A stretch of 64,000 bases of DNA, taken from positions 61,798 to 125,797 of the forward strand of contig ML769558.1 in the NCBI GenBank assembly GCA_009733575.1, written 5' to 3'. Made by a program: the position numbers and the translations under genes. Under the pieces are notes generated by a model. That model saw only the letters and a list, made by a program, of their open reading frames with translations, had not been told where the DNA came from and searched no databases. The first letter of the stretch is position 1; every line of letters starts with the position of its first letter. This document shows positions 1 through 64,000 of this stretch, one piece after another. The stretch is from Gymnopus androsaceus JB14. Its lineage: Eukaryota > Basidiomycota > Agaricomycetes > Agaricales > Omphalotaceae.

Positions 1-351
1 GGGTAAGCTAGTTTCGTTTAGCATGTGTATTATTCCAGTGATACCAAGCGTTCGTCTCCAGCTTCATCTTCTGGGCAATGGCATACCTCACGATGTATCC
101 TGGCCAGCAAAAATGGGCTGGACCTCTGCGTTCAGCGGAGACTTTGCTCAATTATTTCTTCATCCTTTTGGGAGCGTATATCACCGTTGCGGGGACTTAT
201 GTGCGTACTTATCTTTCCTCACTTTGAATTCTTTCAGTTGATTTTGTTTTCGTAATTTTGCCTTGCGCAGACAAGCGTGGAATCTATTATAGAGTCTTAT
301 CAAGCACAAGAAGTTGGAGGTGTATTCACATGTGCAAGCAATGCTCTGTAG
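1..351 (+). CDS. AAAP-family amino acid permease, C-terminal exons (5' truncated by window)
   Basis: Only the last exons lie in the window. The frame beginning YQAFVSSFIFWAMAYLTMYP runs to about base 208 and holds two hydrophobic segments, the second ending LLGAYITVAGTY. A donor GTGCGTAC and an acceptor CTTGCGCAG near base 271 join it to TSVESIIESYQAQEVGG and a terminal FTCASNAL, stop TAG at 349-351. The ending 'VAGTY-TSVxxII-(S/D)SY...GG-F-(S/T)CA-N' is, from knowledge of the family, the tail of fungal vacuolar/plasma-membrane amino acid transporters (AAAP/Avt type). A codon TGA at 39-41 lies in this frame, so the upstream acceptor is probably the AG near base 48, giving a ~46-nt intron whose donor GTAAGC is at base 3. 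Everything upstream is missing. The family call is fairly firm; the substrate cannot be told. Confidence 0.62.
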
Positions 352-681
352 AGACAAACGATGTACATTATCTCTCGATAGAGATGATCTAGATGCTGAG
401 GACCCTTGTTTAGTGGGGTTCAGACTGTCTTACAAGCCCAACTATGGCCGTACATACGTGTTTTAACTTTTGGAGTAAGAACCGCGTCCTTCCGCGTTTC
501 TACTGGACTAGTCATAGGTTGCGATTTCTTTGATCATACGACAGACCAAGCACGGCATTTTTACTGCATCTCTAGTCACGAAGCAATCAAGGCGTTCATT
601 TACCTATCGCGTGCTTATCGCGAAATCTTCTAAAATTGAAAATATTCCATTACCGCGATCTACCGGAAATCCATCCCCTCA
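352..681. other. Intergenic, upstream region of the TauD-type gene
   Basis: No convincing coding sequence. The stretch holds the 3' flank of the permease and the promoter region of the next gene. Confidence 0.5.
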
Positions 682-687
682 TATAAA
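682..687 (+). promoter_or_regulatory. TATA box of the TauD-type dioxygenase gene
   Basis: TATAAA in the context CATATAAATAG, 97 bp upstream of the chosen ATG at 784. The spacing resembles that of the three hydrophobin TATA boxes in this window (88-98 bp). Confidence 0.5.
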
Positions 688-783
688 TAGCAACGTGGTC
701 GGTCCTGTGCTTTTCTCCCTCGCTTGTTTTTGCGAAGTTCATACCAATTCATCCAACCCTACATTTAGAACTAAACGATCATC

Positions 784-2406
784 ATGGTTGCAGCACCCGG
801 TTCCCCTACCCCCCAGGTATCTCCCAGCGCTATCATTGGTTCTTTGGCACAATTCCCCCATATTGAATGTGAACCTCACATCGGTACCCACTTCAATGAT
901 GCTTCCACTCAGCTCTCCGATATCCTCAAAGCTCCAAACTCTGACGAGCTTATCAAAGACCTCGCCACTCTCGTCTCGCACCGTTGCGTGGTATTCTTTT
1001 CGGCCCAGAATTTGACGGTTGAGGAGCAGTTGGCGCTTGGAAGCAGGCTTGGGGAGCTTTCGGGAAAACCGAAGACGTCGACATTGCATAGGCATCCCAT
1101 TTCGGAGGAGACGCCTGAGCTGGGCGCGGAGATTTCAGTCATTTCCTCGATGGGGTAGGTATCTTTCTCCTCTCTTTATTGATACTCAAGACTGATCTAA
1201 ATTTATTATTATCAAGAGGAATTGCCAAGGCGGGATTCAAGGACAAAAGGCGTGCAAGTAGGTCTTTGCTGTCCTTAATGCTCTTCTGCCCATGTCTGAC
1301 ATTATTGGTACATAGGCGATGGTTGGCACGCAGATATTACCTTTGAAACAATTCCATCCGATTACGCAGTAAGCGGCTAACGATCCTTGTACATCCGTCC
1401 TTGGAGTTGATTTTCTTTCAGCTGCTCAAAATGCACACTCTTCCTCCGAGTAAGTATCACCGTATTCCTGATTTCTACACTGCATGCTAATTTGTTGCTA
1501 ATTTTATAGCTGGCGGTGACACATTGGTGAGCATTACTCAGGCGTACTTAGACCACTTCCTGACCTTGTCTCTCAATGCTACGATTTCTAGTGGGCAAGG
1601 TGTGTTGTATTTGTGGTAACTATATTCTAAGATTACTTACCAAGTTCAATCCATAGCGCGTACGAAGCATACGACAAGTTTTCCCCTGCATTCCAGAAGT
1701 TCCTGGAGGGCTTGACTGCTTTGCATAGCGGGGAGACGTTTATTGAGGTTAGTCTGGCTCACTTGGTTCTGGAGATATTCTTTATATCTGATTCGTGCTT
1801 CTATCATACAGTACGCAAATAAATTCGACCTAAAGATCAACGATCCCCGTGGCTCTCCAGAAAACTCTGGTACTCATTTGACTGCTATTCAGTGAGTTTT
1901 TAAGTGCTAATCTCGCCTTCGTATCCTATGCTCAGCAACTTTTCGCATAGCCCCGTCATTCGAACCAACCCCGTTACAGGGTTCAAGGGTTTGTTCGTGA
2001 ACAAAGGGTGAGAGCTATCATCGTGCATATTTGGATCCAGCCATCCTAATGATTATGATTCGAATTCCTTTGCGCTTAGATTCACGAGACGAATCCTGGA
2101 ACTAGGACCGGACGAGTCGGACAATCTTCTTGAGTACTTGTTCAGGCATATCGCGGAGAATCATGATATGCATGTGCGATACAAGTGGAAGTTGAATGAC
2201 CTTGCAATTTGGGATAACCGGTCTGCGTTCCATACCGCTACGTAAGTCCTCCTCCCAATTTGCATTCAACTTTACTTATTATTATCTTGTTCCTCAGCCA
2301 CGACTACGGCAGCGCCCACCGTCAAGGAAACCGTGTGGTTAGTATTGGCGAGAAGCCGTTCTTGGACCCCGAATCTAAGTCGAGGAGTCAGGCGTTGGGC
2401 TTCTAA
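784..2406 (+). CDS. TauD/TfdA-family 2-oxoglutarate/Fe(II)-dependent dioxygenase
   Basis: Multi-exon gene. The ATG in ATCATGGTTGC starts MVAAPGSPTPQ; the last exon ends SRSQALGF, stop TAA at 2404-2406. At least nine short introns interrupt it. After splicing, the fold signature of the taurine/alpha-ketoglutarate dioxygenases is visible: the iron-binding H-x-D in DGWHADITFE (about base 1320), a segment PPTGGDTLWASAYEAYDKFS (about 1500-1680), the C-terminal iron-ligand His in RSAFHTATHDY (about 2225-2310), and the 2-oxoglutarate-binding Arg in the following RQGNRVV. All three metal ligands and the Arg are present, so the enzyme is probably active. Family members open sulfonates or other small organic substrates by hydroxylation; the substrate here cannot be inferred. 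The gene is followed head to tail on the opposite strand by the Rab gene (271 bp between stops). Confidence 0.85.
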
Positions 2407-2676
2407 ACACGAACAGGAATCGATTTATGACATTGATAGGTAGCTACAGCAGCTATTTTCTTTTATACTTGGATGCAGATAGAGATTCAGATACACATCA
2501 ATCAATAAAAAGCAGATTGAAAGTCAAGGACAGTTAGAGCCAATCTGAGATACTTCTTGAATAAGTCCATCCTATCATAGTCCATATATTGCGGAAAGTA
2601 ATATCTAGTGTACTATATCACTGTATTAAGTATAGAAGTCGTGAAAGGGCATGTGTAATAAAACTCCGAAAGCAAC

Positions 2677-3655
2677 TCAACAAGAGCATCCTCCACCTTG
2701 GTCTGCCTGGTCGTCTGAAAGACCAACGACTTGAACACCGCCAGGAACGCCTCCTCGACCTCCGTCAGTTCTCTGGCCCTGCGGAGCAAGCATGTACGTT
2801 GGCAGGTGATTCTTAGAAGAAAGATAAGGCTTGAGGACGCACCTTGGATTGGCCAGATACACCACTATCCCACAATTCTGGCGTATCTATTATCTTCTCG
2901 ACTACAGAGACGAATGCTTCCTTAACATTTATTGACGTCTTTGCCGATGCTTCAATGAACAATGAGTTCATGCGTTGGGCAAAGGCAGAAGCCTCTGCTT
3001 CAGGGACTTGGCGGGAGAATTCCTAATTTATAGCGTGAATGACCGAGTCGACAATTCAATAGTGAGGAAGATTACCTTGTCCACCTTGTTCCCTACCAGG
3101 ATTTTCACTACAGAGTCTGAAACATACGTTTCGAGCTCACTGTACCATCGTGGTAGTGCATCGAAGGATTCACGGGAAGATACATCGTATACTGTGCAGA
3201 TGAAAACGATGACATTATTACATTGAAACCTTTGGACTGAGTGGCGCTACTCACCGAGAATGATACCCTGTGCTCCACGGTAGTAAGATGAAGTTATTGT
3301 GCGGAATCTTTCCTGGCCTGCGGTGTCCTGAGAGAAGGTTAATTGAAAGAATTGTGTATTTCGCTTCAGAACATACCCATATACTAAGTTTGACTTTCTT
3401 TCCATTCACATCCATCTTGTGCACCTATAGACCAATACCCAGTTAGATTATGATATGAAGATGTGCTTCCATGCTTCATATGCTTGAATTACACCCACCC
3501 ACCCTAAAGTCCACACCTATCGTTGCGCTACTCTCGTCTTCAGGTAGCCATTGCTCGTCCGAAAACCTCAGTAACATACTACTTTTCCCAACAGAAGAGT
3601 TTCCAATAAGTAGGAGCTTGACATTGACAGTCGACTGGGATGCTGCTGGTGCCAT
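2677..3655 (-). CDS. Rab-family small GTPase, Rab18-like
   Basis: Six exons on the minus strand. Start chosen at [12 protein letters not shown] (3655); an in-frame ATG 25 codons upstream (3730) would add a Ser-rich leader that Rabs lack. The G1 loop reads [10 protein letters not shown]2 falls in [12 protein letters not shown]3 is DTAGQERFR (about 3320), G4 is VGNKVDK (about 3075) and G5 is EASAKT (about 2950). The last exon ends GGGCSC, a CxC-type double-geranylgeranylation signal typical of Rabs. The [16 protein letters not shown] block is the Rab switch II region. The combination of G1 loop, ATIGVDFRV and the tail is closest to Rab18, which acts on ER, lipid droplets and the secretory route; this subclass call is inference. 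All exon junctions have GT...AG introns of 50-70 nt. Confidence 0.88.
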
Positions 3656-3730
3656 GAACGAGGATGATGATACTGTGATGATGATGAATGAGGACAAGGA
3701 AGGATGAACGCGTGAAATGAACGATGTCAT

Positions 3731-5379
3731 TAATTGGGGACGGCATGAAAGCCGGTTTATCTTATCTTGGGAGAAGCCGCGCGTCTAGATACTTACTAAG
3801 ATAGACGCGCTTCCTTCTAAGGCTTCCTCCAACGCAACATCTTAAACTCGGATCATATAATTCACAGCTCATAGCTGCGGTCTATAGCATTTGCGATTGG
3901 TTCTCCATAATTGCCCTGACAGTGAGGTGGCTTATCCTTGAACCTTGTTGCATTTTCCATGCCCTCGTTCGTTCACTGGAATGTCAATTCGAGTCTCAAA
4001 GCTCCATATGACGGTAGACCGGCTGAACACAAGGTGCTCTCAGTTCATTCGTAACTACACCTCTCGCAGTTTGCTCTTCATTGCAAATTGCAATCGTCCT
4101 TTGACGGTCAGTCTATCACCTTTGGCTTTGTCTCAACAGACATAAATCTATCCAAGCCTGCAGACGTTAATGCGCTCCGAAAGCAAGTCCACCCTCCACT
4201 CTCATTCGCTGGGCTGAGCTTTCTCCTCTATGAGTACTCGCAATATATACGCATGGTTCACCTCGAACCTCAGGTTTGGATACTCCTGAATTGGTCGGTA
4301 GTGCGCTAGGAGATTCATCTACTGTAGTATGTTCAAGGCTCAATCACTCTCTCCCGTATGCCTTACTCAGTTATTAACTTCCGTTTCTAAGCGGACTGTG
4401 TGCGACTAGAGGATTTTTCATGAATTTCTATGACCTGGCACGACCCCGTTTACCAGTTGCCACTACTAAGCACTAAAGAGCCCTAGCTATCTCGACCCTT
4501 TCCGCCTACGATTTGCTGCTGCACTCAGCCTTATCCGATTATTCTTGTGGAGCAGGCTAATATCGTCTATTGCCCTATAAATTCTTGTCCCAGAACAACT
4601 TGCTCTCGTACACTCATAGCCCACTGCATTATCTGCATTTTGTCTGCTGCTCCATCTTTTGCCCTCCTCTCATACTTTCCGATGTCCCTATAAGAGAGCG
4701 TAGGGCATTTACCGAGTTCGTTACTATCATCCCCCGACCTGAGCTCTTCGGGGAATCGGCGTCGCAAAAGGCCAGCTCGAACCAAGAGTTGGTGCATTAC
4801 CAGATGGACGGCCTCAAGCGCGAAGCCTGTTGTTACCCAAGCTATCATTCGCGACTCAGGAAAATTTGACATTGCTGTCTGACAACGATAGGGATTACTA
4901 GTTGCAGTGTACGATAAAGCCTTTGTTTTACCCAAACTAAAGATGGACGAACGTTTTCATATCCATTTCTGTGTCACATTTTCTTTTTTTGAATCTATCT
5001 TTTTTCTCATAATGTTTTGCTGAATGTAATGCCTCTAATTGTGATATCCTGAATCAGAGTGCACGGAGGTTCCCCAAAGAGATTGAAAAGCTCGCATGGG
5101 AATCCGGTCCTGCGTCGATTCCAAACAACGAGGTCCTTCCGATTTTCCAAAGAGATTAAAGCTCGCGAATCATATCGGAAAGAGCCCGCAAAAATACGTG
5201 AACCAACTCTAGGCTCTGCTGTCACAGGCTGTCACCTTCCCGAAAGTGACGATCGCTGTAACAAGAATCACTTTACTGTGTATAATCCGCCTTCCTAATT
5301 TCCTTTCCCAACGTGATGAAACTTGAATCACACAATTTCCTTCTTCCTGAGGGATTAAATATGATGTAGATGGCGCTAA
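3731..5379. other. Gene-poor stretch; doubtful small ORF at 4567-4935
   Basis: No recognisable gene. A minus-strand open frame at 4567-4935 (122 codons, Arg/Glu-rich, ending LGQEFIGQ) has no recognisable motif and could be chance; the other frames here are short. The stretch ends where the inverted hydrophobin duplication begins. Confidence 0.35.
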
Positions 5380-5688
5380 ACATGGTTGTTCGGAATGGGG
5401 CTGTGGTTTGAAGTAAACTCGATTTGATCCCGGACAGGCCGGCGGGTCAAAGCGTATCTTACGAGGAGAAAATTAGCACTTGGCACATATGGATTTTCTC
5501 GAGACATTTCCAACAAACAATACAAATCACAATATACTGTACATACTGATCCAAATTCCCAGGAAAAAAAACCTATTAACGGCCATGAAGATTGCGTCAC
5601 AGCTCCCAACTACCACTACTATAGGCAAGTTACCGCTACAGCATTGCAATTGAACTTGGGGTTGAGCCGCCGCAATTTCGAATGGTTT

Positions 5689-6154
5689 TCAGAGAGTAAC
5701 GGGGATACAACCGACGGAAATGAGTCCTAATGAGAAGGAGACATCAGAATCAAGCAAAACGAGCAAAAAAAAGACCGAGGTTTGATCACACCTCCGTAAC
5801 TGTTATTCGTGCAGCAGACGGCATTGGCAGAACTATGAAGAAAGATGAGCATGTACTCAGATACATGCATGCAAAGAGGAATTACCAGGTGGACACACCA
5901 CCGACAACGGTGACGGGGCTACAAGTAAGACCGACAAGACCCGTCACGCCACTAAGGTTGATACCAAGAATGCCAAGGACCGTGGAAAGGACACCGGAGG
6001 TAGTCTGCTGAATGGAATTGCAGCACTGAATAGGTCCAGTGCTGCAGCTACTAGCTGGCTCGGTACAGCTGTCGCCGCCGCCGCGAGGGAAGCTGGGTGT
6101 GGCGGCGGCAAGAGTAGCAAGAGCAACGGTCACGAAAGCGAGTTTAAACTGCAT
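5689..6154 (-). CDS. Class I hydrophobin (copy A)
   Basis: Three exons: 6154-5886, 5832-5792 and 5726-5689. The start MQFKLAFVTVALATLAAATP is a clean secretion signal with cleavage expected after the Ala-rich stretch. The mature protein has the class I spacing C-x6-CC-x32-C-x12-C-x5-CC-x12-C and ends GCIPVTL; the fourth to sixth spacings are TCSPVTVVGGVSTWC and SANAVCC. There is one extra Cys before the canonical eight (GDSCTEPASSC). Class I hydrophobins are secreted and self-assemble into amphipathic rodlets at air-water interfaces of hyphae and fruiting bodies. The first intron splits the Cys codon TG|T. The two paralogues downstream are near identical in signal peptide and Cys block. The nearest neighbour on the same strand upstream is the sugar transporter. 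Confidence 0.93.
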
Positions 6155-6246
6155 GATGAGAAGAGAGAGCTGAGTAGAAAGCTGAGTACTTGAACGACGG
6201 TTGTTTGTTGTTCGAGTGGAGAATTCCTATGGAGTTCGAGCGAGAC

Positions 6247-6252
6247 TTTATA
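6247..6252 (-). promoter_or_regulatory. TATA box of hydrophobin copy A
   Basis: TATAAA on the minus strand in ACGTATAAAGTCTC, 93 bp upstream of the ATG. The flanking sequence is shared with the promoters of the other two copies. Confidence 0.65.
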
Positions 6253-7760
6253 CGTTCCGACTGTATTGATAGCCAAAATGAGTATGTCGACTACTGCTGT
6301 ACTTTTCCTGTTGCGTAGAAAGTAAATTTGAGAGCTGTCAGGCTATTCCTCAGGTTATGGGGTAGAAAGTGAAACCATTCATGCCATTTTGCCACAAGGA
6401 TATTTTGCGATCCAATGAGAGTGCCTGGCTGAACGCTGTAGTACTGAAATCTCAGGAGTCTTGGCAATAGCTTTACTTTAAGTGGATGTAGTAGGTGGCG
6501 CACATAGGCACTGAATACATTCCGGTTCTGAGTCCTTAGGAGACGCTTGAATAGCGGGAGGCAAAGTTATGTCGTTGTTTCTTCAAGTTTCTGAAAAATG
6601 TTCGAGTCCAAATTCTACTTGAACTCTATCTTAGCCGTCGATTCAAGTTACTATTCTGAATTTGGGGTTAACAGCTTGGTCAATTGCATCTAAGTAACTC
6701 ATTACCCTTTGGCCAGGAACTCTTTCAAATCGAAAAATGGAGCCGTTAAGTATTATTAATCTCCAGAAACTGGATCCGGTCACGATAAAACAACTATGCA
6801 GTCAGGCGTAGTGACTCGGAGGTCACTTACCTTGTCAGCTTGTGTATTCTACTGAGCATAAAATCTAACACGGTCGCGATGTCGCGGTATTGTACACATT
6901 TAGTTAGATATGTCATGACATTGAGCGGCTGCCGCTGATTCTGTTGAAGATGTGTAGAGTGCAGAGTGAACTTGACGAAGATGTATTGGAGGCTTGCGCT
7001 CAGACTAGTGGCGTGAATGAGGCTGAGAGTTTGGATGAACTCACATAATGTTAATCAATTATGAATGGAGACAAGTTAGTACCATTGACACGATAGTAAA
7101 GTACAACCTAGGACGACGCTGTGTTCTTGGAAATCAGTGGGTGCACTTGGGGTGCATGTCATACACAAAACTTACTGGCCCAGCCATAACAAGCAAGACT
7201 GCCAATTGCAATGAATCCCCTGTCGTGATATTTAATCTTACTACATATGAGTACTAGAAGCTGTTCAACGTACCCATTGAAATATCCTGGAGTATAAACT
7301 TTCTGCAGAGACGCGCTAAAATCACGGTCATGTGGCTCCGAGTGAAGACTGTCTGAGAGCGTCGTGAAGAGGTCCTGGCAGTGTCCCATTAAGGACCAGG
7401 ACAACCAATTTTTGAGCTCAAGGACTTCGTTGAAGTAAGTACCTATTTTACATGCTGGGACTTCAAATACAGATTTGAAAGATCCTTGCCTTTTTGGCGA
7501 GAATACGGCACGTTTCAGAAGTTCCTGACCTCAAACTTTAACTTGAAGTCCTATTTGCCTGAACTGAGTTAAGGGTACTTTGGAGGATTAAATATTGAAT
7601 GAATACTAAGTAGCTGTAAGTATATATGCAATGAATCACCAGACAAGTAATTACGCCAATGTAGAATGGCACGATTCTTGACAGGCCCTGGTACAGGAAG
7701 TGTATCAAATCTGTACGAGGAGAGCGCACTATCCGAATGCAGTAATTAGTTGGTTCAACT

Positions 7761-8529
7761 TAGGCAGGCCGGAATGCTAGGCAAATGTACATCCAACGAC
7801 GCAGTTGTGGATATGATCCGTCGAGCCTCGTTGTATTCCTAAAATCCATGCTAGAGTCGGAGAGTCGGAAGCTCAGTCTAGGGGAGTTCACTACAGATCG
7901 ATCGCGGGACAGACTATACCGCATGTGTACTTACCAGCTCTTGGGGGATATGGAGGAGAGTGGTAGTGCTGTGACAGAACAAGGGTCATTATCAGCTTTT
8001 CTTGGCGGTATGGAGGAGAGCGGTGGCGCTGTGGCAGAACAAGGGATTTCGGAGTCGAAGGAATAAACAGGTAGATCCGTCATTGCGCTGTGCGGGCCAG
8101 TGTTGGTGTTGTCGCGAATACACTTGCTCGTATCCTTCCGTATCTGGGCAATTTTGCCGCCCCTCTCAAAGCTGTGAGCTGAGCTTGTCCCTGTTCCCTT
8201 TTTTGAAGCTACTTGGCAGGAATCACAGTTCTATGCGTGTGGAGAAGGTTCTTGATTTTTTCGTGCTCAGCAGTCACCCGTGGTACTAGGTAACTGTTGA
8301 GAATGGCGGGCGGCTGTATGGACATCGCCGACGAATTCGAACACTAAAGTTACTTCGAAGCGATTTCTACACAAGCTTGGTATATAAGAATGAGTGTAGG
8401 GTATACAGTGTGTTCGTAATTTACAACAGTACATACCAAGTTCATATGCATGTGCTACGTCATCTCCAATCCCAAATACAAGTACATCGATATGCTGTCT
8501 GTCCTCTCCAAAAGTAGTTCATTTCAAGT
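7761..8529. other. Spacer between duplicated block and sugar transporter; imperfect tandem repeat
   Basis: A plus-strand frame (7785-8066) contains two copies of a ~35-bp unit at about 7950-7985 and 8009-8044, each encoding MEESG(S/G)AV(T/A)EQG. It lacks any known motif and its coding status is unproved. The rest looks non-coding. Confidence 0.35.
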
Positions 8530-10892
8530 TCATGCATGTTCGTTGTGCTCTATCCTTGGTTTATCCCCCTTCAAAGCACTGCTGGATCTCTCCTCGCCGT
8601 CCAAGTCTGGAGAACGTTCCACCTCGTCGTCGCGTTCGTGGTCGGCATCGATATAGCGTTGGGGCCTCTCAGTCTGATACGCCTCCTTGCACTTGAGGAC
8701 AAAGACCAATCCCGGGTTCTCCCTATACAGTCTGTCAATATCTTCAAGATGACGGTTGGCAGTTTCAGGGTAGAAGAGCCAAATTAACTGCCGGGCCAAG
8801 TCAGAAACCGATTTCGACGTATATGAGTAAAAACGTACGGGAACGAAGACCGCATTGAATGCCATCCAGATGAGATAGAACCGCCAGCCTAGGTTCGCGA
8901 TACCCGTAGGAGTAATCTGCACTACGATGTAGTTTGAAATCCAGTTGCTTCCAGTGGCCAACGCGGCGGCTTTAGTGCGCATCGAGATCCTGGGGAGAAA
9001 GAGAGAGACAGAATAAATTTCCCGCGTCGATAGTAGAATAAAACCCGTCATACCCATTGATTTCTGTTGGGTACAACCATGGGACTCCCTGCCAGCAAAT
9101 GCCTATGTACATTCAGTGAATCGTCCATATTAAAAAAATCTATGTTCTAGAACTCACCAAAGAAAACATAGTAAAGGAAAAAGAAACTCGTGGCTCCCGC
9201 ACCAAACTTGGCGCCTCTCGAAGAACCGTCGGCCTGGGACAGCAATCCCGATATAAGAACGTAACAGACAGCTTGACCAGCAGCTCCAACCATCATCATC
9301 TTCCTTCTTCCAGCTCTCTCGATAAGATACTGAGGATATATTTTAGCAAAGTAAGGAAATGAGCGATAGAGATCCGACTCACCAAGCCTATGAATGAGAA
9401 GACCAAGTAGCTAACTGAATTGCACGCGGCGAGTAACCGGGACATTGTGTTCGATAGACCGACCGAGTTTTGAAGGACGAGAGGCAGACTGATCCAGTGT
9501 TTAATGGCAAATCAGGGGATACGACTGTAGTAGTAAACTCACTAGTAGCTAGTCACGTTAATACCGACAAGTTGTTGCATCCACTGAGTACCTGCGATTA
9601 TGATTAGCTCTACAATTGCACTCCTGTAATGCGTAATCACTTACCCATCCCCAGAAGCAACCGCTTCACCATCCCAGTATGCCCCGTGTTCCCTTTCAAC
9701 ACATCTCTCCACCTCGGAGCATAATCCCGTTCAATCTTCACCGCTTCAAGAATTTCCATCTTTTGCGTAACGATCTCTGGAGAGCGAACAGTGGCGCCTT
9801 CCCCTTCCAAAGCGGCCAGGACGGCAGCACCCTCTGCTTCGCGTCCATGTGCAAGATAGCCACCTTGGACTTTCCGGCAACCATGGTAACAGTAGCGAGA
9901 AGAATGATGGAGAAGACAAGCTGGAAAGCGATAGGGAAGCGCCAGCTGATACTGCCATTCACGAAGCTTAGACCATATGTCATCCAATTGCTCAAGGAAA
10001 AGCCTGCAATGTTCATACTGTGCAAAAAGGAAGTCGAGTCAACAACTCTGAACCAATTTGAACACGACTACTCACATCATAGAAAAGACGATAAGTTTTC
10101 CTCGCCACGAAGCCTTTGCCGTCTCGCTTTGCCACACAGGAGCCGTAGAAGTGTTCATGCTTTAGGCCGAAAGTTCAAAACGCGTTCATATGCGAAGAGA
10201 AGTCGACTCACCCGTTCCCCACTCCTGTTATCAGTCTCGCTACGATCATATGGGCGACGGAGAAGGCAGTTGCTTGCAAAACGGCGCCTACGGACATTAT
10301 CACCACTCCGAAAATGAGCCACTTTTTGCGACCGTAACGTTCAGCTGTTTCCGAGTCAAGTTAGCATAGCTGCATGCACGTAGGAAACATGAAACTTGCC
10401 GAAAGCCATAGTAGCCATTGCACCGACAAAGCTACACATTCAAACGCGTACATATCAGACCTGGACGCGTTGATTAGATGCACTGAACGCGAACGAACCA
10501 TCCAATATCGTAGAGCGAGACGATAGTCCCTTGAAGACCAGAATCGGGGTTGCCCATCGTTTGTAAAAAGGATTCGGTGACTATTAGTACAAAAACAATA
10601 AATACGATCAAGCCTCTGGATCAATGGATTCGAAATCAAGTAACTTACCTATTATTCCACCAAAGACGCCTTGGTCGTATCCTGAAACAGTGATTGAATA
10701 TGAGGCCAAGTAGAAGAAAACCGAGCTGAGCGAACGAACCAAAAAGAGTCATCGCTGTAGTGCAGGCCACCTGAAAATGTATTGAAAAGCGAGCTACTAA
10801 ACGAAATCCAAGCAACTCACCGCCACCCAGAGATTGAGCTTTGCTCCAGTCATACCAAAATATGGCTTCTTGGGTTCAGTTGACGCGCCCAT
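8530..10892 (-). CDS. MFS sugar transporter (hexose/lactose-permease-like)
   Basis: About ten exons on the minus strand; start MGASTEPKKPYFG at 10892 and stop TGA at 8530. Sugar-porter hallmarks are visible in order: GFYDQGVFGGII in the first membrane segment, MAFGERYGRKKW in the loop after segment 2 (about 10,330), WQSETAKASWRGK (about 10,120), the PESPRWL signature of the central loop (about 9870), the second Arg-rich loop ERAGRRKMMM (about 9310), and YPETANRHLEDIDRLYRENP after the last segment (about 8720). The C-terminal tail is hydrophilic and charged (HERDDEVERSPD). The family imports monosaccharides or disaccharides by proton symport at the plasma membrane; the exact sugar is unknown. 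The last exon has two broken relatives, at 13.8 and 18.1 kb, within the duplicated units, so this is the surviving copy of a gene that was amplified. Confidence 0.85.
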
Positions 10893-11399
10893 GCTGGAAA
10901 GAATGTTGTTGGGAGTAGTAGCAGGTGTAGTAGGGAAAGTCAAATTCTCTTCTCGATCACGCTTCTCTTAAATACATTCCGAAAACGCGATGAGGTCATC
11001 GTCAATCCAGGTCGGATCTTGGTCTTCCGCGCGCCGATGCTCTAGGTCTCGAGACTGATTGTGTCCAGTGGTGTTTGAAAAAAAAATCCCATTTTGAGAG
11101 GATAAAACGCGGGGCCCCAGTTGCCACCCCGCCTGACCACTTTGCGGGGTAATTTGAAATGTTTACGCAGCACTGTGTAATACTAATAAGTAACTCGGTA
11201 GGTCAGTAGAGGTCAGTGTACAGCATATCACTCTAGTGGATTTTTCGGAGGGTACATTGAGAAGGAATGCAGGAAATGGTGGGAAGAGTGCATGATTGCT
11301 ACGTGGGAAGCAAATGGGCATCCTCAAGTCACAGAGTCACAGCTACTCGCGCTCATCCCTTCATACCGTGAACGAAATCGGACCTTTTACGCCCCCGCC
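10893..11399. other. Intergenic region between sugar transporter and duplicated unit B
   Basis: No gene seen. It holds the 5' flank of the transporter and a GC-rich patch near 11,105-11,150 (GGGGCCCCAGTTGCCACCCC). Confidence 0.4.
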
Positions 11400-11450
11400 C
11401 AATGAGCACATTGCAGCAGTCGCTAGACGCCAGTGTAAATTGTTTTGACG

Positions 11451-11907
11451 ACAAGAAGAATCTGTTTCTAGTAGTTATGGACTTTTACCCTAGCAGAGAC
11501 CTCACCACGCAACTCGCCAGATGGGTCATCTAGGCTACGCCACCGAGATCGTCGAAGGCATCGAAGGCCTCCGCGCAGTTGGTACCATTATCGAGACCTG
11601 AAACCCGAAATATACTCATCGGACAGACGGACGCCATCGTCCTAAACTGATTTCGGGCTATCAAAGGAGTTTCCGAGACGGAGAGATGTGCCTACACCGT
11701 CGGATGGGGCGTGCCAGGCGCTGTGGATGAAAGATACTTGGCGGATTCACGGGCGACTGCCACATCCGACGACGATTATGACGGCGACGTCTTGTGGGAC
11801 GGTAGAGTATTTGGCCAGCAGAGGTGATTCAGGTGTTGCCGTATAGTTATGAGATTGATTGGTGGAGCTTTGTGACGATGTTGTATGAGATGTTGACTGG
11901 GATTGCG
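11451..11907 (+). pseudogene. AGC-type Ser/Thr protein kinase fragment, degenerate
   Basis: Broken by stops and frameshifts but unmistakable in pieces: the hinge KNLFLVVMDFYPSRDLTTQL, the catalytic loop with RDLKP (about 11,596), DFGLSKEFPRR with the Mg-binding DFG (about 11,650), and the activation-segment end EVIQVLPYSYEIDWWSF followed by TMLYEMLTG. The D-W-W-S-(F/L)-G-x-x-(L/M)-(Y/H)-E-M-L-(T/x)-G pattern is that of AGC kinases. No N-lobe with glycine loop was found and nothing joins into a full frame. A second, differently broken copy is at 16.47 kb, so the parent was already partial, or died, around the duplication. Confidence 0.75.
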
Positions 11908-11910
11908 AGT

Positions 11911-11958
11911 CCCTTGTCCTTGTCCTTGTCCTTGTCCTCGTCCTCTTCTTCGTCCGTA
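11911..11958 (+). repeat. CCTTGT microsatellite
   Basis: Four perfect CCTTGT/CTTGTC hexamers grading into TCCTCGTCCTCTTCTTCG, directly after the kinase relic. Copy C has lost the array (16,935-16,970). Confidence 0.7.
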
Positions 11959-13796
11959 TAACTAAATATAACGATACAGCTCGTAGACCCCACTTCTGGG
12001 CCAACAGCCATCTTGGATATGTGAGCTCACAAGTTGCAGCTCCCTGATGATAGGACTATCAAGCAGTCTAGATTCGTGAGGTATGTGTTGCACCGTGTAT
12101 GCGGATGGATGGTTACCTTTGCTTGATGTAAAGCTCGTATAGCTCCATCCATCTTAGAGTATGCGAACGATAAACGATCTTATTTCTCTATCTGTATAGT
12201 CGTTTGCATGCCATGTAAGAATCTCCTCCAGTTCGTTTTGCTTGATGGAACTCGATACGACGTTAATGGCATTCTGTATGTCATTCTGGTGCTGAATTCC
12301 CCTCTGACATCTCTCTGACTGGAAAGCGCCAGCTTTGCATCCCACAGGGCTACTCTCGCTCAATACGAAATCGGGGCATACAACGTCCGAGTGATCACAA
12401 TCACTACTGTAGATGTATGCTTCGGTTTTCCGCCTCTACTTCTTCGTGCCAGGATAGTACGAACACTCTCAATCATGGCCATTCCAGTTCACTTGGACAT
12501 GACATCTCCCTTCCAGCTCAACTAGCCACGCCTCTGCAGACCACGCACATTATAGACGGTTTGTTTATATGTAAAATGGTATTGGTATCTACGATTTTCC
12601 TGAGAGCTGGTCATATCCCCATTGACGCATCTTTGAAGGCGCTTGCACTACATTTACTAATAGTGAGCATTCCCGCCTGCTTGCCAAACTAATTCCTTCA
12701 TTCGGATAATGCACTCTCGACGTCCAAATTTAATAAACTTCTTTGTGGCGCGCCAAGGCCTGTCAAGACTCGTGCCGTTCTACCATCGGTGTAGGTACTT
12801 GTCCGGTGATCCATGCACTCTTACTTATAGTCATTCGATTCTTCAAAGAGTCCCTAACTCCGTTCAACAGGCAAATGCGAGGTCGAGTTCGAGGTCAGGA
12901 AATTCTGTGTTCTGTATATCTCCGAGATTATTTCAACTAAAGCTGATGTCTTCATTCTAGACTCTTCGAGGTCTTCTCCGAAATAGTATACTTATTCACT
13001 GAATAAATTGGTGTCGTCTTCTGATAGAGGGTGCCTCTTTCTCAATGTCCGTCTCATCTTTGGCTAATGGGGGTATGGCTATGTATGTCCATTTTTGCGA
13101 GAAACGGACTGCTTCTCACATCACACTAAATAGTAGGTAAGCATCCTGCCGCTAACCACGTTTAGACTCATGGCGCTCAGCCTGCGGTGTAATTTGACAT
13201 TCTCGCAAGTTGACGCTTGTGATTCGTGAAGTGGTCAGTGTACAAAGATACTTGCCAAAAACGTAAGAAGGTTTCAAATCTATTTTTTTTTTGGGGGGGG
13301 GGGGAGTGGGGCAAGCGCGCGTTGGGTCCAGTCGACATAATCGCTGTTCCTCGCCTGCTTTTACTTTAAAGTTGGGTTCCTCAGGTAGCTACGTATACTT
13401 ATTTCTCCTTGAGCCTAAAAGTGTCCTCTGTACTAAGAGGCACATGGTACCCTTCAGAACATACCGTAATCACGAACAACTCATTGGTCGGGACAATAGA
13501 AGAAAACTCAGGCTGATGGTGGTGAAGAGCCGCTGGCCAAGCTGTCTATCATGTTCGTATATCGGCTTTTGCTGTCTCAAGCCGACGGTTCATTAAGAGG
13601 CGCTAAGTTTGGTGTAGGGTTTCTTGAGTAAGAAACAGCTTCCAAAGTGTTTCCCATGTCACCCGCCGCTGACGATTTGCTGGATGTGCGTGTAGATGTT
13701 CGCTTTTTCCAAACTTTTGGTCCTGTTCTTCTCTTTCTGAAGATGCGAACTAACGCGCCAGGGCCTGGAAGCGACTGGGTTTCGAACACCGTCGTG
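11959..13796. other. Non-coding duplicated sequence within copy B
   Basis: No functional gene visible. The open frames are short and their equivalents in copy C are disrupted in different places, which argues against coding. It includes a T11-G12 homopolymer junction at 13,282-13,304. Confidence 0.5.
13282..13304 (+). repeat. Poly(T)-poly(G) homopolymer junction
   Basis: A run of about eleven T followed by twelve G, then AGTGGGG. The corresponding place in copy C lacks it. It is a recent slippage product or a place where the base count may be wrong. Confidence 0.6.
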
Positions 13797-13811
13797 GTAT
13801 AGATTACTCCT

Positions 13812-14022
13812 ATGGGTATCGCGAACCTAGGCTGGCGTCCAATGTAATTTTCGCTCCCGTTCGTTTTATTGTAATTAACTCAAGCACGTCGAAATCCGTT
13901 TCTGACTTACTCCATTAGTTACTTAATCGGGCTCCTCTACCCTGAAACTGCCAACCTGCATTTGTACAGGGAGAACCCGGAACTAGACTTTGTTCTCGAG
14001 TACAAGGAGGCATTTTTTCATT
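13812..14022 (+). pseudogene. Sugar transporter last-exon relic (copy B)
   Basis: Pieces match the C-terminal exon of the transporter at 8.5-10.9 kb: MGIANLGWR, then a decayed APVRF piece, then LLYPETANLH, LYRENPELDFVLEYKEA. Frames change between pieces and a stop interrupts the LI(W)LxYPET region. Only this part of the gene remains. It lies ~1.1 kb upstream of hydrophobin copy B. Confidence 0.8.
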
Positions 14023-15042
14023 GAAAGTATAGACATATTCGAAAATAGGTCAAACCACGTTCTTCTCTTAATATGACAAGAGATTTATCTATCTTGCTCA
14101 TTACGGCTGGGCCAGCAAGTTTTCTATATAGCAGGCGCCCAGTCCTCATGAATGCGTCGTACTATTAGGTTGTATCAACTTATCTCCATAAGTTACTAAT
14201 AATCGATTAACACTGAATGCACCCAGTGACCCAGTTTCACACCAGTCTGGACGTAAGCCTCGAATCCAGCTCGCAAAGTTTGATCTGCGCTCTACACACT
14301 AGAATGTTCAATATCAAGCGTCCAACTAAATGCGTGCAATACTGCGAAGCCGCGGTGATTGAATTTTACGCTCAGTACGCCCACTGGCAGTGGACTCGGT
14401 TGAAAAGGTATACAGTAAGTCATCTCACTACGCACAAATTTTCTGGATGCATGTGCTGTAGATGCTTTATCGTCCAGTCGGTTGACCGGATTCAGTTCCT
14501 AGAGATTGATAATATTTAACGAGCCCAGTTTTCGATTTCGAAAAGTTCCTGCTCAAATGGGTAATAATGTACTTAGATGCAATCGACCTTTTTCCGCCGT
14601 ATGATTTGAATCAAAGGCGAATCATTAGTTGAGTTTGGTCGACGTCATCGTTCAGGAAGAAAGAACGACGTAACTTTGCTTCCCGCTTTAGAAACGTCTC
14701 CTGAAGACAGAAACGGAATTTATTCAGTGCATATGTGTGCCAACTACTAGTACAGCAGTCCGCGAGACTCGGATTTCAATGCAACGACCAATTCCTTAAC
14801 AAAAGTTCCGGGACGTCCGTCAAATGTTCAAACCATCCGCATAGTACTACAACGTACAGCCAGACGTTCTCATTGGATCATGAACCATCCTTGTGACCAA
14901 ATAACATGGTTTGTTTCGCTTTCTACCCCACAACAGGATTGGCGTGACAGCTCTCAATTTTCCCCCTGTAATTTCTACACAAGAGGAAAGGTAATGGTCG
15001 ACATACTTACTCTAATTCTAGCTCTCTATACATTCGGAAAAG
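14023..15042. other. Upstream region of hydrophobin copy B
   Basis: No gene. From about 14,780 it aligns with the promoters of copies A and C, and contains CAGACGTTCTCATTGGATCA and CGACATACTTACTCTA shared with copy C. Confidence 0.5.
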
Positions 15043-15048
15043 TATAAA
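15043..15048 (+). promoter_or_regulatory. TATA box of hydrophobin copy B
   Basis: TATAAA in AAAAGTATAAAGACTCTTG, 88 bp upstream of the ATG; conserved in copy C. Confidence 0.65.
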
Positions 15049-15130
15049 GACTCTTGAGAACTCCATAGGGATTCCTCACTTGAACAACCAACAACCGTCG
15101 TTCAAGTACTCAGCTCTCTCTCTTCTCATT

Positions 15131-15594
15131 ATGCAGTTTAAACTTGCTTTTGTGTCCGCTGCTCTTGCTACTCTTGCGGTCGCCACACCTAACTTCTCCC
15201 GCGGCGACGGCGACAGCTGTACCCAACCGGCTAGCTCCTGCAGCACTGGACCTATTCAGTGCTGCAACTCCATTCAGCAGGCCACCTCCTCATCTTGTAC
15301 CTCAATCCTTGGCCTTCTTGGCCTCCTCATTAGTGACCCGACCGTTCTTGTCGGTCTTAATTGTAGCCCCGTCACTGTTGTCGGTGGTGTGTCCACCTGG
15401 TAAATGCTCTTAGCATATATGTGTCTGAGTACACGCTCATCTTTTCATAGCTCTGCCAATGCCGTCTGCTGCGAGGATAACAGTCACGGCGGTAAGATCA
15501 AACCTCGGTCTTTTCTTCACCGATTTTGCTTGATTCTGATGTCTCTTTCCCATTAGGAGTCATTTCCATCGGCTGTGTCCCCGTTACTCTTTGA
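15131..15594 (+). CDS. Class I hydrophobin (copy B)
   Basis: Three exons, the first 15,131-15,399 (donor GTAAATG), with the same architecture as copies A and C. Signal peptide MQFKLAFVSAALATLAVATP. The Cys order is the usual class I set plus two extra: one before the first canonical Cys (GDSCTQPASSC) and one after the first Cys pair (ATSSSCTSILG), giving ten. The middle exon encodes SANAVCCEDNSHGG and the last ends GCVPVTL, stop TGA at 15,592-15,594. The loop between Cys 3 and 4 (SSSCTSILGLLGLLISDPTV) differs from the other copies while both ends are conserved, so divergence is concentrated in the part that varies most among class I hydrophobins. Secreted coat protein. The reading frame is intact. 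Confidence 0.92.
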
Positions 15595-16465
15595 ACAACA
15601 TTCGAAATCGCAGCAGCTCAACCCAAGCTCAATTGCAATGCTGTAGCGGGAACTTGCCTATAGTATTGTTAGCTGGGAGCTGTGACGCAATCTCCATTGA
15701 TAGGGGTTTCAAGGGAGTTTGGATTAGTATTTACAGTATATCAGTTGTGATTTGTATTGTTTGTTGGAAAATATCTCGAGAATATGTAAGTAAACGCTTT
15801 GACCGTCGGCCCGTCCAGGATCAATGTAATTGAGTTTACCCCCGTTCCTCCATCATGGTCCCGAGAAATATTGTCATTTGCATACAACAGTTATCTAGTG
15901 TTATGGAATACATAAAAATGTAAGAAAAGGTTCAAAGGGCCAAGAGAACGTCAGTAACACAACAACAGCACATACACGAATCAACTAACAAGAGCCCGTT
16001 AATTCCTTCAACTTTGACCCCTCGTTCTGCCATATAACCACAGCATTCAATCCATTCCTCTCCATAGTATCCGCCAAAGGCTGATACACATACGGTGTAG
16101 ATCTCTTCTCGATTTCGAAACCTGATATCAAACTTCCGTCAACAGTCACTCCCAACTCCCCGATAGCATGGATGTTTATAGGAAACAGATGCCATTTTAT
16201 TGAATTATACGACACTATCAAGGCGATTTTAAATCATCAGCATTGAAGACGGTTCTCAGTCATCTATCAGTCATGAGCTTAAACTTTGTTAAATCGGACA
16301 TTTTGTATTTCCTACGATGATTTTGCCCATGAGGTATGCTTACCTCCAAAATCCTGCTCCGGGGGCATAATTTATGCTATAATGGGCAAGGCTTCGAGCT
16401 TCAAGCTGAAGCCAACTTTACGCTAGAAATTGCCAAGGTACGAGAGGTTCTGGGGGCCTTTGTTT
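15595..16465. other. 3' flank of hydrophobin copy B; coding-like fragment on minus strand
   Basis: The flank repeats that of copies A and C. A minus-strand frame at 15,985-16,221 (78 codons, ending NEGSKLKELTGSC) has a decayed counterpart at about 20,225-20,400, so a fragment of some other gene travels with the unit; I do not recognise it. Confidence 0.35.
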
Positions 16466-16930
16466 CACGACAAGGAGAATCTGTTCCTAGTTATGGACTT
16501 TTAGCAGTGACCTCACTACACAACTCGCTAGATGGGGTCATCTAGGCTGCGATTGCGCCCATTTCTACGCTGCCGAGACCGTCGAAGGCCTCCACAAAGC
16601 TGGTGCCACCTACCGAGACCTGAAATATACTCATTGGGGTAGACGGACACATCGTCATAACTGATTTCGGGCTATCAAAGGAGTTTCCGAGACGGAGAGA
16701 TGCGCCTACACCGTCGGATGGGCGTGCCAGGCGCCGTAGACGAAAGATGGTGGTAGTGAAAGATCTGCGGGCCATCAAAACTTGTGCGGAATCACGGGCG
16801 AGTGCAACATCAACGACGATTATGACGGCGACGTTTGTGAGAGGGTAGAACATTTGGCCACAGAGGTGATTCAGGTGTTGCCGTATAGTAAGGAGATTGA
16901 TTGGTGGAGCTTTGGGACGATGTTGCATGA
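16466..16930 (+). pseudogene. AGC-type protein kinase fragment, degenerate (copy C)
   Basis: Paralogue of the relic at 11.45 kb with different lesions. DKENLFLVMDF, then a stop where copy B reads YPSRDL; YRDLK then a short deletion removing the PEN of the catalytic loop; GVDGHIVITDFGLSKEFPRR split over frames; and EVIQVLPYSKEIDWWSFGTML. It retains the canonical SFGTM where copy B has SFVTM. Not functional. Confidence 0.75.
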
Positions 16931-18130
16931 GATGTTGAGTCCATGTTAATGTACTTATCCTTTCTTCGTCCGTAACTAAAACAGTGCTGCTCGTAAACAC
17001 CATTCTGGGCGAGTCACCACTTGGCTATGTATATTCAAGTGCTGCAGGACGAGTTACAGTTCCCTGATGATAGGGCTATCAAGAATTTAATTCATGGGGT
17101 ATGCCATGCCGCATCGTGTATGCAGACTCATGGATACTTACCTTTGCTTGTGGCCTGTGCAGCTCCTTCAACGCAACCTAGCTCTTAGAATATGCGAAGC
17201 AGAATAAACGGTATTCTTATTTCACCATCTGTACAGCCATTTTACACGCTATATGCGCGAGGAGATGCGAGTGGATACGACGCTAAGGGTGTTCTGTCTG
17301 TTGTTCTGGCGCTGAATACCCCTTGAAATCTCTCTGACTCTGGAAAGCGCCAGCTGGCTCTTGATTTGGATCCCCACAGGCTACTCTGGCTCAAGTACGG
17401 AATCGGGGCACATAACTTCCAAGTGGTCACAAGCAACAGTCACTCTCTAGATGTATGCTTCGGCTAGCTTTTCGGTGTATATTTCCTCGTACCAGGATAC
17501 GAACGCTCTCGATCATAGCCATTCCAGTTCAATTGGAAATGACATCTCCCCTTCCAGCTCAACTAGCCGCACCTCCGGGAATGATGCACATTGTCAACGG
17601 GCTTTTATATAAAAATGGTATTGGTCTCTACAGTTTTACTACGAATTCCTGAGAGCAAGACATATCCACATGGACGCTATCATTGAAGGTGCTTGCACTG
17701 ACATTTACACAGTGAGCTATTCCGCCTCCCTAACCAACTAATTCCTTCATTCGGATAACGTCCAAATTTGATAACCTTCTTTGTGGCACGCCAAGGCCTG
17801 TCAAGACTCGTGACGTTCTACATCAATTCTACATCGGCGTAGCACATCCTTGTCTGGTGATCCATGCACTTTTAAGTTTACTTACAACCGTTCAATTCAC
17901 CAAAGAGCCCCTAACTCAGTTGCAGCAGGCAAATGCGAAGGTACGGTTTCTTGATGTGTTCTTTGGCAAGAAACAGCTTCAATGTGTTTCCCATGTCATC
18001 CGCTGACGATTTGTTGAATGTACGCGCTTTCTCCAAACTCTTGGAGCTGTTTTTCTCTTTCTGAAGATGCGAACCAACGCGGCCTGGAAGTGACTGGATT
18101 TCGAACTCCGTCGTGGTATATATTACTTCC
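16931..18130. other. Non-coding duplicated sequence within copy C
   Basis: Parallels 11,959-13,800 in copy B. No gene supported. Confidence 0.45.
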
Positions 18131-18345
18131 ATGGGTATTGCGAACCTAGGCTGGCGTTGAATGTAATTTCGCTCCCGTTCGTTTTATTGTAGCTCAAATA
18201 CGTCGAAATCAGTTTCCGACTTGCCCCATTAATTAATCTGGCTCTTCTAATCTGAAACTGGCAACCTGCATCAGGAGAATTTCGACAAACTGTACAGGGA
18301 GAATGCGGGACTAGTCTTTGTTCTCAGGTGCAAGGAGGCGTTTTT
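18131..18345 (+). pseudogene. Sugar transporter last-exon relic (copy C)
   Basis: MGIANLGWR, a decayed middle, then a YPET-equivalent region (SETGNLH), and LYRENAGLVFVLRCKEA. The last piece is closer to the intact gene (GLVFVLKCKEA) than copy B is. A stop replaces the sense codon at the YPE site. Confidence 0.78.
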
Positions 18346-19308
18346 GCATCAATATAGATCTTATCTGAACATGAGAAGAGATTTATCCCAATAAGTTTTC
18401 TGTATAGCAGGCACCCAGTCCTCAAGAATGCGTCGTACTAGGTTGTATCAACTTACCTCCATAAGTTATAATTAACATTGTGTGAGTGCACCCAGTTTCA
18501 CTCTTATTCACGTCGTCAGTCTGGCACAAGCCTCCAATCCATCTTGGTAAAGTTCGGTCTACACTCTACACACTAGAAGGTTCAATAACTAAATGCATGC
18601 AATACCGCGAAGCCGCGGCGATTGAATTTTACGCTCAGTGGACTCGGTTGACAAGGCCTCACTACGTCGAAATTTTCTGGATGCATGTAAATGCTTTATC
18701 GTCCGGCTCGTTGACCGAATTCAGTTTCTGAAGATTAATAATATTTAGCGATATTATTTAACGATCACAGCTTTGATTAGTTTTCGATTTCAAAGAGTTC
18801 CTGTTCAAATGAGTAAGAATGTACTTAGATACCGCGCGCAATTGACCTTTCAACTCCTAATTCAGAATGACTTGAATCAACGGCGAGTTGTTAGTTGAGT
18901 TTGGGCGACGTCATTGTTCAGGAAGAAAGAACGACGTAACTTTGCTTCCCGCTTTACAAGTCCTGAAGACTCGGGAGTTTATTCAGTGTTTATGTGTGCC
19001 AACTAGTCCCGGGTCCGCTTGACGTCACACCATTGCCAAGACTCAGATTTCAATGCAACGACCAATTCCTCACAAAACTTCCAGGACGTCCGTCAAATGT
19101 TCAAACTATCCGCGTAGTACTACAACGTATAGCCAGACGTTCTCATTGGATCATAAACCATCCTTGTGACCAAATAAGTTTGTTTCACTTTCTACCCTAC
19201 AACAGGATTGGTGTGACAGCTCTCAATTTTCCCCCTGTAATTTCTACAGAGGAAAGGTAATGGTCGACATACTTACTCTAAGTCTAGCTCTCTATACATT
19301 CGGAAAAG
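18346..19308. other. Upstream region of hydrophobin copy C
   Basis: No gene. The 250 bp before the TATA box align closely with copy B. Confidence 0.45.
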
Positions 19309-19314
19309 TATAAA
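19309..19314 (+). promoter_or_regulatory. TATA box of hydrophobin copy C
   Basis: TATAAA in AAAAGTATAAAGACTCTTG, 93-98 bp upstream of the ATG, like the other two copies. Confidence 0.65.
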
Positions 19315-19406
19315 GACTCTTGAAAACTCGATAGGGATCCCTCACTCGAACAACCAACAGCCGTCGTTCAAGTACTCAGCTCTCTACTCAGCTTTCTCTT
19401 CTCACC

Positions 19407-19872
19407 ATGCAGTTTAAACTCGCTTTCGTGACCGTTGCTCTTGCTACTCTTGCGGTCGCCACTCCTAGCTTCCCCCGCGGCGGCGGCGACAGCTGTACCG
19501 AACCGGCTAGCAGCTGCAGCACTGGACCTATTCAGTGCTGCAATTCCATTCAGCAGACTACCTCAGATGTCCTTTCCACGGTCCTTGGCATTCTTGGTAT
19601 CAGCCTTAGTGGCGTGACGGGTCTTGTCGGTCTTACTTGTAGCCCCGTCACCGTTGTCGGTGGTGTGTCCACCTGGTAATTCCTCTTTGCATGTATGTAT
19701 CTGAGTACATGCTCATCTTTCTTCATAGTTCTGCCAATGCCGTCTGCTGCACAGATAACAGTTACGGAGGTATGATCAAACCTCGGTCTTTTTTTCGCTG
19801 GTTTTGCTTGATTCTGATGTCTCCTTCTCATTAGGACTCATTTCCGTCGGTTGTATCCCCGTTACTCTCTGA
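19407..19872 (+). CDS. Class I hydrophobin (copy C)
   Basis: Three exons. Signal peptide MQFKLAFVTVALATLAVATP. The protein is nearly identical to copy A in exon 1 (only a few differences, such as SDVLSTV against SGVLSTV) despite the inverted position, and ends SANAVCCTDNSYGG then LISVGCIPVTL, stop TGA at 19,870-19,872. It has nine cysteines: the class I eight plus the early one in GDSC. Copies A and C are closer to each other than either is to B, although B and C are tandem neighbours. This implies gene conversion between A and C, or that B diverged faster. The frame is intact and splice sites are conserved (donor GTAATTCC; acceptors TTCATAG and CATTAG). Confidence 0.93.
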
Positions 19873-20449
19873 ACATCATTCGAAATTGCGGCGGCTCAAC
19901 CCAAGCTCAATTGCAATGCTGTAGCGGGAACTTGCCTATGGTAGTAGTTGGGAGCTGTGACGCGATCTCCATGGGCCATTAATAGGGATTTCAAGGGAAT
20001 TTGGATTAGTATGTACAGTATATCAATTGTGATTTGTATTGTTTGTTGGAAAATGTCTCGAGAAAATTCATATGTGTCAAGTGCTACTTTTCTCCTCGTA
20101 AGAAACGCTTTGACCGAGTTCGGCCCGTCCGGGATCAATGTAATTAAGTTTCGCACTCCCAAAATATTGTCATAAAACAGTTATCTAGTGTTATGAGATA
20201 CATGAAGTAGAGTCAGATACACACAGGATGCTACACGAGTCCGTTAGTTCCTTCAACTCTGAACCCTCGTTCTGCCATCTACACCACATCATTGTATCAG
20301 CTCTTCAAGGATACTATGGAGATGAATGGATTGAAACCTGACATTGAACTTCCATCGGCAGTCACTCCATACTCCCCGATAGCATGGAGTTTATAGGAAC
20401 GGATGCTAATAAATCAATATCTACAATGTACATCCATTTAAATACCACT
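19873..20449. other. 3' flank of hydrophobin copy C
   Basis: Duplicated flank without a gene; contains the decayed counterpart of the minus-strand fragment of copy B. Confidence 0.4.
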
Positions 20450-20740
20450 TAAATCTACTTGATCCTATCCGTTCAGACCTTCGCAACCGTAAGGCTGTAT
20501 CAAGGCGATTTTAAATCATCTATAAAACACTCACGGAGAATCAAAGTGTGCAATGCTAAAAACGTATTTAAATTATCAGCGTTGAGAAGCGCAACCAAAG
20601 CTCATCAAGTGCGTTCGGAATCGATATTTAATTCAGAATGAAATCGTTGACTTAAAGCTCACCAAGTGCGATTAGACAGCCGTATTTAAATCGTCGATTT
20701 GAGCTCGCCAAGTGCATTATAAGGGCATCGGGCTTGCCAT
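20450..20740 (+). repeat. Degenerate ~60-bp tandem repeat
   Basis: Three or four imperfect units sharing GCTCA(C/T)CAAGTGCG followed by a (G/C)GTATTTAAAT-like core, at about 20,545, 20,600, 20,658 and 20,702. Confidence 0.5.
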
Positions 20741-22961
20741 TTGAGGTCACTAGAATTAAATCATACAAGTGGATTGGTTCCAGCCTAGGCACGCCAAAAA
20801 TCAACATTCAACTCGATACAGATGGAAAAAGGAGCTACACCAATTGCAATGAAAGACCTTCTCCAAAATGCGGCCGGAGCTTCGACAGCAGCATCGTAAG
20901 CGACGCCCTCACCGGCATTGTTTCTGTAGAAAGGTTTGGACGACAGTGCCTACAGAGGGATCTACCAGTTGAAACGGTTGCATGAACGTTAAATTCGTCG
21001 ATCTTGGAGTCGCGGAGGAAGTTTTTGACAAGGTTGAGAGTGGTTGGAGAGGTCCTGGTAGATCTCCTCGAAAGAGACACGGGTAAAGGAACGGCACTTC
21101 AGACTTGAAAAGAAAAGAACGTTCTTGAGCTGGATACATAACGTGTTTAACGAGGCGGATGCTAATTTTTTCTTTACTAACTCGACTTCAAAAAGATACT
21201 GTCCCGAAGGATATATCGAAAGGTCGTCTTCCGAGATCAAAGAGGAGAGTGCCACACTCGAAAGTGACCTTCAACTTGTCCAGCAATCTCGTCAATGATA
21301 CGGAAGACGAGATAGATTTACGCGAATCGAGACGATATAAGTATTCGCTTCGTAAAGGTCCAAGGTTCGTGGCTGGATCGGATTCAGAGCTTAGCTTGTC
21401 GAGTATTGGTATTAGGGAAGCATCGACCTGGGTTTTCGTTTTCATTGAAAGGGAAATTTGAGATTTAAATAAACGCCGGAGTAACTTATAAGCGCCTGTT
21501 TATCCACGTTGCTTCTCATTCTTCACTTCGTTATCTATTAGCCATGAGCTTGAGCTTTGTTCAAGAGTATTTCGAGGGCAAGATCGTACGTGTTGAGCCA
21601 ATGTCTTTTGTCTTTTATGCTGACATTGTTGTCTTCTTTCGTCTTACTCTGATTCTGAACTAACCTTCTCCGTGCTCTTGCTCGTGTCGATGCTCTAACT
21701 CCTGGTCAACTCACGCCGATCGATACCTACTTCACTGTTACGGTTGTATCGGATATACGCTTTACGCTATGGAATATGGACCCTGATAGGACTTTGTCGG
21801 CCAACAAAAAGTAGACGAGATTTCGAGGTTGTGGCTGGTTGGGTTTACTGTGCGTGCTGTTCCTTCCTTCCCCGCTTCCTTCCAACTATCCATCCTGATA
21901 CTAATACCAACGATATCCCTATCTGCAGACACTCTCATTCATCCTAGGCTTCGCACTGCGAATCTCTCCAAATCACGTTTGGGCTATTGGGTGCGTCGAC
22001 GGTTGTGCTGGCTGCTGTGAGTGTTTGTTTTACTTTGCAAGCTTTTGCTAAATATCTTTTTTACTATATCTTCGGCATACGCATACTCGCTCTCTCTACT
22101 CCAAATTCAACTATATTCGTTGTGTTGCCTTAATTGGCCTCATTTATTCGTTCCTTCACCCATGACTTGGTCTGGCTTCCTACGCCGCGCCAACAATGAT
22201 CATTGATTCTTCATGCCTCTTTTGGTCTCATTGTCCACTCTAACCGCTCACCACTTACCGTTGGCATGCCAATACATAACCAGATCGTCCTCCCACCATG
22301 GCCAATGTACAATACACATCCGGTGACCTGGTTGCCGACGAAGGAGAAGGAGAAGGTAGTAGTAGCGGAGCGAATAGGACTTTGGGCGAGGGACGATTAG
22401 CTACTACAGCTCTATTATATAATTCGTGTTCTGTTCTGCTCTTCTGCAGAGGTTGAGACTGGATCTGGGCTGTGATTGGCGTTCTTGGCAGAGAGATCGG
22501 TAGAAGGAGAAATGGCTTGGCTATGGCTATGGGTCCAGGCTGCCAATGCTGCTGAAAGTTGATTGACTTGACCTTGACCTTGACTTGACTTGTCTGATGG
22601 ACTATTAGGATTGAGCGCTGTACATGCTGTAAATCGATATCGTAAATCGCAATGCCGTAGTACCAACGTAGTACAGAGACCGAGATTCAGATTGAGCTGA
22701 GCTGCAGGCTGCAGAGTAAAAGCAGAAGCAGAATGCGAGTAGCCTGTAGTGACGTATAATGCGAGATAGGCTATGTACGAGAGTTGACGTTGGGTTCGGG
22801 GGGGCGGCGCGATTCGGTTTTGTCCAAATACGGCTCGGTCACACGCCTTCCTTTTTGATTGATTTTCTGAATCTCTGTTGTTTTCACTTTTTCCACCACC
22901 GAGGCTCGAGCGCCTGTCGAGGGTTCGTTCTCATTCTCCACCTTGAACCCTTTTTCATTGT
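20741..22961. other. Unresolved stretch before the KIN1-like gene
   Basis: Overlapping open frames at 20,734-21,461 exist on both strands, but none shows a known motif or a consistent exon chain. At 21,544 an ATG followed by SLSFVQEYFEGK and a donor GTACGT could start a small gene, with a hydrophobic stretch near 21,975 (GLLGASTVVLAAVSVCF); I could not build it to a stop with confidence. A direct repeat CTTGACCTTGACC lies at 22,565-22,590. The last ~250 bp are presumably the kinase promoter and 5' UTR. Confidence 0.3.
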
Positions 22962-25900
22962 ATGGCAACAGTCTCATTGTCCTACACTACAAAATCATTC
23001 ACACATAATCCATTTGCCGGCGCCGGACACGAGTACGATATGCCAGTTTTACAAGCACAAGCGCAGCCAGTGCCACGCACTACCACATCCAGCAGACCTA
23101 GACCCATGTCCATGCCTCCTCAGTCGTATAATGCCGCTGCTGGAGAAGACAGCAGCGCTAGCAGCAGGCCTGGAGAGAGGGAGCGAGATTCCAGGGATAG
23201 AGACAGAGACAGACGACATGCAACTCCGTCCTCGAGCAAAACCAGTCGTTCCAATAGGATTCTCGGCGATTATACGCTCAGCAAGACTCTGGGTGCGGGG
23301 AGTATGGGCAAGGTCAAGCTGGCTACGCATAATATGACTGGAGAACAGGTACGCTACTCTATCCTACTAATACCTTCTTCTAATCCCCGTCTGCAGCTCG
23401 CAGTGAAAATCCTCCCCCGAGTCAACCCAGCTGCGCCCCCTCCAACCGGTAGCAACGCAACTCCTGACGCAGTCGCCCGCCAAGCCTCCAAAGACGCCTC
23501 CAAAGAAATCCGTACCCTCCGCGAAGCCGCTTTATCCATGCTCCTTCACCATCCCTATATCTGCGGCATGCGCGAGATGATCATCCACCAGCATCATTAC
23601 TACATGGTCTCCGAGTACGTCAACGGTGGTCAAATGCTCGACTACATCATCTCCCACGGCAGACTCCGAGAACGCGTTGCAAGGAAATTCGCTAGACAGA
23701 TCGCTAGTGCGTTGGATTACTGCCATCGAAATAACGTCGTCCATCGGGACTTGAAAATCGAGAATATCCTCATATCGCAGACCGGGAATATCAAGATTAT
23801 CGACTTTGGCTTGTCCAACCTGTATGATCCGGCGAGTCACCTATCGACATTTTGCGGCTCGTTGTACTTTGCTGCTCCAGAGCTGTTGAACGCAAAGGTG
23901 TACACGGGCCCTGAAGTCGACGTGTGGAGCTTTGGTGTGGTTTTGTACGTCTTGGTGTGCGGCAAGGTGCCGTTTGACGATCAAAGCATGCCTGCGTTGC
24001 ATGCAAAGATAAAACGAGGACTGGTGGAGTACCCTGTATGGTTGAGCGCAGAATGCAAGCATCTGCTTTCGAGGATGTTGGTGACCAACCCCTCGCTGCG
24101 CGCGCCCCTTGCGGAGATCCTAGCGCATCCGTGGATGGTGAGAGGGTTTTCGGGGCCTCCGGAGAATTATCTGCTGAGGAGGGAGCCGCTGAGAGCTGAT
24201 GAACTGGATCGGGCGGTTATTAGGGGTATGAAGGGGTTTGAGTTTGGGGAGGAGGAGGAGATTGAGAGGAAGTTGGTGGCGGTGTTGGAGAGTGAGGCGT
24301 ATTTGAAGGCGGTTAGGTATTGGGAACGCAAACGAGGGTTGGGGACAGGGGAGGTGAATGGATATGGCAATACGCGGAGTGCCAAATCGGCCTCGAGTCT
24401 AGCGATTTCGTTCACTAGCGATACGGAGACTACTGCTTCGAACGCGAATAACAATAGCACAGGCAGTGGCACCAGCAAGAAATCAAAACGGTTCTCGGGG
24501 TTCGACTTTTACAGGAGAAAACTCTTTTCTCCATCGACTTCACCTTCGTCTTCCACCAATAACCACCACTCCAATGGTGCTGGTACTGGTTACACCTCTT
24601 CCTCTCCACCCAACTCCCAAACACACCTCATCCACGGCGGCACCCTCGTCGATGCCAAAGGCGAAGTACTGGATCCCACGAAAGGGTTCCATCCGTTGAT
24701 TAGCATGTATTATCTTGCCAGGGAGAAGATGGAGAGGGAGAAGGTGTATGGGCCTGGCGCATTTGCGAGTAGTCAATTGAGTATTGCGGATGTGGGGCAT
24801 GTGCGCACCAATGGGGCTAATGGTGCTACCCCTACTCCTACCTCGCCGACAACGACAGCCCCGGTCTCGGTCCCAAGCCCAGTCCCAGAACGACGAGAAC
24901 AGTTCTCTGCTCCTCCTACACCACAAACAGCGGTACCCATCCTCTCCTCGCCCCCCAAAGCCAAAGCGGATTATAGCATGCCGCTGCCGAGGCTTCCGCC
25001 CCCCGAGACGTCGCATTATGATGGACGGGGAATGGATTCCCCTACTACGCCCATGTCAGCGTCGTTTGCTCAGCAGACAGCAACAGCAGGGACCACAGCC
25101 GAGGACGAGGGATGCTGGGTTGCCTAGTGCGGGATTGCCAATGCCCAGTCGGGTGGAGCGGGGACGGGTCTACCGCGTGCGCCCCCAGCTAGCACGCATA
25201 GGCGAAGTCATAGTTTGAGCCAGAAGCCTACTGCCCCTCCTGGGACTGCTCCTGCTGCTAGTGGTGGTGCGGGAGGCACAGTCGGACGAGGCTGGGGAGG
25301 CATGTTCACTGGTCCTCCTGCGACTGTGGATGAGGAGAAGCTGGGCATGGGTGAGGGAGCGAGGGAGAGGGAGAATCTGGCCACCTTGAGGGAGAAGGAT
25401 TCGAAGGTACCGCATACTGCGGGTCCGGAGATCACGTCGTTTGCTGAGCGGGAACGACAACGAGAGCAAGAACAGGACGAGAAAGAACACGGGCAAGGAG
25501 GAGTACCACACAGTCCACTCGCCGCAGGCGCCACTCTCGTGCGCAAGTTTGGGAGTATGCTTGTGGGGAGGGGAGATGAACGGCGGCATCAGCAGGGACA
25601 TCAGCGGAAAGGGACTGGGACTACTTTATTGGGCTTGGGTGGGTTGAGTGCTAGTCCGAGGCCTAGTGCAGGTGATCCGGAGAAGGAGAAGAAGAGCGCG
25701 GATACGCATCGGACTGGGATTAGCGAGACTTGGTCTGAGAAGGACAAGGAAAAGGACAAGCCCACGGAAAAAGAAAAAGAGAACGCCCCAGTGGCACTCT
25801 CGCCGAAACCCATATCACATAGCCAAAGTCAGCCTCTCTCTAATTCCAATGTGAGCGCCAGCGCGAGCCCACATCGACGTGCAGCGACGATTCTTGATCC

Positions 25901-27193
25901 TTCCGGGTCGGGTCTAGAGCGAGGCATGAGAGGAGGAGTAGTACTGGGGGCGCATTACTAAGTGGTGTCTCCGGTGGTGTTGGTGGGACGATGACCATGG
26001 GCAGGCATAGAAGGCCGTCGACGGGGTATAGTGGTATGTCGAGGCCTTTGGCGGAGAGGTTGTTTTCGAGGACTGAGGAGGAGGGTCCGGAGGGTGAGGC
26101 TCAGGGAGGGGAGAGGGAGGACGATGCAGGCGGTGCAATTTCTGGAGATGAGCATACTGATACCGAGACGGAGGATGATCGGCATGCAAAGCCGGTGTTC
26201 TTGAAGGGGCTGTTTAGTGTGGCCACAACATCTACCAAATCCCCCTCCGTAATCAAAGCCGACATCCGAAGGGTGCTGGATCGCATGCAAGTGCAGTATA
26301 GGGAAGTTAAGGGAGGGTTTGAGTGTATCCACCTCCCCTCTATCGATATATCTTCGGTGGAACCCACTACACCAGGATACCGACAAAATCAGCATCACCA
26401 GCAAACGTCTTCCGGATCTGGGTATGGGTCTGGCACGGGGGAACCATCGACACCCCGCCCGACGATATCGAAAAAATCGTCCAAGTTGTCGTTTAGTATT
26501 CGGAGCAGGAGTGGGAGGGAGAAGGAGAGGGATGCATCGATGGATAAGGATCATCCAGGTCCTGGTGCCAGTCGCCCTTCTGGGAGCACTACGTTGACGG
26601 CTACCCCCAGCACTGGCTCCTCTTCGTTTTTCAACGTGTCGGCGGGGCATACCGAGGGTGATGGGGCTTCTGTTACGCCAACTGCTACTACGAATGGAGT
26701 AGGTGCACCGGAGATCGATGTTACACCTCCTCAGGCTCCGAGTCAGGGTCCGACAACACCTACGAGCCCGACTCCGATCCAATTTCCTCCTCCGGCGCCT
26801 AGTTCCCCTTCAGGATCCACGAAAAGCAAGATGCTTCCTCCGATACCACGGGATTTCGTTCCCTCTCGCGACGTTCCTCCTCGTGACGCTGCGTCTCCTG
26901 GCCCTCGGAGTGCTCGGAGTGCTCGGAGTCCAAGTCCCATGCCTACCGGTGAGGTTGACCGAGAGGTGTTTGAGAGTATGGGGAATAACTCATTGAGTGT
27001 GAGGTTTGAGATTAATATTGTAAAGGTGAGTGAGATGACCTTTTTCTTTGAGATTTATTTGAAGGACTGGAACTGACTGTGCTTGTAGGTTCCCTGGCTA
27101 CCATTACATGGGATTCAGTTCCGGAGAGCGAGTGGAGATGGGTGGCAATATCAGATGCTTGCTAGGAGGGTGTTGACTGAGCTCAAGTTATGA
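22962..27193 (+). CDS. KIN1: KIN1/KIN2 (PAR-1/MARK) family Ser/Thr kinase with KA1 domain; reading frame disturbed
   Basis: Start MATVSLSYTTKSF. The kinase domain begins about residue 104: YTLSKTLGAGSMGKVKLA, catalytic Lys in AVKILPR after a 48-nt stop-free intron (23,349-23,396), HRDLKIENIL and DFGLSN (about residue 245-270), activation segment TFCGSLYFAAPELL and DVWSFGVVLYVLVCGKVPF. A long Ser/Pro/Glu-rich linker follows. The last two exons carry a KA1 domain: SVRFEINIVK, an intron, then VPWLPLHGIQFRRASGDGWQ, stop at 27,191-27,193. KIN1-type kinases act at the cell cortex in polarity, exocytosis and wall integrity; KA1 binds acidic phospholipids. Odd: the linker frame is broken at 25,090-25,145 (TAG at 25,125, with coding in two frames) and again near 25,905-25,915, where the frame jumps to RHERRSSTGGALL. 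This could be small base errors, unrecognised introns or recent decay. Kinase and KA1 parts are intact. Confidence 0.88.
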
Positions 27194-30100
27194 GTTATGA
27201 TATGATGATTTCGTTCTCTATTCCTCTATCCCTCTTTACATTATACTCTACGGTCTACGACTCTACTGGGCTCTCTCTCTCTCTTTCTCTTTATTCATGC
27301 AACTGGCTCTCAACTGGCTCGGGTTCCCTACTTATATGTCCGTCCGTCCTTCCGTCCTTCCCTTTGTTTTCACTCATAGGCTCTGGTATAACTTACAGCT
27401 TCCCCTCGTTCGATTCTCATTCACATCTGTTTTTCTCTTCTTCATTTCTTCGAATCAATTCTCACATTCATCATGGTCAAATGCGTTGCGTTGCTTATTT
27501 ATTCATACATACCGTTACGTTTCCCGTACCCCCTCCCTTTTGTACGCGTACGATTACGATTCAAGTCTTAATCCTGGATTCTGGAATCAAGTTTCCTTTC
27601 CTTCATTCGTTAATCGCAGCCAACATCGAAGACCCAACTCGTAGTCGAAGTCATCAGTGAACTTGAAGCTATTCAGAAAGATTCATTGGCACTAGATGGG
27701 ATGGATATTATGATGAAACAGATAGATCAAGGAGTTGATACATGATAAGTCACGCATCAGCATGTCTTTGACTGTTAAGATACAAGAACGCAGGAGGAAG
27801 AAAAAGCAAGATTTTTTCCAATGGATCGCACCGTAAATCATCCCGCAAAAAAAAAAAAAGTGGTCAGCCGGAGGTTGGTATTAGTAGCTGTAGCCCTGCG
27901 TGTGGGCGCGCATGTCAAAGTAGTAAGTAGGGCCCGGGGTTTCAGCCAGTATCCTTTACGTGGAGGTAGAATGTGCTGCTAAAGGTAAACTCGACAGAGA
28001 TGTGAGAAGATGGATGGATAGATGGATGGACGGAAGGAAGGACGGAAGGAAGATGCAATTGACCCTTCAACATTCACTACGGCGACTGACTCATTAGTTC
28101 TCATTAGTTCCAAGACAAGGCTCGGACATTGCTCAGGAACTTGAGGAAAGAGCGACGTAAATTTGCCTAGGCTCCCGCTATGCATCTAAATTTGACATAC
28201 TATGGGTAGCGAGATAAAATCAAACGTTTGCTGGCTATACTTATCATGGGCGAGGCATAGAAAAGTTCGAGCTCTTCATCAGTGTATTTTTCCAGGAGTG
28301 CAACCGAGCCCCTCTCGTAGACCATTAATTCAAAAATTCAATCGCGTCAACGTCCCTGAGCTCAGTGAGCTGTTTTAAGAGTATGTACATTATATATGTC
28401 AAGGATAACATTGAACATGCATATTGCACTATTTTGGGTACCCTGCGAATTTTTGACCAAAAAAAACCTTTTAAAAGGGACGAGTGAAGGCTCAAACTTG
28501 ACTGACTGTTAGCGGTACTGGAAGATATTCGTCATTAGTAATGCTCTAAAGAACATAGCAACTTAAATGGAGGTTGAAAGACCGTCTATAAAAGACGATG
28601 GCCCGTACTAAGCATCTCATTTAAACTTGAGAGGGTTCTCAGTATCAATACCGTGCCTTCATATGCTCCTTCCTGTGCTCTGGCAGTGGGAAATACTGAC
28701 GTTTGGTTCAAGCACTAGTGCAGGACCTTCGATGCCTGTGCATTCAGAATTTAGAGACATCCGACAGAGGGAGTTTTTGTTCGATTGAACTTGGCTTACT
28801 TGCTCCACCACAAAGTTGAGGAAGTTCAAGCGGAGGATCGTCGAATCTCTGAATCCAAATCCTTGCTCTCCGGCATGCTGGACCGGGGCTGTGGGTGAGT
28901 TGATTAGCGAGCTGTTGAGCACCATGAGTTCAAACGAGGATAGTCATGACGGTGGTCTGCAAATAATTCTGGTACACTAGATGCGTAGCTCAGCCTTGAA
29001 TATACGTACCTGTGAATAGCGCTCACATTGTCTCATAATAGCAACGATATACAGTACGACCACGGCGTCAGTGAAGTAGTACTCGAAAAGCCTTTTCCGC
29101 CTTGGTCCTCCCAGGCTTGCAATTGAGAAGAATCTGTTGAAATTTGCGGCATGCATACTGTCTCTGGACCCTCGCAACACTGCGTGAAAGGTAGTGTAGG
29201 TCTAATCCTATCTGGATAGGATAGTAAAGTCGGCAACTTGTTATCATGAGCGGCGTTTATCTGAGATTTTCGATCTATGCGCGGGCCAGGCTAGTGACCC
29301 CCTTCCGATCTCCACCTACATCTCTAGTAGTAGGAGAATTTAAAACTGTGGGCCTTGTTTACACGTTATTTGACAGCTTTGCAGCCTTCACCACCCGGAT
29401 AAGTATTTAAATCAACCGTGTAGAACCCAAGGTGTTTAAGGTTCCGGGGGATCTAAACGATCCGAGCATGTAGGAGGTGCGCAAGAGGTGCGCTATGCAA
29501 GAGGGGCCCAATCGTCCGCACCACTGGCAGATATTCCTATTTTGAACAACCCTGAGAGATGGGGTCCTTTCACAGAGCCAGCGACATTTCAACGCCATCC
29601 AAGAGCATCACAGGCACCCTTATTATTGGCCTTAGCGTGGCATATACTCACAGGAGGCTTTCCCAATTTCCATGCTTCCATTCATGTACCGCATGCTAGC
29701 GATATGCAATCGGGAGAAGGCAAAAAATGAGGTGCAGCACTATTATCAAGTTTGAGCGACTGGAACTCGTAGGAACTTGTCATCTGGAAGACAACCCTTC
29801 AAGTCAGGGATGTCTTCCTGCTACATTCAATCATCTAGTTTCTCCAGACTTGTACGACTTGATGTAACGTCAGGGTCCCATCGATGCTAAGTACTACTAG
29901 TGTATTGAACTTGATTGTCAAAGTAGTTCCCCTGAACAGGGGATCAAAGATTCGCAGTTTTGCAATCTCCGTAAGGTGGTTTAGAAACAGAAAAAATTAC
30001 ACTTTGATTTTCTGCTCATTCTGGTCGCCAGTAGTACGTACATTAGGATTAACCCTGAGCTTAGTGAAAGTGGAAGGAGATCTCCTTCCGCTGTGGATGA

Positions 30101-30513
30101 CGACATGGATCCCTTCGTTGGGATAAGCATTGGAATTCGATATCGATGGGTTCCTCTGGCCTTCTCAAGAATTTATATGAATTTTGGCCGAGCAAACCAC
30201 CCTTGTTGATACCATTATGGAGGGTTCAGCCTGATATTCTCAGAATAAATGTGGATGTATGCTTGGCTGAACATATTAACAGCAGAATTACTCCGAAGCA
30301 TCCTCAGATTCGGCGCTTTCCGCCAACAGATGTCGGGAATCAAATAAGTATGAGATCTATCTGACTACTGGAGAAAGCAAAAGAGCGGAATGAACTAGCA
30401 AAATTAAAACAGACTCGGCTGAGACCACTGCATCAAGCCCGACTCCCGACGACTTGTTTACTAGTAATGATCATTAGTCTGGGATATTTGCCTTCGCAGC
30501 GAATTAACTTACC
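27194..30513. other. Long intergenic stretch with weak coding traces
   Basis: 27.2-27.7 kb is pyrimidine-rich 3' flank of the kinase. 28,008-28,055 is a GGAT/GGAA simple repeat. On the minus strand at 28,640-29,180, two frames (one with FFSIASLGGPRRKRLFEYYF then a hydrophobic DAVVVLYIVAIM) could be exons of a membrane-protein gene or relic that I do not recognise. 29.3-30.1 kb shows short plus-strand frames without motifs. Confidence 0.3.
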
Positions 30514-31299
30514 TCAATATATTCCAGGAACGAGTCGATACGGAACATCCTGCGACCATTTCGTCCAACTGTCTCCAAAAGCTTTTTTCAGCATGGCGTC
30601 CTCTCTGTCAACGCGAAGCAGTAGACTCAGAATCACTGCCAATGCAACTAATATCCAAAAGCCTGCAAGAGCTTGAATGACGGGGTTTTGTAATGGCCCG
30701 CATTGTGAAAACCACGACCTTGATGCATGGCTGCAAAAGGCCCCCAAGATCGTCAGGATGAGGCCAGTGTAACTTGGGTGCCGTATGTAGCTGTAGGGCC
30801 CATCGGTGATGAGCTGATGGCTCTTTTGAATACGTAGCTCAAAGGTAAACAGGCGACCGAGGGTGCGGTAGCACTGAACTCGAAGGATTGTGCCGGCAAG
30901 GTTGAGTATGCTCCCTGTTATGAAGAGAGGTGTTATCTGAAGTCTCTCTATGCAGGAGTCTTCGACAACCAAGGTCTTCAAGAGAAGATTAGATATCGGT
31001 CCATGGTGATTATAGTACGCTATAATCAATATGAACTCAATAAACTGAGCGAGCCACGACATCGCCTATTCATGGACGTGAGCTCCAGCCGATACGTCCA
31101 AGAAGAAAGAACAAACCCGAAGTGCCTTCGAAGGATATCCCAGACTTCGAAGAAAATGTTCTCTCCAATCTGGGACGACGACCCTGCCTGAGGACGTTGG
31201 TGGATTAGGAGGTGTGCCAGATATACGCATGCACACTGCGTCGGATACCAGCAACGGTAGTTTGAAAAACAAGGGAATGCTGCTGGAGTATAGAACCAT
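30514..31299 (-). CDS. Isoprenylcysteine carboxyl methyltransferase (ICMT)-like membrane protein
   Basis: Two exons. Exon 1 (from 31,299) starts MVLYSSSIPLFFKLPLLVSD and contains GTPPNPP; an intron with donor GTTTGT and acceptor ATGAATAG (~51 nt) gives the in-frame junction SKALR-AMSWLAQFIEF. Exon 2 holds the methyltransferase core: several membrane segments, RVQCYRTLGRLFTFEL, then the SAM-binding GPYSYIRHPSYTGLIL and, near the C-terminus, LRVDREDAMLKKAFG. R-H-P-x-Y-x-G plus E-D-x-x-L is the ICMT/PEMT signature. ICMT methylates the C-terminal prenyl-Cys of Ras and Rho proteins and mating pheromones at the ER; Agaricomycetes have many paralogues, so this member may have another substrate. Length ~245 residues, about normal. 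Stop after YRLVPGIY. Confidence 0.82.
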
Positions 31300-33507
31300 C
31301 GTTGCAACTGTAGGGGAATATTACAAGACCTCTCTTCTTTTTAAGTAGGAGATTTCCGAGGCACCCCAAAAGATGGACACTCAAAAATACAGTTCAGATC
31401 AATTATGTTGAACTCATTTGATAAACGTGAAATACTTAAACAATCTAATATTCAGGGATCGAGTTGTGTGGAAGCAGCGGCGCATCTTTGCGGAGTTTTG
31501 TACACACCGGGAACTCCTATTCTGTATGGCGTGGTGCACTTCGGAATACGCATGCATATGCGGCTTGTGGGACGCGTCTAATCTTTGATTTTAGGTAAGT
31601 AAAACCATTCTAAACGCAGCCAAATTGACTTACCTGGCTGAAGGCTCGCCGCTGAGAATTAGTTTTAGAAATCCCGACGCGAAAGAAGTAACAGCGACGC
31701 AGGAAGAATGCTCATGTCATCCAAATTTTCTTTGCGAGCAGAACGTTAGTTTGAAGCAACGGGATGATTCATAGCAGTGCAAATCGGGTTCAAGTGGAAC
31801 TTCAGCAACCGAGTAGGATCTTTATCGTTGATGAAGATCTCCAGACTAAAATGGAACCTCGAAGCTGGCAATGGTAGCGGAATATCCCAGCGCATTGGGG
31901 AAGATCCTCGGAGTGTCTGAAAATGCATCTGTCACTGAACTAGTATAACCATTTATGACCATGAAGCGTTCCGTGCCTCAAAACTTGACGCTGAAAGACC
32001 ATGTAAACGTGAAGCGACGTTGTCCGGTCCCCGAAACTGCTGAAACCTGGCCGAAGACTGCCCGCTTCAGAGTGATATCAGGCTCGATTTCATATTCCCA
32101 ACCGAGGTTAGATGTTTCGAAATGCTACAGCGAGCAGTGAGAATGTGGAACTTCCCCAATAGTTAGGCGCTTGTGCTTAGCAAGCTGACATTCGGAAACA
32201 GGAAAGTATCAGAAACTTCACGGCAACACGAATATCTCAGAGAGAATGGATGGTTGTTTAAGATCATACACCAGAGAGAGAGCAGAGAATGACCCTTAAT
32301 TGGACTTACCCCATATATCGCCCGGGTGGGCGAAAATGCCAGATGAGTAGCGGAGTTGTCTTCAAACGCAGGGTTGTGCGGTCCGGGCGGGCCCCTGCGC
32401 AGGAACACCAGTACCGGGATATAGACAAGGAAAGAGAAAATTGATTCAGTTTGTCCTGCAGGAGGAGAAATCGGCGCAGCAACTCTGTACGGAGGTATGC
32501 TGACGAGATGTTACGCTCATGAACAATCATGTCGACGTAGACGTAGCTGCGACGCCGCCGCATATTGGAACGAAGATAGATAATGTTGTTGAAGAGGCTT
32601 CCCGTCTTGATATTCAAAGATACAGGATCCAATCGAATCCTCTTTTACGGAAATGGGTCCTAATTGTGGGATAGCAATTACCACTCAAAGTTCACGGTGA
32701 TCCGACGAGCAGATAGATCGTTGGTCATTGGTCGATAGTCGGCTTATTAGAGTCCTCAGAAATTCCATTGTTCAACAAGATCCACGTCTTCAGAATCTCC
32801 GTGCCTATCAGAGCATGAAGGTGGTTAGTACGCGGGTTTATGGCGAAATGCGATCTCCAGAACGGTCGTCCTAGTATTCTCGTCAGAATCCTCGCCCCGA
32901 CAGGCCTGCATTATTTTCCGAACGATATTAACTTACTGCAGGGTAAGAATGAACCAGATACGGACATGGCATGCCGAGTCTTCTAGGCAACTTCGCAAAG
33001 AGCGTGTCATGTAAGTACCTTGAGATCCGGCCTGTGGTTTTTCTGTCGGGGGGAAGCGGGAAGCTGAGAATTATGCTTTTCGTCCTTGGTAATAGCATTG
33101 TTGAACATGCCCATTCTTGCTGAACCGAGTCGGTTCATCGGAGTGGTGTTGGTTTCGTCTGCGCGCTCGATTAGACGCCAATGTCGCGTCTCGCGTGCAA
33201 GTCGCGTGGCTTTTTTCAATTTTGCGTTTGCCGCAGCCATACTCATACCTACTCCAGTCCCAACAAACAAATTAGAAGACGCACATATACTATTCCGAAT
33301 GTTTCCATGATATCCCTCGAATTCCCTCGAGCTTGAGTTCTTCTCTCCTTATTGTTCACCTTCATCCCACAATCCATCCCATGACTGCGATTGCCAATTG
33401 CAAATGCCCTATCGGTACGAGAATGGCTCGGAATCGGGCCTCCGAGTCGGCATGATAGGAAGAGTATCGGATTACGCGGTTTCTTTACAACTTTCACCTT
33501 TAGCACA
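31300..33507 (-). other. Unresolved region, possible multi-exon gene or relic on minus strand
   Basis: Coding-like pieces lie on the minus strand: 33,007-33,270 (AAANAKLKKATRLARETRHW, ending RPDLK before a possible donor GTACTTAC), a piece at about 32,690 ending SARRITVNFEW-stop, 32,306-32,632 (YVDMIVHERNISSAYL), and about 31,990-32,100 (LGWEYEIEPDITLKRAVFGQ). I could not chain them with consistent splice sites, and recognise no domain. It includes the 5' flank of the divergent dehydrogenase gene. Confidence 0.25.
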
Positions 33508-36014
33508 ATGCCTGGACTCAGCGCTTCCTCGCTTGAACGGGCTGAACTGCTTTCATCGCAATGGAAAGGCACGAACTTTCTAGGAGGTTCCGGTACGCAT
33601 ATCCACTTTAGATTGCTATCCGTGGTTAACAAGAGAGTAGCCAAGAACTTTATCGATGGAGAGTTTAGGGAGAGTGCTACAACTAATTGGATTGACGTTT
33701 TGGATCCATCTACGCAAACTCTTTTGTCCAGGGTGCCTGAAACAACTGCTGAAGAGTTTGAAAGCGCGGTCGAGGCGGCTTCAAAAGCCTTCCAAAGCTG
33801 GAAAAAGACGAGCGTCTTGAAAAGGCAGCGTTTTGCATTGGAGTACGTGGTGATTTTGCTCAGAGTACTACTGTATTAATTAACATGATGATTGTACAGG
33901 TTGCAAGCTCTCATTCGGCAGAACATGGATAACATCGCCAGTGCGATTGTGCTCGAACAAGGCAAAACATTCGGAGGTTAGCATCTAGATTCGATGCCAG
34001 TGAACCGTCGAGCTTAACTATGCGTAGATGCACAGGGTGACGTTCTCCGCGGTCTTCAGGTAGTAGAGACGGCTTGTGCAATTCCCACAACTTTGATGGG
34101 AGAGAAACTTGAAGTCAGCAAGGACATGGACACCGAAACCAGGAAGATTCCACTGGGTGTTTGTGCGAGGTCCGCTTATTCTTCTGTGTGTCCTTTATCT
34201 CCAACTGAAAGTTTCCAGCATTGCACCCTTCAACTTTCCTGCGTAAGAATGCTCGTCCTTTGCATATTCAGTTACTTATATCAGATTTGAAGGATGATCC
34301 CGCTTTGGACTATTCCAATGGCCATCGTTACCGGGAACACGCTCATCCTTAAGCCTTCCGAACGTGATCCAGGTGCTGCTCTCATGATCGCGGAGCTCTG
34401 TCAAAGAGCAGGTAAATTCACTAACCACCTGTGCTCACTTGCGATCGTTAATTCGTTACACGTTTAGGTCTGCCCAACGGTGTCCTAAACATCGTACACG
34501 GAACCGTCCCGACAGTTAACGCGATCTGTAATCATCCCAAGATCAAAGCAATTAGCTTTGTTGGTGGAAACAGGGCTGGACAGCACATCTACGACCTGTA
34601 AGAGCTCCTTTTGAAGTGGAAGTGAAATGTTACCGCGAACTAATGTTTCATTCAGCGGCACGAAGAACGGGAAGCGTGTACAGGTGTGTGGATATCTCAT
34701 TCGCACTCCTGGAACAGTTATTAATAATTACGCGCTCCCTTGTAATTAGGCGAATATGGGTGCTAAAAACCACGCTGTGATCATGCCGGATGGTTGGTAG
34801 CCAGCTTTGTTGGCGGCGGAAAGAAGTTCTGACTTAATCTGTGCAGCAAACAAAGATCAAGCTTTGAATGCCCTCCTCGGTGCAGCCTGTGGTGGTGGGT
34901 TTATTCCCCGTTCGTCCTGGAACACCCGAGGCTTATATGATTGTCTTAGCTGCGGGTCAGCGGTGCATGGCTATCTCTGTTGGTGAGCCGATATGCCATG
35001 ATTGGCTACTCTGGCTAACAATAGTTCAAATGCATAGCTGTCTTGGTTGGATCAGCTCAGGAATTCCTACCCGACCTCATTGAACGTGCAAGTAAACTGA
35101 AAATTAGCCAAGGTTTCGAAAAGGGTGCTGAATTGTAAGTGCCGTTCGTATATAGCATACTGATCAGGCTTCTTACTGAAGTTGACATACAGTGGTCCTG
35201 TAACGACTCCTGCCGCAAAGGCTCGCATTGAAAGCCTGATTGGTTCAGCGGAAAAGGAAGGAGGAAAAATTCTCCTTGACGGACGTGGAATTCAAGTCTC
35301 AGGGTTTCCGGATGGGAACTTTGTTGGTGCCACTATCATCCAAGCTTCCTCGAGCATGACCTGTTACAAGTGAGGATTGACTATATTCATCTCTTTTCCA
35401 TACCTGACTTGTGTTTCGAATAGGGAGGAAATCTTTGGTCCTGTACTTGTTGTTATGAGCGCTAGCACGCTAGATGAAGCCATTTCACTGGTTAATGACA
35501 ATCCCTATGGAAATGGAGCCGCAATATTCACTCAATCTGGGCCCATCGCGAGGAAGTTTGAGACGCATATCGAAGCAGGACAGATTGGGATAAATGTTCC
35601 TATTCCGGTACGCGGTGTCCTCGGAAAATGGTAGGAGGAATACTCATCATCAAATTTCCAGGTTCCATTGCCGATGTTCTCCTGGACCGGAAACAAGGTC
35701 AGTATCTAGTATCCTTCTTACTATATACCAGTATATCAATGGACGCTCTATGTTTTCAGGGCAGCTTCCTCGGTGACATCAACTTTTATGGGAAAGGGTA
35801 AGTCAAGCCGTGAACTGCTAGTCGTCCTTTGCCTGACCTCTGGTATCCAGCGGAATCAACTTTTATACGCAAACGAAGGTTAGTTGGTCTGATGTTTCGG
35901 TTTAATAGCGTGCTGACGTCTCCCATACTGCAGACTACTACCAGTTTATGGCGCTCGGATGATGCCAGTGTTGCTGGTGAGGGTGTCTCTGTCAACATGC
36001 CGACTTTGAAGTAG
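33508..36014 (+). CDS. Methylmalonate-semialdehyde dehydrogenase (CoA-acylating), ALDH6 family
   Basis: About twelve exons; the chosen ATG starts [15 protein letters not shown] (33,508), and the last exon ends [11 protein letters not shown] at 36,012-36,014. Family features are in order: [53 protein letters not shown] (the ALDH6 SITPFNFPxMxPxW block, about 34,240-34,310), [11 protein letters not shown], the NAD-fold segment [16 protein letters not shown], the catalytic Cys in AAGQRCMA (codon at 34,964-34,966), [19 protein letters not shown] and the MFSWTG(N/x)KGSFLGD block near the end. This enzyme converts methylmalonate semialdehyde to propionyl-CoA in valine and pyrimidine catabolism, in mitochondria. 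The usual conserved lysine/Glu of the family (a charged catalytic Glu is absent in ALDH6) is not expected. Leader: the N-terminus is short; a more upstream in-frame region without ATG (33,391-33,507) could hide a targeting exon. Confidence 0.9.
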
Positions 36015-36283
36015 ATCGAAGAATACTGACGGTATAATTGTGATAATAAATACTCGCTTGAAACAAAACGCTTCTACTACTATAGTAGAATTCGTAGCAT
36101 TACATCGTAGGTCATCCTGTAGGATCCAAGAAGACAGGAATCTTGATAAGCGCCCAAGTATGAACCGGCGTCAACACAGGCGCTTGTTTTCATTCAGTCT
36201 TTAACTTGAGCCACCACTATCTAGTCCTCGCCCATTCCTATATCGACCTTCCATTCTTTAAACGCGCTCTTTTACTTTTAGAA

Positions 36284-37918
36284 ATGCCTCGACTACTACT
36301 GGGACGTCCTTTTTTCAAACGAAATAATTCAAACGACGAAGAAATCAAACCAACGCATTCACAGTACAATATCAACTATCGGCAAATTGCTGCTCCTGGA
36401 TATGACGCTGAGCCTGCGACTACAAGTAGCAGCTACGATTACTGGTGGCCTTATCCTCCTGGCGGCGTTGCTACCACTTCGAGCCCCAGCATTATCTCCT
36501 CGCCCACCTTATATACCGATCCTTTCTCTGTTGCGACTCTTTCATCTTTATCTTTATTAGCTCCAGATGTCTCTGCATCGGATTCCGTTGTTTCCGACTC
36601 CATGTTGACCTCCGTCAGCCCAACTTCTATGGTTACCACGACCATCTCCAGCTCGCAATCTATGATAACTGTCAACGCTACAATGTCATCCCAAACGGCC
36701 TCTTCAACTTTCTCCTCATACCCCAAAAGTACCCAGAACCAGACCTCTACTACCTCCAAAGCCGACGTTTACCTCATACCCATTTTCGTCGTTCTTGGTG
36801 TCGTTCTTGGCAGTATATTGGCTTGGGTTAGTTGGGGCTGTCTTACGCGCAAGCCTCGCGTGCGTGACTTTGATAATGATGATGACGATTCCTCCGGTAG
36901 AAAGAAGTCGGGTCGAAGGCCTAGGCGTAGCGAATTGGAGGTTGGACCCGCGTATTGCCCCAGTCTTTCGCAGAAAAGGGATTACTTGGAGGAAGCTGAA
37001 GATAGCACCGAGAAGGCACCGTTCTCTCCCCAGTCGGTCTTTAGCTGGCGTGCGTTGGAAGCTGATGGTGGGAAGGACAGCGATCGAGAGCGTGACTATC
37101 TCGTACCACCGGCTTTACCCTCGAAAAATTCTCGCGCTAAATCCGTTGGCCCGAAGCGTCAGCTAGGACTCTCTAGAGCAGCCACGAGTAAGACCGCTAC
37201 ATCCGTGTCTGTGTACTCCCAGGTCGGAGAGGAAGACGAGTACGAAGAGGCGGAAATTGATAGGATGTCGCTCTTGAACGAGTTTGAGAGCGATTACGAT
37301 CCTCGCTCTCCTCGTTTGGATACCAAATCCACTCCTACTACCAGCTCTGGTTCCGCTCGCGTGGTTTCTGTCTCCCGTCGTCGTCCGAATCACGTCCGAG
37401 CTGATTCTGATTCTCACCTAGAAGATGTGGATACGAGTGGAAAACGGGTTGGAGGGCCTCGGGACAAGAAAAATGATCTTCTCAGGAGCGCTACTGCCCG
37501 CACTCAGAGCAGCACTCGTACTACTCAGACTGGCTTTCGTATGATGGATGGATCTCCCTTGCCTACTCCCTCCGTATCCAGTCCTAGTAGCCAGCATGGC
37601 GGGGGTGGAGGATTCTTCTGGGGTAATAACGAGCCGGAAATTCATGAAGCTATCTCGATACCTGAGCGCCGTACTCGACCCAACGCTACCACTAGCTCGT
37701 CGGACTCTTACACGGCCCTTCCTGCTCGAGGTTCTCGCAGCCGCAATAATAGTCCTGTGAAACAGTCTAATACTTCTCGGTCTACCAGACAGCGGCAGGT
37801 ATCGGCGAGAGACAAGGCGATAGAGCAGTATTACGGGAATGGTTTCCCGCAAAGTCCACCGCAAGTCACTAGCCCAAAGTTGGAGAGTTCGTTGTGTTTC
37901 ACCCCACCGTTGAATTAG
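36284..37918 (+). CDS. Ser/Thr-rich single-pass membrane protein with long cytoplasmic tail
   Basis: Single exon of 544 codons. The first ATG in frame gives MPRLLLGRPFFKRNNSND. Residues ~60-165 are dominated by Ser, Thr and Pro (for example TTTISSSQSMITVNATMSSQ), probably an O-glycosylated outer segment. One membrane helix, VYLIPIFVVLGVVLGSILAW (about residues 168-187), is followed by an acidic-basic tail (DFDNDDDDSSGRKKSGRRPR) and a ~330-residue disordered Ser/Arg-rich region. The layout resembles fungal wall-stress or mid2-like sensors, but no WSC domain or cysteine-rich head is seen, and the N-terminus lacks a clear signal peptide. It is not recognised as a named family. Codon use and length argue for a real gene. 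Confidence 0.7.
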   Translation: MPRLLLGRPFFKRNNSNDEEIKPTHSQYNINYRQIAAPGYDAEPATTSSSYDYWWPYPPGGVATTSSPSIISSPTLYTDPFSVATLSSLSLLAPDVSASDSVVSDSMLTSVSPTSMVTTTISSSQSMITVNATMSSQTASSTFSSYPKSTQNQTSTTSKADVYLIPIFVVLGVVLGSILAWVSWGCLTRKPRVRDFDNDDDDSSGRKKSGRRPRRSELEVGPAYCPSLSQKRDYLEEAEDSTEKAPFSPQSVFSWRALEADGGKDSDRERDYLVPPALPSKNSRAKSVGPKRQLGLSRAATSKTATSVSVYSQVGEEDEYEEAEIDRMSLLNEFESDYDPRSPRLDTKSTPTTSSGSARVVSVSRRRPNHVRADSDSHLEDVDTSGKRVGGPRDKKNDLLRSATARTQSSTRTTQTGFRMMDGSPLPTPSVSSPSSQHGGGGGFFWGNNEPEIHEAISIPERRTRPNATTSSSDSYTALPARGSRSRNNSPVKQSNTSRSTRQRQVSARDKAIEQYYGNGFPQSPPQVTSPKLESSLCFTPPLN

Positions 37919-38068
37919 TTGGAATATTCGGATGCTAGTTTGTTTTGTTTCTCTACCTTTTTGTTACCGGGCCATTTCATGGACGTTTCTCCATTTAGTA
38001 GAGCGTACACCATATCGTTCATAACTATTCACTACTTAGCTAACACAAACCATCTTGGAATGACTATC

Positions 38069-39144
38069 TTAAACATCGAGGTTGACCGAATTCAGATATG
38101 CAGCGTAATAAATCTCTAGCCCGTCGGTCAATCCTATTTTTCTAGGCTGCCACCCAAAGAGAGCGCGTCCAAGATGAGGTCGAACAAGAGAAGTGGTCCC
38201 CAAAGCAACTTCATACACTGAAAGTTTTTCAGTACTACTTTATCATTCAGATGGAGCAACTCACAGTTTGCTGGATTCCTGTACTCGTATTTTCCGTCCA
38301 GGCCCGCTACGATTGACATCTTTTTCAAAAACGCATCCACATCTTCCGAAATATCATTCGCAGCATCGAATATTTTCCCTCCTGCGATGCTAGCACCCTC
38401 GGCGAGTCGCACATACAAATCCGCCAAATCATCCGCGTGAATTAGAGCGAATTTGCCTCCTGGAGTTCCTGGCCAAGTCACCTTCTTCTCGACTTTCGCC
38501 TCCTTAAACATTGCCTCAAAGAGGGACCCAGATCGGCCGTAGAGGAGAGCAGGACGTACTACAATACCGTTGAGGATAGAATTCGTGACGGTAAGCTGTT
38601 CCTGCTCAGGCCTCCATGCCACAAGCTTTGGAGGATTGGTGATGGGGGTCGTGTCAGTGACAATTTCTGAACGATTTTCGCCATGCACCCAAGTCCCTGC
38701 CGTGTAGATATACGTGAGTTTTGGTGCATGGCTAGGACGGAGGCTTTGGGCGGCCAAAATGACGGCTTCACGTATGGAGGCGGAAACTACTTGCATGTTG
38801 GCTGTACCCCCATGGCTTCGATTACGACGTCAAGAGTAGGGACGAGGGAATGCCAGGCATCCGAGCTGGCATCGCAGACTATTGGAATAACTATGGTACG
38901 CCCATAAGTAGGAGCCAGAAACACCATGACAAGCTAAGATCCACGTACTTTCTTCAGCTGCAAGCTGTTTAGCCTTCGCTTCTGAGCGAGTCTGTCCGTA
39001 TACAATATGGCCTGCCCTGGACAAGGCTTGTGCAGCTGGGAAACCGATGAAGCCTGAAGATCTATTGAGATGGTCCAGTTAGTACTACTTTCCAGTTATG
39101 CCGTGTTAAGGGACCTCTACGCACCCAAAAATTAACACTTTCAT
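38069..39144 (-). CDS. NAD(P)-binding Rossmann-fold protein (NmrA/extended SDR-like)
   Basis: Four exons. The first, from 39,144, reads MKVLIFG; joined through GTGCGTAG...AG it gives MKVLIFGSSGFIGFPAAQAL, the GxxGxxG dinucleotide-binding motif of extended short-chain dehydrogenases. The middle exon has VIEAMGGTAN, then TYIYTAGTWVHGENR in the active-site strand, and VRPALLYGRSG. A 47-nt intron inside an apparent open frame (donor GTGAGTTGC, acceptor AACTTTCAG) must be removed to reach the real C-terminus, LFGWQPRKIGLTDGLEIYYA, stop TAA at 38,069-38,071. The family includes NADPH-dependent epimerases/reductases and NmrA-type redox sensors; a catalytic YxxxK is not obvious, so the function is open. 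Convergent with the membrane-protein gene, upstream of the P450. Confidence 0.82.
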
Positions 39145-39411
39145 GGCTATTTATCCAAGAGAATTTGAGATGTTGTTTTTGAGCTGCGAATCTCACCAGC
39201 TTTTATAGGTGCTCTTTGACACCGAACTCACTCCGTCGTTCCTAGACAAAGGAACAAATCCGGATTCCGAAGACCATGATCGCTTCCTTTCGTTCCAAAA
39301 CCACTCTATTCCTGTACTTGGAGGTAAGAGTCCGTAAACCCCATACATAGTACTAATACACTTTAGTCAGGAACATCATTTGGAAACTTCCGTTTCCGTT
39401 CCGTCCGTTCC

Positions 39412-41830
39412 TCATTTTGATCTTCGTCGAGCTACGATGTAGAAACCTTTCGGCTTAATCGTTATGGCCTGAGTGATCTGCAGCTCGTACGATGAGTCAG
39501 CTAGCGCAAGGTCGAATCGTTGCACAACAGAAGACAACACGAGGCACATCTATATCCAGTGCCGACCAGTCAGCAAACATTGAACAAGTACATTGCCGAA
39601 AAAGATGCTCACCTCCTGCCATGCAAAGGCTCTTCCTATACAGCTTCGCATGCCGAATCCAAACTACAATGATTTCAGTGTGTTCTAACTGAACAATTGG
39701 GATTCGGTTACTTACCGGCTGCCAGGCATTAGTCTAAAAAGAACAGTTATCTCAGCGGATAGCACAAAACACCGAGTCCGGAGTTGACTTACTGGGAAGG
39801 ATTCAAAGTTCCCTCTTAGCATCCGCTCTGGTTTGAATTCCTCTGCCTGCTCGGACTATCAACGAAGAGGAACACGAAAAACCAGAAGGGCTCACGTACA
39901 TCTAAGCCCCAAACCGACACGTCCCGATGAAGATCCCACATTTGAAGCGCAATTGGTGCATTCTTTTGAACAAAGTATTTGCCGTCCGCGCCAATAAATG
40001 TGTCTTCAAGTGGATAAACAGCCCTGATTGCAGCTGTGGGCTGAAGACGCATGGTTTCTCGGATAACAGCTGAATGAAACAAGTGTTCAGGATCCACAAA
40101 GCTCTTGATTGAGTGACTGTAGTACCTACCATTCAAGTACTCCATCCGTGTCAAATCGCACAATTGTGCAGGTTGATCGCCCAAGATGGAGTCTACCTCA
40201 CTTTGAAGCCTTGTCATAGTTTCAGGATATTTGAGTAGATAGTATAGGGCGAAGGACATCGTTCCTACAAATTTCAATTAAATTAGTTATCACAGACAAT
40301 TTCTCGGTTTGATGGTCCCACCTGAAGTCGTTTCGTGACCTGTCCGGATTTGGAGGTCAAAGCTAGTTATCGCGAGAAATTGGCTCACCTGCAATGAGGA
40401 ATGTTAATAGCTAAGCATATGCTCTATTAGTCCAAAATAAGTAACAAATCGGGGAGAACCAAACGTTGTCTATAATGCCTTCATCGGATAATTGTGTTCC
40501 TGTCCTGGGATCACGTCCGTGAAGCATAACATCTAAAACGTCCTTCCTATCAATCAGATTAGCTTTGCGATCTTCGAGAACTGGAAGACAAAGTTAATAA
40601 GACGATAGAACACTGGATTAATACTCACTATGCTTTTGCTGTGTTTCTCATCGTCTTGATATCCGCCTGATACTTTCCATTTGTGACGGTTCGAAATAGC
40701 TGCAAGATCCAAGGACGGTTCGCTCTGTTGTTGCATTCTCGGAGAAAGTCCACCATCGTATGAGCAAATGGTGGCTGAGAGTCCTGATTTTCCGTTTGAA
40801 CTCGCGTTTACTCTAGCAACACTGAAGCTTACACTCTCAAAAGATCCCAATCTGTAGGATACAGTAGAAAAGAATGTAGTCAGGAAAGAAGCAGGAAGGA
40901 GGGTTCACCTATATGACATGGAGCATAAGGCAATTGGTATCCAATGCGACTCGAGTGAGATCATCGGTCGGATCGATAATAGCGTCCAGTTGGAAGGCTG
41001 CAAAGTAGTGTAGTGGGATCAGCTTGCGACCTGGGACTTGAGAGAACCCGCGTCCTCACTCGTTCCATTTGGATAGCATCTGCTCGCAGATCTCCTTCAT
41101 ATCCTGCAGGCCATCGTTAGTGTTCGTTTTGGCCTTGAAAGTGATAAATTGTTAATGACATCGAACATCTCTCGGACGCGTATTACACCTAGACAACAAT
41201 TGAAGTTCTGTTATCTGAGAGGTGTATGCAGTAAATGCGCACCGAATGCAGGCACGAGTAGTCGATCTATACATAGGATGAAACATCCTAGCTTGCAAGC
41301 TTCAATGATAGTGCTTACGTGCAATGCCCCAGCTTGACTCATCGTTGAAGCCTGATTGCAAAAAATCAGTTGACTACCATTCACCATTCATTTCTAACCT
41401 TCGAAAACTACCTTACAGTAAAGATCCCATCATGAAGAAGATTCCGAGTTTCCTTCAGTGCACCGCCTAGTTCGCATTAATGGTAAGGCGGTTAGCAGAC
41501 TTGGTACTTGGAGCGGTAGAGAGTGAAGTTCTATATGGAAGAAGTCTCACCTACGGATTTCCGAAATCGCGAGTCATCGGAAAGTTCATTGACTAGAGCA
41601 TATGAGCTCACGAAGATAACTTGCCGTCCGATGAGGTTGAGCTGGTATATCTCTCCGTATTGTTGTGCAAGTTCGTGAAATCCATGAGCGGGTACATCTG
41701 AGGGAAAAAAAAGGTATATTAGCGAATAAAGGCGGCGGAGTAAAATCAGTCCAATCTACTGACCGTTGTTCAGAGAGAATATGTTTCCGACGAATGGGTA
41801 CCCTGGAGGTTGTGGTATCTGGCTGGACAT
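39412..41830 (-). CDS. Cytochrome P450, CYP505/BM3-like heme domain without reductase
   Basis: About thirteen short exons. Start MSSQIPQPPGYPFVGNIFSL (41,830; an upstream in-frame ATG at 41,941 would add 37 atypical residues). It then has GFHELAQQYGEIYQLNLIGR, LVNELSDDSRFRKSVGG and LRNLLHDG-type text (ETRNLLHDGIFT), the helix-I motif AGHETTSG split over two introns (about 40,270-40,400), ExxR in VIRETMRLQP (about 40,060), FKPERM, and the heme loop FGFGMRSCIGRAFAWQE, whose Cys is the iron ligand (about 39,640). The last exon ends QAITIKPKGFYIVARRRSK, TGA at 39,412-39,414. This tail is that of the heme domain of self-sufficient fatty-acid hydroxylases (CYP505, fungal BM3-type), in which a CPR-like reductase should follow; here a stop follows and only 268 bp remain before the next gene. 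It would need an external reductase, or is truncated. Confidence 0.86.
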
Positions 41831-42738
41831 AGTTGGTGTATTTAGCAGAGTCAGCGAGGCTTGAGAGTAAAGGATAGGAAGCGACGAAGTTCTAGCTTGC
41901 CTCGAAGAGTTCCGCTGCCCCTTTATACTAACTAGCTCCATGAGATCTGTATTAGAATACCCTCAATTGAGGAATCGATACTCGGATAGAATTGGCGGCG
42001 ATAGCAACTCCAATCGAAGCCTGCCACAGTCTAGTATAGAAGCCACTGTGCGTTTGGATCCTTGTACCTCATACCTCAAGCTCAAGGCCTACACTTCATC
42101 TTGAGCTCAGGAAAGTGAATGGTCGATACTGACACGCTTAGACCTCTCAAGCAAACCTGGAAGTACGATGGCCACAGCAGCACCAGAGTGAAGCTCCGGA
42201 AAGAGTTCCACCGGAGGGTCAGGCCCAGAGTCTAGCTAAATCGGCTCAACTTCAAAGTTGTCGAATGCCCAAGTCCGGGTCTACGTATACGTATAAGGCA
42301 GTCCGACCTAGCAGCCTCCTGCAGCAGTTAAGAGTTTAGTGCATCTCGATCGATTCAAAACCCAAAATAAGGTAAGTAACCGGGAACTTCCATGTTACCT
42401 TGGTTGAGAATCTTGAGATTGAGTAACCAAGGGAGTAGTAGACGCTGTCTAAGCGCTGCAGACGCGAGTATGACGATCGTTTGAAAGATGAAGGATGTAT
42501 ACCCTACAAAGCTCACCAGCGACTAACCAGAGTCCTAAAAGCATAAAAAATAACATCCTATCATTAATTATTTAAGAGTACGTCGTAATACATAAAATGC
42601 AGTCGGCGGTTCGTGAAAACAGTGATAAAATTCAAGTGATACAAGCAAGCAAAGCAGCGGCATACACATAATAAACGTTTTCCTCCACTTGCAAAAGTAC
42701 AGCCTGAGTACAATACAGCGTTTTTGCCCTTTAGGTCT
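41831..42738. other. Intergenic, P450 5' flank to STRAP 3' flank
   Basis: Nothing convincing is seen in about 900 bp. Confidence 0.5.
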
Positions 42739-43981
42739 TTAAACCAAAGACCCAAGGCCTAACCGCCGTTCGTCTGCCCCTGCCCTTGCCAAAGACCGTA
42801 ATGATTTTCCAGGCGTTGTTTGCCACAAACGAATGGTACCTAGAAAGAGAGAATGGTCGATCAGCGAAACGTTTGGAGAGCAGAGTGCTGATACTTACCA
42901 TCCTCTTTAGATATTGGGAAGGAATTGTGTAGATCAGCGACAAAAATCTCAAGCACTCGCCAAAATCCACTCACCACTTCCACTAGCATACATCTCCCCA
43001 TCCGGACTAAACTCGACACAATGCACCGGACCATGATGGCCTTTTAGCACCTCTCGTTCTTCTCCATCCATTCCATGTATCCTCACCCACTCGTCGCCTG
43101 AGTTTCCGGTAACGAACCTATCTTGGAGGACAGGATGGATCGAAGCAGAGGATGGCGAGTAGGGTAGGGTCAAGGTATGTGAAACTCCATTATTCGACGG
43201 CAAGGCATGTATAAATGCAACCGTTGGACCGGACGTTACGACTAGTCGGCCTGTTGGTCGTGAGAGCTCCATCGATGTGATGGGGTTGGGGAAGGTGACA
43301 CTGGTCGCTAGCGCTCTTGTTCGTAGATCCCACCATCTGAGATCGACCGACAAGTCAGTTAACTTAATATTAACAAGATTAAAGAAACAAAACTGACTTT
43401 ATCTTCCCATCCTCGCCAGCGGTGACACCAGTATGTTCACCGACCCAAACTACACTTTTCACAGTCGCATCGTGAGACGTTCCGCCGCCAGATTCACTGA
43501 GAAAATCTGGATCGGCATCTGGACGCCCAATGTCAAAAATCCGCACCTTCTTCTCTTGACCTCCAGTGAGAAGATGGGAAGCTGATGGGGATAAAGCAAC
43601 ACTGCGGACGATATGATTATGAGGGAACGAATGCAAGGGATTTCCAGAGTATGTATCCCAGACTTTCCTATACAAAGCAAGTGAAAATGAAGCCAAAATG
43701 GATTTTTAAAAGCACACGATGACATACGCTGTAAAGTCTGCGCTAGCAGTTGCCGCTCTCGACGAATCCAAGGACAACTTGGTACTCCAAACAGCGCCTT
43801 TGTGTCCTAAAAAAGTACCTATCCAATCTCCGGTCCATTCCCTGAGCATTGGATTTCCATCTTTACAACTTGAGATCAGCAGATACGTCCCGTCGTCTTG
43901 CAACTGGGAAAAGGAAAGGTGCGTGACGGGTCGAGTGTGGCCCGGAGCGACGAGTGGGGTAGATTTGGGATGGAGAGACAT
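42739..43981 (-). CDS. WD40-repeat protein, STRAP/unrip homologue
   Basis: Five exons. Start MSLHPKSTPLVAPGHTRPVT; WD repeats follow: SSCKDGNPMLREWTGDWIGT, GHKGAVWSTKLSLDSSRAAT, ASADFTAKVWDTYSG, HNHIVRSVALSPSASHLLTG, GGQEKKVRIFDIGRPDADP, EDGKIKWWDLRT, and after the middle blade HHGPVHCVEFSPDGEMYASG then SEDGTIRLWQTTPGKS, stop TAA at 42,739-42,741. The first and last blades and the FDIGRPDA loop match serine/threonine kinase receptor-associated protein (STRAP/unrip), a partner of the SMN complex in snRNP assembly and of mRNA translation control; the fungal role is less studied. Length ~320, normal for the family. A 6-nt exon (42,899-42,904) supplies part of SEDG. Confidence 0.87.
42899..42904 (-). 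other. 6-nt microexon in the STRAP-like gene
   Basis: On the minus strand the layout is TCTAAAG|AGGATG|GTAAGT. Joining ...GGAAGTG, AGGATG and GTACCATTCG gives GSEDGTIRLW, the standard WD40 text. Skipping it or reading through breaks the frame or the blade. Confidence 0.8.
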
Positions 43982-45025
43982 TAAATCGTGAAAAGGGGAG
44001 GAAAATGATAACGCGCAGCGCCGGCGATGATTCTGAAAGTGAGTGTAAAAAATCGATGAAAGAATTGAATCCAATTTTGGGCTTCTTTGTTGTCACGTGT
44101 ACCACGTGCTGAGCGCCGATACGCGCCAAAGTACGCGCAGGACGCGAACTGCTCGAGGATTACAACGCTCAGAATGGATTACTGCTCATACACATGAATC
44201 TCCTGCAAGCAAGAAATCCCAATTAGGACGGTCACGGTGATGGTCAGTGCACATGTACACGGTACGTGTGCATGGAGGGACAGAAACGAAAGGCACACAT
44301 TCTTAAGTAGCAGCGACATGATTATGCATATATCTAGTCTAAGAGGAAGGGAGAGAATGTATAAATTTGATTTTTTAGTGTCAAAATTAAGTCAAAGTCG
44401 ACCGTGACAATGGCGTAAATGATGATTTTTGAAAGAAGTACACATATAGTTGAGTAGTAAGCATGGCATGCAACATCGGAATATTGTAGATATGTAGCTC
44501 TACCGGGTCATTGAATGGCAATATTGAGGGTTTGAACTTGGAAACTTCAGAAACCGGGCATCACCTTTTCAGGAAGGTCTCTTCAATACTTACAAGTTAC
44601 GGGTAAGTATATACATTGCATCTATGGCGGCCCAAAGGGTGAAAAAATAAAATGTCATGCACTCACTAATTATTGCGCATGCATATGATTCCCCAGTTTG
44701 CCGTGCACCTTAGACGTAACTTGCACGCTAACTTATCAAGTTAGGTTTTGCGCGCTCAAATAAATTTTCCAGCGCGCACACATTAGACCCGGTTTGCAAG
44801 CTTAACTTACCATAAGTCTCATAACTGTTATATACTCCGAGTCTGTCATTTTGAAGATACCAGCGAATTCATTGAATTGATATGAAGCCAGAGGGGCTAC
44901 CGCTAATGGAAAACCATAAGTAAAAGAGGGTATACTCATATGTAGAGTGAGAAGTAGTGCAAAGGACTGGAGAGACAGTGGGAAGAATGTATGATATCTG
45001 CATGCCAGATGTTGAGGCTGCATTG
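43982..45025. other. Intergenic region
   Basis: The 5' flank of the STRAP gene and AT-rich sequence; no gene. Short GCGCGC and ACGTGT/CACGTG-like motifs (44,094-44,108) are present. Confidence 0.4.
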
Positions 45026-45158
45026 GGGAGAGAAAAAATCATTAAAGAGTCAGTACTTGTAGAGTAGAAGGTAAGGATGCAGTCTGCATCAGGGAGAGAA
45101 AAAATCATTAAAAGAGTCGGTACTTGTAGAGCAGAAGGTAAGGATGCAGTCTGCATCA
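45026..45158 (+). repeat. 66-67-bp tandem duplication
   Basis: Two almost identical units start GGGAGAGAAAAAATCATTAA, at 45,026 and 45,092, with an imperfect third start upstream. Confidence 0.8.
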
Positions 45159-45198
45159 AGGTAAGCATTGGGTATAAATGAAAACAAAAGCAGCAATA

Positions 45199-45453
45199 CT
45201 AGAAGTCGAGATTGGTGGTTGATTCCCAAGTAGAATGTTGGAGGGCTAAAGCATGCCAGTCGGGATTCCAATGGTTTCCTGGCATTGCCGGGAGCTCAGG
45301 TGTGACCACAGAGTTGGATGGACCTGCTTCAATACTGGGATCCACAGGGGTGGTGATCAAATGGTTGGATGGACCTGCTGCTTCAGTGCTGGGATCTACA
45401 GGGGTGGCAGTTCTATGGGAATTGCTATCACCTGCTTCGTCTATCACAATCAT
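45199..45453 (-). CDS. Small Pro/Ser-rich open frame with internal repeats (doubtful)
   Basis: 84 codons starting MIVIDEAGDSNSH. It contains two near-identical segments, TPVDPS(T/I)EA(A)GPSN, encoded by a DNA duplication at 45,300-45,410 (GGTTGGATGGACCTGCT). It lies directly downstream of, and on the same strand as, the decayed gene ending at 45,475; it may be a further exon of that gene or unrelated. No known domain. Confidence 0.3.
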   Translation of the reverse strand: MIVIDEAGDSNSHRTATPVDPSTEAAGPSNHLITTPVDPSIEAGPSNSVVTPELPAMPGNHWNPDWHALALQHSTWESTTNLDF

Positions 45454-45474
45454 CAGTAAATCACTTTGACAGTA

Positions 45475-46980
45475 CTATGCATCCTGCTCACTGGACTCCT
45501 GGGCTTCATTGGTCTCAGGCTGAGCATGGGATTTGACTGTTTTTAGGCATCAGTAATAGGCTAGTTTCTCAGATAAAAATGTCCTCACCATGTTGCAATC
45601 AAAGCTTGCACTTCTTGAGAGGCGGAGAGAGACTAGAGCTTGTAAGTTGAGTCTCCACCTCAGTTTCTGACTCGACCTCTTCATTAGACTCATTGCAGCT
45701 GCGCTTCCATTTGCACACAGGTTGAGCATGAGTCTCATTCTCCGATTCACCTTCGGTGTCTAGATCATCCCAGTCGCTGACACAAACTGCATCATTGCCT
45801 TGCTGGAGGGCTGTTTCTTGCTGCAACTGTTCTTGCTCTGCACTAGTAATCTTTTGACCCAAAGCTGAAGCAATTACATCAGTGAAGAAGAGTGCATATG
45901 TTACTAATCATATACTTACTAAGGATCAAAATGGTGCCATGAAAGCTTCAACCAGCCTTCTGAGTGCAGCGGAATATTTGTTCACCATCGGGCAGCGCAA
46001 TGCCAGCTAGTCTAATAAAGTGCCCTTGCTTTTTACAGGTTAAAATGCTTGGGCATCCTGTAGCTTCCTCTCGTTGGTGTAGCAGTCTGGTTGCAAGAGG
46101 TAGTTTCTTGAAAAGATATGCAATCACTTCCTCTTTAGTCCATGTCCTGTCAAATTGGAGCCCACCATTAGAGTCCATTACAGCAAGACCTTCTTGACTA
46201 TAACTGGTCAACGCCGCAACTGACAATATTGTGGCTGCTTTTTTGACTTGGATTGGGAGTGCAAAGTAGCGGCCACCCATATTGACAGCCAATTCATCCT
46301 TGACTTTGGCAACCTCTTGCTGCAATAGCATAGGAAGTTATTACACAGAAATATTCTGAATGGCATAAAACACATACATCCGCACCGAGAGAGATGATTC
46401 CGTCTGGGCAAATCAAAATTGACTCCACTGGGAAGCTGCTATCTTTCTACTATAAATGTCAGCACAAAGGATGTAAAAGCAGTAATTAAGTAACAAATAC
46501 CTCTTTACCCTTGCCTTTTCCCTTGCCCGCTGGGTGAGCAGCAGATACATGCTTTCCACCCACTTTGTGGGCAGCAGTGGATACCGCAACTAGTTTTGGC
46601 CTCAGCTGCAGTGTAATCATTGTCATACTCAGCCTTGTTGTCTGAGGCACCAAGAAGACCATTATTCATAGAGGTAAGAGTGTCAACTAGAGCGGTGCTG
46701 TCACTGGTCTCTCGAAAAGTCCTGAAACTTTCCAAGGCAGCACCCAAGCCAAAAATCCCCTCAGCCTCAACATTCTTAGAGGAGAAAACTCAATCATCAG
46801 AGGATGGAAGGTCATTTGCAGGCAGCACCAGCGGACCCCGTCCTCAAGTCGACCGACGGAGTTGACCATCACATTCAGGCTTTTTCCGCTGTGTTTTGAC
46901 CAGAAGAGTTTTCTTTAGCTTCTTCTGCCGCACAATCTTCTTCTTGGATTTGGAGAAAATTGCATATACGCCCTAAGGCA
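45475..46980 (-). pseudogene. Decayed multi-exon hypothetical gene of unknown function
   Basis: Coding texture is strong but the frame shifts several times: IFSKSKKKIVRQKKLKKTLL (about 46,930), FSSKNVEAEGIFGLGAALES, DNDYTAAE, then a shifted PKLVAVSTAAHKVGGKHVSA (about 46,560) ending in a GKGKGKGK tract before a donor GTATTTG, and KDSSFPVESILICPDGIISL. A longer exon (46,331-45,948) reads VLLQQEVAKVKDELAVNMGG...RTWTKEEVIAYLFKKLPLAT...KQGHFIRLAGIALPDGEQIF. The 3' exon is acidic (DWDDLDTEGESENET) and ends PLKKCKL at a TGA (45,599), after which in-frame coding text (KSHAQPETNEAQESSEQ) runs to 45,475. The WTKEEVIAYL...LP block resembles an Agaricomycete-specific hypothetical family often found near transposons; I cannot name it. 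Confidence 0.5.
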
Positions 46981-47224
46981 CCCTGAGCCCAATGTCCAGA
47001 TACTTAAAATATCATCAAGGATAACAAACCAAATCGCAACAAGGAAAAGTTCTAATGTTGCAACTCTAGGAGGCATTGCAATGACATTCTGTGGTCCCCA
47101 ACGGTACTAAGTTTTCCTACCTTTCATTAATAGATTATTAACCACACTTAAGCTGCACCCTATTGCCGCTCGCATTACCAAGGACATAACGGTTACTTTA
47201 TTCCCAAAGGCTCTTTGGTCCTTG

Positions 47225-47650
47225 CTAACATATGGTGCGAGGGTTTTTCTCTTGATTAACTAGTTTCAGCACTGACTTGGGATTATCTAGGCAAATGCCA
47301 AATGAACCATGATCCAGAGGTATACAGTGACCAATGTCTTTCAGACTTAACATTTCATGGGTCCTAATCCTGAAATGGATCCTCCAGAGGCTTGCTTTGG
47401 ATTTGGCCGGAGGTGAGACTAGTTCCATATCAATTGTAGCTCCCGGAACTGACTTTGGCATCGTACTTGCTTGTAGGATCTGCCCTAATACGTGAATCAG
47501 TTTATACTGCTTGCCTAATTTGCCTGATGGAATGTTCGCAGGACGAGTGCTAGCTGATGCTTCTGTTTTCATCTCTTGTACAATGGTTCTAGCTGTCTCC
47601 ACAGACTTGGGAGATATTTTTATTGATATTGACCAAAGTACTGGTACCAT
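47225..47650 (-). CDS. Hypothetical open frame between decayed gene and tyrosine recombinase
   Basis: ATG-started frame of 141 codons (MVPVLWSISIKISPK, ending QEKNPRTIC). Composition is protein-like, with an SLWRIHFRIRTHEM segment. No domain is recognised. It could be an upstream exon of the decayed gene, on the same strand, or sequence at the 3' side of the retroelement. Confidence 0.35.
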   Translation of the reverse strand: MVPVLWSISIKISPKSVETARTIVQEMKTEASASTRPANIPSGKLGKQYKLIHVLGQILQASTMPKSVPGATIDMELVSPPAKSKASLWRIHFRIRTHEMLSLKDIGHCIPLDHGSFGICLDNPKSVLKLVNQEKNPRTIC

Positions 47651-48080
47651 CAGGTAAGGGAAACAAATGCGATGTGAGTTTAAGAAGCTTGATCCTTGTT
47701 ATAGTCATTCTAGTGTCTTTAAATGCTCCATCTCACTGCGTTCGGATAGAGCAGTTGCCTTGATTCAGGCAGACAAACGACGTTAATTGTGTTTTGGTCT
47801 ACAGCAAGATCAAATCGCTTTCAATATGATTCTTTGAACTTGTAGTAATGCTCCAATATCTGCTTGTCCATTTACTAATAAATGTCCACTTCTCTTTGAG
47901 CTAATGCTTTCTGCGTGGTGGGGGAAAGGTCAGCGACCTTCGGGTCCTGGCCGTGTGGAAATTCTGTTAATACACGGTTAGCTGTGATTCCCATACAGGT
48001 AGAAGTGTGCGACGCATCCAGCAACCATGGATTCCCAGTATGGTAGGAGTGCACTTACATCTGACAGGAGGCATGGTGTA

Positions 48081-49082
48081 TCACATAAGTTCCTGATGTA
48101 GCTCCGGTTGCATGTATGGGGCCATTATCTTGGCGTGTTTGCATAGATAGAGTAGGAAGGCGTTGCTCTTCCAACAGCCTATTACTCTCACTGCATTGAA
48201 GGGGACTCCTTGAAATAGGTATTCAAGGGTCGCCCCGATCCTGATTCCATGTCCTTGTAACACTGGTAGTCCGAGTTTCTTGGCTGCCTTGTGTACCCGT
48301 TGCATGAATGCTGATTTGGTAAGTGGCCGGCGAGTGGTTCTGTTGGATGCTGTGTGCAGGTAGGTGAACAGGTGTTCCGTTGGTTCCAGCTTGTTTAGTG
48401 AGAGGTGATTTCGTAGCCATGTGTCTGGGTCTGTTTCTCCTAGTTGTTTGGAAAAATATATGTCTTCTCCTTGGATAGGGCTGCTCTTGGTGGACGGAAC
48501 GTGTATAACTGTTGTCTCGAGGCTGTTCCTGTCTGTTGCTCTCTGTATCTGTGTTTTCGTGACATGCTTCTGTGCACTAAAATCCCTTAGTGTTGGGACT
48601 GTCAGCTCCCCTACCCGCGCCGCACAGAAGATGCTCGTTGTGAGGCATCCTCCACAGGCTGCATCAACGGGGTTTGTCTGGTCGAAATTGCTGAGGATTT
48701 TCGTGATGTAGTCTACCGTGTCCGGTTGCCGTTTCTTCCTGCATGATTGCTCGGGTTGGAGTTGTTCTGCTCCCTGTACCATCATGTTGAAGGAGGCCTT
48801 GTCGATGTCCCAGTTTACTCCATGTATGATGTGCCATGCCCTAACGCCATGGATGTAGTTCTTGACGGACGTCCCTGCATAGTTTCCAGCCATCGTGGCC
48901 ATCCATGCATTGACTAGGTCCCCGCTGCATGGAGCTCGCTGGTCTTCTGGTATATTCCGGGAATTGCAGAAGACGTGGAAGGACAGTAGTCCAGATGCAT
49001 ACGTCTCCAGCGTGCTTTCTGCATACCCATGCAGTAGCACTTGTTGCACTTGTTCCACGAATTCATTGGGTAAGTGAATCAT
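48081..49082 (-). CDS. Tyrosine recombinase of DIRS/Ngaro-like retroelement
   Basis: Start chosen at the first ATG (MIHLPNEFVEQVQQVLL, 49,082); the open frame continues upstream without ATG. The N-terminal SAM-like core-binding part holds YAESTLETYASGLLSFHVFC. The catalytic part has Arg I in CAARVGELTVPTLRD, the HxxR box in LQGHGIRIGATLEY, and a following Trp in VIGCWKSNAFLLYL, with Tyr candidates in the LLYLCKHAKIMAPY segment. These are the R-H-R-(H/W)-Y residues of tyrosine recombinases. In DIRS elements this enzyme integrates the circular cDNA without target duplication. No stop inside; the ORF may be intact. Confidence 0.85.
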   Translation of the reverse strand: MIHLPNEFVEQVQQVLLHGYAESTLETYASGLLSFHVFCNSRNIPEDQRAPCSGDLVNAWMATMAGNYAGTSVKNYIHGVRAWHIIHGVNWDIDKASFNMMVQGAEQLQPEQSCRKKRQPDTVDYITKILSNFDQTNPVDAACGGCLTTSIFCAARVGELTVPTLRDFSAQKHVTKTQIQRATDRNSLETTVIHVPSTKSSPIQGEDIYFSKQLGETDPDTWLRNHLSLNKLEPTEHLFTYLHTASNRTTRRPLTKSAFMQRVHKAAKKLGLPVLQGHGIRIGATLEYLFQGVPFNAVRVIGCWKSNAFLLYLCKHAKIMAPYMQPELHQELM

Positions 49083-49319
49083 CCTTCCTGAGGTGTCTCG
49101 AAAGCTTCGTTTCGACACTGGTTTCCGGGTCAGTAATCTCTCATGGGCTGGGCACGGGGGACGTAACGCAGAAGGTAATGGAATTAGATTAGCTGGGTAC
49201 CGACATGTAGGTGATGCATTAGAATTACGAGTATGGAGGGGGTAAGGTATGGGTAGTTCGACGTGGCCATTTGGTTACCACGCATTTCAAAAAATGTTGA
49301 GAAGTCTTCCCTCCTCTTC

Positions 49320-51643
49320 TCACTGCCATTGTTTGAGAGAGTGTCCGCGAGCTTGTTGTTCAGTTTTAGCTGCGTAAGGAGGGACTCGAGAAGGGCCATG
49401 CTCACGGATTTCTGCTGCTGTGAGAGGGGCATCGTAATTGACAATGAAAGGGGCGAGGGTGTTGGATATTGGGATTCTGGGGAGTAATAGGTGGGTTGGG
49501 CCAGTGACACCTTGAGAGAATTGGTCGGCGGGGTTGTGGGAGGTGTGGATGTACCTGGTGTGTACATAGAAACAGTTTCCTGTAAGGATTTCGTGAATGC
49601 ATCGGAATAGATCATTTGTAGATCTATTCCTGCTCCTGCTGTTCCACCATCCCTCGACCACTCCTTTGTTGTCCCCCCAGACTTTGTAGTGGGCACGCTG
49701 TTGTGCTTCGCTGGCAATGACAAGTGTGAGGAGGTAGAAACCCGCTGCTTCGGCCCATCCAATGTCTCGCTCGTTTCTTTCTCCTCTCCATCCCGGTAGT
49801 AGTCGGTATGACCTCCAGAAGCCGCGGATGCATAGGCCAATGCCATAGCCGCTGCTGGCGTCAGAGTAGGCATGGACATCAATGAGATTTGCTGGTCCTG
49901 GTATTGGGGAGGAGATGGGAGATGCCAAGGCGCATTTCCACCACTCCAGGTCCGCGTGCCATTGCTTCGGCAGCCTGTGCTTGATTAATGGGGTAGATTG
50001 ATCCAGATCTGCCCCGAATTTCTCGAGTTCTGTCAGATAAGCTCTCCCTTTGGTAAGGACCAAGCTGACATGTGACAGCTGTCCATACAGCTTGGCAACT
50101 TCTTTGGAATCATGGGTTGGACGTTTCTCCCATTCCTTTATCGTCTCGAGATATTTCTCCCTCTTCGCTTGTGGTACCGAGACCACTTTTGCCTCGATCT
50201 CCCACTGGAATCCGAAGTATTTGGGGCTTCCTCCAAACAGGATATCCTTCTCAATTGCCCAGACGTATCCCAGGGGTATTGTGACTCGGTCAATATCACT
50301 GAATGCATACGTGTATAGTACATCCTCTGCTGACCGTTCTGACTGTCTCGATAGGTCTCTAACGGGGAACATGAAGTCGTTGTCGAATTCCTCAGGGATT
50401 CCATTCGGCAGCGTATGACCCTGGAACAGTATCCGCGCTTTCTGATGTTTCATCCCGCCGTTCTGCGTGATTTGGTCCCTGAGCTCTGCTTGGGTTCGGT
50501 TATATTGCTCTAGATGTTTTCGAAGGATCCTCATCCAGAAATAGTCGTCCACCCACTTTGTTACTGGTCCCAGTCCGTGTCCCCTGCAGATTTCCATACC
50601 CGTGTCCGCTAGGTGTCCGAAAATCCCTCCTGACGATGCTAGGCCAAACATGTCTCTTACATCTACGCAGAATTCTTGTTCTGACATTCGTATTATGACT
50701 CCTGGCCATTGGGATGGGTGTAGTGGGATGGATCTGTATGCTTCGGAGATGTCTCGTACTGCACCCTGGGATCCTGGCGGAAGAGTCCATATGAGTCTGC
50801 AGGTGTTAGCAAATGTGCCCCAGAAGCACGGGTATAGTGAGGAGTCAATATGAGAGTTTATAGAAGAAATAGTTACGCCGATAGAAGGTATATACATTGG
50901 TGTGTGTGGATATGATAAGTTTTGTACTAATCTGAATTTCCCAGGTTTTCCAGGTTTGTTTATCATGGCTATTGGGGATGTCTGGAAAGGTCCAAGGATT
51001 GTTTCCACGTCCTTCTGCGAGAATGGACCTAGCCATCTGCCTGCTGCTAGTTCATTTGCCATGACCGTTTGGAAGGCTCTGCGAGATTCAGGGGTATTGA
51101 GTTTATTAGGAGGAGAGTAAGTGTGAGATATGTTTGGGATGCCTGCTTTGAAGCCAAATAATATAGAGTTTGCTAGTGTTGGGTATCTGGGTGTCAGGTT
51201 AAACCTGTCTATTTCCTCTCTCCAGGCTTCTGCTCGGAGAGGTGTGTGCATTCTCTCCCTACTGTCCTTCAGGGCATCCGCTAGCACCGTGATGGGCATT
51301 CGCGCATCCTGAACAGTGGTGCTTTTCTGTGTGTTTCTTGTTGATGCACCCGTTTGGTCTCTGCCACTCCACGCAGAGTTCGAGGCCTGCGAATTGTCCT
51401 GCCATGATCTCCAAGTATCCTTGGTGTTCCAGTCGCAGATGACCTCCTTCTTTCTGTTCCATAGCGATGTTCGTGTGCAGTGACGGATGTTGTGCCTGTC
51501 TCGACCAAGGCAACGGTGGCATCTGGATAGTTGTGGCTGGCTCGCATCTCGAAAGGACCTCTGCAGGTCTGACTCTTCTTTGACTCCGCTCGCTTTTTGA
51601 GGAGATGTCAACGGATATGATGATACGCCGATTTTTCAGCTAA
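49320..51643 (-). CDS. Reverse transcriptase-RNase H of DIRS/Ngaro-like retroelement (5' end broken)
   Basis: Open for ~770 codons with no ATG at the start, so the 5' end is probably cut by the insertion upstream. N-terminal zinc-knuckle-like CHRCLGRDRHNIRHC (about residue 30-45), a feature usually at the end of Gag. RT motifs follow: LGPFQTSPIAMINKPGKPGK, FRLVQNLSYP, GAVRDISEAYRSIPLHPSQW (first catalytic Asp), FGLASSGGIFGHLADTG and the YVDD-type box KWVDDYFW. RNase H is recognisable from VHAYSDASSGYGIGLC, a Glu in DIGWAEAAGF and VWGDNKGVVEGWW, then SHNPADQFSQG. RNase H residues D-E-D-D are all present. Confidence 0.87.
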
Positions 51644-53443
51644 GGCTAGAACTGCGCAGAACCAATAATCCTAGGTTCTGTTAGTAACAAAACACGGTCA
51701 ATAAGAGAACTATAGTGAGCCCGAGCTGATAGTTAAAATCTACCGAGGACCTATTCTACCCAAGAGGTTGCAGAGTAACGGTATACGCAATGGTACCATA
51801 CTTAACTTTGTGAATGCACCTTGATCAAAGTCCTATGCACAGTATGGTGTAGCGAGGCAAGCTTGCTGGATAACAAGTTGCTGACCGAGGCAGATAAACG
51901 AGCCCACATACCAGTTATACTAGGCTAGGACATCGAAGGATATACCCAAGGGATCGAAGTCTTAATGAGGCATCGCTTCCGCAATCAGCTCACCAAGGAG
52001 TCTAAACGACACTCAAGTTTATTAAACGAAGCAAGGTGGACCGAGATGAGGAAGTACCCTAACGGGTGCCCTCAAAGTTGACGCTCGCTGGAAAGCGCCC
52101 AGGCAGATAGCCGCGGCAGTCCAACGCGGCCACATGACCCACTTGCTGTAGCTACTTCTAGAGCACGGAAGGACCAAGGAGTGTTTCTATCCGAGCCTCA
52201 GCGTTTTACCAAGATCCATATGCTACCAGGCATCTAGACTTGAGACTGCGCGGAACTAGGGATAATAACCAGTCTCCCATTGGCAAGGAAAAACATAGAA
52301 ATACTTCCGAGGGCTGTTCTGCTAAAGGAACTGGCGAGCCTTGTAAAAAGGCAAATGACTCGAGTCAATTTGGACCAAAATCCCAAAAGTTGACCCAATC
52401 GAGGAAGACAAACGAACGAGGCAGGAAAACATCAAGGCAAAACCATAGTATACATGCATATATGGAAATTATTTATCTTTTTCTATTTTACTTACTCTGT
52501 TTCATCCTATCTCGCTCAGTTTCTCTCATTTTCCTATTTTCATATATCTCGCTCAGTATATAAGGGTAGCTATTCTATCTTGGAATGACAAGTTAGACTT
52601 GATACCTGAAACGCAGTTCTATCTTAGGACCTGTAGTGATTCGTACACACTCAGACGCGTCTGCATTGTCCTCTACAACCTTTGAAATGGGTGGCCTTCT
52701 TGTAACCTCAATAATACTGAGGCTGTTCATTCTACTTTCTGGCTATTAAGTCGAGCATTCCTGGTTTTCATCTCGAAGAGAGGTCACATCAGTCTTAGGA
52801 CCGCAGGTGGAGCCTAACGTGCACACCTCAACGAGCCCGTTGTTGATTAGGAAAGGTCTTGGACCCAAGTGTCGTCTTGGTCTATTTTTAGGGAGGAAGC
52901 TTCTCGGAGTGTTACCTAGCTTTACCAACAGATTCTACCCCTTGCCTGCTCTTCGCTGAGTGTGTTAAAAACGCCTACTCGAGTGACTTGCGCAGCGGTC
53001 GTATAAGCTTGTTAGGTAACTCGCAGGAATCCCTGAGAGTTGGAGTATCATTGCGTGGCGACGTAAAGGCTCCCGAGATACGCAAAGTTGTTTGTTGAGT
53101 CGGCGTACTTGACCCGTGCTTTGGTGTTTGCTTTCCCCTTGATTAGTTCAGCGCGTCGTCGTACGTTAGTTGGCTTTTAAAAACCTCCCTCCAAATATAA
53201 AACCTTGTTCATTGCGCACTATCTGTGTCAACTGTCAAGTGCTTTTTCTCTTCAAATCAATTAGTAGTCGAGGGAACCTTCGACAACCTCCTTCCTTGCA
53301 TTAAATTAAACCTTTTGGATTGTATCTGATTGGGGTGATTGTTATTTGGTTGGTTTTCATACCTAGCACAAATCTAACTCATCAATGGGGCGTTCCTCGA
53401 CTTGGTTTGTGTGTTTCGGTGATTCTGTGTCGTCATCTGGGAC
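51644..53443. mobile_element. Repeat-derived insertion between gag and RT (LTR-like fragments)
   Basis: No credible protein. Two TATA-type sites (CAGTATATAAGGG near 52,555 and CAAATATAAAACC near 53,195) with pyrimidine-rich flanks look like LTR promoters. Neither a complete LTR pair nor a primer-binding site was identified. Confidence 0.35.
53436..53443 (+). repeat. 8-bp target-site duplication, left
   Basis: TCTGGGAC, identical to 54,234-54,241 on the far side of the MITE. Confidence 0.85.
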
Positions 53444-54233
53444 TAAGGGTGGACACAACTCCGGGTCCCGGTTTACCTGGACCTGTGATGCCGGTAACCG
53501 GAGGGCAAAACTAGCGACCTGCGACTGGTTCCAAACCCGTGGGAAACCGGTTAACCGGTACCGGGACCTGCCACAGGTAAACCGGCCGGTACCTGTGTGA
53601 CCTGCCCATACTAGGGCACTCACTAGTAGTAATAATATTTGTACTAACATTAGTACTTATACTGGTACTAGTATGTTTGTATTAGATTCTAGCACCAATG
53701 TTAGTACTAAATTCAAAGACTGGTAAGTATCCAGCCATTATTGGTACAGTATTCAATACAATGTCAGTGGTAATAATACCAAAATATTTGGATAATGTCT
53801 TTTGACATGGAGATAAGATCCAAATAAGATCTCTATGCTACTGTATGCACTATCACTGCTACTATAGCTGCATATATGCATCTTAATGCCACCTCTATTA
53901 TCTTACTTACTATTAATTAAGCTACTATTGGCAAAGTATTAGACACTAATATCAGCCCCAACCAGGACTAATACATACTGTAAGTACTAACCAATAATTA
54001 GTATACTATATTGGCACTAAGTAGTGAAATATGTACCAATATCAAAGCCAAACATTTGTTCCCACGGGTCTACCGGTACTGGCCGGTCACAATAAAAACA
54101 AAAATGGCGACCTGCAACCGGGCATAACCCGTGGGAAACCGGTACCGGGACCCGCAGGTTAAAAAACCGGCCGGTATTCCCACAGGTAAACCTGCCGGTA
54201 CTGGGTCAGGACCCGGAGTCGTGTCCATCCTTA
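53444..54233. mobile_element. hAT-type non-autonomous transposon (MITE), 790 bp
   Basis: Terminal inverted repeats of about 25 bp match at 23 positions: left TAAGGGTGGACACAACTCC, right (reverse complement) TAAGGATGGACACGACTCC, both continuing GGGTCC. Flanking 8-bp duplications TCTGGGAC are perfect. 8-bp TSDs and TIRs of this type are known hallmarks of the hAT superfamily. Next to each TIR lie dense ACCGGT/CCGGCCGG palindromes (53,460-53,600 and 54,065-54,205), typical of subterminal transposase-binding arrays. The interior is AT-rich, with many TAGTACTAA-like words and no coding capacity. Confidence 0.88.
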
Positions 54234-54241
54234 TCTGGGAC
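54234..54241 (+). repeat. 8-bp target-site duplication, right
   Basis: TCTGGGAC, matching the left copy. Confidence 0.85.
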
Positions 54242-54377
54242 GTTCGGGACATGCCCTGCAGCTCTCGTTTGTATTGTGCTGCCACCATCTCCATCTCTAT
54301 TGTAGGTGTATCCCGCAATTCGGTGCCGTGACGGTGAGTACATGTTGTATTTTGGCAGGGTGTCGTTTGACATTTAT

Positions 54378-54575
54378 GTTGCAGATGCCATTAGCGTTGC
54401 GTAGTGTGGCGTAGCGTTGCGTTAGCGGTTTAGCATTGTGTATGCATTGCGATAGCGGGTTAGCATTTCATTAGCGGATTTGCATTGCGTTAGCGTGATT
54501 CCATTGCATTAGTGGTTTGCATTGCGATTGCGGTTTGTATTTTGTTCATGAGTTTGCGATGCATTAGCAGGTTAT
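54378..54575 (+). repeat. Degenerate minisatellite, ~19-bp unit
   Basis: About nine imperfect units of GCATTGCGTTAGCGGTTT, more eroded toward the 3' side. It lies between the MITE and the gag ORF. Confidence 0.75.
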
Positions 54576-54682
54576 CATGTGGTTGTTTGGCGTTCGTTTG
54601 GTGTTGTGAAAGGTTTCGATTAATTGATTTTGGAGTTTTGTGTGTTACGGTTAGTTATTTTTCTTTCTCGGATATGTGGAAT

Positions 54683-55588
54683 TCACTTGCCTTTGATAGT
54701 TCTTTCATTGTTCTGTCTGCGGACTTTTATTCTGCATTTCTCGAGAGTGTCTTCCGAGAAGACTGCTAGGTCAAACGGCTTTTTTTGTTCAAAGTGTTTG
54801 TACCATGCTCTGCGCATCTCGGCATGGTACAATGCCAAGACTTGATCACTGTGTACCTCCCTTAGCTCCGGGTGCATGTCCATGCCCGTGTAGAACCCTG
54901 TGAACATCTTTACAAAATCTTCTGTGAACTCCCCATGCGATAGGGCATTCAGAAAGGAGCTCTTGGCTCTCATGACCTGGTCCCATGTTAATCGGGAGTC
55001 TGGGATTGCGTTCGGGGATGCTCGAACTGTGTGTGATCCGACTAGTGTGAGGGAGGAGGATGTCAAGTCGGTTTCGTCCATAGCGATCTGGAAACAGTTG
55101 GTGTCTACCGCCTCCCTGCTGCGTTCCTTGGCTTCCGCGGTTGCTTCTGGGAGGAAGTACCACAGCGGTACGTATTTGCGTGCTGCCATCAGCTTCTTTG
55201 CGTATGGATGAAGCTGCTGGGGAATGTATCCTACCCCTTCTCCTAGTTTAAAGCTGCATAGCGGAGTGCGTTTCTTGTCCACCTTCTTCGCCAGTTCCGC
55301 TTCCTTCGCCTTCCTTTCTGCCTCCTGTAGTCGCTGAGCCTCTGCCGCCGCTTCTCTCCTTGCTTCCTCTACTGCTCTATCCTCCTCGAGTTGGGTTTCA
55401 TATCTTTCGCGGAGTGCTCTGTTCTCCTCGTCCCATTGGTCACGTAGGTGTTGTTCCGCTTCAGCTTCTGTGCTGATGTTCGGTAGGTTCGCATCTGCGA
55501 CGAGCGCTCTGCGTATCGTCGCGTATGTGTTGTTAGAGTAGTCCGGAGATGGGATATTCCTGGGGTCAAATTCCAGTCTCTCTGCCAT
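54683..55588 (-). CDS. Gag-like ORF1 of DIRS/Ngaro-like retroelement (3' end probably truncated)
   Basis: Start MAERLEFDPRNIPSPDYSNN. Residues ~45-105 form a charged coiled coil (RAVEEARREAAAEAQRLQEA), followed by a globular part with FKLGEGVGYIPQQLHPYAKK and VPLWYFLPEATAEAKE and a helical C-terminal part (FTGFYTGMDMHPELREVHSD, AWYKHFEQKKPFDLAVF). It stops at GK after RRQNNERTIK without a zinc knuckle; a knuckle-like motif instead begins the RT ORF 3 kb away. That is the strongest sign that Gag was split by insertion. 301 codons. It is inferred to be the nucleocapsid-like protein. Confidence 0.7.
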   Translation of the reverse strand: MAERLEFDPRNIPSPDYSNNTYATIRRALVADANLPNISTEAEAEQHLRDQWDEENRALRERYETQLEEDRAVEEARREAAAEAQRLQEAERKAKEAELAKKVDKKRTPLCSFKLGEGVGYIPQQLHPYAKKLMAARKYVPLWYFLPEATAEAKERSREAVDTNCFQIAMDETDLTSSSLTLVGSHTVRASPNAIPDSRLTWDQVMRAKSSFLNALSHGEFTEDFVKMFTGFYTGMDMHPELREVHSDQVLALYHAEMRRAWYKHFEQKKPFDLAVFSEDTLEKCRIKVRRQNNERTIKGK

Positions 55589-55704
55589 GTATTATCTTTT
55601 GTAAAGGAGTGCTTATTTAGTTTATTTAAACGAATGAGAATGTCTGCCGTGTATGTTGGTTGAGTCTTCAACGGTTTCGCGTTGATGCGGTGAAGTAGGG
55701 CCCC

Positions 55705-55734
55705 TGATTTTCCTCTCAGAGGCTGCCCCAAAAA
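55705..55734 (+). repeat. Left terminal inverted repeat
   Basis: 30 bp, one mismatch (C against T at the CTGCCCC/TTGCCCC site) to the right end in reverse complement. Confidence 0.85.
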
Positions 55735-56445
55735 GTTCGGACATGGGTCTAGGATTTGGCCAAAATGTCAGGTCCGAAGTTCGGACAAATCAGGTGCATA
55801 GCCACAGAAGGTTTGGTAAAAAGTTCAGACATGGCATTGTTACCCAAATCAGGTTGGGTCCAAGTTCGGACATATCACAATAAGATACAATGGTCATAGA
55901 TAGTCACTCTTCAATAGTTACTCCAATGTTGCTCCACAATGAAATTGAACTTCTAAGCCACATGAACAGTTCAATGAACTATTTTTCTTCTGTGCTACTA
56001 CAAACCTGCTACTACAAACCTTTCACAAATCCCTTCTGCACACTGTACTGTATTTCTCAATTATGCATTCCAAAATCCATCTATATGACAGCAATGAACC
56101 AGAGTCTGCTGGCCACAACTGGAATGCAGCAGACTGGATTGGCTGTGGACAAGCTTCCCCCAGCATTGTGCCACCAGTAATTGAATATCAGTGAAAGCAA
56201 ATCCTACAGATTTTACAGACAGTAGCAAGTTTCAAAGGATGCAGGAAGTCCAAAGATGATGGAAATGGGGCAGAGGATGAGGAGGATGAGGAGGAGCTTT
56301 AATTGTTTACTTGGAGAGTCTAGGAAATGCAGAAATTAGAAAATAAATGTATATTATATGACTATATATGTTAAATATAAAGTTCGGACAAGCTTGAACA
56401 TATTTTGACTCCGATTGAGGTCAGGTTGAGAGTTTGGACAAGGGT
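55733..56445 (+). repeat. Subterminal AAGTTCGGACA repeat array (left)
   Basis: Plus-strand copies or near copies at about 55,732, 55,775, 55,815 (AAGTTCAGACA), 55,863, 56,382 and 56,431 (GAGTTTGGACA). Between them an AT-rich leader with no supported gene runs to 56,487. Candidate binding sites for the element's transposase. Confidence 0.65.
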
Positions 56446-56487
56446 CAAAGCTAGTCTCCCATAGGCAGAGTAATACTACAATCATAA

Positions 56488-59400
56488 ATGATGTGTATAA
56501 CGTCTGCGAGTCAAGTCGGCTCTTTTACTGCAGCCGATTTAGCGCCCACTGAGCTGAATAATCTGGCATCGGACCGCTACTTGCCGTCACGCGCTCTTTC
56601 AGAAACATCGACCTCTCTGCGTAAAACCACGTCGTTCCTGCCTAAATATACGAACCTTAGCCCACAGATGTTGACCTCTAGTACTAAGAAAAGCAGATCG
56701 AAGAAATTTGGCCCAGTTCCTGATATAAATGACGCAATACATTGTTTACAGCATCAACGCGATCTCTTTCCAGAGTCTTTTGTGGATTATTCAGTGCTGA
56801 ATCCAACACTAATGCCTCCACCTCCAATTCCCCCTACATCTAATCCAAGTGAACCAGAAACTCCTCATCGTTTGCCTTCTTTACACGTGCCGATGGCTAC
56901 TCCAGATCTCATTCATGATTCAAATACTATCAGTCCAACGCTGGAGTCTCCCTTTCTACCAGTTACTCCGAATGATAGTGTGTTTCCTCAGCCATACAAT
57001 CGAATTGTTATTCCAGACATTCCTCCTGTTCCCGAGTATATGAAGCCACCAGCGCCCCCGCAATCACTATCTATCCCATCGACTCCATCTGACAGTGACA
57101 ACAAACTTGCACGACGTCCATATATCCGTGTTCAGATCCCTCCCACCCCTGAAGTCCGTCCATATATGAATAACCCACCACGTATCTATACTGCTGGAGA
57201 TCCTGCACCTTGGCCTGATTTTTGCCGTCCTTCACGTTCCAAATCTGATGATCAGCTACTTGACGCAGCCGATGCTATCTTGGATACCATAGAGGAAATT
57301 TTTGGAAAGGGTGGCATTGGAAAGTTTCTCGATATCATTTTGACGTGCCATGATGATGGTCATCGTGCTGTACCATTGCGCAGACGGCAAATGGTGCAAT
57401 CTTGGTTGCAGGGCAAGACAAAAATTCGTGCTTTCGATAATGTTGTGAAGATGTACAATCATAAGTACTCTTATCTGACATGGAAGGCTGGTTTGATCAC
57501 CGAACGTGAAAATCATTTCTCTCCAACAATAGAGCTTAGCTCTCTCCATTATACTCGTGTTGCTATCTCATCCTGGGCAGTTTGTCTAGTCAGAAACCGG
57601 GTATACAAGGGTATTGGAAATCTTTCCACATCACATAGTTCAGATGCACCTGACATTATTGCTTGGTTCACTGCGAATACTATTGAGCAGAAAGACCTCA
57701 TGCAGTTCAATATGAAGTTGTATATTGAGCAACTCAAACAACGCGACCCTTGTCTGTGGTACATTACCGAATGTATGGCAGCATCCCGGAAGAAAGGTGT
57801 AACGTACGTCAAAAAACTGCGACCTCATCCTCTGGTGAGTTTCAATTATTATTGAATATATGTACCTTTGAGATTTAATTTGTTTATTTTGACAGATCCA
57901 AGCTTCAGCTATCTCATCTTTTATTGTGTCTCGCAACAGATTATCAATCGGAATCTTCCCTCTTATTCTTGGCATCTTTCACTTTGCTTGTAAATCGCAC
58001 GTTGGCTTGAAGCGGATATACTGTTGACTTGGCTCTTGCGTGAGTGACCAGTATGCTTGGCAAGCACTCCAGGGTATGGCCGAAACTGCACTATCAGAAC
58101 TTCAGGACAAGTTCCAGAAATCTGCTCGTGTGGGTATCCTTAGCCACTCTACTACCATAGACAACACACAGGAACATGCCGTGGTTCACGAATTTGGTAT
58201 GGGCCGCACGAATACAACTCGTACAGGCTGCGGTGGTACAGCAATTGGTCTTCATGGTGTAAAACAGCACACATTCTGCCGCTCAGACTACCTTGAACGT
58301 ATTATCGCAAATGAGCGTTCTCAAATGACACCTCAGTCCCTTCTAAATGAGGTAGACTGGGATCGAATGCGCTCTGTTATGGCACTTCATACTGTCCATG
58401 CCCTAATCAACTTTTCTCCATCATTTGATGACTACCATTCTGATCTTTCAAAAATCTTTCATTCTGAACCAATTGCTGTCCACCGAATGCCTGAAGGTCG
58501 AAAGACCAAAGTACAGCCTCTGGGTTCAAACACCGAGAACGAGATGTCGACTCAGGGAATGAAGAGAGCAATCATTGATTTTGATGCACAAAAAGGATTA
58601 AAAGCAGAGGATTGTTCAGATCTATTGGACTGGTATACAGGCGATGGTGGTTCTTTCAAGGCAATGTGTAACGCTCGCCAGTATGGGTTTCTAACTGTGA
58701 CACATCAACCGGAGGATATACAAGAAGACTACGAGACACTCAGTGGGAAGTTATTTACTCCGGAAATCTGGCATACTCGGTCAACAATGCTCAATTCTCT
58801 GGCTGCGAACCACTTTGGACCAGCAGTAACCGCTGACCCCTCTGCCATTTCACGGAGCGCTGCTGCAACAGGATCTTATTCACCAAATCAGAGCTTTAAA
58901 AATATCAAGTTTTATCCATGCTCTCGGACGCTGACGCTGTGTTGGAATGCACAGGTTCTCAACTTATGGGAGTAAGTCAATTGAATGTGTAATACATACT
59001 AGTAATACTCACATTCAACTAGCATTGTGTTTGAGGTTCCATCGGGCACCTCTCTTGCTGATCACTGCGAAAGGCTCAAGAAGGAAAATAGGCTGCCAAC
59101 GCTTGAAGAGTTAATCAGACACGGTGAAAGTCTTGTTGATCGCTTCATGTCTCAAAGTGCATATCAGCGTGCCCTGTCAAAGGAGCTTCACCTCGAAACT
59201 CCAGAAAATCTTCGAGCACCCACAGCCGAGCCATGGAATCCCCCTTTGAAACTGCATTCAACCTCAGAAGAGTCATCCAAAGTCCACAAGGAAGCTCCAG
59301 GATTTGATGGAGATTGCGTACTCGCTAATAGCATCCTCTTCTTGATGGAGTATGGATATTGGATTGAGGCATCATATGCTATTCCTGATGGTGACATTGG

Positions 59401-60473
59401 GCGGTACTGGGAAGTTATGAAGGTGTGTTTCTTGTACATGAGACTATAATTTTAATTGAAAATCATTTAGATTTGGATTTTTGTCTTTGCCGGGTCAAAG
59501 AATCATAACTATGTGACCTTCTTGCTCGAGATGTACTGTTTATTGCAGTACAAATCATCTATGAAGCTCCAGGACGCAATTATAGACAACCTTCTTGTCA
59601 ATGTCACCGGCGAAATTGGTCATCGGATTGAGCGCGATTTGCTCCAGGAGCACTATAACAGGTGGCTTGAGGATATGATACAACGCAGCGGCGGTGACTT
59701 TGACAACTTTCTCCACCGAAAACTTATTTCTCCCAATCTCGAATTCTTCCTCCGAATCAAAGAAGTCATTGAAGAAGGATTTGAGCTGAAACATTGCACA
59801 AAATCTCACACGTCTCAGAGTCTGCGTGACGAATACAAAGCATTACTCCAGCTTTACAAAGAGGAAATGCTCCATTGGTTTCGGTCTGGGAGAAGTATGG
59901 GTCATGCTGCTGAGAATTTGTTTGATATTGGTTTCGAAAAGCTTTTGGCAAAGATGGAGGATTTCTTGCGAAGGTCGAGAGCATATGCCAAGGTTGTTGA
60001 AAAAATGGAATCTCGGAAGTGTGTAATATTTGAATGCCTAAGTCTATCCTAATGCTCTGAAAATGCCAGAACGTTAACCACACCAGACCTACCGAAACCG
60101 CAAACACAGATAAAATTACCTCCAGCAGCAACTCCATGGATATTGATAAGGACTCGGAGGCGAAAGTGATGGATTGAATACTAGTGACTCGGAGGTAGAG
60201 AGTGTGGGTAACAAGTCTGAAGGTAATAGTGAGGGAGATGAATCAGATGTTTTTGCTGGTGAGGATCCAGAGGAAGATGATTGCAGTGAAGAGGCGCAGA
60301 ATAGTGGATCTGATCTGGCTTACCAGATTGACCCTGACTCAGGTCGTCTGCTTGACGATTGGTATGAAGTATCTGAAATCAACCCTTTAGATACTATAGA
60401 TGATGAGGTCAATGATGTGGATATGGGGAATGGCATGGTAGACAGTGACGAGGATGCTTGGGATTCGGATTAA
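56488..60473 (+). pseudogene. DUF6589-like protein, candidate transposase, with two coding lesions
   Basis: Exons 56,488-57,833, 57,895 to about 58,973, about 59,023-59,421, about 59,471-60,018 and a 3' acidic exon to 60,473. The N-terminal ~200 residues are Pro-rich and disordered (MPPPPIPPTSNPSEPETPHR). The core has SWLQGKTKIRAFDNVVKMYN, then DLLDWYTGDGGSFKAMCNAR, LFTPEIWHTRSTMLNSLAAN and HFGPAVTADPSAISRSAA. The C-terminal part has GHRIERDLLQEHYNRWLEDM, FDNFLHRKLISPNLEFFLRI and KALLQLYKEEMLHWFRSGRS. This text matches my memory of DUF6589 proteins, expanded in Agaricomycetes and repeat-linked. Lesions: an in-frame TGA at 58,025-58,027 (after KRIYC, where an Arg would fit, CGA to TGA) and a one-base shift near 60,160 before the acidic tail SDSEVESVGNKSEG. 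Catalytic residues are unknown; TGDGGS and PEIWHT are the most conserved-looking. Confidence 0.7.
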
Positions 60474-60688
60474 TTAATACATACAATTACAACTGCTTGT
60501 ACATGAAATATTTCTAATAGTACAAATTATTCTTTATTCTATTTCCGAAGTTGTGTGGATCGTCGTAGTCCGTTCCCTTCATTCTCATCAGTATCTTGTC
60601 TCAAATTCGGACGCTGTGCTCTATAGCTCTCCAGCACCTGCTTCGAAGTCTGCTGTGGAGCAGGCTTTGCACGAGGTTTTGCTTGGGG
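60474..60688. other. Short convergent spacer inside the TIR element
   Basis: About 215 bp separate the two convergent genes; one AATTCGGAC word near 60,605, no terminator recognisable. Confidence 0.4.
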
Positions 60689-62761
60689 TCAAGGCCGGGG
60701 ACTGTTCGTAACATCTAGCGACTCGAGTGCCGACCGTTTAGGTGCTGTTGGGGATGGTAACAATTCCGACTCTGACACTTCCTCCTCAGAGTAAACTTCA
60801 TCTCTGTCAGAACTACCTTCCCACTCCTTCCATTTCTTATTTGCCTTCTGTTTGCGTTTATTCTGTGCATGGGCACGAAAGCGTTGCCCCTGGATAACGA
60901 TGAGTTCCGAGAGAATGAGGTTGTAAAGAGTGGAGCCGTGAGATTCTATAAAAGGCCAATGATTCGGTTCGAGAATATGATTCGTCAGGTATTCGAGCAA
61001 TACGATATGCATGAAATCATCGAGGAGTCTGTTCCTTATGGTGGTTGAGAAGTAGGATGATTTTGGGAGGAACTGGTGCGGTGAATTTAATGATTCTGTC
61101 CGCCAAACTGATTCGCCAAACTGTATGAGTAATGGCTCCAGTTTCTCGCGTTCTTCCTTCTTTAAATCACGGAGAGTCCACCGTTTGGAAGTATTGGAGG
61201 TTGGCGGAGGTTTGGCTGGAAAGGGAGTATGAATGGGTGAGCGTTCGAAACTGATAGATATACCAGATCATTTGCAGCACAGGGTGCAAGGTACGGTGCG
61301 TCCAGCAGTAATGCAGTCACGCATGGTGAGTTCGACAGGTGGGTTCTGATATATCCGGTTGATGCAGGCAATATGGCAAATTTTTTCTGTCAAAACGAGT
61401 GCATTTGCAAGATCCATTTCGTGTGGAGGTGGGAGGGATTTGTTACATGCTTAGGGTCAATGTTAGACATGAGAAAATGAAGATTTGATAGTGAAATATA
61501 TATACCTTCGATGTACTTCTCAGCCTCCGCAATCTTCTTTGGTGATGCTAAAAGAACTCCCTGTGCAATAGTCTCTGGATCTCGACCTACTCGGCCCTTT
61601 TCTTGCCATGTCTGATTGAATGTCTGGGAGGTACCGATAGAAATACTGGTAAGGAGGGAAGGAACATTGATACCGTTCGCTAGAGCGACTGTTGCAATAC
61701 CAACTTGACAGAGTGGGTCAGTCTTTAGCAAGTGCTGAGTCTCCTTGTTGTACTTGTCGGAGCACAAGCTATGGTAGACACGCATGCGTCGAAGAGAGTC
61801 AGGATTGGTTCCATCAAGATATTGCATAAGATACACATAGACTTGGTATACGGTTTCAAGGTCTTGACAATGGATTACAGTCTTTCGTCCCGTCGAAAGA
61901 TAAGGAAGAAGCTGTGGGAAGACTTTGCCTTTAGCACCGTGCGTAAGAGGTTCGAGGATAAACTGAGTATTTGGACGCTCATTAGAGCCTCGAAGCATAT
62001 GGAAAAAGGGATGTTTGAAACCTAAGCTCTGGCAAATAGCAGTAGTGGAATTGCCGGGTTCAACAGTCGCCGAGAGAGCAATGACAGATTTCGAAGAAGG
62101 AAGCCTGCTACGAAAATACGTTCCGATATACTTGAAATCTGGACGAAAGTCTGGATTTCCCCACTTGTCAATAAGATGTGCATCCTCAGCACAGGCATAG
62201 ATGAGATTACTGCAAAAGATGGGAGACCGAGCAATGCGAACCCATTCAGACTTTTTTAAGTGTTCTGGGTCTACCAAGACAAGAGAGTATTCACAACACG
62301 AGATTTGCGCGACGAGATCAACGTTGTCCTTTCGAGCTTGTGTGACATTAGCGTGAGTGTATGCAAAGGCTGAGATTCCGAGATTCTGGCATTCCGTGAC
62401 CTATACAAGTATTGAACGATGGAAACCGCATTTTGAATAATTGAATATGCACTATGTTACAGCCTAAGCCTTTTGTTGGCATTATTACAACTCCTACAGC
62501 TTTGGGTCTTCCATTGATTCCGGGATAGAGGTCGGGATTCTGTGAAATCTCATCGTGAACAAGTAATGGGACCTGGAATGCGGCTGATTTTCCATCCCCA
62601 GTCGCTGCAATCCAAAAGACATCTTCGTCATCTAGAACCTTCACAATAGCTTCCTTCTGCCCTTCCCTCAAACCAGTAGACCAGCTAGGTACCCTCTTCG
62701 CAATGATCTTGTCAAGTAATGCAAGGCCAGTAGAAGACTGCCAAAAGCAGGAGTTGGGCAT
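60689..62761 (-). pseudogene. RecQ-like ATP-dependent DNA helicase, one in-frame stop
   Basis: Start MPNSCFWQSSTGLALLDKII. Helicase motifs: Q-type REGQKEAIVKVLDDEDVFWI, Walker A ATGDGKSAAFQVP (about 62,580), Ia VVIMPTKGLGCN, motif II degenerate (CAEDAHLIDKWG where RecQ has DEAH-x-x-x-KWG), FRPDFKYIG, motif III ALSATVEP, IV KTVIHCQDLETVYQ, V IATVALANGINVPS, and VI QTWQEKGRVGRDPE (about 61,600). Introns at about 62,400-62,450 and 61,449-61,503. A zinc-binding Cys cluster follows (ICHIACINRIYQNPP...MRDCITAGRTVPCTLCCK), as in the RecQ C-terminal domain, then a TGA at 61,268-61,270 (CGA to TGA would restore Arg) and further coding (RWTLRDLKKEEREKLEPLLI) to SLDVTNSPRP. Role: 3'-5' unwinding, possibly used in transposition. 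The motif II change (E and D swapped in order) may weaken ATP hydrolysis. Confidence 0.75.
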
Positions 62762-63058
62762 GTTTGTAGACGATTTCGAAAGGAAAAAATGATTATTTTG
62801 ATGTTATTGGTGTTAATAAGGTATCATCAAGATAAATTAGTGACAAAAAAGAGAGATAGTGTCGAACGCGACGCGTGAAGCAACACGAAGAAAGCAGAAG
62901 TATGAAATTTAGGTATTTTGGCGCCGGTGGAAGATTATTCAGCTCAGATGATTAGTAATCCGATTCGGCGGGCAGTTTGTCCCAATACCTCAAGGATAGA
63001 CTAGGTCAAAGCAAAGTTCCCACACAAAGTTCGGACACGCAAGGCAGGAATCTGGAAA
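62762..63058. other. Right subterminal region of TIR element
   Basis: AT-rich 5' flank of the helicase. One AAGTTCGGACA copy at about 63,027, preceded by AAAGTTCCCACA; no gene. Confidence 0.5.
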
Positions 63059-63088
63059 TTTTTGGGGCAACCTCTGAGAGGAAAATCA
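63059..63088 (-). repeat. Right terminal inverted repeat
   Basis: Reverse complement of the left repeat with one mismatch. Confidence 0.85.
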
Positions 63089-63413
63089 TATTAGAGTTAC
63101 GTTCCTAAATAGGAAGTAGCAGCAGTAAGTCCACACAGGACTTAGTAGTAACGATCACACAGATCGAAGGGGGACAACGGTGTTATTACAGGGTATAGTA
63201 CCTAAGCTTATATACAGTCCTAAGTACAAACGATATATCGGGCAAGTGGCTACTGCGTGAATACTTGTGGCTACTGTCCATACGGTAAAGTGGGTACTGC
63301 GAGAGAGCAAGTGGATACGGTGAGAGACTGAGTGGAGTCTGCGAGACGATAACAGTGGAGTGCATGGGATGGTGATACAAACAAGTGGAGACTACGAGAA
63401 AGCGTTCCATGTA
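63089..63413. other. Sequence outside TIR element; degenerate short repeats
   Basis: No gene. From 63,245 to 63,405, imperfect ~25-bp units with AAGTGG(A/C)TAC(G/T)G and GAGAGA recur. Confidence 0.4.
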
Positions 63414-63622
63414 TTTTTTCCCACGGATGCTCTCGTTCAGCCTCTACGGATATTACAACGTTCAAATATTATAGGGCTGGATAGTTGTCCTGTTACTTTG
63501 CATTAATAGCTCAGGACTATTGTCCATGTACTTTGCAAAAGTAACAGGAAAACCTATCCACCCCTATAAGATTTGAACTTTGTAATATCCGTAGAGGCTG
63601 AACGAGGCATCGTGGGAAAAAA
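63414..63622. mobile_element. Foldback element: 89-bp inverted repeats, 31-bp loop
   Basis: Arms 63,414-63,502 and 63,534-63,622 are imperfect reverse complements along their full length (outer TTTTTTCCCACG, middle CAGCCTCTACGGATATTACA, inner CTGTTACTTTGCA). Flanks show no obvious duplication. No coding capacity. A transcript of it would fold into a long hairpin. Confidence 0.85.
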
Positions 63623-63674
63623 CGGACAAAATTTTCGAGCCTTACGCATAACATGATCCTGACCTGCACTGCCA

Positions 63675-63980
63675 AACCCTAGTTTTACCCCTGACTATCC
63701 ATTAACCCTAATAATCCCTAACCTTAATATCCCCAACCAAAAACCTTCTACTGCAGATAGCGGGGCAAGCCCCGCACCCCAGATTTTGTCCTCAACCCTA
63801 ACCCTAACCCCAACCCCTAACCTTAACCTGTGTGGACCCTAACTAATCCTGAAGACCACTGTGGGACCAGATTACTAAAGCTAACCCTAATCCTAACTCT
63901 TTCTTGTCACATGATACTCCAGAGCACTGTATGGACCAGGTTAAGGGTTAGCTGAAGCTAACCCTAACCCTAACACTTCC
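63675..63980 (+). repeat. Degenerate interstitial telomere-like CCCTAA tracts
   Basis: Several short runs of CCCTAA or variants (63,675-63,730, 63,793-63,830, 63,879-63,898, 63,957-63,976) lie in a ~76-bp unit that recurs once (both copies: AAGCTAACCCTAA...CACATG(A/C)TA(C/T)TCCA). The strand is C-rich reading rightwards, opposite to a right-hand chromosome end. Confidence 0.7.
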
Positions 63981-64000
63981 ATTGATCACATGCTATTCCA

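Follow-up and report, generated by a model that had tools for sequence, protein, structure and literature searches.

The two convergent genes toward the right end of the window (the whole 64,000-nt stretch of Gymnopus androsaceus JB14 DNA that was analyzed, on contig C176 of 143,605 bases) are attributed, with a probability of about 0.88, to a nested pair of transposons. An AcademH-type insert of 6,552 bp, having a DUF6589 protein (PF20231) as its very probable DDE transposase, is situated in a P-element-like transposon copy that has itself undergone an internal deletion. The composite is two stacked transposons, each of a known kind; because of the nesting, two unrelated elements had been mistaken for one of a new kind. 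The genome searched comprised 83.27 Mb in 934 contigs. Coordinates are collected in Table 1.

Table 1. Features of the nested transposons (positions within the window).
Feature	Position	Strand	Remarks
Outer element, left part	55697..56451	+	Internally deleted P-element-like transposon; copies C681, C59
Outer element, right part	63004..63088	+	Opens with the right copy of the target duplication; lacks the outer 8 bp
Left TIR as first described	55705..55738	+	Outer-element end; true end 55697
Right TIR as first described	63055..63088	-	Outer-element end
Target duplication, left copy	56443..56451	+	9 bp, GGTCAAAGC
Target duplication, right copy	63004..63012	+	9 bp, GGTCAAAGC
Inner element	56452..63003	+	6,552 bp; DUF6589 transposase and convergent RecQ-type helicase; shared ends, 9-bp duplication
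Inner left terminal inverted repeat	56452..56457	+	TAGTCT
Inner right terminal inverted repeat	62998..63003	-	AGACTA on + strand
Inner subterminal inverted repeat, arm 1	56549..56572	+	24 nt, 88%
Inner subterminal inverted repeat, arm 2	62924..62947	-	
Transposase gene	56488..60018	+	Exons 56488-57834, 57896-58971, 59023-59422, 59471-60018; splice model; start and C-terminal end uncertain
Pfam DUF6589 (PF20231) match span	58310..59809	+	Three exon blocks
Candidate catalytic Asp 1	58160..58162	+	D353 of P0002; upstream of Pfam domain boundary
Candidate catalytic Asp 2	58643..58645	+	GDG; D514 of P0002
Candidate catalytic Glu	59366..59368	+	E740 of P0002
RecQ-type helicase gene	60689..62803	-	DEAD and Helicase_C domains; start codon not fixed
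Helicase core exons	62803-62453, 62400-61390	-	In frame; limits by eye
Helicase, possible further exon	61267-60689	-	
Helicase motif I	62605-62576	-	ATGDGKS
Helicase DEAH-like motif and RecQ-type loop	62187-62137	-	EDAH; WGxxDFRPD
Helicase motif VI	61605-61579	-	QEKGRVGRD

The inner element was delimited by its ends and its target duplications. At the window and at C20, C36, C582 and C57, where the loci were read, the ends TAGTCTCCC and GGATAGACTA are common (the left end at C57 is one base off TAGTCTCCC), and perfect 9-bp duplications flank all five insertions. A search with the known end sequences identified C61 (duplication GCTCCCACC) and C67 (duplication GTACAAATA) as full DUF6589-helicase elements, both with GGACTA at the right end; the same search found no inner ends at C136, C533 and C769. 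Perfect 9-bp duplications are thus present at seven of the 12 inner-family loci examined, three of the seven being full DUF6589-helicase elements; the count excludes over a dozen additional matches to the left end. At C721 the duplication agrees at 8/9 positions (in one of the two copies there), and at C154, read by eye at one of two left ends, it agrees at 6/9 and is not clean. Window matches near 56452 and 63003 recur jointly elsewhere in the genome. Scanned blind, the region in the window yielded the inner pair of ends and no other; any pair at all was given by 35 of 2000 Markov control sequences. A blind search for duplications of 8–11 bp at C136, C67, C533, C61 and C769 returned a single 8-bp match, in C67 and away from its ends. 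A 25-bp inverted repeat around C67 was first taken as a possible TIR and was rejected because it lies outside C67's own ends.

Besides that of the window, empty sites were found for two insertions: that of C57 (at C101, read directly, and also at C174) and that of C582 (seven matches, 81–83%). Deleted copies carrying inner-family ends exist. An 8.9-kb insertion at C57:273940-282873 carries the two ends of the inner family and is flanked by a 9-bp duplication without mismatches; no DUF6589 match was listed for it in the PF20231 search (102 of 119 candidates scored). The preliminary description had regarded the two genes as a mobile DNA-transposon unit and had suggested a search for empty sites and a target duplication. 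The unit is upheld by target duplications, empty sites and deleted copies with the same ends, the 9-bp duplication being located at the inner ends.

The DUF6589 protein, which the preliminary description had also proposed as the transposase, is very probably the transposase of the inner element, judging from a DDE-like predicted model and conserved D/D/E candidates. PF20231 was matched in three exon blocks (E = 1.8e-32, 5.4e-18 and 7.3e-34). Pfam calls the function of this family unknown, and DUF6589 is not mentioned in the literature searched. The predicted model (mean pLDDT 71) resembles DDE/RNase H-like transposases, the kind of core that the preliminary description had proposed to look for, and its best fold match is the hAT transposase Hermes. 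A Foldseek search of the PDB with the model gave no match below 0.001 (the best was the P element, E = 0.038), and a search of a viral library gave no match either. In an alignment of 21 rows, numbered after P0002 of Dendrothele bispora, residue 353 is D in all 20 ungapped rows and occupies the first strand of the model, residue 514 is D in 20 of 21 rows, and residue 740 is E in all but one of the 20 rows ungapped there. From the model and this conservation we infer DDE chemistry. The PF20231 match begins past the first candidate Asp, which may explain why the RNase H core has gone unnamed. DUF6589 would gain a likely function as DDE transposase in a lineage of transposons that carry a helicase.

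The window copy of the gene is 98% identical to P0001 (BT96DRAFT_828278, Gymnopus androsaceus JB14) over 92% of the region searched. The splice model inferred for the window has an in-frame TGA at 58025-58027, a stretch that is spliced out in the public gene model of P0001; given that codon, the window copy may be inactive or dependent on others. A search with a profile built from 21 DUF6589 proteins likewise gave 21 proteins and did not reach animal AcademH among the best 7995 candidates scored. The named proteins that it returned come from what we take to be Agaricales genera.

The fold match to Hermes could be read to mean that the inner element belongs to another superfamily, MULE-like or hAT-like for example, and acquired its RecQ helicase convergently; the target duplications of MULEs, too, are about 9 bp long. 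We consider such an origin unlikely, since a MULE or hAT Pfam domain, such as Dimer_Tnp_hAT, was matched in none of the 21 homologues at E values up to 0.5, and since a helicase, 9–10-bp duplications and basidiomycete hosts are already reported together for AcademH. The hAT-like variant is further disfavored by hAT duplications, which are typically 8 bp long, with variants of 5–7 bp.

That the inner element is a separate insertion is shown by what surrounds it. When 56452-63012 was removed from the window, the remainder was colinear in sequence comparison with C681 and C59 across the junction, and both of these relatives run continuously through the insertion point (56451/63013) without the two genes. 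C681 is a 767-bp copy with the same TIRs, and C59 is a 6.4-kb element with the same TIRs and a different, P-element-like transposase. On this reading, an internally deleted P-element-like copy (ca. 0.83 kb without the insert, with ca. 40-bp TIRs) was already at the site, and the AcademH-type element of 6,552 bp then entered it, duplicating the 9 bp GGTCAAAGC.

The preliminary description had seen one 7.4-kb transposon here, with the DUF6589 protein acting on 30-bp TIRs. Its inverted pair was verified (34 nt, 94% complementary), as were the genes that the TIRs bracket 7.4 kb apart; that these TIRs delimit a single gene-holding element did not hold. The left TIR begins 8 bp further out, at 55697, as judged by C681 and C59, and the right TIR is without the matching outer 8 bp. 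A 17-bp extended TIR end has 25 matches in the genome (at most two mismatches; four for the reversed motif). When these were compared with 60 listed DUF6589 positions, just one, that of the window, had such a position nearby; of the others that share a contig with one, the closest is 160 kb off. Elsewhere, then, the genes occur without these TIRs, the very outcome that the preliminary description had named as evidence against itself. The short repeats it had reported near the ends are real: AAGTTCGGACA occurs six times near the TIRs (at most one mismatch; chance mean 1.38, with six reached in 0 of 100 shuffles). All six lie outside 56452-63003 and hence are not the inner element's own; on this sequence evidence, the TIRs and the repeats are part of the outer element. 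A single 7.4-kb element is rejected as highly improbable in view of the uninterrupted TIR regions of C681 and C59, the P-like transposase of C59, the separate 9-bp duplication at the inner ends and the absence of a target duplication at the outer ends of the frame. The case serves as a warning about reading nested insertions as single novel transposons.

P elements make 8-bp target duplications. In the outer family, the duplication at C681 can be taken as 8 or 10 bp long (with the same sequence either way), that at C338 is a perfect 8 bp, and none was found at C59 or at the window copy. The left part of the outer element keeps a 39-aa piece of the first ORF (about 56078-56194), which is 72% identical to C338 and 62% identical to C59. 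Structural comparison found a P-type transposase fold for the outer-family homologue P0023, at 13% identity over the structural alignment. Ten homologues scanned against Pfam gave no hit to P or THAP families (E values up to 1), and no Pfam transposase match was found in the C59/C338 family pieces or in the 10 homologues scanned. The P-element-like family of C59 and C338 has 115 homologues, some of which bear a Ulp1-type protease domain; its named relatives are presumably mostly from Agaricomycetes. One of the two P-like insertions, that of C681, lies 18 bp from the center of an inverted or palindromic repeat.

Both convergent genes reported in the preliminary description are present, the DUF6589 gene on the plus strand and a helicase gene with DEAD and Helicase_C domains on the minus strand. 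RecQ helicases have 3'-5' polarity; the motif names in Table 1 are those that we take to apply. In the genome, at least 115 PF20231 matches were obtained (102 of 119 candidates scored), clustering into at least 59 loci. Of the 59 listed DUF6589 loci, 29 have a helicase match no more than 12 kb away, 27 of them within 5 kb (0.8 expected by chance). The 29 listed pairs are convergent in 26 cases and divergent in three; none is on the same strand. No match to the one helicase query was found at 30 of the 59 listed loci, and 18 of 46 helicase loci are without an adjoining DUF6589; fragments and the use of a single helicase query likely account for the unpaired loci. That DUF6589 and the helicase are host or subtelomeric genes lying between the TIRs by chance, as the CCCTAA-like repeats nearby (about 63690-64000) might suggest, is scarcely credible given 59 scattered DUF6589 loci (102 of 119 candidates scored), many with internal stops, and given the target duplications and empty sites. 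The DNA itself shows the nesting, the linkage of the two genes, the inner ends with their 9-bp duplications, and the empty sites.

In the transposition of the AcademH-type insert, the DUF6589 protein would bind the 6-bp ends (TAGTCT..) and the 24-nt subterminal inverted repeats, excise the element and join it to the target with a 9-bp stagger. The RecQ-type helicase might unwind the duplex at the element's ends, at the insertion site or in the gaps that transposition leaves. The inner family, with its known ends, deleted derivatives and empty sites, offers a clean system for the role of RecQ in cut-and-paste transposition. It is quite doubtful that the pair selects targets by DNA structure, near the centers of palindromes or cruciforms opened by the helicase. 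The C57 insertion sits 4.5 bp off the center of a long palindrome; for C67, the midpoint of an inverted pair of 25 nt is 45.5 bp away. These are two of the seven cleanly bounded inner copies; the other five are not so placed. In a control, 1 of 300 random window positions was spanned by any inverted or palindromic repeat of this kind, a weak comparison because palindromes are abundant in the genome outside the window.

Other features lie near the composite. To its right is a 175-bp near-perfect palindrome (63432-63606; 53-nt arms, 94%; single-strand fold -66 kcal/mol, z -19), which is probably another palindromic MITE. On the minus strand at 48081-51635, a reverse-transcriptase/RNase H-like ORF is followed by a tyrosine-recombinase-like ORF, an arrangement resembling, by eye, a DIRS-type retrotransposon. 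The repeats at about 63690-64000 are degenerate, telomere-like and of the CCCTAA/AACCCT type; about 18 kb of the contig extend beyond the window, and the repeats are either subtelomeric or interstitial.

Helitrons leave no target duplication, and the nuclease of AcademX is of the XPG type. The AcademH lineage of the Academ superfamily was reportedly described by Kojima in 2020 (Mob DNA 11:15). A Helitron, whose transposase is of the HUH/Y1 type, was rejected on account of the 9-bp duplications and the DDE-like DUF6589 model. Helicase-carrying TIR transposons had been thought undescribed; both AcademH and KolobokH are in fact known. KolobokH, presented in PMC9587614 as a fungi-only lineage with a RecQ helicase, shares with the inner element a DDE transposase and a RecQ-type helicase in fungi. 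Its identity with the inner element is nevertheless rejected as exceedingly improbable, because both the target duplication and the ends differ: Kolobok elements are given there a TTAA duplication of 4 bp and RR..YY ends, whereas the seven clean inner copies have variable 9-bp duplications, none of them TTAA, and TA..TA ends. AcademX, to which the accounts of AcademH in PMC10045372 and PMC10799480 assign a nuclease and 3–4-bp duplications, would belong to the same superfamily as the inner element if the AcademH assignment holds; the inner element has a helicase in place of the nuclease, and a longer duplication. AcademH itself is characterized in those accounts by a helicase, 9–10-bp target duplications and occurrence in fungi, including low-copy occurrence in Basidiomycota, and Academ in general by a DDE transposase (PMC9587614). 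The inner element resembles it in its DEAD and Helicase_C helicase, in the 9-bp duplications at seven of 12 loci examined, in its basidiomycete host and in the predicted DDE/RNase H-like transposase; on these features the two do not differ. Filed by its helicase, its 9–10-bp class of target duplication and its fungal distribution, and compared with AcademH by description only, it fits the AcademH type.
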